Assembly: GCA_019163375.1 (NCBI GenBank)
Contig: JAFLKK010000007.1
Coordinates: forward strand, 1-64,000
Source: Paludibacter sp.
GTDB lineage: Bacteria; Bacteroidota; Bacteroidia; Bacteroidales; Paludibacteraceae
Direction of reading: 5' to 3'
DNA: 64,000 nt
The translations under genes were made by a program, and so were the position numbers. The notes under the pieces are model-generated. The model was given only the letters and a program-made list of their open reading frames with translations, did not search any database and was not told the DNA's origin. Positions 1 through 64,000 of this stretch are shown here, piece by piece (position 1 is the first letter of the stretch; the number at the start of each line of letters is the position of its first letter).

Positions 1-2361
1 GAATGTAGGTGAAGCCAATGGGGCTTTTGTATCCAATGCTGACTGGGTGGCAGCAGAAATGGGCAAACTTGATGTGGAAAGTGTTTTCAATACATTTCTA
101 TCATCTACCATATCACTAACTACAACAAGCTTATCGTTTACTGCACCCGTCTGAAGACCTGTTATTTTTAACGTATTAGTGTTATCAGTGTCAATTATCG
201 TGGGTTTATTTAAAGTACCTCCCAATGAAACAACACCATCTGCAGAACTCAAACCAGCACCTACATTAGTCAACACATTTACACCAACAGGAGTTGAAAT
301 ACCATTAACAGACGTAGTAATCAAACCATTACTACTAGATATTGCATTAGATAATATAATAGAGGCATGTGCCTGAACATTATTAACAGTGCTAGTAAGA
401 GCGTTTCCAGTCATCTCCAACTTATTAATCACTGGCTGCGGAGTATTCTCACTATACACCAAAGTTCCATCAGCATCAAATCCTATTTGTCTTGCTACTG
501 TACCTGCTAAAGGCTGGAGTTTAGCAATATCTCCATTTACTATTGAACGAATCTCGTTACCAGAACCATACAATCCATGAGACGTCACAACACCAACTGA
601 AGATGAAATCCCATTAACAGTACTTGTAATTGTGTTACCATTCATCACGAGTTGATTGGAGACAGTTGTGCTTGTAGAAGGCTGCATAACCAAATTTCCA
701 CTAGCGTCGAAACCAAGTGTATTAGTGATGACTGTAGTCGCACCAGGAGATAGCACAGACGTCGTACCATTTACCTTGCTAACAAACGTATTTCCACTAG
801 CAGTAAAGGAATTATCTAACAATAACGTTTTTGAACTTTGCCTTACTAGTTTACCACCGGCACCTAAAGTCGTAAAACCTAGCACTGCATCAACTGCGCC
901 GGGTAGCGGAGTTAGAGTTGCAGTTAAACCATTTACAGCACTGCTAATTGATAACGAACCAGAATTTAAATCATTAGATTTCACAATATCATCCTCTGAT
1001 GATACACCATTTACAGTGGATGTTATGGTATTATCAACTGTATAAATATCGTTACTAACAGGTACTTCCGTTTGATTCTGAATTCTCAAAACACCACCGC
1101 TATCAAATCCAAGAGTTTTAGTAATAGTACCAGATGTTGGTGTCAACGTTTTAGATATTCCATTAACAGAAGAAGTTATAGAGTTACTTCCACTAGTCAA
1201 ATCAATTGCAGTTACAATTTCGGCAGTTGCCTCTTTACCATTTACTGTAGTAGTAATTGTATTTCCTAAACTTTTAGTTGAGTTTGTAATTGAGAGAAGA
1301 CCTGGTTCTTGTTTTATCAATTTGCCCGAAGCATCAAAACCGAGGGTTTGATTAATTACACCAACATCTGGTGTCAAAGAATTAGAAACCCCATTTACAG
1401 TACTAATAATACTACCGGATTTTCCCTCTAAAGTATTTGAAAAAAGCTGTATGACGAGATCACCTGTGGAATTGAATCCTAAATTTTTTGATATAGTCCC
1501 TGGTTGAGGTTCCAATGTGGAAGGAACGTTATTTACAGTACTAATAATTTTATTTGAGACTCCCTTTAGAGTATTTGAGAAAGGCATAGTTACCAAATCT
1601 CCACTTGTGTTAAACCCCAGTGTTTTAGAAACAGTTCCGTCACCTGGAGCTAAGTCGGTTCTATATCCATTTACAATAGATGATAACTTTCCACTCGCTC
1701 CTTCTAAAACATTTGAAGTAATAACTTTAGCCGTGCTCGTAATATTATTAATGGTAGCAGTAATGTCATTATCGGTCACTTCAATTTTATTTGTACTTGC
1801 TGCCTCTTGTTTTACTAGGTTTCCGGAAGCATCAAAACCTATCGCATTTTTAATACTACCTAAACTGGGTATTAAATCTGTAGCAATGCCATTTACTTTA
1901 CTCGTCAGCTTATTACCCGAACCTATGAGTTTGACATCATTAATTATAGAGACACTTGTTCCAAGATTACCATTCACTGTTGTATACAGAATATTACCTG
2001 AACTTGTATTTGACACACTAGTATGAAGAGCATTATAATCTTCAATCAATTTAGGGAGTTCGTCTTTATTTAAAACTCGTACCCATTTTTTACTGTCAGT
2101 ACTCCAATAATAAATACCTTTAGGCTCTGTACCTGATTCATTGAAAATCATCATTCCACTCACAGGATTACCATCCAGCGTCCATGTTGTTTCATCATTG
2201 AGGGCAATTCGAGGTAAGCGTAGTCCTTTTGTGGAACTTTCTAATTCGAGTAAAGACCCTTCTTGTATAATTGTTGGATTGTCACCCACCTTATTCTGAG
2301 CACCAACAGACAACGCAAACACAACGAACAAAATTGCAAGAAACCATTTTTCTATTTTCAT
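1..2361 (-). CDS. Long exported repeat protein, tail-fibre/adhesin-like (partial, 3' end outside window)
   Basis: The minus strand is open from an ATG at 2361 to the left edge (787 codons, no stop). The N-terminus is a clear signal peptide (hydrophobic core, then SVGAQ). Residues of roughly 25-110 form a head containing WTLDGNPVSGMMIFNESG and YYWSTDSKKWVRV, typical of Bacteroidota surface proteins built on fibre stalks. From about residue 110 come imperfect repeats with the core VNG-x(5)-L-x-P-x2-GT(I/V)-x3-LGFD-ASGNLV; about eight copies are visible. The last visible residues read ALDTKAPLASPTF, a motif recurrent in phage tail fibres and Bacteroidota fibre proteins. Family knowledge suggests a trimeric stalk with a C-terminal tip or chaperone domain beyond the edge. 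Plus-strand open frames here are shadows. Function is inferred. Confidence 0.85.
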   Translation of the reverse strand, partial: MKIEKWFLAILFVVFALSVGAQNKVGDNPTIIQEGSLLELESSTKGLRLPRIALNDETTWTLDGNPVSGMMIFNESGTEPKGIYYWSTDSKKWVRVLNKDELPKLIEDYNALHTSVSNTSSGNILYTTVNGNLGTSVSIINDVKLIGSGNKLTSKVNGIATDLIPSLGSIKNAIGFDASGNLVKQEAASTNKIEVTDNDITATINNITSTAKVITSNVLEGASGKLSSIVNGYRTDLAPGDGTVSKTLGFNTSGDLVTMPFSNTLKGVSNKIISTVNNVPSTLEPQPGTISKNLGFNSTGDLVIQLFSNTLEGKSGSIISTVNGVSNSLTPDVGVINQTLGFDASGKLIKQEPGLLSITNSTKSLGNTITTTVNGKEATAEIVTAIDLTSGSNSITSSVNGISKTLTPTSGTITKTLGFDSGGVLRIQNQTEVPVSNDIYTVDNTITSTVNGVSSEDDIVKSNDLNSGSLSISSAVNGLTATLTPLPGAVDAVLGFTTLGAGGKLVRQSSKTLLLDNSFTASGNTFVSKVNGTTSVLSPGATTVITNTLGFDASGNLVMQPSTSTTVSNQLVMNGNTITSTVNGISSSVGVVTSHGLYGSGNEIRSIVNGDIAKLQPLAGTVARQIGFDADGTLVYSENTPQPVINKLEMTGNALTSTVNNVQAHASIILSNAISSSNGLITTSVNGISTPVGVNVLTNVGAGLSSADGVVSLGGTLNKPTIIDTDNTNTLKITGLQTGAVNDKLVVVSDMVDDRNVLKTLSTSSLPISAATQSALDTKAPLASPTF

Positions 2362-2402
2362 AACTTCAATTATTTAAACTACTACGAATGACTACAATTC
2401 AT

Positions 2403-2410
2403 CAAAAATA
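2403..2410 (-). promoter_or_regulatory. Putative -7 element of the repeat-protein gene
   Basis: On the minus strand this reads TATTTTTG, matching the Bacteroidota -7 consensus TAnnTTTG. It lies 42 bases before the ATG at 2361. No good TTTG -33 element is seen at the usual spacing. Confidence 0.4.
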
Positions 2411-2543
2411 ACAATTAATTATTAACAAGAACACTAACAAGGACTAAAGAATCCGACAGTAACATATATATTGTCAATAATTAGACAATAGTAAATCAAC
2501 GCCCAATAACCAAAATAAATGACATAGTATTTGATTCAGCAGT

Positions 2544-2741
2544 CTACTTCCCTGACTTTACTATACGGGAAAATGCAAAAGATAGTAAATCAGTAATTAT
2601 ACAAAACACAATAACAAAAATTGACAAAGCAAGAACTACAGGACCCACAACTACAACTTTAAACACTCTAAATAAAACAAGAAATTCACTTTGCGCTGCA
2701 TCTGCCCTAGAAAGTTTATCTAGCGTTTCTACTTGTTTCAT
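2544..2741 (-). CDS. Small membrane protein, unknown function
   Basis: 65 residues starting MKQVETLDKLSRADAAQSEF, then a long hydrophobic stretch (about residues 25-57) and a basic tail ending VKSGK. It looks like one or two membrane segments. I do not recognise a family. It lies between the repeat protein and the kinase genes on the same strand, 182 bases before the repeat-protein start. Two copies of the island's direct-repeat box lie 107-167 bases upstream of its ATG, which supports it being a real, regulated gene. Small size and AT-rich surroundings keep confidence moderate. Confidence 0.45.
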   Translation of the reverse strand: MKQVETLDKLSRADAAQSEFLVLFRVFKVVVVGPVVLALSIFVIVFCIITDLLSFAFSRIVKSGK

Positions 2742-2847
2742 ATGTTGTAATTATATAAATTTAAAATAGCTTTTATCTAGCTCAAGTATACAGCTTATGA
2801 TTCTTTACAAAATTACAAATATTAAACTTTCTTATCCTTTTTACTGA

Positions 2848-2864
2848 GGGTACATTAAGGGTAC
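2848..2864. promoter_or_regulatory. Direct-repeat box 1 (GGGTAC-N5-GGGTAC)
   Basis: Reads GGGTACATTAAGGGTAC. The two GGGTAC half-sites are 11 bp apart, one helical turn, as in tandem response-regulator sites. It is the first of four copies in the island and lies upstream of the small membrane gene ending at 2741. Operator role is inferred. Confidence 0.5.
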
Positions 2865-2891
2865 TAAAACCTCATTAAACCAACACAACAA

Positions 2892-2908
2892 GGGTACATT
2901 ATGGGTAC
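2892..2908. promoter_or_regulatory. Direct-repeat box 2 (GGGTAC-N5-GGGTAC)
   Basis: Reads GGGTACATTATGGGTAC. It is 44 bp (four 11-bp turns) from box 1, so both boxes would face the same side of the helix. Confidence 0.5.
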
Positions 2909-2931
2909 GTAGCCTCATCTCCATTATAAAT

Positions 2932-2966
2932 AAAAAAAAAAACGTTTATCTCAATTGAGATAAACG
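2932..2966 (-). terminator. Rho-independent terminator of histidine kinase 1
   Basis: A perfect 24-bp palindrome (2943-2966, arms CGTTTATCTCAA / TTGAGATAAACG) is followed on the minus strand by a run of about eleven T residues (2942-2932). It lies 36 bases past the kinase stop codon. Confidence 0.85.
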
Positions 2967-3001
2967 CCACAAACGCCTTAAGCTAGAAACTAAACTTTGA
3001 A

Positions 3002-4576
3002 TTAGCTCCCAGTTTTTTTCAACATCTCGAAATACTCCACATTCCCGCTCATAGAAGTCTTAATTACTTCATCTTTCCAATAAGTGAAGTTTGGGCTCGT
3101 ATATGTTGAAGAAGAGTCCAAAATACTGAGTAATTCTCCTGTTTGATAAATCAAAACATTTGCAATTTTTTTCTGACATATCCGAATCATGTCGTCTTCA
3201 TTTTCATTACATCTATACTTCTTTGGCGAATAGCGAATAGCCTCATCACTTTCGATTATTTCATTCGCTTTCACTGGAAGTTCGAACCAAACAAGGGCAC
3301 CTTCCGACAATTTAGATATAACTCCAATCTGACCGCCATGTGCTTCAACTACCAATTTGCAAAATGTCAAACCAATACCCGTTGAATCGCCATTATCTGA
3401 ATTCTGTGTTCTTCCTTGAAAATATTCACCAAAAATATGATCTACGTCTTTTGCAGATATTCCGCACCCATAATCCCTTATCTCAGCTCTTACTCTATTC
3501 ACATTTCTCGAAACATCAATGTCAATTTTTTCGTTGCATTTTGAAAATTTAATTGCATTGGTCAACACATTCACGAACACACGTTCAATCAAACGTTCAT
3601 CCATCTCAAGTACCGTATTTGTATTTTTCACGACACACTCTATTTTTTTTTCACATAATAGATAACTAACCTGGTTTATGGCATTGTTAATAACATCTGA
3701 TAGATCCACACTAACTAATTTCAACTCTAAATTACCACATTTACACTTTCTAATTGCTAAAATATCACACAACATTAATTGTATAGCTTTACTTGGCTCA
3801 ACAATATCTTCTCTTCGTATCGAGTCACTTTTAGTAGCGCTAACAATTCTACTTATCGGATTCTTAATGTCATGTAAAATCATATTAAACATTTTTTCTT
3901 TATAAATCAACAATCCTCTGGCTTCCTCCTTTTGATGAACTACTTCTTTTCCTAATAAGTCAAACTTCACGACATAGTAACTCAAAGAAGAATTTAAGAA
4001 ATACAAAAGAATAGTAATCCCCAAAAATATTACAATATCAATCACAATCAAAGGTTTAATCAATCGATCATTCAAGTAAAAAGAACAGAAACACATCCAT
4101 ATAACAGAGAGAGCTCCAACAATAAACACATGGAACTTATTTGCCAAAAGAGAGATTAATATTAGTAATACAATTAAAATTAAATGTGCATGAACATAAT
4201 ACAAATTAGCTGAATAAACACCCATATAAATAGAATATCCGAATTTCCCAAATACATTGAAAATCGATATATAGACAAACAATATACTTGACAGCCTGAT
4301 AGGCATTAAATTAAAAATCGTCAACACGCATAAAAAAAACAAAAAGATAATCGTGAGAAAAACTGCACATTCTAAAACAAAACAATGGTCATTATTATAA
4401 ATGTTTAGAAATTTCAAATACACCATAAATGCAAAAAAAAACACTACTTTGATCATTATTTGCTGAATTCTACCGCACACCTTCTCGATCTGATATATAT
4501 CAAGATCAGATATACCAATAAGACGATTAATATTAAATATTGAATCAAACTTAGACATATTATCTATATTCATCAA
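3002..4576 (-). CDS. Membrane sensor histidine kinase 1
   Basis: 524 residues. About six hydrophobic segments lie between residues 42 and 200, with short loops and no large periplasmic sensor. A linker leads to a HisKA/HATPase_c core: H box HDIKNP with His235, N box NVLTNAIKFS, G1 box DYGCGI and G2 box STGIGL. A tail of some 60 residues follows the kinase core and contains YWKDEVIKTSMSGNVEYF. The kinase at 6691-8286 has the same layout, the same His235 and a matching tail, so the two are paralogues. The likely partner is the LuxR-type regulator at 5316. A GGGTAC direct-repeat box lies 179 bases upstream and a strong terminator follows. The signal sensed is unknown. Confidence 0.9.
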   Translation of the reverse strand: MMNIDNMSKFDSIFNINRLIGISDLDIYQIEKVCGRIQQIMIKVVFFFAFMVYLKFLNIYNNDHCFVLECAVFLTIIFLFFLCVLTIFNLMPIRLSSILFVYISIFNVFGKFGYSIYMGVYSANLYYVHAHLILIVLLILISLLANKFHVFIVGALSVIWMCFCSFYLNDRLIKPLIVIDIVIFLGITILLYFLNSSLSYYVVKFDLLGKEVVHQKEEARGLLIYKEKMFNMILHDIKNPISRIVSATKSDSIRREDIVEPSKAIQLMLCDILAIRKCKCGNLELKLVSVDLSDVINNAINQVSYLLCEKKIECVVKNTNTVLEMDERLIERVFVNVLTNAIKFSKCNEKIDIDVSRNVNRVRAEIRDYGCGISAKDVDHIFGEYFQGRTQNSDNGDSTGIGLTFCKLVVEAHGGQIGVISKLSEGALVWFELPVKANEIIESDEAIRYSPKKYRCNENEDDMIRICQKKIANVLIYQTGELLSILDSSSTYTSPNFTYWKDEVIKTSMSGNVEYFEMLKKTGS

Positions 4577-5315
4577 TTAAACGCATCAATAAAAAAAAAC
4601 AATGAAATATGTTCTAATGCAAGGAAGAATTCTTTGCTTATATAAAACTACAGCGCTACAGTCTATCTTAAATACCATAATATAGCACAGTCATAATGCA
4701 AAATATTGATTATGTAAAAATACGCAACTAATAGATAATATCTAAATACACAAAGGGTACATATAGGGTACGGTGTGGTAATTAACTAAAGACACATCTA
4801 TTCACAGTAATTATATATTATATATTATATATCTGCAATATAATCAACAAAACATAGTTTTAAATAAAATTAGTCACATTTAAATATGAATTCAATAAGT
4901 AAGTACAAAACTAATCAAATCCAATATAGACTGGCAGTGCCCTGCTTGTGGTTTGGATTATTACCTCCGCAAACGTTTGCTACATTTGTCCGCTGAGCTT
5001 TAAACACAATGAAACCAAGCGCTTTATTTTTGGAAAAGATCTGATACTGGAGTAGTACTAAGTAATGAGAATTAATTGCTGTCGCATTTTGATTTTTATA
5101 AGACATATCTATCCGTATCATAAATAGGACTGCTGTTAACTCAAAAAAAATACGACATTAAATTCAAACTATTAACCGAGAACCCTTAACTCCAATTATT
5201 ATCATTATGAATCATTAGAAAATCGAACTTAGAATTTATATATAAACCTTGCTTAAATAAAATTCAATTTTACTATAAGGCTGGGTAGTAAATTTCATAC
5301 ATAAAACTCCTATCA
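4577..5315. other. AT-rich intergenic region with direct-repeat box 3
   Basis: This is the upstream region of kinase 1 and the downstream region of the response regulator. It holds the direct-repeat box at 4755-4771 and a short TATATTATATATTATATA-like tract near 4812-4830. A 68-codon minus-strand open frame at 4915-5121 cannot be supported as a gene. Confidence 0.5.
4755..4771. promoter_or_regulatory. Direct-repeat box 3 (GGGTAC-N5-GGGTAC)
   Basis: Reads GGGTACATATAGGGTAC and is preceded by ACAAA, as in box 4. It lies 179-195 bases upstream of the kinase 1 start codon. Confidence 0.5.
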
Positions 5316-6161
5316 CTACATATTTTGAATAAATAATTGTAGACTTTGATGCGGAAGTAAACCCAATTTCTTTTTTAGTCGCTTACGAGCTGTATTAACA
5401 GAGTCAGGAGACGTATAAGTAATGGTTGATATTTCCTTATTGCTCATAGCCAACTTTATAAAAGCACACAAACGCAATTCATTTGGAGTAAAACTTCCGA
5501 ATTCATTTTGGATTTTCTTTAAAAAAGCGTGATGAACAAAATCAAAATGAGATTCAAAATCATTCCAGTTTATTTGGTAAACTTTGGAATACAATTGAGA
5601 TTCCATCTTTATTAAGGCCTCATCTATTTGTTGATTCTTAGACTTGAGCACCTGCTCCTTTATTATTAATAATTGCTTGAGCGTAGACAACTTCAACTCG
5701 TTTAGCTGCTGAATACTAATCAATTTCTGGGCAAGTTGATTTTCCAATTCTCTTTTTTGTTGTTGAATTTCAAAATATGCTTTAGAAAGCTTAAGCATAT
5801 TTGTAACACGCGCACAAAGTTCAATTTCATCAAATGGCTTACGGAGATAATCCACCGCTCCTGAGATTAATGCATCATTGAGATGAGCGGAGTCAACCAT
5901 AATTCCTGAAGTAATTATAATAGGAATGTCCTCTGTTGATTGATCTTGCTTGAGGTGGATAGTAGCCTCAATTCCGTTCATTATAGGCATTTGCCAGTCC
6001 ATTATAATTAGATCTACCATTTCCGCAGTTGCGATTTCGCAAGCTGATTTTCCATTTCCAGTTGACATTATTTCATACTCTGGATTTTTAATCAAGATAT
6101 GCACAACATCCCTAATCATATTTATATCATCATCAACAATCAAGATTTTAAATTTTTTCAT
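5316..6161 (-). CDS. Two-component response regulator, receiver plus coiled coil plus LuxR-type HTH
   Basis: 281 residues. The receiver domain (about 1-120) has the acidic pocket D10-D12, phospho-acceptor Asp55 in DLIIMDWQMP, Thr84/Ser85 and Lys108 in RKP. A coiled coil of about 95 residues (Gln/Lys/Leu rich) follows. The C-terminal 60 residues are a LuxR/GerE-like helix-turn-helix (FTPNELRLCAFIKLAMSNKE, then a recognition helix ending RKRLKKKLGL). It sits between the two paralogous kinases on the same strand and is their most likely output protein. Its own upstream region carries no GGGTAC box, unlike the kinases, so it may be expressed independently. Confidence 0.9.
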   Translation of the reverse strand: MKKFKILIVDDDINMIRDVVHILIKNPEYEIMSTGNGKSACEIATAEMVDLIIMDWQMPIMNGIEATIHLKQDQSTEDIPIIITSGIMVDSAHLNDALISGAVDYLRKPFDEIELCARVTNMLKLSKAYFEIQQQKRELENQLAQKLISIQQLNELKLSTLKQLLIIKEQVLKSKNQQIDEALIKMESQLYSKVYQINWNDFESHFDFVHHAFLKKIQNEFGSFTPNELRLCAFIKLAMSNKEISTITYTSPDSVNTARKRLKKKLGLLPHQSLQLFIQNM

Positions 6162-6690
6162 AAAATTATATTTATATTTAAACTATAATTACTCATACAT
6201 TCAGACTAACCGGTTTACATTTTCAAATTTAAACTTCAAAAAAAAAAAAATAGCACGTATCTTATAAATTTGCCGCAATTATTTCTAACAATAAAATTAT
6301 AGCTGTAAGAATTTAACAATAATGAAAATAATATTACATATACCAGCCTATTATCAAACGTTTTTAACTTAACATTCTTTATAGCTAAATTATAATGTAT
6401 TTTTACAAAAGGATTAATCCAAGACAACAACATTAATACTGAATATACTACCAACCACTTTCTGTTTAATAGATAAACTAAACAATATAAAATATTTTTT
6501 CCAGTGTTCAAATACTTTCTAATACAATCCTTGATTTACTGTTAGTTAATCTGCATAAAGAATTCCAATAACATTAACACAAATTACACTTTTGCGTAAA
6601 TAAACTCCATATGTATGCAACTTATCATAGCACTTCAGATCGACCTAAGCTTTGATAATTATTACGCCCACAAATTTCAATTACTTGATT
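6162..6690. other. AT-rich intergenic region, no supported gene
   Basis: The region is upstream of the response regulator and downstream of kinase 2. The only open frame (minus 6236-6511, 91 codons) consists of AT-rich codons, starts in no recognisable context and ends in a poly-Phe tract from an A-run. I see no direct-repeat box and no clear terminator. Confidence 0.4.
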
Positions 6691-8286
6691 TTAAGACACA
6701 TTCTTACTCTTTAAATAATCAGGCATAAACATTAATTCTTTAAACCGATCTAAATTCCCAGTCATCGAGCTTTTCAGCACATCCTCCTTCCAAGAAATTA
6801 CAATAGGTAAACTAGATGGGGCACTATCGAAAACATTAAGAATTTTACTCGTTTCATAAACAGAAAAATTAGTAATTTTCAATTTATATTCGAATAAAAC
6901 CTCTTCATCCATATTTGTATATTCCAATTTATACGGGACTAATCGAGTTGTTTCATGCTGAGTCAATCTCTCTATTGACAAGATCGGTAATTCAACCCAA
7001 AACTGCGTCTTGGATGAATTTGATTCGACACCAATAAATCCACCATGCCCCTCTACCACTAACTTACAAAATGTAAGCCCAAGACCTGTCGATCGAGTGA
7101 TTCCTAAATTTTGCGATCTTATTTGAAAATATTTTTCAAATACGCGATCAATATTATCAGACTTAATTCCTTCGCCTCTATCTAGCACTACAATTCGAAC
7201 TTTATTATCCTTTTGTGTTATGTTTATGTCAATAATGCCATTCTCTTTTGAAAATTTAATTGCATTTGTAAGTAAATTTTCAAATACCCGTACTAATAGC
7301 TCAACATCTACTTCTAAACTACACTTTACATAAGCTCTTTTAAAAATTGATATTTTCTTATCTTCCAACAAATATTTAATCCTACTTATTGCAATATCAA
7401 TAAGCTCATCAATATCTCGAGTTAAAAATTCAAACACCATTTTTGATTCTTCCATTTTAGACACATCAAGAATATTCTCAACCTTCGTAAGCAATAATAG
7501 TGAAGATTCAACTATATCATCTTTTCTTATAACATCCTTTTGGGTAGCTGAAATAATTCGATTAATTGGATTTTTAATATCGTGCAGTATTACATTTAGC
7601 AGCCAATCCTTCATATTCATTAACTCAACCAACTCTAAATTCTGGGAATCTAAATGTTTAGTTTGTTTGGCGATTCTTAAATTGAATGTATGAATAATAC
7701 TATAAGTAAAATATACTGCTAAGGATACACCAATAAAAAAAACACTATCTAAAACTATCAAACTCCATAAATACGAATCATCTAAACAAATCGTTATAAA
7801 CCACAACCAAATAACAGAAACACAGCCAATATAAAGTATATTACGATAATTACTAACTAACCCTCCAATAGCTATGAATAATAGAAGTAAGAAATGTGTA
7901 TGTAAAAAAAAACTTACTACAAGTGGATGTTTATGTATCAAAAAATAAATATCTTTTACAAATACATTCGCAATAGGTATATATAGGAATAAACTTCCAG
8001 TTAATCTATCAGATATCGCTGATCTAAATTTAAATATATAAACCACAATCAAAGTCGTTAGTGAAATAACACTTAAGCTCATAAGAAAAAGATAATTTGC
8101 ACGAAAATATCCTTCGGCAATTACTATGTAAGCAATAATTGAGAAAAAGAATTGAAAATGGACTGCTAGTTTCCTAACCTGAATGTATATATTCATTTCG
8201 GAATTTACATAAGCGTCCTTAACATTAACCTTACTCTCAAGATATTCAATTAAATTGAATTTACTCAATATTCGTATATTCTTCAT
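6691..8286 (-). CDS. Membrane sensor histidine kinase 2 (paralogue of kinase 1)
   Basis: 531 residues, with about six membrane segments between residues 42 and 200. The kinase core has H box HDIKNPI with His235 (the same position as in kinase 1), N box NLLTNAIKFSKENG, G1 box DRGEGI and G2 box STGLGL. The tail after the kinase core contains SWKEDVLKSSMTGNLDRF, clearly related to the kinase 1 tail. No receiver or HPt domain is fused. It probably signals to the regulator at 5316-6161, so two sensors would feed one output. A GGGTAC direct-repeat box lies 234 bases upstream of the start codon. Confidence 0.9.
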   Translation of the reverse strand: MKNIRILSKFNLIEYLESKVNVKDAYVNSEMNIYIQVRKLAVHFQFFFSIIAYIVIAEGYFRANYLFLMSLSVISLTTLIVVYIFKFRSAISDRLTGSLFLYIPIANVFVKDIYFLIHKHPLVVSFFLHTHFLLLLFIAIGGLVSNYRNILYIGCVSVIWLWFITICLDDSYLWSLIVLDSVFFIGVSLAVYFTYSIIHTFNLRIAKQTKHLDSQNLELVELMNMKDWLLNVILHDIKNPINRIISATQKDVIRKDDIVESSLLLLTKVENILDVSKMEESKMVFEFLTRDIDELIDIAISRIKYLLEDKKISIFKRAYVKCSLEVDVELLVRVFENLLTNAIKFSKENGIIDINITQKDNKVRIVVLDRGEGIKSDNIDRVFEKYFQIRSQNLGITRSTGLGLTFCKLVVEGHGGFIGVESNSSKTQFWVELPILSIERLTQHETTRLVPYKLEYTNMDEEVLFEYKLKITNFSVYETSKILNVFDSAPSSLPIVISWKEDVLKSSMTGNLDRFKELMFMPDYLKSKNVS

Positions 8287-8519
8287 TACATTTAATTAAT
8301 CAATACAGTTAACTCATTTAATGTCTATTATTCAAATTATGCCAACATAATTATTTTTCTTAGTTAGTCAATTAAGGATACTGCTTGTATATATAACATG
8401 GCACTTCAATGCGATTAACCATATATAGCATCAAACAAAACAATTACAACACATACAACTACTTTTAACTTTGTGACTGTAAATTTATTTAAATCGTTTC
8501 AATTCGAAGCCAGAACAAA

Positions 8520-8536
8520 GGGTACATTTGGGGTAC
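8520..8536. promoter_or_regulatory. Direct-repeat box 4 (GGGTAC-N5-GGGTAC)
   Basis: Reads GGGTACATTTGGGGTAC after ACAAA. It is in the upstream region of kinase 2, 234-250 bases from its start codon. Confidence 0.5.
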
Positions 8537-8920
8537 AGGTGACAATAAAGCTACAATATGCAATTAGCCCCAAAAGCATTTCGAATCCAAATCTGCATTC
8601 AAAATAATTACGTGAAAAGTTATAGTTCAATTTCGAATGATACAATTACCTAGAAAAATCAAGATTGCAAATCAATTCGGCTTATTTTCCAAAATGAAAT
8701 CGACTTACATCAACAGGATTGGTTACATTCATCGCTCCATAATTGACATAATTGTCACATTGAAAGCTTCATTACGAATGCATTAAAAACAAAGATGTAA
8801 ATTATCATAACTCACAAAATTTCAAAAATATCATTTCAACATTCGAATGAAATATTCGATTCAATCAACTCCTTATCATTCAATTACTGGAACTTTAATT
8901 ACATCATAAAATAACAAATA

Positions 8921-8962
8921 AAAAAAAAGATTAAACTAATAAACTTTAGTTCATCTTTTTAT
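8921..8962. terminator. Terminator-like hairpin without an adjacent gene
   Basis: Arms AAAGAT-tAAACTAA and TTTAGTTcATCTTT form an imperfect stem flanked by an A-run on the left and a T-run on the right, so it could act in either direction. No gene ends just before it on either strand. Confidence 0.35.
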
Positions 8963-9027
8963 ACTAGATTGACTGAAAGAATCCGTAAAAAATAATGAAT
9001 ATTTTTACATATTATGGCTCAATTTGA

Positions 9028-9059
9028 TTTGTTTCTTAATTTAATAATACCTACATTTG
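9028..9059 (+). promoter_or_regulatory. Promoter of the CI-like regulator
   Basis: TTTG at 9028-9031 and TACATTTG at 9052-9059 with a 20-base spacer match the Bacteroidota -33/-7 consensus. It predicts a leader of about 80 bases before the start codon at 9147. Confidence 0.6.
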
Positions 9060-9146
9060 TGTAATATTTTAGTCAAAAAAGTCACAAAGATAAACGCATT
9101 TTGAGTATAATAAAAATAAACTTATGTTATTTTAATAGCTTTTTTT

Positions 9147-9566
9147 TTGCACAAGGAAAATAAAAACAAGGCAATTCAGATAATCAACAAATTAAAAGAA
9201 TATTACAATTTAAAGAATGATGTTGATTTCGCAGAATATTTAGGAATTCCAAGTACTACTTTGTCTAGTTGGAAATCTAGAGATAGTATTGATTATGATT
9301 TGGTATACTCAAAATGCGTTGGAATAGACGCAAATTGGATACTGACGGGCGCCGGAAACATGTTAATTAGCACGCGTGAAAATTCCCAAAATTCGTTACT
9401 AAAGATGGAAGATAATATCAAAAATAAGTATATTTTACAGCTAGAGAATGAAAATAGAAGATTACTGGTAGATAATGAAAGGAAGCAAGAGCTAATAAAT
9501 CTCTTTATAAACGGCGATATAACGACATCGAAAAGAAAGAAACTTACAAAAAGAATGGTAATATAA
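9147..9566 (+). CDS. CI-repressor-like helix-turn-helix protein with coiled coil
   Basis: 139 residues. Residues about 8-70 resemble the Bacteroidota version of the phage CI repressor HTH domain (DFAEYLGIPSTTLSSWKSR, then CVGIDANWILTGAGNM). Residues about 85-125 are a charged heptad-like helix (LENENRRLLVDNERKQ), probably for dimerisation; there is no peptidase domain. No in-frame ATG or GTG lies near the N-terminus and a stop (TAA 9117) bounds the frame, so the start is probably the TTG at 9147, right after a T-tract. It stands alone on the plus strand, divergent from kinase 2. Such proteins usually regulate neighbouring or mobile genes; the target here is unknown. Confidence 0.8.
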   Translation: MHKENKNKAIQIINKLKEYYNLKNDVDFAEYLGIPSTTLSSWKSRDSIDYDLVYSKCVGIDANWILTGAGNMLISTRENSQNSLLKMEDNIKNKYILQLENENRRLLVDNERKQELINLFINGDITTSKRKKLTKRMVI

Positions 9567-9849
9567 GTATTACAAGATAAACATGATAATAAAACACCAC
9601 TAAATTAATACAAAAATTGCCGAATTTAACATACTTGATAGTTTCAAAAAAAACTTTAGCGCAAGTTGTAAACACAAAACTAATACGATAAATACTGTGT
9701 AATATTCAAAATGGAGTTAAAAAAAACGGAAAATCTTATTTGTATTTCTCAATTGAATGGTCTATAAAACTTTTACAACGGATTAAGAGTAAAAAAGAAT
9801 ATTTACTAACTAATATTAACTGTAATTCTTTAGGACATACAAAAAAAAT

Positions 9850-9889
9850 ATTGCTAAGAATATGAATTATTATTCACACTCTTAGCAAT
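9850..9889 (-). terminator. Hairpin with minus-strand T-tract
   Basis: Perfect 10-bp arms ATTGCTAAGA (9850-9859) and TCTTAGCAAT (9880-9889) with a 20-base loop. On the minus strand the stem is followed by a run of T (9849-9841). No gene on that strand ends here. Confidence 0.4.
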
Positions 9890-10974
9890 CGCGGGGAAAG
9901 AAAACAAAATCGTTGTATCTGGATTTGGGATTGGATAGCAGGGAAGCAAACCGATAAACAAATCAGTTCGAAAAATGGCTATGTGCACAGACTTAAAAGC
10001 GACATTTTGAATACTAATTAGATGCCTATCCCACTAGGGAAATTCGAACAAGCGAAAAGCTATATCTGTTGATAAATGGGACTTGCTTTGCCAGTAAGGT
10101 GTATTTGGTATTGAATCAGAATCACACAATATATCTTCTTAGCACTAAACAACAGTTAAATACAAAAATGTCTACCAAATTGAGCCAGTCGTGGTATTTG
10201 CAAGAGAGTCAAACCAGTACCAGATTAACTAATATAATCAAAGCTATTAAGTCTGTAATTTCTCAAATTATCACTCAAAACTGTATGATTGATACTCAAA
10301 GAAGAATGTCAATAAACTTATCTAGGTATACTCAAAGTCAAGAAGATCTAGAGTTGAGCTATATTATTCTAAAGTTTCATTTTGTATAAAATAGACTCCA
10401 TTGTACGCCCGAATTGTTGAACTACAACAATAGTATAATATACTTATTCAGACTTAGTGAATTTCAGAAGCGATAAAGGAGATACCAACACATATTGCAC
10501 TCAGAAACATCTGTATACAACTTACATTTCATTATTCACCCTCCTTTAGCTTCTTTTGTTTTCACAGTTACATACTGGCTATGAGTATTTCAAAACATAG
10601 ATTCTTGTAAAAGATAACTTTTGTCGGAACTAATCACATTGAGATTTTAGATTGCCCATAAAATTAAACAAATTCTTAATAACGGTTACTGTTTTTCGCA
10701 TTACGAAATTAAAAGACCTTTATAGAACAAAACACAACAATTAACCAACTACGTTTGATTATTTCATCTACTTTATATACATTTGTTCCTGAAATAATTG
10801 TCAGTCTTAAAGAAGACAGAAGGTGGAGGAAATTCAGGCCAAAAACTTGGGACTAATTCGTAACAGTAAAACATTCATCCACACTACTATATTGATTTAG
10901 AAGGGCAATTAGGGATAGGTTCACAGACCTTCCTCTCCGCAAAAAACATTGACATTAAGTACATTATAAATACG

Positions 10975-11012
10975 AGGGACTAAATAAGGAACTAAAATCT
11001 TGTTTAGTCCCT
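10975..11012 (+). terminator. Terminator-like hairpin
   Basis: Arms AGGGACTAAA (10975-10984) and TTTAGTCCCT (11003-11012) with an 18-base loop, followed by a weak T-rich stretch. No gene immediately upstream is recognised. Confidence 0.4.
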
Positions 11013-11124
11013 TGTATATTTTAAAACAGATCGCAAAATCCCCTAAATTCCCGCTGACTTTGCTCCTTCAGAACACATTACCAACAAACTGATTTTGAGA
11101 CAATAACAAAATAATAATCATACA

Positions 11125-11158
11125 TAGAAAAAGGCACAATCGCTTGTGCCTTTTTCTA
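11125..11158 (-). terminator. Strong bidirectional terminator after the GH43 gene
   Basis: Perfect 15-bp stem, TAGAAAAAGGCACAA (11125-11139) and TTGTGCCTTTTTCTA (11144-11158), loop TCGC. The A and T runs inside the stem make it functional in both directions. It lies about 120 bases past the stop codon of the minus-strand GH43 gene. Confidence 0.8.
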
Positions 11159-11279
11159 TATATGAAATAACATTACAGAATTCTATCTGCTCAAGCAAAT
11201 GAGATTACTCCATTGCTAAATAAACCATCATTGCAATCCTGCATTTCATATTTTCTTTAGCATTGCTGCTACAGTCATA

Positions 11280-13340
11280 TTATTCGGCTGGCGATAAGAC
11301 TACTTTGTAGGTTTTAACCACACCATTATAATCGCACTTAATCACAGCAGTACCTGTTTTCGAATCAGCCTGGGTAATTGCTATTTTTACAGCAGAATCG
11401 TTTGAAGAAGCTGTTACACTTGGTGTTACCGTAGCACTGCTCGGAACCTTGTAAGTCGTCTGATAAATATCATATCCGGCAATACCGTTGGCATTGGTGG
11501 ATCTAACAGGAGTTTCAGGTACAACTATTTCTTCTCCGTTTACCTTAATGCTTACAGTAGGAGCTATCGGACGAACAATTTTGTTCTTGGCCGAGCTGAA
11601 TCCCAGTCCGATTAAATCAAATAGACCGTCTTTGTCACCTCCTTCGGCTACAAGGTATACAGCATGTTTTTTGCCCAATTTGTCAACAATTGCCGACACG
11701 TCTATCGTGAATTTGGTAGTTTCCTGAACTGCATTTGCAGGTACTTCGATGACTCCGATTTTTTTACCTTTCCATGTAACATTGTCCCATGGACCATCTA
11801 TCCAAACATTCACTTTAAATGCATTTTTGGTTTTTGGCGTAAGGAAAAGGTTGAAAGCAGTTTTGTTTCCAGCTTTTACACCTTCGAATGCTTTCAGCCC
11901 TTTGGTATCTTTAGCAAGACCTCCAAAACCGAAGTACTTATATCCGACAATGTCCCCGTTTTTCACAGCAGTTACCGGCATATTGTTATCCCAGATATCC
12001 CACGAATCCTGTTGACTGCCAACATTTGACAAATAGCTGGCGTATCCTGCCGAATAGTATTGATAAGGGTCCAGACCATAGATATGGAAACCTTCCGAAG
12101 TTACTTCAGCTCCTGTATATTCTTTACCTTGACTATCTTTGGCAGTCCACATATTATCTTTTGCATAAGGGTCATATGCTCGGATAACAACTTTTCCTCC
12201 TTCTGCCACCGATTTCTTATCCCATTTAATAGCAACCGGAGCTACCATTGCCTGACGGGCAAATCCGAATCCTCTTGGTGGTCGGTGATAGAACACATAC
12301 CATTGGTCGTTAATCTGTTGAATGCTACCATGGGTATTGTGTCCGGCATTGGTTGTTTGAAGTTTGATTCCGTCCTCATTAAGTACAACACCACGTGAAT
12401 CTACAAGTACACCGCCACTTTTCCATGGACCTAATGGTGAATCGCCATAGGCATAACGCAAAGCAGAGTTAGATCTGCTTAGTCCATATTCAGGGCCTGA
12501 GTATCCACTATAAACCCAAATATATTTATTACCAATCTTACGAATAGAAGCGGCTTCGAAGAAGGCGAAGGAGGTAGCATCCTGACCTGGAAAAACATTA
12601 GTCTGAAAACGGTTGATCGCCTGGGTTCCCGGCTTAAGCGAGTACATTGTTTTCTGATCCAACTCACCTGCCGATGAGGTTTGGAATCCCCAGTAACCAT
12701 ACACTCTATATCCTGTATTAAAATCTGAATCTTTCTTGTTGGTAATATAATCAACAAGTATACCCGGATCAAATCCCAAAGTACTTCCCGGTGTTGTTCT
12801 GGTTCCGTCTTGTGTAACGTTGATAGGAGTAAAAGGTCCATCAGGACGATCGCCTTTACATACCATTGCTTCCCGGCCCCGTCCACGACTGTGAGGATAC
12901 AAGTAATACACCTTTTTCCCGTCTTTTCCTTTCACTTCAACAAGGTCGGGCGCATACATCACATCCCACTGTCCTTCGATTGGGTACGTGAAAATAGATC
13001 CATCATCGCGCCAGTTGGTCAAATCCTCTACTGGTGCAGACCAGGCTCTGATATCAGGGCCACAATAACTATTAAGTCTAAGATCGTGAGATCCTATGAT
13101 ATAGGCGCGGTATTTTCCGGGATTGTCTGGATCTTCAAAAACACGCGGCTCTCCATCAGGTAAATGCTCCCATAAGGGCAGATACGGATTACCCGCCAAA
13201 CGATGAGTGAATTTGGTTGTGGACTTGATTTTCTCAGACGAGCTGGTTTGCGCTTTTGATTCATTTACAGAAAACAAAAACATCGCTGTAAGTAATGACA
13301 TTACCAGCGTTTTTTTAAAACTAGAAAAGTGTCTTTTCAT
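11280..13340 (-). CDS. Secreted glycoside hydrolase family 43 protein with C-terminal accessory domains
   Basis: 686 residues with a signal peptide (residues 1-30, ending ESKAQ). Residues about 45-400 look like a GH43 five-bladed propeller: GEPRVFEDPDNPGKYRAYII at the first blade, MYAPDLVEV carrying the middle Asp, and FFEAASIRKIGNKYIW carrying the likely general-acid Glu. Residues about 410-600 (SEGFHIYGLDPYQYYSAG to DLIGLGFSS) look like a CBM6-type beta-sandwich. The last about 85 residues are an Ig-like or cadherin-like module. GH43 enzymes act on arabinan, xylan or arabinoxylan; the substrate cannot be fixed from sequence. It lies next to a sialate O-acetylesterase-family esterase, consistent with breakdown of a decorated plant polysaccharide. 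No T9SS C-terminal signal is obvious. Confidence 0.85.
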   Translation of the reverse strand: MKRHFSSFKKTLVMSLLTAMFLFSVNESKAQTSSSEKIKSTTKFTHRLAGNPYLPLWEHLPDGEPRVFEDPDNPGKYRAYIIGSHDLRLNSYCGPDIRAWSAPVEDLTNWRDDGSIFTYPIEGQWDVMYAPDLVEVKGKDGKKVYYLYPHSRGRGREAMVCKGDRPDGPFTPINVTQDGTRTTPGSTLGFDPGILVDYITNKKDSDFNTGYRVYGYWGFQTSSAGELDQKTMYSLKPGTQAINRFQTNVFPGQDATSFAFFEAASIRKIGNKYIWVYSGYSGPEYGLSRSNSALRYAYGDSPLGPWKSGGVLVDSRGVVLNEDGIKLQTTNAGHNTHGSIQQINDQWYVFYHRPPRGFGFARQAMVAPVAIKWDKKSVAEGGKVVIRAYDPYAKDNMWTAKDSQGKEYTGAEVTSEGFHIYGLDPYQYYSAGYASYLSNVGSQQDSWDIWDNNMPVTAVKNGDIVGYKYFGFGGLAKDTKGLKAFEGVKAGNKTAFNLFLTPKTKNAFKVNVWIDGPWDNVTWKGKKIGVIEVPANAVQETTKFTIDVSAIVDKLGKKHAVYLVAEGGDKDGLFDLIGLGFSSAKNKIVRPIAPTVSIKVNGEEIVVPETPVRSTNANGIAGYDIYQTTYKVPSSATVTPSVTASSNDSAVKIAITQADSKTGTAVIKCDYNGVVKTYKVVLSPAE

Positions 13341-13865
13341 TCTTGATTTTTTTATGTAATACTACTTATTAATTTTTTTTACTGTAGATGTCTCTTTTAT
13401 ATCCGGACACCGCTAATATTTTAGAAAAAAACTCACTCTAAAATATGAATTTATATAAAAATGAGTTGGATAGCCGATATTGAAACAAATTGCTGGTATG
13501 CTTTCGAACCAGTTTTAAAAGTGAATACCCCACCATCCCGCCGGACCTCTATTTAATTCTTTAGTGAATGGTAAAAACGAGCAAAACCATATATCCTTGA
13601 ATACAGGGGTTTGTGTTTTCATAAAATGGCATCAACCATTTATACTCGCCGCAAATCAAGCCAAAAAGAACACAGTTTTGAGACTCACTCGTAACCATTT
13701 ATTTGAATTTTTAAAAACGGGTCACAACAAACGTCCATTTGTGACACTTTCACCTTCACTCACCAGCCAGTCATGTTTATTGGTTTAGTGTTCAAAAAAC
13801 TGATATTCGTTTTCTAATGACGTAATTTTCTCGTACAGCGACGGTTAATACATTATAAGCCACTT
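13341..13865. other. Intergenic region between esterase and GH43 genes
   Basis: 525 bases in which no gene can be supported. A 74-codon plus-strand frame lacks coding character. The segment must contain the GH43 promoter but I cannot identify a good TTTG/TAnnTTTG pair. Confidence 0.4.
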
Positions 13866-15800
13866 TTATTTACTTGTAGAAAATGGTGTTGCAGGCAAAT
13901 TTTCCTTGTTCTTCAGATTTGCATAGGCCGGATTATCGTCCCAGCCATATCTTACGACTGTTGGATGAGTAACTTTCCTGCTCCATACTTTAACCTTATT
14001 TGTAGAAAGTACAACTGCATTTGCCCATTCAAATTTGCCATCAGAACCGGCAATTTGAAAACCATCCAGCAAACAATTAGTAAACAGCCCACTACCCACC
14101 GATTTAAAAGTAAGCACAATACTGTTATCCACAACTTCCATTGATTCGTACAGCGGGCCTGAACTGACTAGCGAATTGTCGCAATAAGCCACACGTGCAG
14201 CTTCCATACCCAGTCTTCGTGCCACTTCTTTTTTATTTAATGGATGAATATCATTCCATTCGCCAAGGTCGGTTGTAACAGCCATACCCGTATTGGTTAC
14301 TTCCAAAGTGCGTCTTTGTGCTTCACGTATATTTGCCATGCCACTTTCAACCGGTTGCTTATTCGGGATTCCTAAATTGGCTATCTGAGCAAATATAAAT
14401 GGCATATCCGGTTGATTGAACTTTGTTCGCCAACTGGTAATCAAATCTTTAAAAAGACCATGATATTCATCTTGCGACATTCCGGTGTTTGATTCTCCCT
14501 GATACCAGATAGTACCTTTCAGGCGGTAGCCGATGATCGGACTTGTCAGGCTGTTGTACAATCCGGAAGGACGAGTTCCATTACCACCTCCGGAACCTTT
14601 TGCCATTGGAGGTTTAATATTAGCACCGATATGAAAACTCCACTGACCGGTCAAGTCTATTTTTTGCGAACCGACACGAAGTTCATAGCTTTTATCCTCC
14701 ACAAATCCTCCTTTTCCACCGGGACAAATTACCCGCACCATCAATTTATTTTTTCCAGGTTTCAAAACCCCAACCGGAAGTTTGTAAATGCGGGGAGGAT
14801 ATTGGTAAGAAATTGTTCCTACAAATGTTCCGTTCAGAAAAGCAGAATCACTCTCAATAATACGCCCCAATCGAAGAACAGCGTCCGTTTTACTCACCAA
14901 TGAATCGGGCACATCAAACTCTTTATAAAACCACATAGAACCCATGCGCATGTCTACGCCTTTGTCGGACCAATAGCCGGGAAGAGAAATCTGAGACCAG
15001 TCGGAAGTATTTACATCATCTTTTGACCAACGTCCTAATCCGGGGTCATTTTTAGCAAGTTCGGCATTAAAATTAAAACGAACCGGGGTTGTCTCAGCAG
15101 TTCTGGTTGCACGAATAGAATCGGCTTTCGCTTTGGCTGCATTCCATTTATCAATATAAGATTTCATAAAATCTTCACTCACCCACGACTCAATGGCAGT
15201 ACCACCAATTGCATTATTGATAAGTCCGATTGGCACCTTGTATCTTTGATAAAGCTGATCGCCGAAAAAATAAGAAAGTGATGAGAAATTCAGTATATTC
15301 TCCTGAGTGGCAGGAAGCCATGTTCCTTCTTTAAAATCGTTTTGAGGAGTTTGTGAATCGGTACGAATCGTTGGTTTGAAATAACGTATATTGGTATTAT
15401 TCGTTTGCTCTATTTCATTTTGGTATAAATAAAGTACTCTGTAAACCATCAATTCCATATTAGACTGACCAGAACATAACCAAACATCGCCCATCAAAAT
15501 GTCTTTGACCTCTAGTTCATTCACCGTCATGGTATACGGACCACCTGCCGCAATGGACGGAAGTTCAACATTCCAGTTGCCTTGTTTATCAGCTTTGGCA
15601 CGGTACATTTTTCCGAGAAATTCAACTTTTACATTTTCGCTTGGGTCAGCCCAGCCCCATATTTTTAATGGTACGTCGCGCTGCAACACCATGCCGTTAC
15701 TTATCAGGCGAGGTAGTTTTATGGCGGCACTTGTATTCTTTGGAAATAGAAATAAAACTGCAATCAGAATTATTATGGACATTTTGTTAAACAACTTCAT
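13866..15800 (-). CDS. Secreted sialate O-acetylesterase-family (SASA) esterase
   Basis: 644 residues with a signal peptide (ending NTSAA). An SGNH-like hydrolase fold carries the nucleophile motif SGQSNME (about residue 114), the block WYQGESNTG and the Asp/His motif NDIHP near residue 545. An inserted beta-sandwich domain (about residues 250-390; WFYKEFDVPDSL, LRLGRIIESDSAFLNG) resembles the sugar-binding domain of GH2 enzymes, which is usual for this family. It removes O-acetyl groups from sialic acid or from polysaccharides such as xylan; the GH43 neighbour favours the second. It acts outside the cytoplasmic membrane. It is in the same direction as GH43 but 525 bases away, so probably transcribed separately. 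Confidence 0.88.
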   Translation of the reverse strand: MKLFNKMSIIILIAVLFLFPKNTSAAIKLPRLISNGMVLQRDVPLKIWGWADPSENVKVEFLGKMYRAKADKQGNWNVELPSIAAGGPYTMTVNELEVKDILMGDVWLCSGQSNMELMVYRVLYLYQNEIEQTNNTNIRYFKPTIRTDSQTPQNDFKEGTWLPATQENILNFSSLSYFFGDQLYQRYKVPIGLINNAIGGTAIESWVSEDFMKSYIDKWNAAKAKADSIRATRTAETTPVRFNFNAELAKNDPGLGRWSKDDVNTSDWSQISLPGYWSDKGVDMRMGSMWFYKEFDVPDSLVSKTDAVLRLGRIIESDSAFLNGTFVGTISYQYPPRIYKLPVGVLKPGKNKLMVRVICPGGKGGFVEDKSYELRVGSQKIDLTGQWSFHIGANIKPPMAKGSGGGNGTRPSGLYNSLTSPIIGYRLKGTIWYQGESNTGMSQDEYHGLFKDLITSWRTKFNQPDMPFIFAQIANLGIPNKQPVESGMANIREAQRRTLEVTNTGMAVTTDLGEWNDIHPLNKKEVARRLGMEAARVAYCDNSLVSSGPLYESMEVVDNSIVLTFKSVGSGLFTNCLLDGFQIAGSDGKFEWANAVVLSTNKVKVWSRKVTHPTVVRYGWDDNPAYANLKNKENLPATPFSTSK

Positions 15801-16670
15801 CTGTGCAATTCTGTTTTTTTGGTAATTTCACTTTCATGCGCCAGTAAATATCATGGCTTTAAAGTTCCTGTATTGATTACTATTTTTTGCTACTAAGCCC
15901 GGTTTTATTTACCGAATTTACTTTCGTGATTAAGATTCAACTTCAGCGGTTAAGAAAGTTCAAAAATAAGAAAAAATACAAGGGTTGACTTATAATTCTA
16001 GACTCTTATATTCAAAAAATAGACATATCTCAAAACATATCCCCCACCCTATGTTCTATATACACTTTTATATTAAGTACCGTATTTTTGCGACTCATAC
16101 ATTAACACAAAAAAAATCATTAAAACGTAGTTGTATAGCGAATAACAATTCATATCCATATGCTAATAATTTACTACTATTTTTAAAGAAGAATTCTCTT
16201 TTTTGTAGGTTTTAGGCATGACAAAATCGAGTTTCATTGATGAAATTGAAATAAAACAATTATGGAGAGGCACAAAACACAAAACTGATAAGCAATCTTT
16301 AAATATTACTTTTCAATGAATTAAAACTTATTAAATGAAGCTCAGCCGATATGAGATTATCAAACTTAGCCGCTACGCACGCCCTCTTTATAGGTGACAA
16401 CCGAAAAGTCAGAGAATCTACACCTTCAGTGAGCAGCAACCGAACCCCGAAACACTATCAGGTTAAAGCAAACTGAATAAGTTTAGTGACGCTGAAATCG
16501 TCGAAAGCATGTCAGCATCAACACAAATATCCGCAAAAAAAGAAAATGCACATACAACTGTCATTCTGTCACACAAAACTCATTGGCATTTTTTTTGCCT
16601 AAAGAACAATCTGTAAAACTAATTATACACCCGATATACATCGGGATAACCAATAAATTTTAAACGAAAA
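15801..16670. other. Divergent intergenic region before htpG
   Basis: 870 bases between the esterase and htpG genes. Short plus-strand frames (for example 15985-16215) have no coding character. The only structure I see is the small palindrome in the htpG leader (16630-16645). Confidence 0.4.
16630..16645 (+). promoter_or_regulatory. Small hairpin in the htpG leader
   Basis: CCCGAT-ATAC-ATCGGG: a 6-bp stem with a 4-base loop, ending 25 bases before the htpG ATG. It is not a CIRCE element. It could affect translation or mRNA stability; this is inference. Confidence 0.35.
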
Positions 16671-18731
16671 ATGGCAAAAGGAAACATCGGGGTTACGAGT
16701 GATAATATTTTCCCCGTTATCAAGAAATTTTTGTACAGCGATCACGAAATCTTCTTACGTGAATTAGTATCGAACGCAGTAGATGCCACTCAGAAGTTGA
16801 AAACATTAGCTGCTGTTGGCGAATACAAAGGCGAACTGGGCGACTTAACCGTACGTGTATCAGTAGACAAAGACAAAGGCACACTTACCATTTCCGACCG
16901 CGGTATTGGTATGACAGCCGAAGAAATTGAAAAGTACATCAACCAAATTGCATTCTCGGGCGCCGAAGAGTTTTTGGAAAAATACAAGAATGACGCTCAA
17001 GCCATTATCGGTCATTTCGGACTTGGTTTCTACTCATCATTTATGGTGTCGAAAGAAGTAGAAATATTTACACAATCACACAAAGAAGGCACTACCGCTC
17101 AACACTGGGCATGTGATGGAAGTCCGGTTTACGATCTGGAAGACACCATCAAAGCCGAACGCGGAACCGATATCGTATTACATATCGATGACGAAAACCT
17201 AGACTTCCTCGAAGAATCAAAAATTCAGGGCTTATTGACCAAATATTGCAAATTCCTTCCTATCGAAATTGCTTTTGGCAAGAAAAAAGAATGGAAAGAT
17301 GGCAAAAATGTGGAGACAGAAGAAGACAACATCATCAACAATACCAACCCGGCCTGGACGCGCAAACCTGCCGATTTGACAGACGAAGATTACAACAACT
17401 TCTATCACGAACTGAATCCAATGGGCGAAGATCCATTGTTCCACATTCACCTTAATGTCGACTATCCGTTTAACCTCACCGGTATTCTTTATTTCCCAAA
17501 AATCAAGAATAATATCGACATGCAACGCAATAAAATTCAATTGTATTGCAACCAGGTATATGTTACCGATCACGTAGAAAACATTGTGCCCGAATACCTT
17601 ACTTTATTGCACGGAGTAATCGACTCACCGGACATTCCGTTGAACGTATCGCGCAGTTACCTGCAAAGCGATGGCAACGTAAAGAAAATTTCAAGTCACA
17701 TTACCAAAAAAGTAGCCGACCGTCTGAACGAAATCTTCAAAGCCGATCGTACTGCCTTCGAAGAAAAATGGGATAACCTCAAACTTTTCATCCAATACGG
17801 AATGTTGAGCGACGAGAAATTCTACGAACGTGGCGAAAAATTTGCGTTGCTTAAAAATGTCGACAGCAAATACTTCACTTTCGAAGAATACAAAACCCTG
17901 GTGGGCGAAAACCAAAAAGACAAGAATGGCGACGTTATCTACCTTTACACCAATAACACCGACGAACAATTCAGCTACATCGAACACGCCAAAGAAAAAG
18001 GCTACGATGTATTGTTAATGGACGGACAATTGGACGTGCACGTAGTAAGTCAGTTGGAACAAAAATTCGAGAAAACACGCTTCGTACGTGTGGATAGCGA
18101 TGTGATTGACAAAATCATTCAAAAAGAGGATGTTGCACAAGTAGCCCTAAACAACGATCAACGTAACGCATTGGTAACTGTTTTCGAATCGCAAATTCCA
18201 GCTATCGAAAAAACCAACTTCATTGTTACTTTCGAACAATTGGCACCTAGCACCAACCCTGTTTTCGTTACACAAAACGAGTTTATGCGCCGTATGAAAG
18301 AAATGTCGGCACTGCAAGGCGGTGGTGGCATGATGAATTTCTACGGAGAAATGCCTGACAGCTATAATTTAGTGGTGAACACTGCTCATCCATTGGTAGA
18401 AAAACTGTTGAAAGACGAAGAAGACGCTTGCAACGTAAGCATCACTCCTATTGCCGCAGAACTTACCGAAGCAGAGAGCAAACGCACTCAACTAAAAGAT
18501 AGCCATAAAGACAAAAAAGACGAAGAAATTCCAACTGCTGAAAAAGCTGAATTGGAAGATTTGCAAAAACAAATCGATCAACTGACCGATAACAAAAAAG
18601 CAATTCTAAAATCGTTTGCGGCCGACAACAAACAAGTTCGTCAACTTATCGACTTGGCACTTTTAGCCAACAACATGCTTAAAGGCGAGGCATTGGCTAA
18701 ATTTGTAAAACGAAGCGTTGAACTTTTATAA
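16671..18731 (+). CDS. htpG: Molecular chaperone HtpG (Hsp90)
   Basis: 686 residues, cytoplasmic. The GHKL ATPase domain (about 1-220) shows LRELVSNAVDATQKL, SDRGIGMTAEEIEKYINQIA, FSGAEEF and the GHFGLGFYSSFMV lid/ATP loop. The middle domain carries the catalytic-Arg loop region (NVSRSYLQSDGNVKKISSHI) and is followed by a C-terminal dimerisation domain. A charged insertion (about residues 605-640, KDSHKDKKDEEIPTAEKAEL) and a slightly long length relative to Escherichia coli HtpG fit Bacteroidota homologues. ATP-driven folding and maturation of client proteins. Monocistronic: long upstream gap and a strong terminator downstream. No sigma-32-type or CIRCE element is visible. Confidence 0.97.
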   Translation: MAKGNIGVTSDNIFPVIKKFLYSDHEIFLRELVSNAVDATQKLKTLAAVGEYKGELGDLTVRVSVDKDKGTLTISDRGIGMTAEEIEKYINQIAFSGAEEFLEKYKNDAQAIIGHFGLGFYSSFMVSKEVEIFTQSHKEGTTAQHWACDGSPVYDLEDTIKAERGTDIVLHIDDENLDFLEESKIQGLLTKYCKFLPIEIAFGKKKEWKDGKNVETEEDNIINNTNPAWTRKPADLTDEDYNNFYHELNPMGEDPLFHIHLNVDYPFNLTGILYFPKIKNNIDMQRNKIQLYCNQVYVTDHVENIVPEYLTLLHGVIDSPDIPLNVSRSYLQSDGNVKKISSHITKKVADRLNEIFKADRTAFEEKWDNLKLFIQYGMLSDEKFYERGEKFALLKNVDSKYFTFEEYKTLVGENQKDKNGDVIYLYTNNTDEQFSYIEHAKEKGYDVLLMDGQLDVHVVSQLEQKFEKTRFVRVDSDVIDKIIQKEDVAQVALNNDQRNALVTVFESQIPAIEKTNFIVTFEQLAPSTNPVFVTQNEFMRRMKEMSALQGGGGMMNFYGEMPDSYNLVVNTAHPLVEKLLKDEEDACNVSITPIAAELTEAESKRTQLKDSHKDKKDEEIPTAEKAELEDLQKQIDQLTDNKKAILKSFAADNKQVRQLIDLALLANNMLKGEALAKFVKRSVELL

Positions 18732-18760
18732 TGCATAATTAAAATTTATAATTCACAATT

Positions 18761-18800
18761 ACTGGCGATAAGACCTTGAGTCTTATCGCCAGTTTTTTTT
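18761..18800 (+). terminator. Rho-independent terminator of htpG
   Basis: Perfect 14-bp stem, ACTGGCGATAAGAC (18761-18774) and GTCTTATCGCCAGT (18780-18793), loop CTTGA, followed by seven T. Just before it lies one copy of an AATT/GCATAATT-type dispersed repeat (18731-18760). Confidence 0.92.
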
Positions 18801-18919
18801 ATGCATCGCAGACGACAGTAACATTTCATCCAATGTTATCATTTATGAATAATTATTACAATAATATGTCATATCGTAACTTATTTCGCCAAATGCATTA
18901 AACTTTGAAACAAAATCCC

Positions 18920-18927
18920 TATTTTTG
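18920..18927 (+). promoter_or_regulatory. -7 promoter element overlapping the first possible start of the next gene
   Basis: TATTTTTG matches TAnnTTTG. Its last base is the G of the GTG at 18927, so a transcript from here would begin after that codon. This favours the TTG at 18963 as the real start of the chorismate mutase-like gene. Confidence 0.4.
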
Positions 18928-19271
18928 TGCCATTCATTTACAAAAACACAAAATATCATCCCTTGGAATTAGCAAAATCTCCTTCCGAATGCAAAAGCAA
19001 AGAGGAAATCCGCGCACAAATTGACAGCATCGACAAAGAAATCATTTCACTTTTCGGATTACGATTTCAATACGTTAGCGAAATTGTAAAATACAAAACC
19101 GACATAGAAAGCGTAGTTGCGCAGGATCGCAAAGACCATGTGATTAAACAACGGGGCGAATGGGCCGAAAAACACGGGCTAGACAAAGACACCTTCGAAC
19201 AAATGTATCGCTTCTTAGTCGATCACAACATCGGAAAAGAGTTGGAAATTCTTGAAAAAATCAAACAATAA
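18927..19271 (+). CDS. Chorismate mutase (AroQ type II fold), stand-alone
   Basis: Up to 114 residues, all helical. The pattern IRAQIDSIDKEIISLFGLRFQYVSEIVKYK matches the first helix of AroQ chorismate mutases (Arg, the D-x-I-D pair, Lys near position 60), followed by RKDHVIKQRGEWAEKHGLD and a last helix; only short parts are quoted here as key residues. It would convert chorismate to prephenate, or act on isochorismate like PchB. The frame opens with GTG at 18927, but a -7 promoter element covers that codon, so TTG at 18963 (giving MELAKSPSECKSKEEIR) is the better start. It is followed after about 55 bases by an HMGL-type aldolase gene on the same strand, probably co-transcribed. Why these two are paired is not clear. 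Confidence 0.8.
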   Translation: MPFIYKNTKYHPLELAKSPSECKSKEEIRAQIDSIDKEIISLFGLRFQYVSEIVKYKTDIESVVAQDRKDHVIKQRGEWAEKHGLDKDTFEQMYRFLVDHNIGKELEILEKIKQ

Positions 19272-19326
19272 TAATATATAAAAAAAAGACAGTTGTCTGG
19301 TGACAGTTAACCGTCGACTAAAAAAC

Positions 19327-20277
19327 ATGTACAAACAAGACATCAAAGTAATGGACTGCACCGTACGCGACGGTGGATTAATGAATAAATGGCAATTTAG
19401 CGACGAATTCGTGAAAGGCGTGTACAATGCTTGCGTTGAGGCCGGCATCGACTACATGGAAATAGGTTACCTGAGCAGCGAAAAAGCTTTTAGTCGTGCC
19501 GAAATGGGACCGTGGAAATTCTGTCACCAAAAAGACCTGGAACGCATCGTTGGTAAAAACGAAACCAGCCTAAAACTTTCGGCTATGGCTGATATTGGGC
19601 GCATCGAACTGGACGATATACCCATGGCTGCGGATAGCGCTTTGGATATGATTCGTGTGGCTTGCTATGTTCATCAGGTAGATAAAGCCATTGCACTGGC
19701 ACATCACTGCATGGACAAAGGCTACGAAACCTGCATCAACCTAATGGCAGTTTCAACGGTTGGCGAACTGGAACTCGACGAAGCATTGAAAGACATCGCT
19801 CAATCGCGGGTAAAAGTATTTTATGCCGTCGACAGCTTTGGAAGCATGTACGTAGAATCGGTTCAGCATTTGGTACGCAAGTACACTGCCGCTCTTCCCG
19901 GTAAAGAAATCGGCATCCATGCTCACAACAATATGCAACTAGCTATGTCCAACACGATTACAGCTCTAATGGAAGGATGCACCATGCTGGATGCGACCTT
20001 AATGGGACTTGGACGCGGCGCCGGAAACTGCCCGATTGAAATTCTGATTGCCTTCCTCAAAAATCCAAAATATCGCCTATTGCCATTACTACAGGTTATA
20101 CAGGATTATATTCATCCAATGCAAAAAGAAATCGACTGGGGATACCACATTCCTTACCTCATTTCGGGCGCATTAAACGCACATCCCCGCAAAAGCATGG
20201 AATGGATGGATTCTGAAAAGAAAAACGATTTCGTGACATTTATGAAAGAAATGCACGACAACGAAGTATTGGAATAG
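19327..20277 (+). CDS. HMGL-like aldolase (4-hydroxy-2-oxovalerate aldolase-type TIM barrel)
   Basis: 316 residues from the ATG at 19327 (a GTG nine codons upstream lies in repeat-like sequence and is less likely). The N-terminus VMDCTVRDGGLMNKWQF is the metal-binding and catalytic D-x-T-x-RDGG motif of the DRE-TIM metallolyase family. The second motif GIHAHNNMQLAMSN supplies the metal-binding His pair, and GLGRGAGNCPIEILIAF is the typical third block. The family includes 4-hydroxy-2-oxovalerate aldolase, isopropylmalate synthase and HMG-CoA lyase; the short length without extra domains favours an aldolase. Nothing from meta-cleavage pathways is nearby, so the substrate is unknown. It follows the chorismate mutase gene closely. 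Confidence 0.85.
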   Translation: MYKQDIKVMDCTVRDGGLMNKWQFSDEFVKGVYNACVEAGIDYMEIGYLSSEKAFSRAEMGPWKFCHQKDLERIVGKNETSLKLSAMADIGRIELDDIPMAADSALDMIRVACYVHQVDKAIALAHHCMDKGYETCINLMAVSTVGELELDEALKDIAQSRVKVFYAVDSFGSMYVESVQHLVRKYTAALPGKEIGIHAHNNMQLAMSNTITALMEGCTMLDATLMGLGRGAGNCPIEILIAFLKNPKYRLLPLLQVIQDYIHPMQKEIDWGYHIPYLISGALNAHPRKSMEWMDSEKKNDFVTFMKEMHDNEVLE

Positions 20278-20330
20278 ATTCCAAATTTAATCTAAGAGAA
20301 GAAGAAATCACACATCAAAATCTCTGCCTC

Positions 20331-20374
20331 GAACAGCTTTTCGTCTAATTAGACGGAGGGCTGTTCTTTTTATT
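20331..20374 (+). terminator. Terminator of the aldolase gene
   Basis: Outer stem GAACAGC (20331-20337) / GCTGTTC (20360-20366) encloses a second palindrome CGTCTAATTAGACG (20342-20355); a T-rich tract follows. Confidence 0.75.
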
Positions 20375-20492
20375 TTACCCCTTCAACAAAATTAAATTTG
20401 TAGCTTTAATCCATTAAAACAATTTTAAAACACACACGCCAACAAACCATAATTTTCTCCTATTTTATAGCTCTTAAGTCAATTATTTATCG

Positions 20493-20500
20493 TATATTTG
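20493..20500 (+). promoter_or_regulatory. -7 promoter element of gyrB
   Basis: TATATTTG matches TAnnTTTG and lies 86 bases upstream of the gyrB ATG. No clear -33 TTTG is present at the expected spacing. Confidence 0.4.
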
Positions 20501-20556
20501 TCTGTTTTTTTGGATAGAATGCTTTATATCAAAACGAAACAATAAACTATCACTAA

Positions 20557-22548
<1,992 letters not shown>

Positions 22549-22570
22549 TAATTTGTTTGCAGTCGAAAAG

Positions 22571-22601
22571 TCCCCGAGACTGTTGACTGTTGACTGTTGA
22601 C
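22571..22601. repeat. GTTGACT-type dispersed repeat
   Basis: Tandem units of about 8 bp (GACTGTTGACTGTTGACT and so on) in the gap between gyrB and the LOG gene. Related sequence occurs at 19291-19318, 25443-25470, 46960-47033 and 61146-61205. Confidence 0.6.
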
Positions 22602-22609
22602 AATCAAAC

Positions 22610-23146
22610 ATGAACATTGCCGTCTTTTGCTCTTCGAGCAACCATATCGCTGACCATTACAGGCAATCGGCTTTCCAACTTGGGAAGCTGATTGCCGGAG
22701 ATGGAAATGTATTGGTTTACGGCGGAGCTACCGGCGGGCTAATGGACTCAGTGGCTGAAGGTGCAAAAAGTAAAAATGGGAACATCGTTGGCATTATTCC
22801 ACAAGCGGTAATTAAAATGAAACGCCAAAGTGCAATTCCTACCGAACTCATAGTGGTTGACACAATGAGTGAGCGCAAAGAACGAATGAAATCCATTTCG
22901 GATGTATTTGTAGTGCTTCCGGGCAGCTATGGTACGTTGGACGAGATGCTTGACATTATTGCTTCTGGAGTAGTTGGAGAACATAAAAAACCATTAATAC
23001 TGGTGAACGAAGGCGGGTTCTATGAACTTTTTCTAAGCCAGATAAACCAAATGCGAATGGAGCACTTTATTCCAACTGAAGAAAAATACAAACCTATCAT
23101 TGCAAACAGCATCTCACACTGCATGGAACTAATTAGATCTATCTAA
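22610..23146 (+). CDS. LOG family protein (TIGR00730, probable nucleotide 5'-monophosphate phosphoribohydrolase)
   Basis: 178 residues, one Rossmann-type domain. It shows the nucleotide-binding glycine loop VYGGATGGLMDSVAEGA, the block GNIVGIIPQAVI and the signature LPGSYGTLDEMLD (the family P-G-G-x-GT-x2-E with Ser in place of the second Gly). Family members cleave the N-glycosidic bond of nucleoside monophosphates, including cytokinin precursors, releasing the base and ribose 5-phosphate; many are annotated as lysine-decarboxylase-like by error. Cytoplasmic. It follows gyrB after 61 bases of repeat-bearing DNA, so co-transcription is possible but not certain. Confidence 0.9.
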   Translation: MNIAVFCSSSNHIADHYRQSAFQLGKLIAGDGNVLVYGGATGGLMDSVAEGAKSKNGNIVGIIPQAVIKMKRQSAIPTELIVVDTMSERKERMKSISDVFVVLPGSYGTLDEMLDIIASGVVGEHKKPLILVNEGGFYELFLSQINQMRMEHFIPTEEKYKPIIANSISHCMELIRSI

Positions 23147-23206
23147 AACTTTCCGTAGCTTACTATATTAATTATTATTTGAGAATTATCTTAATACCAT
23201 TTCATT

Positions 23207-24523
23207 ATGAATCTTTTTTGGAAAAAACTTTTTGGAAAGATAACTCCTACAGCAAAACTGGAAAGAAATGAATCTGAACTTATTACAGCTATGCATCGGT
23301 ATGCGGAGGTGGAGAAGTCGGTGGAATTGACGGAATACAAGAAACTATTCCACATCGTAAAATCTGCAAAATTTCAAGAAAACAAAAAGATTCTTCAAAA
23401 CAGAAAATACAAGGATACGGAAGAATATCAAATCCACAAAAAATACCTGAAATGGGAAAATTCAATCGCCGTACAGACTTACTACAAAACACTTGAGTCG
23501 GAAGAATTGAAACAATACCTTGCCTTCAAAGCAACACCTGAATTCGAAAATCTTGGCGACAAAAAGTTAGTGGCAGCATCCGACAAACTTACAAAGCTTA
23601 AACATTTTGAACATTCAAAAGCATATAAAACGTATGTGCGTTTTCATGAATCGTTCATTATCAACGAATACGAAAAATTAAAGACGAAAATAAACACGCC
23701 GGAATTCCAAAAAGCAAATGAATTTTGGGGCAATACAAAACGTTGGCACACAACACCGGAATACGTCCACGAACAACGCTTCTACGAACTGGCAAAAAAT
23801 CCGGACATTGTTTTCTTCGAAAACGAGAAACCCGAACGTTTCGAAAAATATCGAAAACTTACGCTGACATTCAACGATGAGTTTGAATGGAACACGCTGG
23901 ACAACTCACATTGGAACTTTGGATTTCATTATAAAAGTAACAAAATAGTTGGTAATCACTCATTTGCTAATGAGAAACAAGCCAATCACTCAGGACAAAA
24001 TGTATCAGTTGAAGAAGGAATACTGAAAGTAGCCACCAAACACGAAAAAGTAGTAGCGCCTGCATGGCATACCACTAAAGGCTTTATCGAAAAAGAATTT
24101 GACTTTACATCAGACATCGTCCAAACTGCCGAAAAATTCCGACAAGCGAGTGGGATCTTTCGAGCAAAATTGCGCTGCAAAGGAAATGTGCAGCACGCGT
24201 TTTGGTTAGGGGCTGACGAAAAATTACCAAACATAAAAATTTTCCATTATAATGGCAAGTACATTACACTGGGAAATGCCAATAAAGACTTGTACGATGG
24301 TGTGAAAATTACAGGCATCAATCCTTCTGAATTCTTTATTTACACCTTGGTTTGGAATAAAAAAGAATTAATCTGGATGATAAATGACCTGGAAGTGTAT
24401 CGTACTGCCAGCAACATCCCAAAAGAAGCTATGTACATGGCATTCAACTCATTTATTTCGGAACAACAGCACGGAAGTGCAGGTAGTCTGGAAGTGGACT
24501 GGGTGAGAGTTTACACGAATTAA
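23207..24523 (+). CDS. GH16-fold protein with helical N-terminal region, catalytic residues missing
   Basis: 438 residues, no signal peptide. Residues 1-205 are Lys/Glu/Tyr-rich helices with a loosely repeated pattern of EFENL, SKAYKTY and TPEFQKA-like blocks, perhaps repeats of about 30-40 residues. Residues about 215-438 look like a GH16/laminarinase jelly roll: FNDEFEWNTLDNSHWNFG at the start, then ASGIFRAKLRCKGNVQHAFW, and LEVDWVRVYTN at the end. The catalytic site of GH16 is E-x-D-x-x-E; the aligned segment here is N342-I-K344-I-F-H347, so both acids and the Asp are lost. It is probably a carbohydrate-binding or structural protein, not a hydrolase. A terminator follows immediately. Confidence 0.75.
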   Translation: MNLFWKKLFGKITPTAKLERNESELITAMHRYAEVEKSVELTEYKKLFHIVKSAKFQENKKILQNRKYKDTEEYQIHKKYLKWENSIAVQTYYKTLESEELKQYLAFKATPEFENLGDKKLVAASDKLTKLKHFEHSKAYKTYVRFHESFIINEYEKLKTKINTPEFQKANEFWGNTKRWHTTPEYVHEQRFYELAKNPDIVFFENEKPERFEKYRKLTLTFNDEFEWNTLDNSHWNFGFHYKSNKIVGNHSFANEKQANHSGQNVSVEEGILKVATKHEKVVAPAWHTTKGFIEKEFDFTSDIVQTAEKFRQASGIFRAKLRCKGNVQHAFWLGADEKLPNIKIFHYNGKYITLGNANKDLYDGVKITGINPSEFFIYTLVWNKKELIWMINDLEVYRTASNIPKEAMYMAFNSFISEQQHGSAGSLEVDWVRVYTN

Positions 24524-24536
24524 TTTGCTAATCAGC

Positions 24537-24582
24537 AAAAAAAACGAAATGCCTCCAACCTTTGAGAGGCATTCGTTTTTTT
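24537..24582 (+). terminator. Terminator of the GH16-like gene
   Basis: Stem ACGAAATGCCTC (24544-24555) / GAGGCATTCGT (24566-24576) with one bulge, A-run on the left and a run of T (24576-24582) on the right. Confidence 0.8.
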
Positions 24583-24603
24583 GCACTTGAATCTAGAAAA
24601 AAA

Positions 24604-25974
24604 ATGCTCGAAACACATAAAGTAAACGTTCTGAATCGTTTTGATATAGGTGGTTGTAGTCGTTTTGTACTAATCGCCGGTCCTTGCGCCATCGAATCTG
24701 AAGAAATGACCATGGAAGTTGCTGCCAAATTGAAAGAAATTTGTCAGGAATTAAACATTCATCTCATTTTTAAATCATCTTTCGACAAAGCCAACCGTTC
24801 TTCGGTAAAATCACCCCGTGGATTGGGAATGAAACGCGGTCTTGAAATTCTTCAACGCGTGAAAACAGAACTGGGCCTGCCTATCGTTACCGATGTGCAT
24901 GAAACATGGCAATGCGCCCCCGTGGCTGAGGTTGCCGACATGCTTCAGATTCCGGCTTTTCTGTCCCGACAAACTGATTTATTGGTTGCAGCTGCTCAAA
25001 CCGGAAAAATTGTCAACGTAAAAAAAGGACAGTTTATGGCTCCATGGGATATGAAAAATGTGATTGATAAGCTGCGTGATTCAGGCAATGAGAATATTTT
25101 GCTTTGCGAACGCGGCTCAAGTTTTGGCTACAACAATCTAGTGGTGGATATGACAGGCTTGGTAGAAATGCGGAGCTATGGTTTCCCTGTCGTTTTCGAT
25201 GCTACGCATGCAGTACAGAAACCGGGCGGTCAGGGAACCTCAACCGGTGGAAACCGCGAAATGGTACCATATCTTATGCGTGCTGCACTTGCTGTTGGCG
25301 TAGATGCCGTGTTTGCAGAAGTTCACCCCGATCCGGATCATGCATTCTCCGATGGACCGAATCAAATCTATCTTTCAAAAATAAAAGAGATTCTGGAACA
25401 AGCGATTGCCATTGACAATATTACCAAAGGAATTTCAGCAAAGTCAACAGTAAACAGTCAGCAGTCGACAGAAAAAGCTAAAGTGATAACCACGGAACAG
25501 AGAATGAAAAATATAAAACTTTTTCTCACAGACGTGGATGGCGTTTTGACAGATGCAGGAATGTACTATTCTGAAGCTGGTGATGAATTAAAAAAATTCA
25601 ATACGCACGACGGAATGGGTTTACAACTTATCCGCGAGAAAGGCATCAAGACCGGAATCGTCACTTCCGAAAACACTAAAATGGTGGAACGTCGCTTCAA
25701 TAAATTGAAATTAGATTACCTTTATCAAGGAAAACGTGAGGGCGGCAAACTGGCTTCGGTAAAAGAAATATGCGAAAAAGAAGGCATCTCACTATCAGAA
25801 GTTGCCTACATTGGAGATGACGTAAATTGCTTTGAACTGCTTTCGAACGTTGGTTTAGCTGCATGCCCTGCCAATGCTCTGACAGCCATCAAAAACATCC
25901 CCGGGATTATTCAAATGAATAAAAAAGGAGGAGAAGGCTGCGTAAGAGAATTTATTGAAATGATCATCAAATAA
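24604..25974 (+). CDS. kdsA-kdsC: Fused KDO-8-phosphate synthase / KDO-8-phosphate phosphatase
   Basis: 456 residues from the ATG at 24604; an upstream TTG at 24562 lies inside the preceding terminator and is rejected. Residues about 15-275 are Kds[54 protein letters not shown] and [17 protein letters not shown]. It condenses phosphoenolpyruvate with arabinose 5-phosphate. Residues 301-456 are KdsC, a C0-type HAD phosphatase: [22 protein letters not shown], and [10 protein letters not shown]. It removes the phosphate from KDO-8-P. The linker (about 277-300, with [13 protein letters not shown]) is encoded by a GTCAACAGT-type dispersed repeat at 25443-25470, and an in-frame ATG (25504) starts the KdsC part. 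The two are usually separate genes. kdsD follows 19 bases later. Confidence 0.93.
25443..25470 (+). repeat. GTCAACAGT-type repeat inside the kdsA-kdsC linker
   Basis: Three degenerate units (GTCAACAGT, AAACAGTCA, GCAGTCGACA) in frame between the two enzyme domains, the same family as the intergenic repeats at 22571 and 61146. Confidence 0.6.
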
Positions 25975-25993
25975 CCGAAGGGAGAGAAAAAAC

Positions 25994-26944
25994 ATGGATT
26001 ATATACAACGCAGTAAAGAAATTTTCAGTCAGGAAATTTGTGAACTCCAGAAACTGTCGGCTAAAATTGGCAACGAAATAAATGAAGCAGTAGAGCTAAT
26101 TTATAATTGTAAAGGTAAATTGGTGATTATGGGCGTAGGAAAAACGGGCATCATTGGGCATAAAATTTCTTCGTCACTGGCATCTACCGGCACACAATCA
26201 ATTTTTGTAAATGCCTCGGAAGCTATGCATGGCGACTTGGGAATGGTCAGCAAAAACGATATCGTCCTTCTGATCTCTAACAGCGGCAGTTCATCCGAAA
26301 TCCTGAATATTATTCCTCCATTAAAAAAGATAGGCTGCACTATGATTGCCATGACAGGTAATCTTAAATCTGTATTAGCAAAGGAAGTTTCGTTAGTACT
26401 CAATGTAGGCGTAGAAAAAGAAGCCTGCCCACTTGGACTAGCGCCAACAACTTCTACTACAGCCACATTAGTTATGGGTGATGCGCTGACTATCTGCTTG
26501 ATGGAACGCAGAGATTTTAAAGCCGAAAACTATGCAGTTTATCATCCGGGAGGAGCACTCGGTCGTCGTTTAATTTCGCGCGTAAAAGACGAGATGAACA
26601 CAGAAATCCCGAGAGTGTCGGAAACAACCGTTTTTAAAGACATTATGTATGAAGTTAGTAACAAACGATTGGGAATGACGATTGTATACAACACAAGCAA
26701 TCAAGCCGTTGGCATAATTACCGACGGTGATATTCGCCGCGCCATTCAAAAGTTCGACGACATCAAACAACTCACTGCGGCAGACTTTATGACACGCGGG
26801 TTTAAACGGATTGGAGCAAACGAACTATTGACCGATGCACTTGAGATGATGGACATCAACAAAATAACGTCGCTGACCGTTATGGATGAGACGGATCAGG
26901 TGGTTGGTATTCTTTCCATTCATAACATTATCGACTTTCGATAA
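25994..26944 (+). CDS. kdsD: Arabinose-5-phosphate isomerase (KpsF/GutQ family)
   Basis: 316 residues. A SIS sugar-isomerase domain (about 30-170) has VIMGVGKTGIIGHKISSSLA, the ligand loop LISNSGSSSEILN and GDALTICLMERRDF; the segment YHPGGALGRRL is the family hallmark with the catalytic His. Two CBS domains follow (about 200-316). It interconverts ribulose 5-phosphate and arabinose 5-phosphate, supplying the KdsA substrate for KDO in the lipopolysaccharide core. The gene is 19 bases after the kdsA-kdsC fusion, with a purine-rich GGGAGAGA just before the ATG, so the two form one operon. Confidence 0.95.
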   Translation: MDYIQRSKEIFSQEICELQKLSAKIGNEINEAVELIYNCKGKLVIMGVGKTGIIGHKISSSLASTGTQSIFVNASEAMHGDLGMVSKNDIVLLISNSGSSSEILNIIPPLKKIGCTMIAMTGNLKSVLAKEVSLVLNVGVEKEACPLGLAPTTSTTATLVMGDALTICLMERRDFKAENYAVYHPGGALGRRLISRVKDEMNTEIPRVSETTVFKDIMYEVSNKRLGMTIVYNTSNQAVGIITDGDIRRAIQKFDDIKQLTAADFMTRGFKRIGANELLTDALEMMDINKITSLTVMDETDQVVGILSIHNIIDFR

Positions 26945-26956
26945 AATAATAAAAAC

Positions 26957-27802
26957 TTGAAATTCAAAAAGATATATATAGAAATAACGAATAGCTGCAA
27001 TTTCGACTGCAGCTTTTGTTTTAAAACGACGCGAGCAACTAAATTCATGTCGCCCGACGAATTTCGAATCGTTGTAGAAAAAATCCGTCCATATACAAAC
27101 TATATTTATCTGCATGTATTGGGTGAGCCACTCTTGCATCCGCAGCTGGATGAAATTCTCACCATTGCAGAAATGGCCAACCTAAACATCAATATCACTA
27201 CCAACGGTGGATTATTGGAGAGAAAGAAAGAAATGCTTCTAACTCATTCTATCCGCCAAGTGAATATCTCTCTGCACGATGCGGAAGAGAATATTCCTTC
27301 TGAAAAATGGACAGACTACTTACAGTCGGTATTCGATTTTTCAATCACAGCTTCAGGCAAGACCTACATTTCACTAAGACTCTGGAATTCATCCAACACT
27401 GCCAGCGCAGCTTTTAATACGCTTTGTTTAGATGAAATAAGTAAGAAGTTTGACTTATCTACACAAGAAATAACAGAAAACACAAAGGGCAATGGCTTAA
27501 AACTAGCCGAACATATCTTTCTGCAAAAAGCTCCACGTTTTGAGTGGCCTGACGAAAATGGAATAAAATCGCAAACGCAGAAAAACTGTTACGCATTGCG
27601 CGACCATATTGCCATTTTAGCCGATGGTCAAATTGTTCCGTGCTGCCTTGACGCTGATGCCAACATGGAATTGGGCAATATTTTCACTGACGAACTATCA
27701 GAAATACTACAATCGGAACGAGTTCAAAACATAAAAAAAGGGTTCGAACAACGTAAAATTGTCGAACCCATCTGTGCTACCTGCGGATTTATGTTGGAAT
27801 AG
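26957..27802 (+). CDS. Radical SAM protein with SPASM-like C-terminus
   Basis: 281 residues starting with TTG at 26957, 12 bases after kdsD; no closer ATG fits. The radical SAM cluster motif is CNFDCSFC (C-x3-C-x2-C) near residue 13, followed by HVLGEPLLHPQLDE and TTNGG, typical of the AdoMet barrel. The C-terminal part has C-x(20)-CC and a last C-x2-C (CYALRDH, PCCLD, ICATC), consistent with an auxiliary iron-sulfur cluster as in SPASM proteins. Such enzymes modify peptides or small molecules; no peptide substrate gene is evident nearby. The place at the end of the KDO operon suggests co-expression, but a role in KDO synthesis is only a guess. Confidence 0.85.
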   Translation: MKFKKIYIEITNSCNFDCSFCFKTTRATKFMSPDEFRIVVEKIRPYTNYIYLHVLGEPLLHPQLDEILTIAEMANLNINITTNGGLLERKKEMLLTHSIRQVNISLHDAEENIPSEKWTDYLQSVFDFSITASGKTYISLRLWNSSNTASAAFNTLCLDEISKKFDLSTQEITENTKGNGLKLAEHIFLQKAPRFEWPDENGIKSQTQKNCYALRDHIAILADGQIVPCCLDADANMELGNIFTDELSEILQSERVQNIKKGFEQRKIVEPICATCGFMLE

Positions 27803-27803
27803 T

Positions 27804-28051
27804 TTATGACTCATTTTTCCTGCCAAAAACTGATTTTATCAAGTTCCATTTATTGAAAGCCAACCAACAGACAGACATCCATAATCCAAAGAAAAGATAA
27901 TAACGAATGGTATGATTTTCTTTGGAAATGATTAAATGAAATAGAATCCACATCAAAAACCAGTATATAAAATAAAATACAATCCAAAATAAATAAACAA
28001 TCTGATTTTCTCGGGCTTATCTAACATCCAACCTTTAAAGCGTGTTATCAT
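27804..28051 (-). pseudogene. Small membrane protein gene with a one-base frameshift
   Basis: The ATG at 28051 overlaps the argE stop codon (ATGA). It reads 32 codons (MITRFKGWMLDKPEKIRLF, then a hydrophobic helix) and hits TGA just after a run of five T (forward-strand A-run 27955-27959). One extra T there would join it to a second frame beginning LMWILFHLIISKENHTIRYY, giving an 82-residue protein with two or three membrane helices ending GRKNES. The total length of 248 bases is exactly one short of a whole number of codons. So this is a real small gene broken by a homopolymer deletion, or a sequencing error, or slippage-controlled. No family is recognised. Confidence 0.65.
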
Positions 28052-29109
28052 AGCATTAATCCATCAAGTAATTGTATATAAATATCTATTGACTCTTCTA
28101 TTTCCGACAACAGTACAAATTCATCAGCCGTATGTGAACGCGCAGAATCACCCGGTCCCATTTTTAAACTGGGAAAAGGCATTAGCGACTGATCGGAAAG
28201 GGTTGGCGAACCAAAAAGCATACGGTTCAACTCCCGTCCACGTTTTACTATCGGGTGTTGTAGTGGAGTAGCAGTAGAACTCAACCGGGTGGAGCGGGCA
28301 TTCACTTCACAACCTACATGCTTGCGTATTTCGTCCAAAATATTTTGATTGGAATACATTTCATTACTTCTCACATCTACAACAAAAGTGCATTTGTCGG
28401 GAATAACATTGTGCTGTGTACCGGCGTTTACCTGAGTCACCGACATTTTCACAGGCCCCAACAAATCCGTCTTCTTTGGAAACTCAAAACTTTTGAACCA
28501 TTCGATATCTGCCAGCGCTCTATAAATTGCATTAACACCTTCGTTACGAGCAGCATGTCCGGCTTGTCCATGAACGGTACAATCGAGTACCATCAGCCCC
28601 TTTTCAGCTACTGCCAGATTCATTTGCGTGGGCTCACCGACTATCGCAAAATCAATTTTGGGCAATTCGGTCAACAAGCTCTCTAGACCATTTTTACCGG
28701 ATATCTCTTCCTCGGCCGATGCCGCAAAAATCAGATTATAAGCTTGTTGCTGCTGAGTTAGATAGAAAAAAGCCTGAAGCAAACACACCACACTTGCTCC
28801 CGCATCGTTGCTCCCCAAACCATATAATCTTCCATTCTCAATACTTGGAATAAGCGGATTACGATTCCAACCCGTAACTGGCCGAACAGTATCGATGTGA
28901 GAGTTGAGCAGAATTGTAGGTCGCGACGTATCAAATCCCGGGCTCAGGATCCATACATTATTGTCCTTGCGCGAAGCTACATAACCCTTTATCTCAATGT
29001 AACGTTCCAGAAAATCGGCAACTGTATTTTCTTCTTTGCTAAACGAAGAGATAGCGATAAGTTGCTCCAACAGAGAAACAGCATCGTTGGTTTGTTCTTG
29101 AAACTTCAT
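28048..29109 (-). CDS. argE: M20 family deacylase, probable N-succinyl(acetyl)-ornithine deacylase
   Basis: 353 residues. M20 peptidase-fold metallohydrolase: LLNSHIDTVRP and LYGLGSNDAGASVVCLL carry metal ligands and the catalytic Asp, AASAEEEISGKNG has the general-base Glu and its metal-binding neighbour, IVGEPTQMNLAVAEKG follows, and a dimerisation lid domain lies at about 165-275. It cleaves the acyl group from acyl-ornithine or acyl-citrulline in arginine synthesis. The pathway here uses succinyl intermediates, judged from the carbamoyltransferase at 31501, so a succinyl substrate is likely. It starts 2 bases after the stop codon of the alpha/beta hydrolase gene and overlaps the next small gene by 4 bases, so it sits in a tight operon. 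Confidence 0.88.
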   Translation of the reverse strand: MKFQEQTNDAVSLLEQLIAISSFSKEENTVADFLERYIEIKGYVASRKDNNVWILSPGFDTSRPTILLNSHIDTVRPVTGWNRNPLIPSIENGRLYGLGSNDAGASVVCLLQAFFYLTQQQQAYNLIFAASAEEEISGKNGLESLLTELPKIDFAIVGEPTQMNLAVAEKGLMVLDCTVHGQAGHAARNEGVNAIYRALADIEWFKSFEFPKKTDLLGPVKMSVTQVNAGTQHNVIPDKCTFVVDVRSNEMYSNQNILDEIRKHVGCEVNARSTRLSSTATPLQHPIVKRGRELNRMLFGSPTLSDQSLMPFPSLKMGPGDSARSHTADEFVLLSEIEESIDIYIQLLDGLML

Positions 29110-29111
29110 AA

Positions 29112-29981
29112 TTAGTTTATTAGTTTATTGTTCTGTAACCAGGTCTTTAATACATCTGACCAGTTATCGACTGGAATTCCTCTTTTACGCATACCAAAAC
29201 CGTGACCACCTTCTTCAAAAGTATGGAGTTCGGCCGGTACATTATTTTCTTTCAATGCTTTTATCAATTGTTCACTATTAGCAATGGGAACTGTTTTATC
29301 ATCTATCGCGTGAACAATAAAAGTGGGAGGAGTATTTTTAGTTACTTGCAATTCATTGGAATACATCGTAACAAGTTTGTCGGTTGGATTTTTGCCCAAT
29401 AGATTATATCTCGATCCCATATGAGTAAGTTCTTTAGCCATAGTTACAACCGGATATCCTAATATCATAAACGCCGGACGCTCCACTTTTGTTCTGAAAT
29501 GAGTACCAACAGTTGAAGCTAAATGACCACCGGCCGAAAAACCCATAATCCCAATTTTGTTTTTATCAATACCCCATTTCTTTGCCCCCTTATGAATGAT
29601 TTTCAATGCAGCCTGTGCATCGGTTAGTGGCACTGCGGTATGTCCGTTTGGCATTCGGTAATACAACACAAAAGCATTAACCCCTAAATCATTGAACCAT
29701 TTAGCAATATTCAAACCCTCATTGATGATCGATACACCGGCATAGCCTCCCCCCGGGCAAATCAACACAGTTGTTCCGGTATTCATTTCTTTTTTTGCAG
29801 GATAAAAATACATTCGTGGATTGCTGATATCAATTACAAAATCAGTACGTTGATTACTTTCTGCAACTATAATTTCATTGCTTTCTTTCGGTCCGTGTTT
29901 GTATAGTTTTATTTCTTCTTGTGCAACAACAGAGCCCGCAACTATCAAAAGCAATAGGAAGGCGTAAATAAATTTTTTCAT
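29112..29981 (-). CDS. Secreted alpha/beta hydrolase (BD-FAE / acetyl esterase-like)
   Basis: 289 residues with a signal peptide (hydrophobic residues 5-18, cleaved after VVAQ). The oxyanion-hole block CPGGGYAG, nucleophile elbow GFSAGGH, Asp in HAIDDKTVP and His in FEEGGHGFG form a complete Ser-Asp-His triad. The sequence resembles the bifunctional feruloyl and acetyl xylan esterase group of Bacteroidota. It would act in the periplasm or outside. It lies between argB and argE (17 and 2 bases from them), an odd place for a carbohydrate esterase; this suggests insertion into, or capture by, the arginine operon. Confidence 0.85.
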   Translation of the reverse strand: MKKFIYAFLLLLIVAGSVVAQEEIKLYKHGPKESNEIIVAESNQRTDFVIDISNPRMYFYPAKKEMNTGTTVLICPGGGYAGVSIINEGLNIAKWFNDLGVNAFVLYYRMPNGHTAVPLTDAQAALKIIHKGAKKWGIDKNKIGIMGFSAGGHLASTVGTHFRTKVERPAFMILGYPVVTMAKELTHMGSRYNLLGKNPTDKLVTMYSNELQVTKNTPPTFIVHAIDDKTVPIANSEQLIKALKENNVPAELHTFEEGGHGFGMRKRGIPVDNWSDVLKTWLQNNKLIN

Positions 29982-29997
29982 CGTATAAATTAGGTTC

Positions 29998-30768
29998 CTA
30001 TATGGTTATGGTAGTTCCACCAATGGTATGTATCAGATCAGCACGGGTAATCACCACTTGCTTCACACCGGCATTAATGGCCTCAAACGAGTTCTCCAAT
30101 TTTGGAATCATACCTCCATTGATCACTCCTTCAGCAACATATTTCTCAAAAAGTTCAGGAGTCAGATTCGAGATGACACTTTCGTCATCATTTTCATCTG
30201 TCAACACTCCTTTTTTCTCGAAACAATACATTAACGTTACTTCAAAATGCTTCGACAAGGCTTTAGCAGCTTCACCGGCTATGGTATCCGCATTGGTATT
30301 CAATAGATTTCCTGCTTTATCGTGTGTCAATGGAGCCAGAACAGGAACCACACCTTTGCCAATTAAGTCAGCCAGGATATCGGCATTCACCTCTTTTACA
30401 TCGCCTACAAAGCCATAATCCACATCCTTTACAGGACGTTTCTCTGAACGCATATAATTCAAATCGGCACCGGTAAGTCCCAACGCATTGACGCCAATAG
30501 CCTGAAGTCCGGCTACAATTTGTTTATTTACCAATCCGCCATACACCATGGTTACCACTTTCAGTGTTTCTTCATCGGTAATACGACGACCATTTACCAT
30601 TTTACTTTCGATACCTAGTTGAGCTGCAATAGCCGTAGCCGAACGACCACCACCATGCACCAATACTTTGTACCCCTTTATTTTTGAGAAATCGGACAAT
30701 AATTGTTTCAGACTTTGAGGTTCTTCAACTATTTTTCCTCCTACTTTTACGAGTGTAAGTTTTTCCAT
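29998..30768 (-). CDS. argB: N-acetyl(succinyl)glutamate kinase
   Basis: 256 residues from the ATG at 30768; an upstream GTG (30795) is in repeat sequence and is rejected. Amino acid kinase fold: LVKVGGKIVEEPQSL at the N-terminus, VHGGGRSATAIAAQLG for substrate binding, LTGADLNYMR, and the C-terminal block VINGGMIPKLENSFEAI with the conserved Asn-Gly-Gly. It phosphorylates the acylated glutamate, the second step of arginine synthesis. The neighbouring succinyl-ornithine carbamoyltransferase suggests N-succinylglutamate as the substrate. No N-terminal arginine-sensing extension is present. Separated from apt upstream by 110 bases of fold-back repeat. Confidence 0.92.
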   Translation of the reverse strand: MEKLTLVKVGGKIVEEPQSLKQLLSDFSKIKGYKVLVHGGGRSATAIAAQLGIESKMVNGRRITDEETLKVVTMVYGGLVNKQIVAGLQAIGVNALGLTGADLNYMRSEKRPVKDVDYGFVGDVKEVNADILADLIGKGVVPVLAPLTHDKAGNLLNTNADTIAGEAAKALSKHFEVTLMYCFEKKGVLTDENDDESVISNLTPELFEKYVAEGVINGGMIPKLENSFEAINAGVKQVVITRADLIHTIGGTTITI

Positions 30769-30771
30769 ATT

Positions 30772-30872
30772 TTGCCACTGAAGCGCTAAGAGCACGAAAA
30801 ATCACGAAGTAGGGAATTACAATAAATGGAATTTCTATTGTAGCTTAGTGAACTAGGTGACTTAGCGGTTAT
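30772..30872. repeat. Fold-back dispersed repeat between apt and argB
   Basis: Contains CGCTAAGAGCACG on the left and CTTAGCGGTTATG on the right as imperfect inverted arms, with internal TTCACTAAG / CACGAAG motifs. It is of the same kind as the sequences flanking the GxxExxY pseudogene. Confidence 0.5.
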
Positions 30873-30878
30873 GAGAAT

Positions 30879-31403
30879 TTAAAATTTAAGTAACGAATGA
30901 ATATCAATTGCACCTTCTAAGCGCGGACGACCGTTTAAAAACCCAAGCTCTATCAAAAAACTCACGTAAATACCGTTATGGGTAAAATTCGTCAGCAACT
31001 CTAAGGCAGCATTAGCACTTCCACCAGTTGCCAACAAATCGTCGTGCAGTAACACCACATCATTTTCGTCAATAGAATCTTTATGAATTTCAAGCGAATC
31101 GGTTCCATATTCCAAATCATAATCAATTTTGAAGGTTTCAGCAGGCAATTTCCCTGGTTTACGAAGCAAAACAAAGCCTGCCCCAAGTCGGTAAGCTAAA
31201 ATACTTCCTAACACAAAACCACGGCTTTCAACACCAACAACCTTAGTGATTCCTTTGTCTTTATAGTAATCATAAAGCTCATCGGCAATAAATTTTAGTA
31301 CTTCAGCGTCTTTCATCGCTGTTGTGATGTCTTTGAATAAAATTCCCGGTTTCGGAAAATCAGGAACGTTGCGAATTGACGCAGCTACTTGTTCTAAATT
31401 CAT
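30879..31403 (-). CDS. apt: Adenine phosphoribosyltransferase
   Basis: 174 residues. PFPKPGI-like N-terminus (NVPDFPKPGILFKDIT) is the adenine-binding block; GVESRGFVLGSILAYRLG and LLRKPGKLPAETF are typical. The PRPP-binding loop is VVLLHDDLLATGGSA, with His in place of the usual Val before the two Asp. It salvages adenine with PRPP to AMP in the cytoplasm. The gene lies between argF' and argB on the same strand, separated from each by repeat-bearing spacers of about 97-110 bases, so it may be part of a long transcript. Confidence 0.95.
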   Translation of the reverse strand: MNLEQVAASIRNVPDFPKPGILFKDITTAMKDAEVLKFIADELYDYYKDKGITKVVGVESRGFVLGSILAYRLGAGFVLLRKPGKLPAETFKIDYDLEYGTDSLEIHKDSIDENDVVLLHDDLLATGGSANAALELLTNFTHNGIYVSFLIELGFLNGRPRLEGAIDIHSLLKF

Positions 31404-31500
31404 TTCTATTTTTTTGTACGCAAATTACGCAAAAAACGCAAATAAAAACAGTTTTAATGCATTCATTTGCGATAATTTGTGGGATTTGCTGTTTTATGTT

Positions 31501-32460
31501 TTATCGTCCTATATTTTCTAATAATCTTTTGATGACTACCTGAGCAGAAATTTCACGGTTCGCCGCCTCCGGAATTACAATTGATTGTGGACTCTCAATC
31601 ACTTCGTCAGTCACAATCATATTTCGACGGACCGGTAAACAATGCATGAAGTGAGCATTATTCGTCACCGCCATCTGACGACTACTAACCGTCCAATCCC
31701 TGTCTTTGCTCAAAATCTGACCATAGTTAGGATCCTGATAAGCCGACCAGTTTTTGGCATAAATAAAATCGGCACCCTCGAATCCTTTCATTTGGTCGTA
31801 TTCAACACGCGCTCCACGCACAAATTCATCAGCTAATTCATACCCTTTTGGGTGAGTAATTACAAAATCAACATCTGCCTCATTCATAAAATCGGCAAAA
31901 GAATTTGGAACAGCTTGTGGCAGTGCTTTGGGATGCGGTGCCCATGTAAGTACTACTTTAGGACGAGCCGTTTTCTTATACTCCTCAATGGTAATTAAAT
32001 CGGCAAAACCCTGCAAAGGATGACCTGTTGCAGCTTCCATACTGAAAACCGGCTTGCCTGAATATTGAATAAATTGATTGATAATAGTTTCTTGATAATC
32101 ATACGCTTTATCCTCAAGACCTGCAAATGCACGTACACCAATCACGTCGCAATAACTTGCCATAACGGGGATAGCTTCCAAAATATGTTCCGGTTTATCG
32201 CCATCCATAATCACTCCTCGTTCAGTTTCCAGTTTCCATGCACCCGAATTAATATCGAGCACCATTGTGTTCATTCCCAAGTTCATTCCTGCTTTCTGAG
32301 TACTCAAACGAGTTCTCAAACTCGAATTGAAAAACACCATCAACAAGGTTTTATTCTCACCAATGTGTTTGTAGGCGTAACGATTTTTCTTAATCTCCAA
32401 TGCCTCTTGTATTGCGTCTTGCAAATTGCCAAGGTCTTTTACATTTGTATAATTCTTCAT
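31501..32460 (-). CDS. argF': N-succinylornithine carbamoyltransferase
   Basis: 319 residues. Carbamoyl-phosphate site FFNSSLRTRLSTQKAG (Ser-x-Arg-Thr), later CDVIGVRAF, MEAATGHPLQGFADL and the Cys-Leu-Pro-Val-Arg block HCLPVRRN. It carbamoylates an acylated ornithine. The key specificity residue is visible: GDKPEH places Pro at position 90. Published structural work on Bacteroides fragilis and Xanthomonas enzymes showed that Pro at this place selects succinyl-ornithine while Glu selects acetyl-ornithine. So this organism makes arginine through succinylated intermediates. It heads the arginine cluster on the minus strand. Confidence 0.93.
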   Translation of the reverse strand: MKNYTNVKDLGNLQDAIQEALEIKKNRYAYKHIGENKTLLMVFFNSSLRTRLSTQKAGMNLGMNTMVLDINSGAWKLETERGVIMDGDKPEHILEAIPVMASYCDVIGVRAFAGLEDKAYDYQETIINQFIQYSGKPVFSMEAATGHPLQGFADLITIEEYKKTARPKVVLTWAPHPKALPQAVPNSFADFMNEADVDFVITHPKGYELADEFVRGARVEYDQMKGFEGADFIYAKNWSAYQDPNYGQILSKDRDWTVSSRQMAVTNNAHFMHCLPVRRNMIVTDEVIESPQSIVIPEAANREISAQVVIKRLLENIGR

Positions 32461-32550
32461 CTCGATATTTGTATTTCACCGCAAAGATCGCCAAGTATTT
32501 ATCGCAGAGGCATTTCCTCTGAAAATATTCAGCACCTTGTCGGCTAAGTA
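32461..32550. repeat. Left inverted flank of the GxxExxY pseudogene
   Basis: Forward sequence begins CACCGCAAAGATCGCCAAG and includes ATCGCAGAG; it is the inverted counterpart of the right flank at 32930-32985 (minus-strand ACCGCTGAGAACGCTAAG). Confidence 0.5.
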
Positions 32551-32929
32551 TTATAAATTATTCACCAATCTCTTCAATCCATCAACCAATCTAAGAACAT
32601 TGAAATTCATCAATAGTCCTAATTTACACCCCGACAACTTAAGATATGTTATTACTTGCGCAATATGAATATCATTAATTGCCTCAACAGATTTTAATTC
32701 AATTACAACCTTATCTTCGACTAATAAGTCTAATCTGTATCCTGCATCTAATCTTATTTCTTTATATATCAATGGTAAAGGCTTCTGTTTTTCAACTTTT
32801 AAACCCGATATTTTTAACTCATAATAAAGACACTCTAAATATGCACTTTCAAGTAAACCAGGACCGAGCGATTTATGTACTTGAATCGCACATCCAATAA
32901 TTTTTTTCTGATAATTAATTCTCAGTCAT
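32551..32929 (-). pseudogene. GxxExxY family protein, 5' end damaged
   Basis: From the ATG at 32929 the frame reads MTEN and then TAA, where the family normally has MTENELSYKIIG; a frame change in an A-run a few bases later leads into the intact body KKIIGCAIQVHKSLGPGLLE, with GLLESAY being the G-x2-E-x2-Y signature. The rest (YKEIRLDAGYRLDLLVED, then VVIELK, a PD-(D/E)xK-like pattern) runs intact to a stop at 32551. So one nonsense change and one frameshift hit the first ten codons. A shorter protein from an internal non-ATG start cannot be excluded. The family is widespread, of unknown function, with a nuclease-like core. Inverted repeats flank it on both sides. Confidence 0.8.
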
Positions 32930-32985
32930 GATTTTCCATTCTAAGTATTACTTCGCGAATTCTTAGCGTTCTCAGCGGTAAAATG
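32930..32985. repeat. Right inverted flank of the GxxExxY pseudogene
   Basis: On the minus strand it reads ACCGCTGAGAACGCTAAG and then AATTCGCGAAGTA, the head of the cassette. Its counterpart is at 32461-32550. Confidence 0.5.
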
Positions 32986-34533
32986 TTATTTGGGTTGCAT
33001 CACTACAAACGGAATCAGCATTTCTTCCAACGAAATACCACCATGTTGAAAAGTGTTTTTGTAGTAACTTGCATAATGATTATAATTGTTTGGATACGCA
33101 AAAAAGTCGTCGTTGGTTGCAAAAATATAAGCAGAACTCACATTGGGGCTTGGTAATCCGACTTTGCCGGGTTGCGTTATTTCGAAAACTTCTTTTTTAT
33201 TGTACGTTAGATTTTTCCCTACTTTATATCGCAGGTTCACGTTCGTGTTCTTGTCGCCAATCACTTTTATCGGGTTAGTAACCTGAATGGTTCCATGATC
33301 GGTAGTCACTATCACCTTGTAACCTCGTTGCGCTATTTCTTTGAAAAGTTCATACGTTGGCGAATGCTTGAACCACGAAAGCGTTAACGAGCGATAGGCC
33401 TCTTCATCATTGGCTAGTTCGCGCATCATTTTTGATTCTGTACGAGCGTGCGAAAGCATATCTATAAAGTTCAACACACATACATTCAACTGATTATTAT
33501 CAATGCGTGGCAATTGACCAATTAATCGTTCGCAAGAAGCTGAATCGCTTACCTTATGATAGGAAAAAGTATAATTTTTACGGAAACGTGTAAATTGTGT
33601 TTGAAGCAAATCCTTTTCATACAGGTTTTTGCCCTCTTCATCCTCTTCTTCTATCCAAAGATTTGGAAACATTTGCTGAATTTGAAGTGGTAATAGTCCG
33701 GAAAAAATAGCATTTCGTGCATATTGAGTTGCTGTAGGAAGCATGCTGCAATACAATTCTTCTTCATTAAACTGATAGATATCATTCAGCAGTTCGCGGA
33801 TTACTTTCCATTGGTCGTAACGAAAATTATCCACCAAAATAAAGAACACCTTCTCCCCTTTGTCCAACAATGGAAATACTTTCGTTTTGAATAAATCAGG
33901 ACTCATCAGTGGGCGCTTTTCAGGTCGCTCAAACCAATCGATATAATTCTTTTTTACATATTTTGTAAATGAATTATTGGCTTCAGCCTTTTGCATTCGG
34001 AGCATTTCATCCATGCCGTTATCAGCTTCGGTCAATTCCAATTCCCAGTAAACCAATTTCTTGTACACTTCTACCCAATCTTCATAGGTCAGCGTATCAT
34101 TTATTTGCATACCAATACGCCCAAATTGCGATTGGTAGGTAGAGGCAGTATGATCGGCCACAAGTTCTTTCTTGTGAATATTCTTCTTCAATGTCAGTAA
34201 AATTTGACTTGGATTTACCGGTTTTGTAAGATAATCGGCTATTTTGCTCCCAATAGCCATATTCATTATATTTTCTTCCTCGCTCTTGGTAATCATCACC
34301 ATTGGCACATTAGGATCTATATCTTTTATAAGCGCCAAAGTCTCCAAACCGCTCAGTCCGGGCATATTTTCGTCCAGGAATATAATATCAAATGTTTCTT
34401 TCTGGCACAGTTCCACCGCATCTTTTCCATTTGTTGCCGTAACGACATCATAACCCTTCTCTTCCAAAAAAAGAATATACGGACTCAATAAATCCATTTC
34501 ATCATCAGCCCAAAGTATGCGATCTTTTTTCAT
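32986..34533 (-). CDS. porX: PorX, response regulator with PglZ domain, type IX secretion regulator
   Basis: 515 residues. The receiver domain (1-120) has ADDE (10-12), phospho-acceptor Asp54 in FLDENMPG, Thr in ITKSEEEN and Lys in LTKPVNP. A helical linker leads to a PglZ-type alkaline-phosphatase-superfamily domain (about 205-515): ILVDNFRYDQW with the metal-binding Asp, MLPTATQYARNAIFSG with the nucleophile Thr, NFIDMLSHAR, and TTDHGTIQV. PorX in Porphyromonas gingivalis and Flavobacterium controls T9SS genes together with PorY and SigP; its PglZ domain hydrolyses cyclic oligonucleotides. The adjacent porW gene on the same strand supports the call. porY is not in the window. Confidence 0.95.
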   Translation of the reverse strand: MKKDRILWADDEMDLLSPYILFLEEKGYDVVTATNGKDAVELCQKETFDIIFLDENMPGLSGLETLALIKDIDPNVPMVMITKSEEENIMNMAIGSKIADYLTKPVNPSQILLTLKKNIHKKELVADHTASTYQSQFGRIGMQINDTLTYEDWVEVYKKLVYWELELTEADNGMDEMLRMQKAEANNSFTKYVKKNYIDWFERPEKRPLMSPDLFKTKVFPLLDKGEKVFFILVDNFRYDQWKVIRELLNDIYQFNEEELYCSMLPTATQYARNAIFSGLLPLQIQQMFPNLWIEEEDEEGKNLYEKDLLQTQFTRFRKNYTFSYHKVSDSASCERLIGQLPRIDNNQLNVCVLNFIDMLSHARTESKMMRELANDEEAYRSLTLSWFKHSPTYELFKEIAQRGYKVIVTTDHGTIQVTNPIKVIGDKNTNVNLRYKVGKNLTYNKKEVFEITQPGKVGLPSPNVSSAYIFATNDDFFAYPNNYNHYASYYKNTFQHGGISLEEMLIPFVVMQPK

Positions 34534-34649
34534 ATTCTATATATCTAAAGTCTATAGACAAAGGTCTAAAGTCCTTGTTTAATCATTATTAATCTTTATA
34601 ATTTCAAAAAACAAAATACTTCTGACTTTCATCCTTCGTCATCAGATCT

Positions 34650-37600
34650 TTATTTCAAATAATATTCTTTCATAAATTCAAAATACACATCAAGGGTATT
34701 TTGTTGCATAAGCGTATTTAAGTTCTTTTTCGAACCGAGCAAGTTTCGGTAGTTTGCATTTTTCAAGCCTTCAAATAAAGCAGGCTCTTTCACCATTCTG
34801 AGCAGATATGATTTGGCAATATTTGCATCGTTCAAACTTCCAATAATGATTACTTGCTTTTTACCTGCAGCCTCCAAAGAAACCTTTAGATTCAGGATGC
34901 TATAGTTCTTAGCGTTATAACTATCAAAAGCGGCCTTTACTTTTTCAAAATCTACAGGTCCCGAAACAATATAAATGGCAATAAAGTGTGCGTCGTTAGC
35001 ACGGTATCCATATAGATTTTTGAACAATGGCACAGGTGGTTCTTCCACTTTTGGTTGAACAACTACTGGTGTCGTCACACTTATTGGGGTATTTACTTTG
35101 TTATCCAATACTGGTTTAGTTGCCTCCGTTTGCACCTGTTCAGTTTTTGGAGCAGCTTTGTCGGCAAGCAATTTGTCAGTTGTAGCTATGGCAACCGGTT
35201 TTTGAACGATTGCTTTAGCAACTTGGTCCTGCGATTTAGCAATCACAAGAGTTGTTTCCTTTTGGGGTTGCTTCATTTCAACCGAATTATTGCTAAAAGC
35301 CAAATAATCATTCAGAGTAGAACCAGTTCTCAACAAAGCAAAATTAGCTTCCGAAATAACAATCTTTCGAATATTCAAATCGCTCAGCAACTGCACCAAC
35401 AGTGGATCAGTATTCAAAGTCTTTGAATACCAGTCAGCTTCATCGTGCGATTCGAGATTGGTGACAGACAAAGCACTTTGAACCGAGTCCAGTTTATTTA
35501 CCACCAGATCAAAATCTTTAATCATAAATCGGGAGAAATTGAACGATGCAATAGTATACAACAACTTATTAGAATTGGCTGTATTCGTTGAACTAACCAG
35601 CATTAATCTATGCTTCGATTTTTTATCAGCCGTAAACTTCTGCTGATTGAGATTTTCTATTTCGGTTTTTGTAATCTGTTCGCGCTTGGCAATCAGCGAA
35701 CTGCCCGTTGTACCGGTTTGTGCTTGCTGACCTTGTTTCATAAGTGCCAGTATATCCTTACTCATTGAGCTCACATCACTCTGGGGATGACTGCTAACCA
35801 ATTCAGTCAATGCTTTTTCAAATTTATCAGGCGTACTGCTCTTGCCAATGCTTAGTGCATTTAAGAACAAAAATTTAGGCATCAATGTTGACAAAGGGTA
35901 ATTCTTTTTTATATAGTCCACATTCTGAAACACAATGTCAAACTTATTATCGTTATAGGCTTTGTACGTTCGGCTATAAATGGAGTCCTGCTCACTATAC
36001 ATAGCTGCCATCCGTTTTGCGTAGTCGGGTTGCGATAACATCAATGCGTACTCCGATGTTGGGAACTCTGTAATCAATTTATTTCTATACAACTGAGCTT
36101 CGGGTTGATTCTCGAGTTTCGACTGAATCATATAGTTATTATAATACGCATCAGCCACCCGTGGATCAGTCGGGAATCGTCGGGTAAACTCCTGAAATGC
36201 TTTTACAGCCAATGGAAAATCCTCGATTTTTTCTTTATAAATCAGTCCTACATTATACAATGCAGTGGCAGTTTCTGCATTCGATTTATCGATCTGTGCT
36301 TTGGTTATGGGAATTTGACTCAGGTAAAACTCAGGATTCTTTACATCAGAGTTTGTTGCACTCGTTTTCATTTTTAAGGTATCCACAGCATTTGCTCCGG
36401 CTGAAGTCGAAGTAGTTTCATCTGCAAAAAGAGAAGCTGTTTTATTGGTTCTCCGCCAGTTATCTTCCAACTTTCTTTTTCCCCATTTCTTTTGGAAGTC
36501 CGATTCGCCGGAACGAATTAAACCAATATTATAAAAATACCAATCGCCGATAGCACCACCGGGCATGTTGCCACCTATCGGAGTTAATCGTGCATAACCG
36601 CCACCCTTCTCTTCTTTTGCCTTTTTATTTTCTTTCTCTGCAGCAGCCTGCTCGTCTGCCATCAGCCTGGCAATTAATTTATCGACCACTTCTACTCGCT
36701 GGCTTTCTGGCAATGAAGAAAGCCTCTGAAGACTATCCTGTAAAGTCACAATATTAATCTGTCCTACTAATTCGCCAAGCATTTCGGCGCGTTTGGTGAC
36801 ACGAACATAATCATCATGCTCTTTCGTAATAATTTTCCCGGCACCTTCATAACAGGGTTGTGCTGCCACGTAATTAGTTCTATTATATTGCAGATCACCT
36901 AGTTTTATAAGCGTAATGGCTTTATCAATTCCATTGCGGGTACTCTTCTCGGCTGATAATTCGAAATTTTTAATCGTATGTATCGTATCGGAACTATTCA
37001 GATAGGTATTTCCCAACGCATAATAAATCTGATCAAGATATTCGGCATTATTTACATTCTTCGCCATTTTCCGAAGGTCCTTTTGCACTGCTACTATATC
37101 TCCCTGGGCAGTTTGAGCCCTGCTAATACGCGAATTAAAGTCCATCTCAAATGGAGGGTTCGATTTAATGACGGATGTGAATGCATCATAGGCAGCTTTA
37201 TTTTCTCCATTTTTTTGATACAACTGTGCCAGCAGATAACCAAATCGCTGTTTTAAATACCTGTCATTTTCATTCGACAAGGCCAGTTTCAAGAAAGGAA
37301 TCGCTTCCTTGTACTGACGCTTTTTCAGCAATAAGTCAGCATTCACCGAGGCATACAAGCCAATATTCTGACTTTTCAATTTATTTTGATCCAATTTGGA
37401 AAGAACCTCCTCTGCTTCGTACATCCAACCAGCCTCGCCATAGGCACGGGCTATCCACAACTGACATTTCGAAACCATATCATTATCAGTAGAATAGAGA
37501 CGTGACACGTAAGCAAATGTTGCTGCTGAACCTATAAAATCGGCCTTATGAAACTCTGCTTGAGCCAAAAGCAGCCATGCCTCTTTCAAGGCCGGATTAA

Positions 37601-37982
37601 ATTCCTGCTGACTGTAATAAAGTTTGTATTTCGGATCATTGGACTTTCTGTAATTCTTAACCGGCTTTATTTTTATGGAGTGGAGTTTAATAGCCTTTCT
37701 ACATTTTTCGATGGTTCGATCCATGTTAGAAATAGCCGATGCGGCATTGGAATGCCTACTGATAGGATACATCACGATAATTGAAGAATAATCTTCAACA
37801 TTAGCAAGTTGTATGTTTTTTAGACCCTCCTCATAACTTGTTGCGCCATTAAAATACACATTAAAACGAGTATTCATTGCCTGAGAAGTTCTCGAAGTCC
37901 AGGTATTTTTTTTTACTGAACATCCTACAAGCAACACAACAAACAACAAGGAGCCTAATCCAAATTTGATATAGTTTTTCAA
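34650..37982 (-). CDS. porW: PorW/SprE, TPR lipoprotein of the type IX secretion system
   Basis: 1110 residues. A lipoprotein signal peptide ends at Cys21 (FVVLLVGCSVKK), so it is membrane-anchored. The start NTRFNVYFNGATSYEEGLKN and YPISRHSNAASAISNMDRTI is characteristic of SprE/PorW. Multiple tetratricopeptide-like repeats span about 130-420 and 580-780. A Lys/Gln/Thr/Pro-rich low-complexity stretch lies at about 925-1000, and a C-terminal domain (HFIAIYIVSGPVDFEKVKAA) of SPOR-like flavour closes the protein. SprE/PorW is needed for gliding or gingipain secretion through T9SS. It sits directly upstream of porX (116-base gap) with the same orientation, linking structural and regulatory T9SS genes. 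Confidence 0.92.
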   Translation of the reverse strand: MKNYIKFGLGSLLFVVLLVGCSVKKNTWTSRTSQAMNTRFNVYFNGATSYEEGLKNIQLANVEDYSSIIVMYPISRHSNAASAISNMDRTIEKCRKAIKLHSIKIKPVKNYRKSNDPKYKLYYSQQEFNPALKEAWLLLAQAEFHKADFIGSAATFAYVSRLYSTDNDMVSKCQLWIARAYGEAGWMYEAEEVLSKLDQNKLKSQNIGLYASVNADLLLKKRQYKEAIPFLKLALSNENDRYLKQRFGYLLAQLYQKNGENKAAYDAFTSVIKSNPPFEMDFNSRISRAQTAQGDIVAVQKDLRKMAKNVNNAEYLDQIYYALGNTYLNSSDTIHTIKNFELSAEKSTRNGIDKAITLIKLGDLQYNRTNYVAAQPCYEGAGKIITKEHDDYVRVTKRAEMLGELVGQINIVTLQDSLQRLSSLPESQRVEVVDKLIARLMADEQAAAEKENKKAKEEKGGGYARLTPIGGNMPGGAIGDWYFYNIGLIRSGESDFQKKWGKRKLEDNWRRTNKTASLFADETTSTSAGANAVDTLKMKTSATNSDVKNPEFYLSQIPITKAQIDKSNAETATALYNVGLIYKEKIEDFPLAVKAFQEFTRRFPTDPRVADAYYNNYMIQSKLENQPEAQLYRNKLITEFPTSEYALMLSQPDYAKRMAAMYSEQDSIYSRTYKAYNDNKFDIVFQNVDYIKKNYPLSTLMPKFLFLNALSIGKSSTPDKFEKALTELVSSHPQSDVSSMSKDILALMKQGQQAQTGTTGSSLIAKREQITKTEIENLNQQKFTADKKSKHRLMLVSSTNTANSNKLLYTIASFNFSRFMIKDFDLVVNKLDSVQSALSVTNLESHDEADWYSKTLNTDPLLVQLLSDLNIRKIVISEANFALLRTGSTLNDYLAFSNNSVEMKQPQKETTLVIAKSQDQVAKAIVQKPVAIATTDKLLADKAAPKTEQVQTEATKPVLDNKVNTPISVTTPVVVQPKVEEPPVPLFKNLYGYRANDAHFIAIYIVSGPVDFEKVKAAFDSYNAKNYSILNLKVSLEAAGKKQVIIIGSLNDANIAKSYLLRMVKEPALFEGLKNANYRNLLGSKKNLNTLMQQNTLDVYFEFMKEYYLK

Positions 37983-38141
37983 AAGGTTTCGAATTGAAAT
38001 AAATGAATAAGTGATATATTTTTACTGGATTCAATCCCAATCAATGCTAAGTACTTCTTCTTTTTTAATGGCAAGACAAACAATAAATTGCAGTCTCAAA
38101 ATAGAAACTAAAAAAATCACTTTCTATTGTACATTAACTTA

Positions 38142-38169
38142 CAAAAATACATAATTTCGAGCATTCAAA
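38142..38169 (-). promoter_or_regulatory. Possible porW promoter
   Basis: Minus-strand TATTTTTG at 38149-38142 and TTTG at 38169-38166, but the spacer is only 16 bases, shorter than usual. Predicted leader about 155 bases. Confidence 0.3.
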
Positions 38170-38245
38170 GTCTACTTTGAAAAAAAAATTATATTGTATT
38201 AAGCTAATAAACAATACATCAATTACAAATAGATAAATTGCATGT

Positions 38246-39118
38246 TTAAAAGTCAGTGGTTCGGCACTTTGCTCGGAATAAAAAGATCATTATTAACGTC
38301 AACAATCCACTCACGTAGCCTATCCAAAGTGTATTACCGGTTCCCAATGTATCAATATCAAATACATGAAAACCGTTATTCTTCAAATAATAAAAGACAA
38401 TAGCCACAGCATTATTTGTAAAATGCGCCAAAACAGGTAACCACAAATTCCCACTCCAAACTAGCAAATATCCAAAGAATGCCCCCATTAAAAGGCGGGG
38501 TATAAAGCCATAAAACTGAAAATGAATGGCACTAAAAATAAATGCTGTAAGCCATATCGCGAATATTGCATGCTTTTTATTCTCCAAAATTCGTTGCAAT
38601 GCACCTCTAAAAAACAACTCTTCGCCAAAAGCCGGAATAAAAGCCATCAAAAATACATTGCCAAATAACCCTTCTAAACTGTGTACATCGAGTAGTTTCA
38701 TAGTCAAAAGAGCTATTTCGGCTTCCGATGCCTTCATTTGAGCCTCAATAGCAGCAAAAGCGGAAGGCAACCTTAGCTGTTGATTCCATTCACCCAACAG
38801 ATTGACGAAGGGAATAACCAACACCATGGAAAGAACGACAAAAAACACACTTCCTAAACCCGGTCTTTTGTCGAGACACAGATACCCAACCGGTTTATCG
38901 CTCCACAAGTAAGCCAATACCAATGGAGGTACAATAAATATGCCAACAGCCTGAGCAAATTGGAGCCACCTCACCGAATTAATTTCGGTTGGGTTAGCAC
39001 CAAAGAATACCTTCCAAACCGCTATAGCCATTACTGCAAAAAAAACAGCAGTACCCAACAACAAAAGCAGATTCGAAAAAACTCCGTTTTGCTTGTACAT
39101 TCCTCTCAAACTAACCAT
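38246..39118 (-). CDS. CPBP family intramembrane metalloprotease
   Basis: 290 residues, about seven membrane helices. The CPBP (Abi/CAAX-protease-like) motifs are present: FGEELFFRGALQRIL (E-E-x3-R), FIFSAIHFQFYGF with a His, and LAHFTNNAVAIVF (H-x3-N). These place two Glu and two His as metal ligands in the membrane. Bacterial members have been tied to protein processing, bacteriocin self-immunity and surface regulation; nothing specific shows here. The start MVSLRGMYKQ could be the second Met (39100). It is near the T9SS genes but 263 bases away from porW. Confidence 0.85.
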   Translation of the reverse strand: MVSLRGMYKQNGVFSNLLLLLGTAVFFAVMAIAVWKVFFGANPTEINSVRWLQFAQAVGIFIVPPLVLAYLWSDKPVGYLCLDKRPGLGSVFFVVLSMVLVIPFVNLLGEWNQQLRLPSAFAAIEAQMKASEAEIALLTMKLLDVHSLEGLFGNVFLMAFIPAFGEELFFRGALQRILENKKHAIFAIWLTAFIFSAIHFQFYGFIPRLLMGAFFGYLLVWSGNLWLPVLAHFTNNAVAIVFYYLKNNGFHVFDIDTLGTGNTLWIGYVSGLLTLIMIFLFRAKCRTTDF

Positions 39119-39137
39119 AATAGTAAAAGTATTTATG

Positions 39138-39173
39138 CAAAAAAACTCCTGCTATCTATCGATAACAGAAGTT
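39138..39173 (-). terminator. Terminator of the RRM gene
   Basis: In the minus-strand RNA a 13-bp stem with U-G wobbles (AACUUCUGUUAUC / GAUAGCAGGAGUU, loop GAUA) is followed by about seven U. Confidence 0.7.
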
Positions 39174-39200
39174 CTTTATGTGTTTTAAAAGAAATTAATC

Positions 39201-39446
39201 TTAAGCTCTTGGTCTAGCTTCTTTAACGACCATTGAACGACCATCGAATTCAGCGCCGTTTAGTTCTTCGATTACTTTTGCAGCAGCAGCATCGTCAGCC
39301 ATTTCTACAAACGCAAATCCTTTTGATTTTCCGGTTTCGCGATCTTTGATAATTTTGCATGATTCAACTTGACCATACTCTTCAATAACCCCTTGAAGGT
39401 CATTTTCGCGAACTTTGTAACTTAGGTTACCTACGTAAATGTTCAT
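39201..39446 (-). CDS. Small RNA-binding protein with one RRM domain
   Basis: 81 residues, a single RNA recognition motif: RNP2 is IYVGNLSY at the N-terminus and RNP1 is KGFAFVEM near residue 42. A short basic tail (ARPRA) ends the protein. Such stand-alone RRM proteins are abundant in Bacteroidota and act as global RNA-binding or chaperone-like regulators, possibly filling the place of Hfq/CspA. The gene is monocistronic with its own terminator and a leader of about 70 bases. Confidence 0.95.
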   Translation of the reverse strand: MNIYVGNLSYKVRENDLQGVIEEYGQVESCKIIKDRETGKSKGFAFVEMADDAAAAKVIEELNGAEFDGRSMVVKEARPRA

Positions 39447-39764
39447 AAAATAAAATAAAATAATTGATAAAAATGTGACTCAAGACAAGTATAGAAAACG
39501 AGGTTAAAACAAATTCTTTCTACCAAAAATAGGAGAGTTGAAATAAACGAACGAAAAATTACACTTTCTTTTCAATTGCAAAGAAAATCATTTATTTTTG
39601 AATACACAACAAAATATCTAAATATAATTGAAATTTAGTGAATTGTGTTACCTGACTGATGAATTACCTACAAATAGGCATTCTTAATCGGTCATTGAGT
39701 TATTTACAAAAACATAGTATTTCTGTCCAAAATACCTTGTAGATATCTGCCCGTAATTCGCAAA
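39447..39764. other. Intergenic region between RRM gene and proA
   Basis: 318 bases holding the RRM gene's 5' region. A minus-strand TATTTTTG element lies at 39531-39524, predicting a 5' leader of about 70 bases. No gene and no clear proA terminator are seen. Confidence 0.5.
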
Positions 39765-41015
39765 TTATTGCCTTGTTTGGCCGTCGCCTTTCACAATCCA
39801 TTTATAAGAACATAATTCCTCTAATCCCATTGGACCGCGTGCATGTAATTTTTGTGTACTAATACCAATCTCGGCACCCAATCCAAATTGAGCTCCATCT
39901 GTAAAAGCCGTCGAAACATTGGTATAAACGCAAGCTGCATCCACCATTTTATCGAAAAAGTCAACCTGTTTCTGATTCTCGCTCACAATACATTCACTAT
40001 GCTTCGAACTATAGTTGGAAATATGGGCTACAGCATCGTAGATAGATTCAGCAGTTTTTATCGACATTTTATAATCCAAAAATTCAATTCCATAGCTTTC
40101 ATCCGTAGCTTTTTGGAGTAATTCGGCGGGATATTTTCCATTCAAAAAAGTGAATGCCTTAACATCAGCATAAATGATTACATTTTTCGTTGCTAATTTT
40201 TCGCAAAGAGCAGGCAAATCAGCCAGGCGCTTCTCATTCATCACCAAACAATCCAAGGTATTACATACGCTTACACGACGTGTTTTGGAGTTAAATATAA
40301 TCTCAGCTCCTTTTTCTACATCCCCATATTCGTCAAAATAGGTATGACAAATTCCGGCACCTGTTTCGATTACCGGAACACGTGAATTTTCGCGTACAAA
40401 GTCGATCAATCCTTTTCCTCCACGAGGAATAATAACATCAACCGTACCCACTGCATTCATAAGTTCTGCTGCTGCTTCGCGACCTGCAGGGAGGAGGGTT
40501 ACAATATTCTTTTCCAATCCGAAGCGGTTCAAAACAGTTCTAATCACCTCAACAATAGCCAAATTCGAGTTATAAGCATCCGTTCCACCTTTCAACACAC
40601 AAGCATTACCCGATTTCAAACAAAGGGCAAATACATCGAAACTAACATTGGGACGAGCTTCGTAAATAATGCCTACGACTCCAAAAGGAACACTTACTTT
40701 GGTTATTTTCATACCGTTGGGCCGAACCGTATCTAACATCACCTTGCCCAGCGGCGATGACAATGAAGCTACATTTCGAATATCTGCAGCAATACCTTCA
40801 ATACGCTCCTTTGTAAGCAAAAGTCTGTCGTACATTGGATTGCTCTTTTCCATCGCCTCCAGATCTTTAGCGTTTTCAACTAAAATCATTTCGGTTTGTG
40901 CCACGGCTTCATCGGCCAATTCAAGCAACACCTGATTTATAATTTTGTCGCTCACCAGGTTCAACGAACGGGAAGCGTAAACTGCAAATTGTTTCCAGGA
41001 TATATTTTGTATCAT
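39765..41015 (-). CDS. proA: Gamma-glutamyl phosphate reductase
   Basis: 416 residues. Aldehyde dehydrogenase-fold protein: [20 protein letters not shown] for NADPH binding, [33 protein letters not shown], and the catalytic Cys in [32 protein letters not shown] near the C-terminus is the ProA signature. It reduces gamma-glutamyl phosphate to glutamate semialdehyde in proline synthesis. Downstream of proB by 61 bases on the same strand; the two form a proBA operon. Confidence 0.96.
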
Positions 41016-41076
41016 ATTATTTTGAAATTCTTATTTATTCTAAACCTTACATCGTATCTATAAAAAAGGGCAGCAA

Positions 41077-42153
41077 CTATTCCAAGTACAAATAATCACA
41101 ATGCACCAATGGCTTTTGGTTTTTCTTTCCAAGCATTTCGAAGGCTTTTGAGCTATCGTACTGTACTTTTCCTACACCAAGTTTAACACCATTCTCATCT
41201 ATTATTTTCACAATATCGTCTTTCTCAAAATCACCAACAATTTTCGTTGCGCCAATTGGCAAAAGACTCACCGCTTTATCTCCTGTCAACGCTTTTGCAG
41301 CATTTTCGTTCACGTGAATCTCGCCTTTGGCAAACCCCTGACTGTGCGCAATCCATTTTTTTACACTCGACACATCGCCGGTAGAAGCCACAAAACGCGT
41401 GCAAACTACCTCACTTTTCTTATCCAATAAATGCAACAGAATACCGTCCTTTTTACCGTTGGCAATAAACACATCAATGCCCTGATCGGCTATCCTACGT
41501 GCAATAGTCGTTTTGGTAAGCATACCACCTCGTCCGAAAGTTGATTTTGAACTTTGAATAAAGTCCGAAATATCTTGTCCTTTCTCTATTTGTCGTATCA
41601 CTTTCGATTCCGGATCAGCCGGCGAACCATTGAAAATTCCATCGATATTACTCAGAATGATGAGCGCCTGCATATCCATCATTGAAGCAATCAATCCTGA
41701 AAGCTCGTCATTATCAGTAAACATCAGCTCCGACACAGACACTGTATCATTCTCATTTACGATTGGCAACACTTTATTTTCAAGCATAACTTTCATACAG
41801 TTACGTTGATTTAGATAATGACGGCGACTGCTGAAATTTTCTTTGGTGGTAAGTACTTGCCCAACTGTTATGCCATGTTCACGAAACAAATCCCAATAAT
41901 GATTAATCAATTTTGCTTGTCCCACTGCAGAAAAAAGCTGACGTTGATCTACCACATCCATTTTTCGGTCAATGCCTAATACGCTGCGCCCGGAAGCAAC
42001 AGCACCCGAAGAAATCAAAACGATTTCAACGCCTTTTTTGTGCAATTGTGCAATCTGATCTACCAGCCCCGACATGCGGGTAATGTCCAAGGTACCATCA
42101 GCACGCGTCAACACATTACTACCAATTTTAACCGCTATCTTTTTAAATTTCAT
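41077..42153 (-). CDS. proB: Glutamate 5-kinase
   Basis: 358 residues. Amino acid kinase domain (1-255): KIGSNVLTRADGTLDITRM, VLISSGAVASGRSVLG, NENDTVSVSELMFTDNDEL and GRGGMLTKTTIARRI. A C-terminal PUA domain (about 275-358) carries GEIHVNENAAKALTG and SLLPIGATKIVGDFEKDDIV. It phosphorylates glutamate in the first step of proline synthesis and is usually feedback-inhibited by proline. proA follows directly. Confidence 0.96.
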   Translation of the reverse strand: MKFKKIAVKIGSNVLTRADGTLDITRMSGLVDQIAQLHKKGVEIVLISSGAVASGRSVLGIDRKMDVVDQRQLFSAVGQAKLINHYWDLFREHGITVGQVLTTKENFSSRRHYLNQRNCMKVMLENKVLPIVNENDTVSVSELMFTDNDELSGLIASMMDMQALIILSNIDGIFNGSPADPESKVIRQIEKGQDISDFIQSSKSTFGRGGMLTKTTIARRIADQGIDVFIANGKKDGILLHLLDKKSEVVCTRFVASTGDVSSVKKWIAHSQGFAKGEIHVNENAAKALTGDKAVSLLPIGATKIVGDFEKDDIVKIIDENGVKLGVGKVQYDSSKAFEMLGKKNQKPLVHCDYLYLE

Positions 42154-42214
42154 TGTTGTTTTTTTTGAATCCGCCTACCACAGATAAACACAAATTTCGC
42201 ACACCTAAGCGAAT
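42154..42214. repeat. Short dispersed-repeat fragment upstream of proB
   Basis: Forward CACAGATAAACACAAAT and TTCGCACACCTAAGCG resemble arms of the fold-back repeats seen near argB, argF' and the GxxExxY pseudogene. Confidence 0.35.
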
Positions 42215-43189
42215 TTATTTTTCATTATATATCACATGCATCAATGTTGTACCAACAGCACCCAGCGTATTTTTATCTACATTTTTCATAGTATCATCAA
42301 CCGTATGCCAATAGTCGGCAAAACCGCCGGTTTGAGGGTCGAGTTGAATTATATCGATACTCGGAATTCCACGAATCTGATTCACATACACGTGATCATC
42401 GGTTATCATACCTCCTTGTTGGTTTACAAAATACTGCCCAAAACCAAGACTGGCTGCTTGCGACCACACTTTATCAACTACATTGGCCGCATATTGTTCC
42501 GATACCTGCTCACGAAAAAATGTAGCCCCGACTCCGCCAACCATATCAAGCAAAATACCATATTTGGCAGTATAACCGGCGACGTGGGGATTTTTAGCCC
42601 AGTACTGCGTTCCCAGACACCATGTATCTTCCGTGTTCTGAGTGCTATAATTGGCAGGTGCACCATAATCTTCTACATCAAAAAAGATAATATCCACCCC
42701 GATAGCGGGCAAAGCTTTACCTATTTGTCGGGCTATTTCCAGTAAAACTCCAACCCCACTTGCTCCATCGTTAGCGCCCAACACCGGCTTATCATGGTTC
42801 TTCGGGTTCGGGTCATTATCGGCCCACGGACGTGAATCCCAATGCGAGAAAAGCAACACACGTGTTTCCGCTTTTGGATTATAAGAACCAATAATATTAA
42901 TCGACCTCAATGTCTTTCCGTTAAACGCTTTTACATCCGCCTTTTGCTCTATTACCTGAGCACCATAGCCTTTTAGTTTTGATGATAGGTAATTAGCACA
43001 AGCTAATTGGGCATCAGTATTCGGCAGCCGTGGTCCAAAATCGACTTGATCTTGAACAAAGTGATAAGCTGAGTCTGCAGAAAAACCGGGAACTTCTACA
43101 GCATTCTCGGTTTTTTGGGCACTTTTAGTGGCTTGGTTACAGGCCGAAACCTGTATAACTATAAGTAAAATGAAGAGTATTTTTTTCAT
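42215..43189 (-). CDS. M28-family lipoprotein, glutaminyl cyclase-like
   Basis: 324 residues. A lipoprotein signal peptide ends at Cys17 (IVIQVSACNQ). Zn-dependent fold with LLFSHWDSRPWADND, VLGANDGASGVGVLLEIARQ and IDIIFFDVEDYG, the ligand pattern of single-zinc glutaminyl-peptide cyclotransferases and M28 aminopeptidases; FSHWDSRPWADND in particular resembles the Bacteroidota glutaminyl cyclases. In T9SS bacteria this enzyme converts N-terminal Gln of exported proteins to pyroglutamate, and type I signal peptidase often leaves such a Gln. An aminopeptidase function is the alternative. The gene is 61 bases upstream of proB on the same strand. Confidence 0.8.
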   Translation of the reverse strand: MKKILFILLIVIQVSACNQATKSAQKTENAVEVPGFSADSAYHFVQDQVDFGPRLPNTDAQLACANYLSSKLKGYGAQVIEQKADVKAFNGKTLRSINIIGSYNPKAETRVLLFSHWDSRPWADNDPNPKNHDKPVLGANDGASGVGVLLEIARQIGKALPAIGVDIIFFDVEDYGAPANYSTQNTEDTWCLGTQYWAKNPHVAGYTAKYGILLDMVGGVGATFFREQVSEQYAANVVDKVWSQAASLGFGQYFVNQQGGMITDDHVYVNQIRGIPSIDIIQLDPQTGGFADYWHTVDDTMKNVDKNTLGAVGTTLMHVIYNEK

Positions 43190-43207
43190 CTGAATCTAAA
43201 TAAGCCA

Positions 43208-43215
43208 CAAAGATA
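43208..43215 (-). promoter_or_regulatory. -7 element of the M28 / proBA transcript
   Basis: Minus-strand TATCTTTG, 19 bases before the M28 start codon. It matches TAnnTTTG; -33 not identified. Confidence 0.35.
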
Positions 43216-43288
43216 CTGATTTTTCACTAATTGACGATAGCAAGAAGTCTAAACATTACCGTTTAAGTCAAGCAGCGCCACTGAATAT

Positions 43289-44077
43289 TCAGGGCAACCA
43301 GGGAGTCGTTTCGATCCAATTCTTCAATAAGCTCAGCGTTTCTGCTTCGGCCTCTTTTCGCGGTGTATGCCCAGCATTCCTGATTTCTGCAAAAATAACA
43401 TCGGTTGGAATTTCTTTTTTCAGCACATACAATTGTTCGATTGTACCAAACTCATCGTTCTCGCCCTGAAAAGCCAATACCGGGCAACTTATTCTATTCA
43501 AGATGGGCACTATTGTCCATTCTGAAAAGAAATCGCTCAGCCATGTTTCGTGCCACAACCTGAAAAGTTCAGCTGTTTTATCACCATGATATTTTTGCAG
43601 ACTGGCAAGCAGATTATTTTCTATTGCACGTTCACGGGTAGCCAGTACAGCAACTTTACCGGAGTCCTCTATAAAGCTGTGCGGTCCTTCCAGCAATAGC
43701 CCTTTAACCCGCTTCGGGTATAATGCAGCCGCAATCAAAGCAATGGTTGCACCATCACTATGCCCATAAATCACCGCCTTTTCGATAGTACACGCATCCA
43801 TTACCCGAACAAGCTCATGAGCTTCGTCATGAAGATACTGTTCTGTTCGTTCGGTTACAGCAAAATCAGACGACTTTCCGTATCCCCGTCTGTCGTACAA
43901 CAAGGCATCCAGTCCGGCCATTTTCGAAACCCTTTTAGGGAAATCGCCCCACAAGCTCACACAACCCCACGAGTCGTGCAAAAATATCATCGTCGGAGAA
44001 TCAACTTTAGTTGTAGAAAAACGGTGCCTTTCAACATACAATTGATACCCACCCATTTGTAAAAAAGCAGCATCCAT
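43289..44077 (-). CDS. Alpha/beta hydrolase, cytoplasmic
   Basis: 262 residues without a signal peptide. Alpha/beta hydrolase fold: FLHDSWGCVSLW for the oxyanion hole, LLYDRRGYGKS, nucleophile elbow YGHSDGATIAL (Ser), Asp in FQGENDEFG and His in IRNAGHTPRKEAE. The substrate cannot be told; the family covers esterases, lipases, epoxide hydrolases and C-C bond hydrolases. A minus-strand TATATTTG at 44108-44101 gives it its own promoter. It is not tightly linked to the M28 gene (99-base gap). Confidence 0.87.
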   Translation of the reverse strand: MDAAFLQMGGYQLYVERHRFSTTKVDSPTMIFLHDSWGCVSLWGDFPKRVSKMAGLDALLYDRRGYGKSSDFAVTERTEQYLHDEAHELVRVMDACTIEKAVIYGHSDGATIALIAAALYPKRVKGLLLEGPHSFIEDSGKVAVLATRERAIENNLLASLQKYHGDKTAELFRLWHETWLSDFFSEWTIVPILNRISCPVLAFQGENDEFGTIEQLYVLKKEIPTDVIFAEIRNAGHTPRKEAEAETLSLLKNWIETTPWLP

Positions 44078-44100
44078 AATTCGGCATTAAATTTGAAGTA

Positions 44101-44108
44101 CAAATATA
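44101..44108 (-). promoter_or_regulatory. -7 element of the alpha/beta hydrolase gene
   Basis: Minus-strand TATATTTG, 24 bases before the start codon, matching TAnnTTTG. Confidence 0.45.
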
Positions 44109-44179
44109 ATGAATAAAATCATGCCGCTTTATAGTATGGACAAATACACATTAACAGTACACATATACTAAAGTATTCC

Positions 44180-44187
44180 TATCTTTG
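44180..44187 (+). promoter_or_regulatory. -7 element of the sirtuin gene
   Basis: TATCTTTG, 25 bases before the ATG at 44212. It makes the 44078-44211 gap a divergent promoter region. Confidence 0.45.
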
Positions 44188-44211
44188 CAGCCTGAATAAA
44201 AACATAAGAAG

Positions 44212-44901
44212 ATGAAAAAAATTGTGGTACTTTCCGGTGCTGGAATAAGTGCAGAAAGTGGAATAAAAACCTTTCGTGATGCGGGTGGATTATGGGAAAA
44301 ACACCCGATTGATGATGTAGCAACACCTAACGGATTTCGCCGTAACCCGGCACTTGTTTTGGACTTTTACAACCAACGCCGCAAACAATTAATCGATTGC
44401 CAACCAAATTTTGCCCATATTGCACTTGCCAAATTAGAAACCAGGTTCGACGTTCAAATCATCACACAAAACGTAGATAACCTCCACGAACGAGCGGGTA
44501 GTAACTCTATATTACATTTGCATGGTGAATTAATGAAAGTGCGATCGACAGGCGATGGCGGCGAGATATTCGATGTTGACCCAAACAATCCTGAAATACA
44601 CCTTAACGACAATTGTCCGAAAGGTTTTCAGCTACGACCGCACATTGTGTGGTTTGGCGAAGAAGTTCCAACGATTGAACAAGCACAGGAAATTGTAAAA
44701 CAAGCAGAAATTTTTATAATCATAGGAACATCGCTACAGGTTTATCCAGCAGCAGGCTTAGTAAACTATGTAAAACCCAATGTACCCATCTATTTGATTG
44801 ATCCCCAAAAAATTTCAAATATGCCGGAGAACATTACTGTCATTCAGAAAGGAGCATCCGAAGGAATGAAAATACTAGAGGAAATATTACTGGCAATGTA
44901 A
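44212..44901 (+). CDS. cobB: Sirtuin-family NAD-dependent protein deacylase
   Basis: 229 residues. Sirtuin motifs: VLSGAGISAESGIKTFRDAG for NAD binding, TQNVDNLHERAGS, catalytic His in HLHGELMKVRS, and RPHIVWFGEEVP with the IGTSLQVYPAAGLV block. The small domain lacks the usual four zinc-binding Cys: only one Cys (NDNCPKG) lies between the catalytic His and RPHIV. The Y-x2-R pair in DFYNQRRKQL matches class III (SIRT5-like) enzymes that remove succinyl and malonyl groups. It removes acyl groups from lysines of cytoplasmic proteins. Zinc-less variants of this type are known in Bacteroidota. Confidence 0.92.
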   Translation: MKKIVVLSGAGISAESGIKTFRDAGGLWEKHPIDDVATPNGFRRNPALVLDFYNQRRKQLIDCQPNFAHIALAKLETRFDVQIITQNVDNLHERAGSNSILHLHGELMKVRSTGDGGEIFDVDPNNPEIHLNDNCPKGFQLRPHIVWFGEEVPTIEQAQEIVKQAEIFIIIGTSLQVYPAAGLVNYVKPNVPIYLIDPQKISNMPENITVIQKGASEGMKILEEILLAM

Positions 44902-45056
44902 CCGATAACGTAGCAACGAACGCCAGAAGACATATCCTCGTTGTTTTACATTATTCGTCCGTTGGAATAATGACGAATATAAAATTCTGTTATTCAATGA
45001 TTTTTATAATTTTCAACAATATTCGTTGCATCAACACAAAAAACATCCTAAAATAG

Positions 45057-45087
45057 TTTGCCAATCGAAAATGATTGTCTATTTTTG
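45057..45087 (+). promoter_or_regulatory. Promoter of the rpsU operon
   Basis: TTTG at 45057-45060, 19-base spacer, TATTTTTG at 45080-45087: an excellent Bacteroidota housekeeping promoter. It predicts a leader of about 40 bases before rpsU. Confidence 0.75.
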
Positions 45088-45135
45088 CAGTCCGAAAGAA
45101 AAAACAGAAACATATACATTAAATAATTAGTAATT

Positions 45136-45327
45136 ATGATCGTAGTTCCAGTAAAAGAAGGCGAAAACATCGAAAGAGCATTAAAAAAATTCAAACGCAA
45201 ATTTGAAAAAACAGGCGTTGTAAAAGAATTACGTCGTCGTCAATGCTTTGACAAACCTTCTATCGTAAAACGCGACGAAATGATGCACGCGATTTACATC
45301 GAGAAGAAAAATCTTCGCGAAGAATAG
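45136..45327 (+). CDS. rpsU: Ribosomal protein bS21
   Basis: 63 residues, highly basic: VPVKEGENIERALKKFKRKF and VVKELRRRQCFDKPSI, the family pattern. It binds the 30S platform near the anti-Shine-Dalgarno region. It heads the conserved rpsU-xerC-hpf cluster of Bacteroidota. In this phylum bS21 is thought to help mask the anti-Shine-Dalgarno sequence, which fits the scarcity of ribosome binding sites in the window. Confidence 0.96.
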   Translation: MIVVPVKEGENIERALKKFKRKFEKTGVVKELRRRQCFDKPSIVKRDEMMHAIYIEKKNLREE

Positions 45328-45399
45328 TAAAAACACGAGGGAAAACTTGTATTCCCAACTTTTTTAGCCTATCTTCGTTGCAGAATTGAACATACGATT

Positions 45400-46281
45400 A
45401 TGGTGAACGAATTTCTGCAATATTTACAGTATGAAAAGAACTATTCTTTTCATACTGTTTTGTCATATCGTACCGACTTGTATCAGTTTTGCGACTTCCT
45501 TGCTCTCAAACCACAAGAAATCAACCCGTTAAATGTCAGCTCGCAGCAAATTCAGCAGTGGACATTATCATTAATGTCGGCTAAGATTTCGGCACGTAGT
45601 CTTTCACGCAAAATATCGACACTCAAATCTTTTTGGAAATTTCTACTCGTTCGCGGACTTGCAACACAAGACCCCACATTAAAAATTATTCTTCCAAAAA
45701 CAAAAAAGCCCATTCCAGCGTTTTTTAAAGAAAAGGAGATGGACAGCGTATTAGACAACAAAATCAGTCCCAATGATTTTAAGATCACCAGAGATTTGCT
45801 TATCATATCCATTTTTTACCAAACAGGAATACGACTTGCCGAACTCATTTCGATAGAAGACAAAGATGTAAATATGACAGATGGAAATTTGCGAGTAACA
45901 GGAAAAAGAAACAAACAACGCATTATTCCAATAAGCGATGTATTATGCAAAGAAATATCTGAATACATTGAATTACGCAATAGCAAGCTTGAAATCCTAG
46001 CTGCAAATTTGTTTTTAAGAGAAAATGGGCAAAAGCTTTACCCAAAGTTGATTTACAACATGGTTCATAATACAATGTCAGGAGTAAGCAGCCTACACAA
46101 GAGAAGCCCACACGTGCTTCGACACACATTCGCCACAAGTATACTTAATGGAGGAGCAGACATTAACGCAGTAAAAGATCTACTGGGACATAGTAGTCTT
46201 GCGGCTACACAAGTATACACTCACACGAGTTTTGAGGAATTAAACAATATATATAAACATGCTCATCCGAGAGCAAAATAA
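45400..46281 (+). CDS. xerC: Tyrosine recombinase XerC-type
   Basis: 293 residues. An N-terminal SAM-like core-binding domain (1-90, FLQYLQYEKNYSFHTVLSYR) precedes the catalytic domain (about 105-293) with Arg in TGIRLAELIS, a Lys in the beta-hairpin TGKRNKQRIIP, His-x2-Arg in HVLRHTFATSIL, His in LLGHSSLAATQVYTH and the nucleophile Tyr in the same block. It resolves chromosome dimers at dif with its partner XerD. Position between rpsU and hpf is the housekeeping one; it is not a mobile-element integrase. Confidence 0.93.
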   Translation: MVNEFLQYLQYEKNYSFHTVLSYRTDLYQFCDFLALKPQEINPLNVSSQQIQQWTLSLMSAKISARSLSRKISTLKSFWKFLLVRGLATQDPTLKIILPKTKKPIPAFFKEKEMDSVLDNKISPNDFKITRDLLIISIFYQTGIRLAELISIEDKDVNMTDGNLRVTGKRNKQRIIPISDVLCKEISEYIELRNSKLEILAANLFLRENGQKLYPKLIYNMVHNTMSGVSSLHKRSPHVLRHTFATSILNGGADINAVKDLLGHSSLAATQVYTHTSFEELNNIYKHAHPRAK

Positions 46282-46284
46282 AAA

Positions 46285-46290
46285 AGGAGG
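46285..46290 (+). promoter_or_regulatory. Unusually strong Shine-Dalgarno sequence before hpf
   Basis: AGGAGG, 5 bases before the hpf ATG. Almost no other gene in the window has one, so hpf translation may respond to ribosomes with an exposed anti-Shine-Dalgarno sequence. Confidence 0.55.
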
Positions 46291-46295
46291 AAATT

Positions 46296-46595
46296 ATGAA
46301 ACTAAGAATTCAATCAATTAACTTTGATGCAACAGACGGATTAGAATCTTACATCAACAAGAAAACATTAAAATTAGAAAAGTTTTTTGACGAAATATTG
46401 AACATAGAAGTGTACTTGAAGGTCGTAAAACCTGAAACAGCATCAAATAAGGAAGCCGAAATTAAGGTTTCGATCCCAAATGTGGATTTCTTCGCCTCAA
46501 AAACATGCGATTCTTTCGAAGAAGCAGTTGACCTAACTATCGAAGCCTTAGAGAAACAGATACGCAAATACAAAGAAAAAGCAACGAATAAGTAA
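46296..46595 (+). CDS. hpf: Ribosome hibernation promoting factor, short form
   Basis: 99 residues. HPF/RaiA beta-alpha fold: MKLRIQSINFDATDGLESYI, KKTLKLEKFFDEI, VEVYLK-like strand LNIEVYLKVVKP, and DSFEEAVDLTIEALEKQIRK at the end. It lacks the C-terminal dimerisation domain of the long form. It binds the 30S decoding centre in slow growth and helps form inactive 100S ribosomes. It starts 14 bases after xerC with a strong AGGAGG. Confidence 0.93.
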   Translation: MKLRIQSINFDATDGLESYINKKTLKLEKFFDEILNIEVYLKVVKPETASNKEAEIKVSIPNVDFFASKTCDSFEEAVDLTIEALEKQIRKYKEKATNK

Positions 46596-46602
46596 TTTTT
46601 TT

Positions 46603-46619
46603 CTACAAATGTTTTGTAG
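46603..46619 (+). terminator. Small hairpin after hpf, overlapping the tRNA promoter
   Basis: CTACAAA-TGT-TTTGTAG, a 7-bp perfect stem directly after hpf. It has no T-run after it, so terminator function is doubtful; its right arm includes the TTTG -33 element of the tRNA promoter. Confidence 0.35.
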
Positions 46620-46642
46620 TCCAAAAAAATATCGTACATTTG
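46613..46642 (+). promoter_or_regulatory. Promoter of the tRNA-tuf operon
   Basis: TTTG at 46613-46616 and TACATTTG at 46635-46642, spacer 18 bases. It would drive the four tRNAs and tuf. Confidence 0.6.
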
Positions 46643-46709
46643 CAAGCCGTTTGAATAGCAGTATTTAAACGGCTTTTTAATCGCTAAAACCTTTATGGAA
46701 TAGCACTTT

Positions 46710-46783
46710 GCCTCTTTAGCTCAGTTGGCCAGAGCACGTGATTTGTAATCTCGGGGTCGTTGGTTCGAATCCGACAAGAGGCT
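46710..46783 (+). tRNA. tRNA-Thr (anticodon TGT)
   Basis: Acceptor arms GCCTCTT / AAGAGGC, D-arm TAGCTCAGTTGGCCAGA, anticodon loop with TGT, T-loop GGTTCGAATCC. The 3' CCA is not encoded. Confidence 0.95.
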
Positions 46784-46789
46784 CAAAAA

Positions 46790-46862
46790 CAATTCATAAT
46801 GCAAAATTCACAATGCATAATTTCCAGGAGTGGAGCAATTATGCATTATGAATTGTGAATTG
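46790..46862. repeat. AATT/GCATAATT inverted dispersed repeat between tRNA genes
   Basis: Left arm 46790-46823 and right arm 46837-46862 are imperfect reverse complements (AATTATGCATT and TGAATTGTGAATTG units). A related single copy follows htpG at 18731-18760. Confidence 0.6.
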
Positions 46863-46874
46863 CAAATAAAAATT

Positions 46875-46957
46875 GGGCAGTTACCAAAGTGGCCAACTGG
46901 GGCTGACTGTAACTCAGCTGTCTTTCGACTTCGGAGGTTCGAATCCTTCACTGCCCA
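46875..46957 (+). tRNA. tRNA-Tyr (anticodon GTA)
   Basis: 83 nt with a long variable arm (class II). Acceptor GGGCAGT / ACTGCCC, anticodon GTA in GACTGTAACTC, T-loop GGTTCGAATCC. No encoded CCA. Confidence 0.95.
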
Positions 46958-46959
46958 CA

Positions 46960-47033
46960 TTACCAGTTCACAGTTTATAGTTATCAGTTCACAGTTCGCT
47001 GTCAACTATCAATTATCTACTGTCAACAAAATT
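46960..47033. repeat. AGTTCACAGTT/GTCAAC dispersed repeat between tRNA-Tyr and tRNA-Gly
   Basis: Degenerate tandem units such as CAGTTCACAGTT and CTGTCAACTATCAATT, related to the GTTGACAGTT family at 61146. Confidence 0.5.
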
Positions 47034-47106
47034 GCGAAAGTAGCTCAGTTGATAGAGCATTAGCCTTCCAAGCTGAGGGTCGCGGGTTTGAGTCCCGTCT
47101 TTCGCT
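47034..47106 (+). tRNA. tRNA-Gly (anticodon TCC)
   Basis: Acceptor GCGAAAG / CTTTCGC, anticodon loop CTTCCAA with TCC, T-loop GGTTTGAGTCC. No encoded CCA. Confidence 0.95.
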
Positions 47107-47115
47107 CATTTTTTT

Positions 47116-47187
<72 letters not shown>

Positions 47188-47242
47188 CAACTTTGTAGCT
47201 TTTATAAAACATATAAATTAATAATTAAATAATCTTTGAGTT

Positions 47243-48430
47243 ATGGCAAAAGAAAAATTTGACAGGTCAAAACCCCACGTTAACGTTGGTACTATTGGAC
47301 ACGTTGACCACGGTAAAACAACCTTGACCGCTGCAATTACTATGGTACTTGCAAAAAGAGGTCTTTCTGAAATGCGTTCTTTCGATTCTATCGATAATGC
47401 ACCAGAAGAAAAAGAACGTGGTATTACAATCAATACTGCACACGTTGAATACCAAACCGCTAATCGTCACTACGCACACGTTGACTGTCCTGGTCACGCG
47501 GATTACGTGAAGAACATGGTAACGGGTGCTGCTCAAATGGACGGTGCTATCATTGTAGTTGCTGCAACTGATGGTCCTATGCCACAAACACGCGAACACA
47601 TTCTTTTGGCTCGCCAAGTAAACGTACCTCGTTTGGTTATCTTTATGAACAAATGTGATATGGTTGACGATCCTGAAATGTTGGAATTAGTAGAAATGGA
47701 AATGCGTGAATTGCTTTCATTCTATGATTTCGATGGCGACAACACTCCAGTTATCCAAGGCTCTGCACTTGGTGGATTGAATGGTGTTCCAGAATGGGAA
47801 GATAAAATCATGGAATTGATGGATGCTGTTGATACATGGATTGAATTGCCAATGCGTGATGTTGATAAACCATTCTTGATGCCTGTTGAAGATGTATTCT
47901 CGATCACTGGTCGTGGTACAGTAGCAACCGGACGTATCGAAACTGGTAAAATCAAAACTGGTGAAGAAGTTCAAATCATTGGATTAGGACAATCAGCATT
48001 GAAATCAGTTGTAACTGGTGTTGAAATGTTCCGTAAGATTCTTGATGATGGTCAAGCTGGTGATAACGTAGGTTTATTGCTTCGTGGTATCGACAAAGAA
48101 AGTATCAAACGTGGTATGGTTATTACCCACCCGGGAAAAGTAACTCCTCATACTTCATTCAAAGCAGCTGCTTATATCTTGAAAAAAGAAGAAGGTGGTC
48201 GTCATACTCCATTCCACAACCGTTACCGTCCACAGTTCTATATCCGTACATTGGACGTTACAGGTGAAATCACTCTTCCAGAAGGAACTGAGATGGTAAT
48301 GCCAGGTGACAACTTAGAATTAACTGTAACATTGATCTATCCAGTAGCTTGTAGCGTAGGTTTACGTTTTGCTATCCGTGAAGGTGGACGTACAGTAGGT
48401 TCAGGACAAATCACAGAACTTCTTGACTAA
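47243..48430 (+). CDS. tuf: Elongation factor Tu
   Basis: 395 residues. G1 [15 protein letters not shown], switch I ending [14 protein letters not shown]3 [13 protein letters not shown]4 NKCDMVD, G5 SALGG. Domain 2 and 3 blocks ([29 protein letters not shown]) are complete. It brings aminoacyl-tRNA to the ribosome. Clear optimal-codon bias. The tRNA-tuf-tRNA-Trp-secE-nusG order is conserved in Bacteroidota. A hairpin without a T-run follows before tRNA-Trp. Confidence 0.98.
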
Positions 48431-48505
48431 TACTAATCTTTCCCAACCTCCCATGAGGTGAGTAGTAAGATTGAAAAAGTAATTTAAGAAGTTTTTTCAA
48501 AACAA

Positions 48506-48535
48506 AAGTCGTTTCCCGGAAACGGGGAACGACTT
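48506..48535 (+). terminator. Hairpin between tuf and tRNA-Trp
   Basis: Arms AAGTCGTTTCCC (48506-48517) and GGGGAACGACTT (48524-48535). No T-run follows, so it may be a processing or attenuation structure; tRNA-Trp begins 5 bases later. Confidence 0.5.
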
Positions 48536-48540
48536 AATAT

Positions 48541-48613
48541 ACGGGCGTAGCTCAGTTGGTAGAGCACTGGTCTCCAAAACCAGGTGTCGGGAGTTCGAGT
48601 CTCTCTGCCCGTG
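48541..48613 (+). tRNA. tRNA-Trp (anticodon CCA)
   Basis: Acceptor ACGGGCG / TGCCCGT, anticodon CCA in CTGGTCTCCAAAACCAG, T-arm GGAGTTCGAGTCTC, discriminator G. Starts the secE transcript region. Confidence 0.95.
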
Positions 48614-48629
48614 CAAATTCTATTTACAT

Positions 48630-48821
48630 ATGAAGATAATTAGCTATATCAAAGAGTCTTATTCGGAACTTGTTCAAAAGGTTTCTTGGCCAACGCGTCA
48701 AGAACTGACTAACAGTGCAGTGGTGGTATTAATTGCTTCCATCATTATTGCATTGATAGTGTGGCTTATGGATACCGGTTTCGAAGCTATCATGAAATTC
48801 GTTTACGGATTACTGTCTTAA
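48630..48821 (+). CDS. secE: Preprotein translocase subunit SecE
   Basis: 63 residues with one C-terminal membrane helix. The amphipathic helix YIKESYSELVQKVSWPTRQEL has the conserved Trp-Pro before the membrane segment VVVLIASIIIALIVWLM. Part of the SecYEG channel in the inner membrane. nusG begins 8 bases after its stop. Confidence 0.95.
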   Translation: MKIISYIKESYSELVQKVSWPTRQELTNSAVVVLIASIIIALIVWLMDTGFEAIMKFVYGLLS

Positions 48822-48829
48822 TTTAATCA

Positions 48830-49393
48830 ATGGAGGTCAACAAAGTGTCTGAGACAACAAATTTTAAATGGTACGTTATGCGTGCTATTAGTGGAAAAGA
48901 GAGCAAGGTAAAAGAGTATATTGATGCAGAAATCAAGAATTCGGACCTTGGTCAGTATGTTGCTCAGGTATTGATTCCTACTGAGAAGGTTTATCAGATT
49001 CGTAATGGCAAAAAAATTACAAAAGAACGTAGTTGCATGCCTGGATATGTATTGATAGAAGCTTATCTGATTGGTGAAATTCCTCACCGCTTACGCAACA
49101 CACCAAACGTTATTGGATTTCTGGGTGAAAAAAACAATGTACCTACATCGATTCGTCCTTCGGAAGTGAATCGCATTTTGGGCAAGGTGGATGAACTACA
49201 GGAAACTGAAGAAGAAATGTTAACGCCTTTCTACGTAGGTGAAACAGTAAAAGTGATCTTTGGTCCTTTTAGTGGTTTTAGTGGTATCATTGAGGAAGTA
49301 AACACAGAGAAGAAAAAACTCAAGGTTATGGTTATGATTTTCGGACGGAAATCGCCGCTCGAATTGTCTTTCACACAAGTAGAAAAGGAGTAG
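48830..49393 (+). CDS. nusG: Transcription termination/antitermination protein NusG
   Basis: 187 residues. NGN domain (about 10-115) with KWYVMRAISGKESKVKEYI and KERSCMPGYVLIEAYL, and a C-terminal KOW domain (VGETVKVIFGPFSGFSGIIE). It stabilises elongating RNA polymerase and couples it to the ribosome or Rho. Between secE and rplK as usual. Confidence 0.95.
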   Translation: MEVNKVSETTNFKWYVMRAISGKESKVKEYIDAEIKNSDLGQYVAQVLIPTEKVYQIRNGKKITKERSCMPGYVLIEAYLIGEIPHRLRNTPNVIGFLGEKNNVPTSIRPSEVNRILGKVDELQETEEEMLTPFYVGETVKVIFGPFSGFSGIIEEVNTEKKKLKVMVMIFGRKSPLELSFTQVEKE

Positions 49394-49447
49394 TTGATTG
49401 CTGTTACAAATCGACGACACCAGTTTAACAACAAAAATTAAATTATT

Positions 49448-49894
49448 ATGGCTAAAGAGATTGCTGGACTTATTAAATTACAGATTAAAGGAGGGGCTGC
49501 AAACCCGTCTCCCCCAGTAGGCCCTGCGTTAGGTTCTAAAGGGATCAATATTATGGAGTTTTGCAAACAATTTAATGCCAGAACCCAAGACAAACCGGGA
49601 AAAGTTCTACCGGCAGTCATCACCTATTATACTGACAAATCTTTCGACTTCGTTGTAAAGACTCCTCCAGTTGCTATTCAATTGTTAGAAATAACAAAAT
49701 TGAAAAGTGGATCTGCGGAGCCTAACCGTAAGAAAGTAGCTGAAATTACTTGGGAACAAGTAGAAGCTATTGCTTCGGACAAAATGGTTGACTTGAATTG
49801 TTTTGAATTAGACGCAGCTATGAAAATGGTTGCTGGTACAGCTAGAAGTATGGGTATTACCGTAAAAGGTACTTTTCCTAATAAAAATAATTAA
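49448..49894 (+). CDS. rplK: Ribosomal protein uL11
   Basis: 148 residues, full length. [20 protein letters not shown] and [19 protein letters not shown] at the N-terminus, C-terminal domain ending [10 protein letters not shown]. It binds 23S rRNA at the GTPase-associated centre. First gene of the rplKAJL-rpoBC cluster. Confidence 0.97.
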
Positions 49895-49909
49895 TAAACT
49901 TCAATTAAA

Positions 49910-50605
49910 ATGAGTAAACTGACAAAAAATCAAAGGTTAGCTTTAGAAAAAATTGAAGCAGGAAAAACCTATTCTCTAAAGGAAGCGGCAGGATTGGTAA
50001 AAGAAATTACCAACTCTAAATTCGATGCTTCTGTTGATATAGATGTACGCTTAGGTGTTGACCCACGTAAAGCCAATCAAATGGTGCGCGGCGTTGTGTC
50101 GTTGCCAAATGGAACTGGAAAAGAAGTAAAGGTTCTTGCATTATGTACTCCTGACCAAGAAGCTGCGGCTAAAGAAGCTGGTGCAGATTTCGTAGGTCTA
50201 GATGAATATATCGAAAAAATTAAAGGTGGATGGACTGATGTTGATGTAATCATCACTATGCCTGCTATCATGGGTAAATTAGGTGCTTTAGGACGTGTTT
50301 TAGGCCCACGTGGTTTAATGCCAAATCCAAAAAGTGGTACTGTTACCAACGAAGTAGGTAAAGCTGTTAAAGAAGTAAAACAAGGAAAAATCGACTTTAA
50401 AGTTGATAAATATGGTATCGTACATACTTCAGTAGGAAAAGTTTCTTTTACTCCTGAACAAATTGTAGAAAATGCCAAAGAATTTGTTTCTACTTTGATG
50501 AAACTGAAACCCACTTCCGCAAAAGGTACTTATGTAAAGAGCATTTATCTTTCAAGCACAATGAGTATGGGTATTAAGATTGAACCCAAATCAATTGAAG
50601 AATAA
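49910..50605 (+). CDS. rplA: Ribosomal protein uL1
   Basis: 231 residues. [53 protein letters not shown] and the C-terminal [20 protein letters not shown]. It forms the L1 stalk near the E site and in other bacteria represses its own operon. 15 bases after rplK. Confidence 0.97.
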
Positions 50606-50617
50606 AATTAAAAGTTT

Positions 50618-51139
50618 ATGAAAAAGGAAGATAAAAGCGCTATTATAAAACAACTTGAGACAACTCTTGGCGAGTATGCTCACTTCTACTTAACAGATAT
50701 AGGTGGATTAGACGCCGCTAAAACTACTGATTTAAGAAGAATTTGCTACAAACAAGATATTAAACTTGTAGTTGTAAAAAACACATTGCTTCAAAAAGCG
50801 TTGGAAAATTCATCTGTTGACTATAGCGAGCTTTACGGTTCACTAACAGGCGAAACTTCATTGATGCTTTCGAATGTAGGTAATGCTCCTGCAAAAATCA
50901 TTCGTGACTTTGCTAAAGCTACCAAAGCTAAGAAAGCTATTCTTAAAGCAGCGTATGTAGAAGAGAGTTTCTATATTGGTGAGAACCAACTGGAAACACT
51001 TATCACCGTGAAAACTAAAAACGAACTTATCGGAGAGGTTATTGGATTATTACAATCGCCTGCTAAGAACGTTATATCAGCACTCCAATCAGGAGGATCA
51101 ACTATCCACGGCGTGTTAAAAACATTGTCGGAAAGATAA
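50618..51139 (+). CDS. rplJ: Ribosomal protein uL10
   Basis: 173 residues. An N-terminal rRNA-binding domain (LRRICYKQDIKLVVVKNTLL, YGSLTGETSLML) and a C-terminal helix that anchors bL12 dimers. Base of the stalk. 12 bases after rplA. Confidence 0.96.
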   Translation: MKKEDKSAIIKQLETTLGEYAHFYLTDIGGLDAAKTTDLRRICYKQDIKLVVVKNTLLQKALENSSVDYSELYGSLTGETSLMLSNVGNAPAKIIRDFAKATKAKKAILKAAYVEESFYIGENQLETLITVKTKNELIGEVIGLLQSPAKNVISALQSGGSTIHGVLKTLSER

Positions 51140-51182
51140 TTTCATAGTAAATAAAAAAACAAAATCATAAAAAATAAGTAAA

Positions 51183-51557
51183 ATGGCAGATTTGAAAGCT
51201 TTTGCAGAACAATTGGTTAACTTAACAGTTAAAGAAGTAAATGAGTTAGCTCAAATTTTGAAAGATGAATATGGTATCGAACCAGCTGCTGCAGCTGTTG
51301 CTGTTGCTGCAGGTCCTGCAGCTGCTGCTGAAGTAGTAGAAGAAAAAACATCATTCGACGTAGTATTGAAATCAGCTGGTGCAACAAAATTGGCTATCGT
51401 TAAATTAGTAAAAGAATTAACTGGTCTTGGCTTGAAAGAAGCAAAAGATATGGTTGATGCTGCTCCTGCTGTAATCAAAGAAGGTGCATCTAAAGACGAA
51501 GCTGAAGCCTTGAAAAAAGCTCTTGAAGAAGGCGGCGCTGAAGTTGAACTTAAATAA
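51183..51557 (+). CDS. rplL: Ribosomal protein bL12
   Basis: 124 residues. N-terminal dimerisation helix, Ala-rich hinge (about residues 38-52), and a C-terminal factor-binding domain with [20 protein letters not shown] and [13 protein letters not shown]. Recruits translation GTPases. A hairpin follows before rpoB. Confidence 0.97.
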
Positions 51558-51580
51558 TTAAACCTGAATATCAGGTCTTT

Positions 51581-51620
51581 GGTTTAGATTCCCTCTCTAA
51601 GAGGGATTCTAAACCTTTTT
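51581..51620 (+). terminator. Attenuator-like hairpin between rplL and rpoB
   Basis: 15-bp arms GGTTTAGATTCCCTC (51581-51595) and GAGGGATTCTAAACC (51601-51615) with one mismatch, loop TCTAA, then TTTTT. A partial terminator here would set the ratio of ribosomal protein to RNA polymerase mRNA, as known in Escherichia coli. Confidence 0.75.
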
Positions 51621-51669
51621 CTGTCTATAAAATAATTGAGTTCATTGCACCCAAATAACCTCTTTGAAA

Positions 51670-54600
51670 ATGTCGTCATTAACCAAAGCTCAAAGAATAA
51701 ATTTTGCTTCTATTAAGAATCAGTTAGACTATCCTGACTTTTTGGAAGTTCAATTAAAATCCTTTCATGACTTTTTTCAAATGGACACCGCTCCAGAAAA
51801 AAGAAAATCGGAAGGTTTGTACAAAGTTTTTTCTGAAAACTTTCCAATCACGGACACCCGAAATAATTTCATCCTCGAATTCTTAGATTACTACGTAGAC
51901 CCTCCACGTTATTCGATTGATGAGTGTATCGAACGCGGCTTAACCTACAGCGTGCCGCTTAAAGCCAAATTAAAACTGTATTGTACCGATCCGGATCACG
52001 AAGATTTTGATACGGTAATTCAAGATGTTTATTTGGGACCTATCCCATATATGACGTTGAAAGGTACTTTTGTTATCAATGGTGCAGAACGTGTTATTGT
52101 ATCGCAACTTCACCGTTCACCCGGTGTTTTCTTCGGTCAAAGCACCCATGCTAACGGTACAAAATTATATTCGGCTCGTATTATCCCTTTCCGTGGATCA
52201 TGGATAGAATTTGCTACCGACATCAACAATGTGATGTACGCATACATCGACCGTAAGAAAAAACTTCCTGTTACTACTTTACTTCGTGCCATTGGTTTCG
52301 AAAGTGATAAAGACATCCTGGAAATTTTCAATCTTGCCGAAGAAATTAAAGTAAGCAAAACCAGTCTGAAAAAAGCTCTTGGTCAAAAATTAGCTGCACG
52401 TGTTTTGAAAACATGGGTGGAAGATTTTGTGGATGAGGACACTGGCGAGGTGGTTACTATTGAACGTAACGAAGTTATTATTGACCGTGAAACTATTTTG
52501 GAAGCCAGCCATATCGATGAAATTATCGAAGCAGGTACTCCAACCATTTTACTTCATAAAACTGATGCTAATCAAAACGATTATGCCATCATTTATAATA
52601 CTCTTCAAAAAGACCCTAGTAACTCTGAGAAAGAAGCTGTGTTGTATATCTATCGTCAGTTGCGAAATGCCGTACCTGCTGATGATTCTACTGCACGCGA
52701 AGTTATCAATAACTTGTTCTTCTCCGAAAAACGTTACGATTTGGGTAATGTAGGTCGTTTCCGTATTAACCGGAAATTGAACCTGACTACCAGCATGGAT
52801 ACAAAAGTGCTGACAAAAGAAGATATTATTGAAATCATCAAATATCTTATTGAGTTGATTAACTCAAAAGCAGATGTGGATGATATTGACCACTTGAGTA
52901 ACCGTCGCGTACGTACAGTAGGCGAACAATTATATAATCAATTCGGTGTTGGACTTTCACGTATGGCTCGTACCATTCGTGAACGTATGAACGTTCGTGA
53001 TAACGAGGTCTTCACTCCTATCGATTTGATCAATGCAAAAAGTGTTTCGTCGGTTATCAATTCATTCTTTGGTACCAATGCACTTTCGCAATTTATGGAT
53101 CAACAAAATCCATTGGCAGAGATTACTCACAAACGTCGTATGTCAGCCTTAGGACCTGGAGGTCTTTCGCGTGAACGTGCAGGTTTTGAGGTTCGTGACG
53201 TTCACTATACTCACTATGGCCGTTTGTGTCCTATTGAAACTCCTGAAGGTCCAAACATTGGTTTGATCTCTTCATTGTGTATTTATGCTAAAATCAACGA
53301 ATTAGGATTTATTGAAACTCCTTATCGTAAGGTAACCAATTCGGTAGTTGATATTACAGATGCCGGTATTGAATATTACACTGCTGAAGAAGAAGAAAAC
53401 CTAATTGTTGCACAAGGAAATGCACCATTGGACGAAAAAGGAAACTTTATACGTAATAAAGTAAAATCGCGTAAAGGTGCCGATTTCCCTGTAATCTCAC
53501 CTGATGAGGTAAACTTAATGGACGTTTCTCCATCTCAAATTGCATCTATCGCAGCTGCCCTGATTCCCTTCCTGGAACATGATGATGCGAACCGTGCATT
53601 GATGGGATCGAACATGATGCGCCAGGCTGTGCCTTTATTACGTTGCGAGGCTCCTATTGTTGGAACCGGCATCGAAGGACAGTTGATTCAGGATTCACGT
53701 ACACAGGTAATGGCCGAAGGCGTTGGTGTAATTGAATACGTAGATGCAAACTGTATTAAAATACTTTACGATCGTACCGAAGAAGAAGAATTTGTAAGCT
53801 TCGACAGTGCGGTTAAAGAATATAAATTACCAAAATTCCAAAAAACCAACCAAAATACTACCATCGACTTACGTCCTATCGTAAGTAAAGGTGATAAAGT
53901 AGTAAACGGTCAGATTCTTACTGAAGGTTATGCAACCCAAAACGGTGAATTAGCAATTGGTAAAAACCTGAAAGTGGCTTTCATGCCTTGGAAAGGATAT
54001 AACTTCGAGGATGCTATCGTAATCAACGAACGTGTTGTGCGCGAAGACGTCTTTACTTCTATTCACGTGGTTGAGCAACTCTTGGATGTTCGCGAAACGA
54101 AACGTGGTATCGAAGAATTTACCGCAGATATACCTAACGTAAGTGAAGAAGCAACTAAGGATTTGGATGAAAACGGTATTATTCGTATCGGTGCTCGTAT
54201 TGAGCCGGGCGATATTATTATTGGTAAAATTACTCCAAAAGGAGAATCGGATCCTTCACCCGAAGAAAAATTACTTCGCGCTATCTTTGGTGACAAAGCA
54301 GGTGATGTAAAAGACGCTTCGTTGAAAGCTACTCCATCATTATCGGGTGTGGTTATTGGAAAACGATTGTTCTCTAAAGCTCAAAAGAATCGTAAATCTA
54401 AACTTGCTGATAAAGCCGTTCTTCCAAAATTGGATGAAGAGTTTGAAAACCAGGCAGCTATTTTGCGCAACACATTAGTTGACAAACTAATGGCAATGAT
54501 TGGTGATAGAACATCAGCAGGTGTAAAAGATTTCTTAGGAACGGATATAATTTCACGCAATAGCAAATTTACTGCAGAGCGCCTTCGCGAGATCGACTAC

Positions 54601-55482
54601 TCTTCAGTACAACTGAGCAAATGGACAACTGATTCACACAGAAATGAATTAGTCAAGAAATTAATCATGAATTATTTGAGAAAATACAAGGAATTGGATG
54701 CTCAAATAAAACGTCAGAAATTCAACATAACTATCGGGGATGAACTTCCAAATGGTATTGTACAAATAGCTAAAGTTTATATCGCTAAAAAACGTAAGAT
54801 TCGTGTTGGTGATAAAATGGCAGGTCGTCACGGTAACAAAGGTATTGTATCTCGTATTGTTCGTCAAGAAGATATGCCATTCCTTGAAGATGGAACTCCG
54901 GTAGACATTGTATTGAATCCACTTGGTGTACCTTCGCGTATGAACCTTGGACAAATATTTGAAACCGTACTGGGTTGGGCTGGAAAAGAATTAGGTTTGC
55001 GTTTTGCAACTCCTATTTTTGATGGTGCAAGTCTGGATGATTTAACTACTTGGACAGATAAAGCCGGCGTACCTGCATATGGTAAAACATATTTGTACGA
55101 TGGTGGAACAGGTGAACGTTTTGACCAAACAGCAACGGTAGGTGTTATCTACATGCTGAAACTGGGTCACATGGTTGAAGACAAAATGCATGCACGTTCT
55201 ATCGGACCATACTCACTTATTACTCAACAACCTCTTGGTGGTAAAGCACAATTTGGTGGTCAACGTTTCGGAGAAATGGAGGTTTGGGCACTCGAAGCAT
55301 TCGGTGCTGCTCATATCTTACAAGAAATTTTGACTGTAAAATCGGATGACGTTATGGGTCGCGCTCGTACTTACGAAGCGATTGTAAAAGGTGATCCAAT
55401 GCCAACACCAGGAATTCCGGAATCGCTCAACGTATTGTTGCACGAACTTCGCGGATTAGGTTTGAGCATCAGTTTGGAATAG
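51670..55482 (+). CDS. rpoB: RNA polymerase subunit beta
   Basis: 1270 residues from the ATG at 51670 (a TTG two codons upstream is less likely). Complete: the rifampicin pocket reads [20 protein letters not shown] with [17 protein letters not shown], wild type at the usual resistance positions; [48 protein letters not shown] and the C-terminal [20 protein letters not shown] are all present. Catalytic core of transcription with RpoC. Confidence 0.98.
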
Positions 55483-55497
55483 AAAATTAATATGGTT

Positions 55498-55530
55498 AGT
55501 TTATATCCGCCTCAAAACCGGATATAAACT
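55498..55530 (+). terminator. Hairpin between rpoB and rpoC
   Basis: Perfect 12-bp arms AGTTTATATCCG (55498-55509) and CGGATATAAACT (55519-55530), no T-run. Probably an mRNA-processing or stability element inside the operon and not a terminator. Confidence 0.5.
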
Positions 55531-55601
55531 ATCTCGTATAAAATCTGTCCGAATTGAATTCCAAAAATAGTAAATCTTATAACTCTTTATAAAACAGAGA
55601 T

Positions 55602-58600
55602 ATGGCTTTTAAAAATGATAATAAGGTAAAGAATAGTTTTAATAAAATTTCGATTGGTCTTGCATCACCCGAAGAGATATTAAAATTATCGAGTGGCGAG
55701 GTTCTCAAACCAGAAACCATTAATTATCGAACCTACAAACCTGAACGTGATGGTTTGTTCTGCGAGCGCATTTTTGGTCCTACAAAGGATTTTGAATGTC
55801 ATTGCGGAAAATACAAACGTATTCGTTATAAAGGCATTGTCTGCGACCGTTGTGGAGTAGAAGTGACTGAGAAAAAAGTTCGTCGTGAGCGAATGGGACA
55901 CATTCAATTGGTAGTTCCCGTGGCTCATATCTGGTATTTCCGTTCGTTGCCAAACAAAATTGGTTACTTGCTAGGAATGCCTACAAAAAAATTAGATTCA
56001 ATTATCTACTACGAAAAATATGTTATCATTCAGGGAGGAATTCTTGAAAACGGAGAAAACATCGCACAAGGCGAATTATTAACCGAAGATGAATATTTGG
56101 ATATATTAGAGGCTTTACCACGTGAAAATCAATTGTTGGAAGACACTGATCCTAATAAGTTCATCGCTAAAATGGGTGCAGATGCTATCCATGACATGTT
56201 GAGCCGTTTGGATTTGGATGTTCTATCGTACGATTTACGTCACAAAGCGAACACAGATACATCGCAACAACGTAAAACTGAAGCCTTGAAACGTCTGCAA
56301 ATTGTAGAATCGTTCCGTGCCTCAAAATTGCGTAACAAACCAGAATGGATGATTGTAAAAATCGTTCCGGTTATTCCACCGGAATTGCGTCCATTGGTGC
56401 CACTTGATGGTGGTCGTTTTGCAACTTCGGATTTGAACGACTTATATCGTCGTGTGATTATCCGTAACAACCGTTTGAAACGATTAATCGAAATCAAAGC
56501 TCCTGAAGTGATCCTTCGTAACGAGAAACGTATGCTTCAAGAAGCTGTCGATTCATTGTTCGATAACTCACGTAAATCAAGCGCTGTAAAAACCGATGCA
56601 AACCGTCCATTGAAGTCACTTTCCGACTCATTGAAAGGTAAACAAGGTCGTTTCCGTCAAAACTTACTTGGTAAACGTGTGGATTACTCGGCACGTTCGG
56701 TAATTGTTGTTGGACCTGAATTAAAGATGCACGAATGCGGTATCCCAAAAGATATGGCTGCAGAATTATTCAAACCGTTTGTTATCCGTAAACTTATTGA
56801 GCGCGGAATTGTAAAAACGGTAAAATCTGCGAAAAAAATCGTTGATCGTAAAGACCCGGTGATTTGGGACATTTTAGAGTACGTGATGAAAGGACATCCC
56901 GTATTACTAAACCGTGCTCCAACACTTCACCGTTTGGGTATTCAGGCTTTCCAACCAAAAATGATTGAAGGAAAAGCTATTCAACTGCACCCATTGGCAT
57001 GTACGGCTTTCAATGCCGACTTTGACGGTGACCAGATGGCTGTTCACTTACCACTTGGTAATGAGGCTATTTTGGAAGCACAAATGTTGATGTTAGGTTC
57101 ACACAATATTTTGAACCCTGCTAATGGTGCTCCTATTACGGTACCATCGCAAGACATGGTTCTTGGTTTGTATTATATTACAAAACCACGTCCGGGAGCT
57201 TTGGGTGAAGGATTAATATTCTATTCTCCCGAAGAAGCAGAAATTGCACTGAATGAGAAAAAAGTAGCTTTACATGCTCCTATAAAAGTAAAGACTAAAG
57301 ATTTAAATGCAGAAGGTGAATTGGTTGATACCATTATCGAAACTACAGTTGGTCGTGTCTTATTTAATAAATGTGTACCAACACAAGTTGGTTACATTAA
57401 CGAACTTCTCTCTAAAAAATCATTACGTGACATTATTGGTAACGTAATTGAAATTTGTGGAGTGGCTCGTACTACTCAATTCTTGGATGATATCAAAGAT
57501 TTAGGTTATTACATGGCATTCAAAGGAAGTTTGTCGTTTAACCTTGCTGATGTTATTATCCCACCGGAAAAAGAAATTCTGGTAAAAGAAGGTAATGCTG
57601 AAGTGGAAGAAATTTTGAATAACTATAACATGGGATTCATTACTTTCAACGAACGTTACAACCAAATTATTGATACCTGGACGCACGTTAACTCGAAATT
57701 GTCAAACATCTTGATGAAACAACTTTCGACAGACAACCAAGGATTCAACTCGGTTTATATGATGTTGGACTCAGGTGCTCGTGGATCTAAGGAACAAATT
57801 CGTCAGCTTTCAGGTATGCGTGGTTTGATGGCAAAACCTCAAAAATCGGGTGCAGAAGGTGGACAAATTATTGAAAACCCTATTCTTTCGAACTTTAAAG
57901 AAGGACTTTCGGTATTGGAATACTTTATTTCTACCCACGGTGCTCGTAAAGGTTTGGCGGATACGGCTTTGAAAACAGCGGATGCAGGATATTTAACTCG
58001 TCGTTTGGTGGATGTATCGCAAGATGTAATTATCAACGAAGATGACTGTGGAACATTACGTGGACTTATTGCCACTGAAATGAAAAACAACGAAGAAGTG
58101 ATTTCATCACTTTACGAACGTATCCTTGGTCGTGTATCTGTTCATGATATTCAAAACCCACTTACCGGAGAACTAATCGTATCTTCGGGAGAACAAATAA
58201 CTGAAGCATTAGCCAAAAAGATTCAGGATTCACCTATCGAACGTGTTGAAATTCGTTCGGTATTGACTTGCGAATCGAAAAAAGGTGTTTGTGCAAAATG
58301 TTACGGTCGTAACCTTGCAACTAACAAAATGGTTCATATCGGTGAAGCAGTAGGTGTTATTGCAGCTCAATCAATTGGTGAGCCGGGTACACAGCTTACA
58401 CTTCGTACGTTCCACGTTGGGGGTATCGCTTCGAACGTTGCAGCAGAATCAAAAATTGTATTGAAATATGATGGTCGTCTTGAATTTGATGAACTTCGTA
58501 CGGTAGATGCAGTTGGTGATGACAAGGCCATTTATCAGGTAGTAGTAAGCCGTCTGGCTGAAATGCGTGTAATTGACCCTAATACAGACATTGCGTTGAC

Positions 58601-59897
58601 TACACAAAATATTCCTTACGGTTCTAAACTGTACGTTAAAGACGGTGAAGTAGCAACAAAAGGCCAAATGGTCTGCGAATGGGATCCATTTAACGCGGTA
58701 ATTATTTCTGAAACTGAAGGTAAAATTGAGTTTGAAGATGTAATTGAAAACGTTACCTTTAAGGCTGAAGCCGATGAGGCAACAGGTCTGCGTGAAAAGA
58801 TTATTATCGAAACTAAAGATCGTAACAAGGTTCCAAGTGCACACATTGTGTCTAAAGATGGTTCTATATTACGTACTTATAGCTTACCGGTGGGTGCCCA
58901 CTTGGTACTTGACAATGGCGATAAAATCAAAATGGGTCAGATGTTGGTAAAAATACCTCGTGCCGTTGGTAAAGCAGGTGATATTACCGGTGGTCTTCCA
59001 CGTGTGACTGAATTATTCGAAGCTCGTAACCCTTCAAATCCTGCTGTAGTAGCCGAAATTGATGGTGAGGTAACCTTCGGAAAAATCAAACGTGGTAACC
59101 GCGAATTGACTGTAACTTCGAAAACCGGTGAGGTTAAGAAATACATGATTCCATTATCAAGACAAATTCTTGTTCAGGAAAATGACTTTGTACGTGCAGG
59201 CATTCCACTTTCGGAAGGTGCAACTACTCCTTCGGATATCTTATTAATCAAAGGACCTACTGCGGTTCAGGATTATATTGTAAACGAAGTTCAGGATGTA
59301 TACCGTCTGCAAGGTGTAAAAATCAATGATAAGCACTTTGAGGTAATTGTACGTCAAATGATGCGTAAAGTTGAGATTTTGGAACAAGGTGATACTCGTT
59401 TCTTAGAAAAACAAATTATCGGCAAAAACGATTTCATGGAAGAAAATGATCGTATTTGGGGTAAAAAAGTAATTCTGGATGCAGGTGATTCAACAACCTT
59501 GAAACCGGGTCAAATCATTACACCACGTAAATTGCGCGATGAGAACAGTATGTTGAAACGTCGTGATATGAAATTGGTAGAAACGCGTGATGCGATTGCT
59601 GCTACTTCAAATCAGATTTTACAAGGTATTACCCGTGCTGCACTTCAAACCAACAGCTTTATGTCGGCTGCTTCGTTCCAGGAAACTACAAAAGTATTGA
59701 ACGATGCTGCTATTAATGGTAAAGTTGACAGACTAGAAGGTTTGAAAGAGAATGTTATTTGTGGACACTTGATTCCTGCCGGAACAGGTCAACGTGAATT
59801 CGATAAAATCGTAGTTTTTTCACGCGATGAATATGAGAAAAAAGTTGATGCCCGCAAAAGCGTTATAGAAGTTGGTGGGATTGAATCGGAAGATTAA
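55602..59897 (+). CDS. rpoC: RNA polymerase subunit beta'
   Basis: 1431 residues. The zinc-binding N-terminus has [20 protein letters not shown], the catalytic loop is [16 protein letters not shown], the trigger loop region follows ([20 protein letters not shown]), and the second zinc site has [14 protein letters not shown]. Ends with [10 protein letters not shown] terminator follows. No frameshift or insertion. Confidence 0.98.
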
Positions 59898-59923
59898 TTA
59901 ATCGCCTGACATAAAGTTAATCA

Positions 59924-59967
59924 CAACGAGCTTGTTTTCTTTTTGAAGACAAGCTCGTTGCTTTTGT
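59924..59967 (+). terminator. Terminator of the rpoBC operon
   Basis: Stem CAACGAGCTTGTTTTC (59924-59939) / GAAGACAAGCTCGTTG (59945-59960) with one G-T pair, followed by CTTTTG. Confidence 0.8.
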
Positions 59968-60055
59968 ACATACAGCTCTTGTTTTACTCAAAAAAACATA
60001 GTATCTTAGTACAATTTTTAGAAAACGAAGTAATAAACTCAAACTTATATTGACA

Positions 60056-61129
60056 ATGGAAAATAATTATTGCATTATTATGGCGGGTGGCGTAGGTAGT
60101 CGCTTTTGGCCATTTAGTAGAAATGACCGCCCAAAACAATTTCTTGATTTTTTTGGAACCGGACGTTCTCTTTTGCAGATGACTTTTGATAGAATAAACC
60201 ATCTGGTGCCAGCCGAAAATATTATAATTGTATCAAATGTCATATACAAAGATTTGATTCTGGAACAACTGCCCGAAATAAAAGCCGATCAGGTTTTACT
60301 GGAGCCAAACAGACGAAACACAGCACCTTGCATTGCTTATGCCGTGAATAGAATTAAATCCATTACTGATAAAGCCAATATAATTGTTGCACCATCTGAT
60401 CACCTGATTTTGAAAGAAAATGATTTTCTGGAAACAATTAAGATCGGTCTAGACTTTGTTGAGAAGAACAATTCCTTATTGACTTTAGGAATTAAACCCA
60501 GTCGCCCTGAAACTGGCTATGGTTATATTCAAATAAGCGAAGGAGAAACAAATCTGAGAAAAGTAAAAACTTTTACCGAAAAACCAAATGCCGAACTGGC
60601 TCAGGTATTTTTCGAAACCGGCGAGTTTTTCTGGAATTCAGGTATTTTCTTGTGGAATTTACAAACTATCGACAAAGCATTCGATACATTACTGCCTGAA
60701 GTGGCTAGCAAATTTAAAGCGGGAACTGAATTTTTCAATACACCAAAAGAACAAGGATTTATAGATGAGATGTATCCATCGTGCCCAAACATCTCTATAG
60801 ATTATGGCATTATGGAAAAAGCATCGGACGTTTATGTTCTTTGTTCAGACTTTGGTTGGACCGACCTGGGTACCTGGGGATCGCTTTATGAAATGTCGCC
60901 AAAAGACGAGAATAAAAATGTGACGCTAAAATGCGAAACCGTATTTTACGATTGCGAAGATAATATCGTTGCTTTGCCGTCAGGGAAACTGGCTGTAATT
61001 CAGGACTTAAAAGGATATATTGTAGCTGAATCGGATAATGTTTTACTCATTTGTAAACTTGAAGAAGAACAGCGCATTCGTCAGTTTGTAAACGACTCAA
61101 ACGTAAAATACGAGGGCAAATTTAATTAA
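60056..61129 (+). CDS. manC: Mannose-1-phosphate guanylyltransferase
   Basis: 357 residues from the ATG at 60056. Nucleotidyltransferase signature CIIMAGGVGSRFWPFSRNDR with PKQFLD, then EPNRRNTAPCIAYAV, VAPSDHLI, TGYGYIQIS, VKTFTEKPNAELAQ, FWNSGIFLW and SIDYGIMEKA. It makes GDP-mannose from mannose 1-phosphate and GTP for surface glycans. It lacks the phosphomannose-isomerase half found in longer bifunctional enzymes. The gene stands alone after the rpoBC terminator. Confidence 0.94.
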   Translation: MENNYCIIMAGGVGSRFWPFSRNDRPKQFLDFFGTGRSLLQMTFDRINHLVPAENIIIVSNVIYKDLILEQLPEIKADQVLLEPNRRNTAPCIAYAVNRIKSITDKANIIVAPSDHLILKENDFLETIKIGLDFVEKNNSLLTLGIKPSRPETGYGYIQISEGETNLRKVKTFTEKPNAELAQVFFETGEFFWNSGIFLWNLQTIDKAFDTLLPEVASKFKAGTEFFNTPKEQGFIDEMYPSCPNISIDYGIMEKASDVYVLCSDFGWTDLGTWGSLYEMSPKDENKNVTLKCETVFYDCEDNIVALPSGKLAVIQDLKGYIVAESDNVLLICKLEEEQRIRQFVNDSNVKYEGKFN

Positions 61130-61145
61130 ATAGTTGATAATTTAC

Positions 61146-61205
61146 AGTTGACAGTTGACAGTTGTTGCTAGATGTAGTTCTATCTCCAACTGTCAACTGT
61201 CAACT
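61146..61205. repeat. GTTGACAGTT inverted repeat before mutL
   Basis: Two 19-base perfect inverted arms (AGTTGACAGTTGACAGTTG at 61146-61164, its complement at 61187-61205) with a 22-base loop. Each arm is a tandem of an 8-bp unit. It ends 13 bases before the mutL ATG. Confidence 0.8.
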
Positions 61206-61218
61206 TTTAATTCGTAAC

Positions 61219-63063
61219 ATGAGCGATATTATTCATCTTTTACCCGATTCGGTTGCAAATCAAATTGCTGCCGGTGAAGTGATTCAGCGTCCTGCATCGG
61301 TTCTAAAAGAATTAGTTGAAAATTCGATTGATGCAGGTGCAACCTTTATTCAGATATTGATAAAAGATGCCGGCCGAACATTAATTCAAGTGGTTGACAA
61401 TGGCAAAGGTATGAGTGAAACGGATGCCAGAATGGCTTTCGAACGTCACGCCACGTCGAAAATTACTGATGCTGCCGATCTATTTTCGCTCAAAACAATG
61501 GGATTCCGTGGTGAAGCACTGGCGTCGATTGCTGCCGTGGCTCAGGTAGAGTTACGTACACGCAGAGCAGAGGATGAATTGGGTGTATTTGTTGAAATAG
61601 CCGGAACACGGGTCTTTAAACAGGAGATGGTACAATGTGATACCGGTACAGCCTTTCAGGTAAAAAATTTATTTTTCAACGTGCCGGCACGTCGGCGCTT
61701 TTTAAAAAGCGACAACGTCGAGAAAAGCCATATCCTCACAGAGTTTTATCGCATTGCTTTGGTAAACTCCAATGTAGCTTTTGCATTGTTTGATGGCGAC
61801 GATGAAATGTTTCAACTTCCGGCTTCGAATAACAAAGTACGAATAGAAAATATTTTTGGGAAAAATGCTAAAAAACGCTGGCAACAGCAACTACTGACAA
61901 TTGAAACATCTACCAATCTGGTGAGTATCAACGGTTATGTCGGAAAACCTGAATTTGCCCAGAAATCGGCTATTCAATATTTCTTTGTGAATGGCCGATA
62001 CATGCGTCACCCCTATTTCCACAAAGCAGTTTTGTTGGCTTTCAATCAAATGATTCAGGCCAATGAAAGCCCGAATTATTTTATTTACCTGGAAGTAGAT
62101 CCGCAAACCATCGATGTAAACATCCATCCTACCAAAACTGAAATAAAATTCGAAAACGAACAAGCCATCTGGTCTATTCTTTCGGCATCCATCAAAGAAT
62201 CGTTGGGTAAGTTTAATATTATTCCATCCATCGATTTTGATCAGGAAGGTGCCCTGGAGATGCCCACCAGCATGTCGATAGAGAACGTACGTCCTCCGCA
62301 AACAAACTTCAATCCGAATTACAATCCATTTGGGACAAGTGCCTATAAACGCCCCGCGTTGGATTGGGAAAATCTGTACGGCAACTTTGAGAAAAAAACC
62401 GAAACAATTGAATCGATGCCCAACTGGCAGCCCGAATCTATAAAGCCGGAAATTATAAGTTCGGTACCGGAGGAAAAACAGCAAATAATGGAGATCAGTG
62501 AGCAACGAGCTGATAATTTCCAATTTAAAAACCGATATATCATCACCAGTTTAAAATCGGGCATGTTGATGATTGATCAGCACAGAGCGCATGTTCGCAT
62601 ACTTTTTGAACAGTATATCAACCAGATAGAAAACCGAAAAGCATTATCGCAACAAATACTTTTTCCGGAAATTCTGGAATTGAGCGCCGATGATGTGTTG
62701 ATTTTTGAGCAAATGCTACCCGACCTTCAATACCTTGGTTTTGATTTTGAGCCACAAGGCAACCATTCCTTTAATGTAAAAGGAGTTCCTGAAAACGTAG
62801 GAACGGGAAGTGTCATCGACTTATTGCTGGTAATGCTAGACAAAGCAAAAACAACTGCCGAAGATCTCAGCACCACCATGCATGAATCTATTGCATTCTC
62901 ATTGGCCGAATCATCTGCTTTAAAAAACGGTCAACGTCTTTCAAATGAAGAAATGAGCGACATCATCGACCGACTTTTTGCATCTGCCAACCATAATTTT
63001 ACTCCTGACGGGAAGAGAATCATTACCATCTTTACACACGAAGAGATAGACAAAAGATTCTAA
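61219..63063 (+). CDS. mutL: DNA mismatch repair protein MutL
   Basis: 614 residues from the ATG at 61219; an in-frame TTG at 61162 lies in the inverted repeat and is rejected. GHKL ATPase domain: IAAGEVIQRPASVLKELVEN, DNGKGM, TSKITDAADL and GFRGEALASIAAV. A transducer with VDVNIHPTKTEIKFENE, a variable linker (about 340-430), and a C-terminal dimerisation domain with MIDQHRAHVRILFEQY. The usual endonuclease motif DQHA-x2-E-x4-E reads DQHRAHVRILFEQ here, so nuclease activity is uncertain. Coordinates MutS and downstream repair factors. Confidence 0.95.
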   Translation: MSDIIHLLPDSVANQIAAGEVIQRPASVLKELVENSIDAGATFIQILIKDAGRTLIQVVDNGKGMSETDARMAFERHATSKITDAADLFSLKTMGFRGEALASIAAVAQVELRTRRAEDELGVFVEIAGTRVFKQEMVQCDTGTAFQVKNLFFNVPARRRFLKSDNVEKSHILTEFYRIALVNSNVAFALFDGDDEMFQLPASNNKVRIENIFGKNAKKRWQQQLLTIETSTNLVSINGYVGKPEFAQKSAIQYFFVNGRYMRHPYFHKAVLLAFNQMIQANESPNYFIYLEVDPQTIDVNIHPTKTEIKFENEQAIWSILSASIKESLGKFNIIPSIDFDQEGALEMPTSMSIENVRPPQTNFNPNYNPFGTSAYKRPALDWENLYGNFEKKTETIESMPNWQPESIKPEIISSVPEEKQQIMEISEQRADNFQFKNRYIITSLKSGMLMIDQHRAHVRILFEQYINQIENRKALSQQILFPEILELSADDVLIFEQMLPDLQYLGFDFEPQGNHSFNVKGVPENVGTGSVIDLLLVMLDKAKTTAEDLSTTMHESIAFSLAESSALKNGQRLSNEEMSDIIDRLFASANHNFTPDGKRIITIFTHEEIDKRF

Positions 63064-63125
63064 AAAGCATGAATCATTCAATTTTGAATTGAATTTACCG
63101 AATTTCTCTGATAAATAACTAACAA

Positions 63126-63782
63126 ATGAAATCTCTTCTTATATTCGACCTCGATGGCACTTTGCTCGACACCATAGCCGACATGGCCGAAAGTTCAAAT
63201 TATGCGCTTGCAAAATGTGGATTTCCCACACATGAAATTACCGCCTATCGCTTTTTTATTGGCAACGGCATCAACAAACTTTTTGAACGAATTTTACCTG
63301 AAGGGGAAAAGAACCAGGAAAATATTCTAAAACTGAGAAAATATTTTCTGGAACACTACGAAATTCATAATTCGGAGCTAACCGTTCCTTACGCAGGTAT
63401 TCCGGAACTGCTCATAAAATTGCAATCGGCAGGAATAAAAATTGCGGTGGCTTCAAATAAGTACCATAAAGCAACAGAAAAACTTGTAAAACTCTTTTTC
63501 CCCGAAATACAGTTTATAGCCATCTTTGGTCAACGCGAAGGAATAGCCGTGAAACCAGATCCTACCATCGTTCAGGATATTTTAGCACTGGCAAAAGTGA
63601 CAAAAACAGAAGAAGTTCTTTATATCGGCGACTCGGGTGTGGATATGCAAACAGCTCAGAATGCGGGCGTAGAAGCTTGTGGTGTGACCTGGGGATTTCG
63701 GCCACGTGCAGAATTAATGGAATTATCTCCAAAATATATTGTTGACAAGGCCGAAGAAATTTCAAGCATCATCCATCTATAA
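63126..63782 (+). CDS. gph: HAD hydrolase, phosphoglycolate phosphatase-like
   Basis: 218 residues. HAD motif I LIFDLDGTLLDT with both Asp, motif II VASNK, motif III Lys (AVKPDP) and motif IV YIGDSGVDMQTA. An alpha-helical cap lies between residues 15 and 85. Closest in pattern to phosphoglycolate phosphatase, which removes 2-phosphoglycolate from DNA repair, but related beta-phosphoglucomutases look similar. It follows mutL after 62 bases, perhaps in one transcript. Confidence 0.88.
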   Translation: MKSLLIFDLDGTLLDTIADMAESSNYALAKCGFPTHEITAYRFFIGNGINKLFERILPEGEKNQENILKLRKYFLEHYEIHNSELTVPYAGIPELLIKLQSAGIKIAVASNKYHKATEKLVKLFFPEIQFIAIFGQREGIAVKPDPTIVQDILALAKVTKTEEVLYIGDSGVDMQTAQNAGVEACGVTWGFRPRAELMELSPKYIVDKAEEISSIIHL

Positions 63783-63798
63783 TGGGTTTACAGGACAT

Positions 63799-63833
63799 AA
63801 AAAAAAACCGCACGTAAAATGCGGTTTTTTTTA
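63799..63833. terminator. Bidirectional terminator between converging genes
   Basis: A-run plus CCGCA (to 63812), loop, TGCGG plus T-run (from 63820). Serves the HAD gene on plus and the response regulator gene on minus. Confidence 0.85.
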
Positions 63834-63866
63834 TCAATTCTCAACCAAAAATTAATCGATTAATAT

Positions 63867-64000
63867 CTATTCTTCTTTAGCTTGAGGAGTAATTAGTTTG
63901 TATCCTTTTCCGTGAATGTTGATAATAGCTACATTCTCATCGGCTTTCAACAGCTTACGTAATTTAGTGATATACACATCCATACTACGTGCATTGAAAT
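63867..64000 (-). CDS. OmpR-type response regulator, C-terminal end only (partial)
   Basis: The last 44 codons of a minus-strand gene whose start lies beyond the right edge. The visible part is the winged-helix end of an OmpR/PhoB effector domain: ARSMDVYITKLRKLLKADEN (recognition helix; usual pattern R-x-L-D-V-H-I-x-x-L-R-x-K-L) and INIHGKGYKLIT (the wing, usual R-G-x-G-Y-x-L). The Arg of the usual RGxGY wing is His here, as is frequent in Bacteroidota RprY-like regulators. Ends PQAKEE and a TAG at 63867. Confidence 0.85.
   Translation of the reverse strand, partial: FNARSMDVYITKLRKLLKADENVAIINIHGKGYKLITPQAKEE

Follow-up and report, generated by a model that had tools for sequence, protein, structure and literature searches.

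Paired GTACCC repeats in Paludibacter as candidate operators of a two-component system with kinase and surface-protein genes among its predicted targets

A 17-bp direct repeat recurs beside two histidine kinase genes at the start of a Paludibacter sp. contig, which raises the question whether it is an operator and, if so, of which regulator. The window analysed here, i.e. the whole stretch of 64,000 nucleotides, forms the beginning of contig C2 of genome G000 (4.66 Mb, 29 contigs). A first-pass annotation had reported four exact copies beginning at 2848, 2892, 4755 and 8520, and all were recovered there. The repeats are real, but they had been read on the plus strand; their promoter boxes and target genes belong to the minus strand, on which the repeat reads GTACCC-N5-GTACCC. 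The 5-bp middle begins with AT on the plus strand in 4/4 copies. The tandem pair is spaced 44 bp start to start, as described before, with half-site steps of 11-33-11. No further paired copy had been seen, and this was borne out: at one mismatch the window holds no match and at two mismatches a single one, at 58892, while 100 dinucleotide shuffles of the window gave on average 0.88 matches at ≤ 2 mismatches (one shuffle reached five).

The candidate operators, all on the minus strand, are arranged as follows. GTACCC-TATAT-GTACCC (4755..4771) lies upstream of histidine kinase 1 (3002..4576, minus strand), which carries a HATPase_c domain and, judged by eye, a hydrophobic N-terminal half. GTACCC-CAAAT-GTACCC (8520..8536) lies upstream of histidine kinase 2 (6691..8286, minus strand), which is similar to kinase 1 and also has HATPase_c. 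The tandem pair consists of a promoter-proximal member, GTACCC-TTAAT-GTACCC (2848..2864), and a distal member (2892..2908). It had been assigned to a small membrane gene, and a gene for a 65-aa membrane-like protein (2544..2741, minus strand) is indeed the first ORF after it; the assignment was too narrow, as the pair also precedes the gene of a large repeat protein with a signal-peptide-like start (1..2361, minus strand; at least 787 aa, running off the contig start), the second ORF after the tandem operators.

The proposed binder of the repeats is the response regulator encoded at 5316..6161 (minus strand), composed of a receiver domain (PF00072, E 8.8e-23) with D55, a linker and a putative NarL/FixJ-like helix-turn-helix (HTH). 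The phospho-acceptor D55 and K108 are invariant in 17 regulator sequences. At E 0.001, Pfam gives only Response_reg for the window regulator and reports neither a winged helix (Trans_reg_C) nor a LytTR DNA-binding domain nor GerE. The profile of the regulator family weakly matches the HTH domains of DevR (E 0.002), EvgA (E 0.0099), VraR (E 0.055) and NarL (E 0.44). One-turn spacing had been called typical of a dimeric response regulator bound head to tail; such direct repeats typify the winged-helix PhoB/OmpR regulators, whereas the HTH here seems NarL/FixJ-like.

Each promoter-proximal window copy is followed at 32 bp by a box on the minus strand: the -7 promoter box TAATTTTG (2808..2815) after the operator at 2848..2864, and the -7-like boxes TATTTTTA (4715..4722) and TAAATTTA (8480..8487) after those at 4755..4771 and 8520..8536. 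Spacing was surveyed in 25 copies with ≤ 1 mismatch, 11 in G000 and 14 on fetched pieces of the congener G039; six distal tandem members and one copy cut by a contig end were set aside, which left 18 evaluable copies. TAnnTTT occurs 32-33 bp downstream in 17/18 of these (exactly 32 bp in 16, 33 bp in one), with the limit that some G039 copies (L060, L061) are near-identical and hence not independent; the single copy without a fitting TAnnTTT spacing is in G039 (L059:9606). At exactly 32 bp, TAnnTTTG is found in 13/25 copies and TAnnTTT in 16/25, and both kinase promoters carry TAnnTTTA. These boxes match the Bacteroidota sigma-A -7 box TAnnTTTG, which is given as the consensus in one source (PMC7366714) and placed at -12 to -5 in another (PMC9723704). 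We infer an operator position of about -61 to -45.

The constant distance between repeat and box suggests an activator site. The most probable reading, to which we assign a probability of roughly 0.75, is that a two-component system uses the 17-bp repeats as operators and that its regulator, encoded at 5316-6161, activates the kinase genes and genes for exported surface proteins. We infer the binder (a NarL-type regulator), activation, phosphotransfer and the signal: a signal would activate one or both kinases, which would phosphorylate the regulator; the regulator would bind, in head-to-tail fashion, a pair of GTACCC half-sites spaced by one helical turn (about -61 to -45) and recruit RNA polymerase to the -7 box starting 32 bp downstream. 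Targets would be both kinases, giving positive feedback, and exported surface-protein genes including one PorP/SprF-OmpA-T9SS cargo cluster. Additional copies, spaced at multiples of 11 bp or close to them, would place further dimers on the same face of the DNA. An autoregulated kinase-regulator circuit, as initially envisaged, agrees in position with the repeats before both kinases, but no box precedes the regulator gene (5316-6161) itself. The same regulator could also bind the sites and repress, since the position of a site alone does not set the sign of regulation. We consider this unlikely: in nearly all evaluable copies the -7 box starts 32 bp beyond the end of the proximal site, which lies upstream of the core promoter, and so invariant a spacing would suit contact with RNA polymerase.

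Genome-wide, GTACCC-N5-GTACCC has seven exact copies vs. none of the reversed control pattern, and eight further places differ by one mismatch. Four of these eight, with cores that start with AT, share C8 with the three exact copies outside the window, among which one has AATGG as its core; the middles of the remaining four, found on C4, C10, C12 and C14, are unrelated. With two mismatches allowed, the background level is reached (120 matches vs. 156 for the reversed control in the whole genome). Thus, there are about 11 credible sites, seven exact and four with one mismatch, all at the start of C2 or at 12-75 kb of C8. The two contig starts may adjoin each other in the genome, because both sit inside repeat-protein reading frames with similar modules. 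The genome scan proposed with the first-pass annotation leaves its operator idea standing: copies are few, fall into two clusters, keep 32-33 bp from -7 boxes and precede both kinases as well as exported-protein genes.

Downstream of the window sites are kinase 2, kinase 1 and, as a pair, the 65-aa protein and the large repeat protein. The sites on C8 mostly precede genes with signal-peptide-like starts (judged by eye), and several of the encoded proteins share an N-terminal motif of the type KG(L/V)xxP(R/Q)V. One predicted target cluster on C8 encodes Peptidase_S74, CHU_C/T9SS type B, PorP_SprF and OmpA proteins; lipoprotein-like genes are also among the predicted C8 targets. Site 45468 precedes a gene for a 237-aa protein with a signal-peptide-like start, and site 25785 is followed by short ORFs only. 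Among ten hand-picked downstream proteins, several of which are cut by contig ends, DUF285/PARCEL repeats were found in six, a T9SS sorting domain in four and SprB repeats in one.

Loci with stand-alone regulator relatives were gathered (51, of which 48 were kept after three duplicates had been dropped) and scanned for direct repeats of identical hexamers that lie outside ORFs of ≥ 150 aa and 28-36 bp before TAnnTTT, a distance range chosen after the first loci had been viewed. Period 11 gave 20 sites in 13 of the 48 loci, of which six resemble chance or secondary matches (L109 1192 and 12792, L105 11013 on the minus strand, L225, L227 9927 and L239); the remaining 16 periods between 6 and 22 together gave 44 sites (mean 2.75, maximum 7 at period 21). 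With the stricter box TAnnTTTG, ten period-11 sites vs. 0-5 at other periods were found in the 20 earlier loci, and four vs. 0-3 in the 31 loci fetched after the idea had arisen; the later 31 loci alone are only weakly enriched for period 11. The L224, L227 and L230 matches of this later set belong to the same sequence class. From a contig scan driven by the receiver domain, 8/80 loci were used, five of which (L114, L117, L118, L123 and L134) gave no period-11 match.

Including a motif-guided search, credible operators were recognised at 18/48 loci: the window, L097, L098, L099, L100, L103, L104, L105, L107, L109, L112, L223, L224, L227, L230, L240, L247 and L253. The period scan and the motif-guided search recognised none at the other 30. 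The predicted operators vary in detail: spacing is longer at L098, GTACCC and GTCCAC are mixed at L103, no -7 box was detected at L240 and the half-site of L253 is itself palindromic. In G039, no copy was found within the 20 kb around its regulator; the copies lie elsewhere. Similar period-11 repeats near relatives of the regulator are a further point for the operator reading. The sites could instead be operators bound by another protein, namely the CI-like HTH protein encoded at 9147..9566 (plus strand), the PAS-LuxR protein of C8:36084-36803 or one encoded elsewhere, and both named DNA-binding proteins are indeed encoded in the same two contig regions as the sites. However, when 26 fetched pieces of at most 20 kb each (the 18 regulator loci and eight operator pieces from G039) were searched by tblastn, the CI-like protein had no relative there and the PAS-LuxR protein matched only weakly, through its HTH, the L112 regulator itself. 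On these pieces both are unlikely candidates, and a different binder is judged improbable; the presence of a regulator at all 18 loci does not count as independent evidence here, because the loci were selected for it.

The 11-bp arrangement seems to recur in related Bacteroidales with other half-site sequences. GTACCC half-sites are found in G000, G039 (away from its regulator), G043, G146, G223 and G399, and GTACC in G076. GCTTCC is found in G016 and G086, GTAGTG in G069 and GTTAAC in G226. GTCC-type half-sites occur in G061, a second G000 system, G188, G001, G046, G004, G410 and G183. In G016, a complete one-contig genome of the same genus, GCTTCC replaces GTACCC; a kinase with an upstream site comes first, then the regulator and a tandem site, and after these a BIG-like gene (61% identity over 69 residues) and a PorP/SprF gene. 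The G016 array has steps of 11-22-11, as have five G039 GTACCC arrays. Together with the 11-33-11 of the window, the five steps of 11 in G399, 11-12-10 in G146 and 11-12-11 in G223, the tandem arrays mostly keep an 11-bp lattice.

The proximal half-sites of 20 regulator-operator pairs were compared with the regulators by Mantel correlation, the recognition helix being represented by its first ten residues. Differences between half-sites correlate with those between recognition helices (r 0.47, p 0.0002), linkers (r 0.43) and receiver domains (r 0.39), and show no clear correlation with the 45 residues before the helix (r 0.13, p 0.16). The helix correlation persists given the receiver (r 0.34, p 0.0002) or the linker (r 0.29, p 0.0004), and that of the linker given the helix (r 0.21, p 0.04). 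When distal half-sites are used instead, r is 0.38 for the helix and 0.41 for the linker; restricted to the 18 adjacent pairs, r is highest for the linker (0.53), followed by the receiver (0.50) and the helix (0.48). In this comparison the predicted operators change together with the regulators. The linker and receiver covary with the half-sites almost as well as the helix does, and therefore much of the covariation reflects shared ancestry; the case for the helix as a special part of the protein is weakened accordingly. A simple residue code, in which R at helix position 9 goes with GTA and any other residue with GTC, fitted the first 14 pairs and agreed with the GTCC-type sites at L100, L103, L112, L247 and L240; it was rejected, as it fails for G125 and G409.

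A wider proposal is tentative, and we hold it to be somewhat less probable than its opposite: Bacteroidales may harbour a large family of private two-component circuits, in each of which a NarL-like regulator paralogue reads a 6-bp address specific to it, set on a shared 11-bp lattice 32 bp before the promoter box, and drives a surface-protein module of its own (PorP/SprF-linked, PARCEL or SprB), address and regulator co-evolving. If address and regulator do evolve together, several such circuits could coexist in one cell without cross-talk.

The window repeats have a pho-box-like architecture: direct head-to-tail half-sites with an 11-bp period and an A/T-rich spacer, located upstream of a promoter. 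They differ from the PhoB system in the regulator's putative NarL/FixJ-like HTH, the half-sites and the Bacteroidota TAnnTTTG-type promoter. With the NarL/FixJ family (DevR, EvgA, VraR, NarL) the regulator shares the receiver domain, and its HTH matches theirs weakly by profile search; its linker is longer. NarL-type sites are inverted or mixed heptamers, whereas the operators proposed here are phased direct repeats. FimS-FimR of Porphyromonas gingivalis is a Bacteroidota two-component system controlling surface structures and resembles the proposed circuit in both respects; with the FimS model NF053520 (NCBIfam), the window kinases score 67.5 and 74.8 bits, below the cutoff of 600. Some downstream genes carry PorP_SprF, OmpA, T9SS sorting, SprB and PARCEL/DUF285 domains and thus resemble known PorP/SprF, SprB and T9SS clusters, for which no operator-regulator circuit of this form was found in the titles and abstract openings of the papers searched. 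If the proposed circuit is correct, a recognisable operator with constant promoter spacing would make surface- and T9SS-linked regulons predictable from Bacteroidota sequence alone and would tie a regulator family to its targets; the natural series of regulators and operators would allow one to ask how NarL-type regulators choose their DNA and how paralogous circuits stay separate.

Pattern scans were extended across the order. The exact window pattern occurs in 15/100 genomes; besides G000, G039 and G043, the other 12 have one or two copies with other cores. With the spacer fixed and ≤ 1 mismatch, GCTTCCTTTTTGCTTCC matches 9/100 relatives, including two places in G016. GTACCCTTTTTGTACC or GTACCCCTTTTGTACC has places in four genomes; those in G146, G223 and G399 adjoin a family regulator, and none was present on the 6-kb piece of G106. 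GTCCYCTTTTTGTCC gave six places in 5/393 genomes vs. about 28 control matches: G188 was already known, the place on G125:C11 has a box at 32 bp and a regulator 4.7 kb away, that in G409 follows a TPR-type family gene at 188 bp and has no clear box, that in G123 is inside a gene, and no regulator was found on the fetched pieces for G203 and G125:C71.

For GTACCNNNTTTGTACC, 68 places in 57/393 genomes, not clearly above the control, compare with about 55 reversed-control matches. At seven of the 30 fetched places (L256, L260, L265, L268, L269, L270 and L274) a TACTTTCTG-like box lies 31-34 bp downstream, and TATCGGAAAGT often follows it. GTACCCTATTTGTACC occurs at nine places in eight genomes; none of the four fetched (L265, L268, L269, L283) has TAnnTTT at 30-34 bp, and three have TACTTTCTG at 32-33 bp. 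The boxes at GTACCNNNTTTGTACC places show that promoter-spaced GTACC repeats are not confined to the regulator family. Recombination or integration sites had been put forward as an alternative; that the window repeats are such sites or inversion sites, e.g. arm-type sites of a tyrosine recombinase, is very unlikely. For this reading, an integrase-bearing element has its last gene 145 bp from C8:75181, one copy among the 11; in G039, copies on 7/8 contigs are no more than about 4 kb away from a contig end; and in other genomes GTACC-N6-GTACC sometimes precedes Cys-rich excisionase-like genes. Against it, the G000 copies do not flank segments pairwise and stand at a constant distance from promoter boxes before kinase and surface-protein genes, and repetitive surface genes can also account for the G039 contig ends. 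Genes with a Cys-rich start, by eye like that of excisionases or of mobile-element DNA-binding proteins, follow 5/30 of the GTACCNNNTTTGTACC places (L257, L259, L266, L268 and L271), and GTACC repeats thus have a second setting as well, perhaps a mobile one.

In other Bacteroidales genomes, an TTACTTTCTG-like box was found 31-34 bp downstream of GTACC-N6-GTACC in 7 of the 30 places fetched (L256, L260, L265, L268, L269, L270 and L274), and in these seven it is frequently accompanied by TATCGGAAAGT. This recurring element, which at L268 precedes a Cys-rich excisionase-like gene, is a separate class, of promoters or perhaps of mobile elements. On C8, the second contig of the Paludibacter genome with copies of the putative operator (GTACCC-N5-GTACCC), integrase-, primase- and mobilisation-like genes were recognized by eye at 66.6-75.0 kb. 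This gene set is probably a mobile element, and 145 bp separate the end of its last gene from the operator at C8:75181.

The distance from operator to start codon is often 180-340 bp (C8:12-46 kb and the window); hence, the leaders are long and could leave room for RNA regulation. Downstream of the operators at L223, L224, L097, L227, L247 and L103, which are loci of regulator relatives, DUF285/PARCEL repeat proteins are encoded, some with T9SS sorting domains. Such proteins have been reported from Mollicutes and, sporadically, from other microbes (PMC2996958).

In the congener G039, a segment of ~91 bp containing promoter and operator is tandemly duplicated (L060:295-402); L061 and L063 contain similar copies of it. 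At L247, two genes with signal-peptide-like starts are each preceded by an identical operator (633 and 4777), which suggests that there, too, the promoter region was duplicated. On seven of the eight operator-bearing G039 contigs (C32, C49, C71, C78, C81, C104 and C110), the copies lie at most ~4 kb from a contig end, as do those of the window, which suggests that the neighbouring genes are repetitive. Because the reading frames at both contig starts (window 1-2361 and C8:3-677) share similar repeat modules (PISAATQSALDTK), the window's contig, C2, and C8 may be neighbours, the assembly having split inside a repetitive gene.

Both histidine kinases of the window (3002-4576 and 6691-8286) carry a similar C-terminal extension of ~85 residues past the ATPase domain. 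A Pfam search gave no match for the extension of either kinase; its motif is W..(D/E)V..S.(M)(S/T)GN...F.
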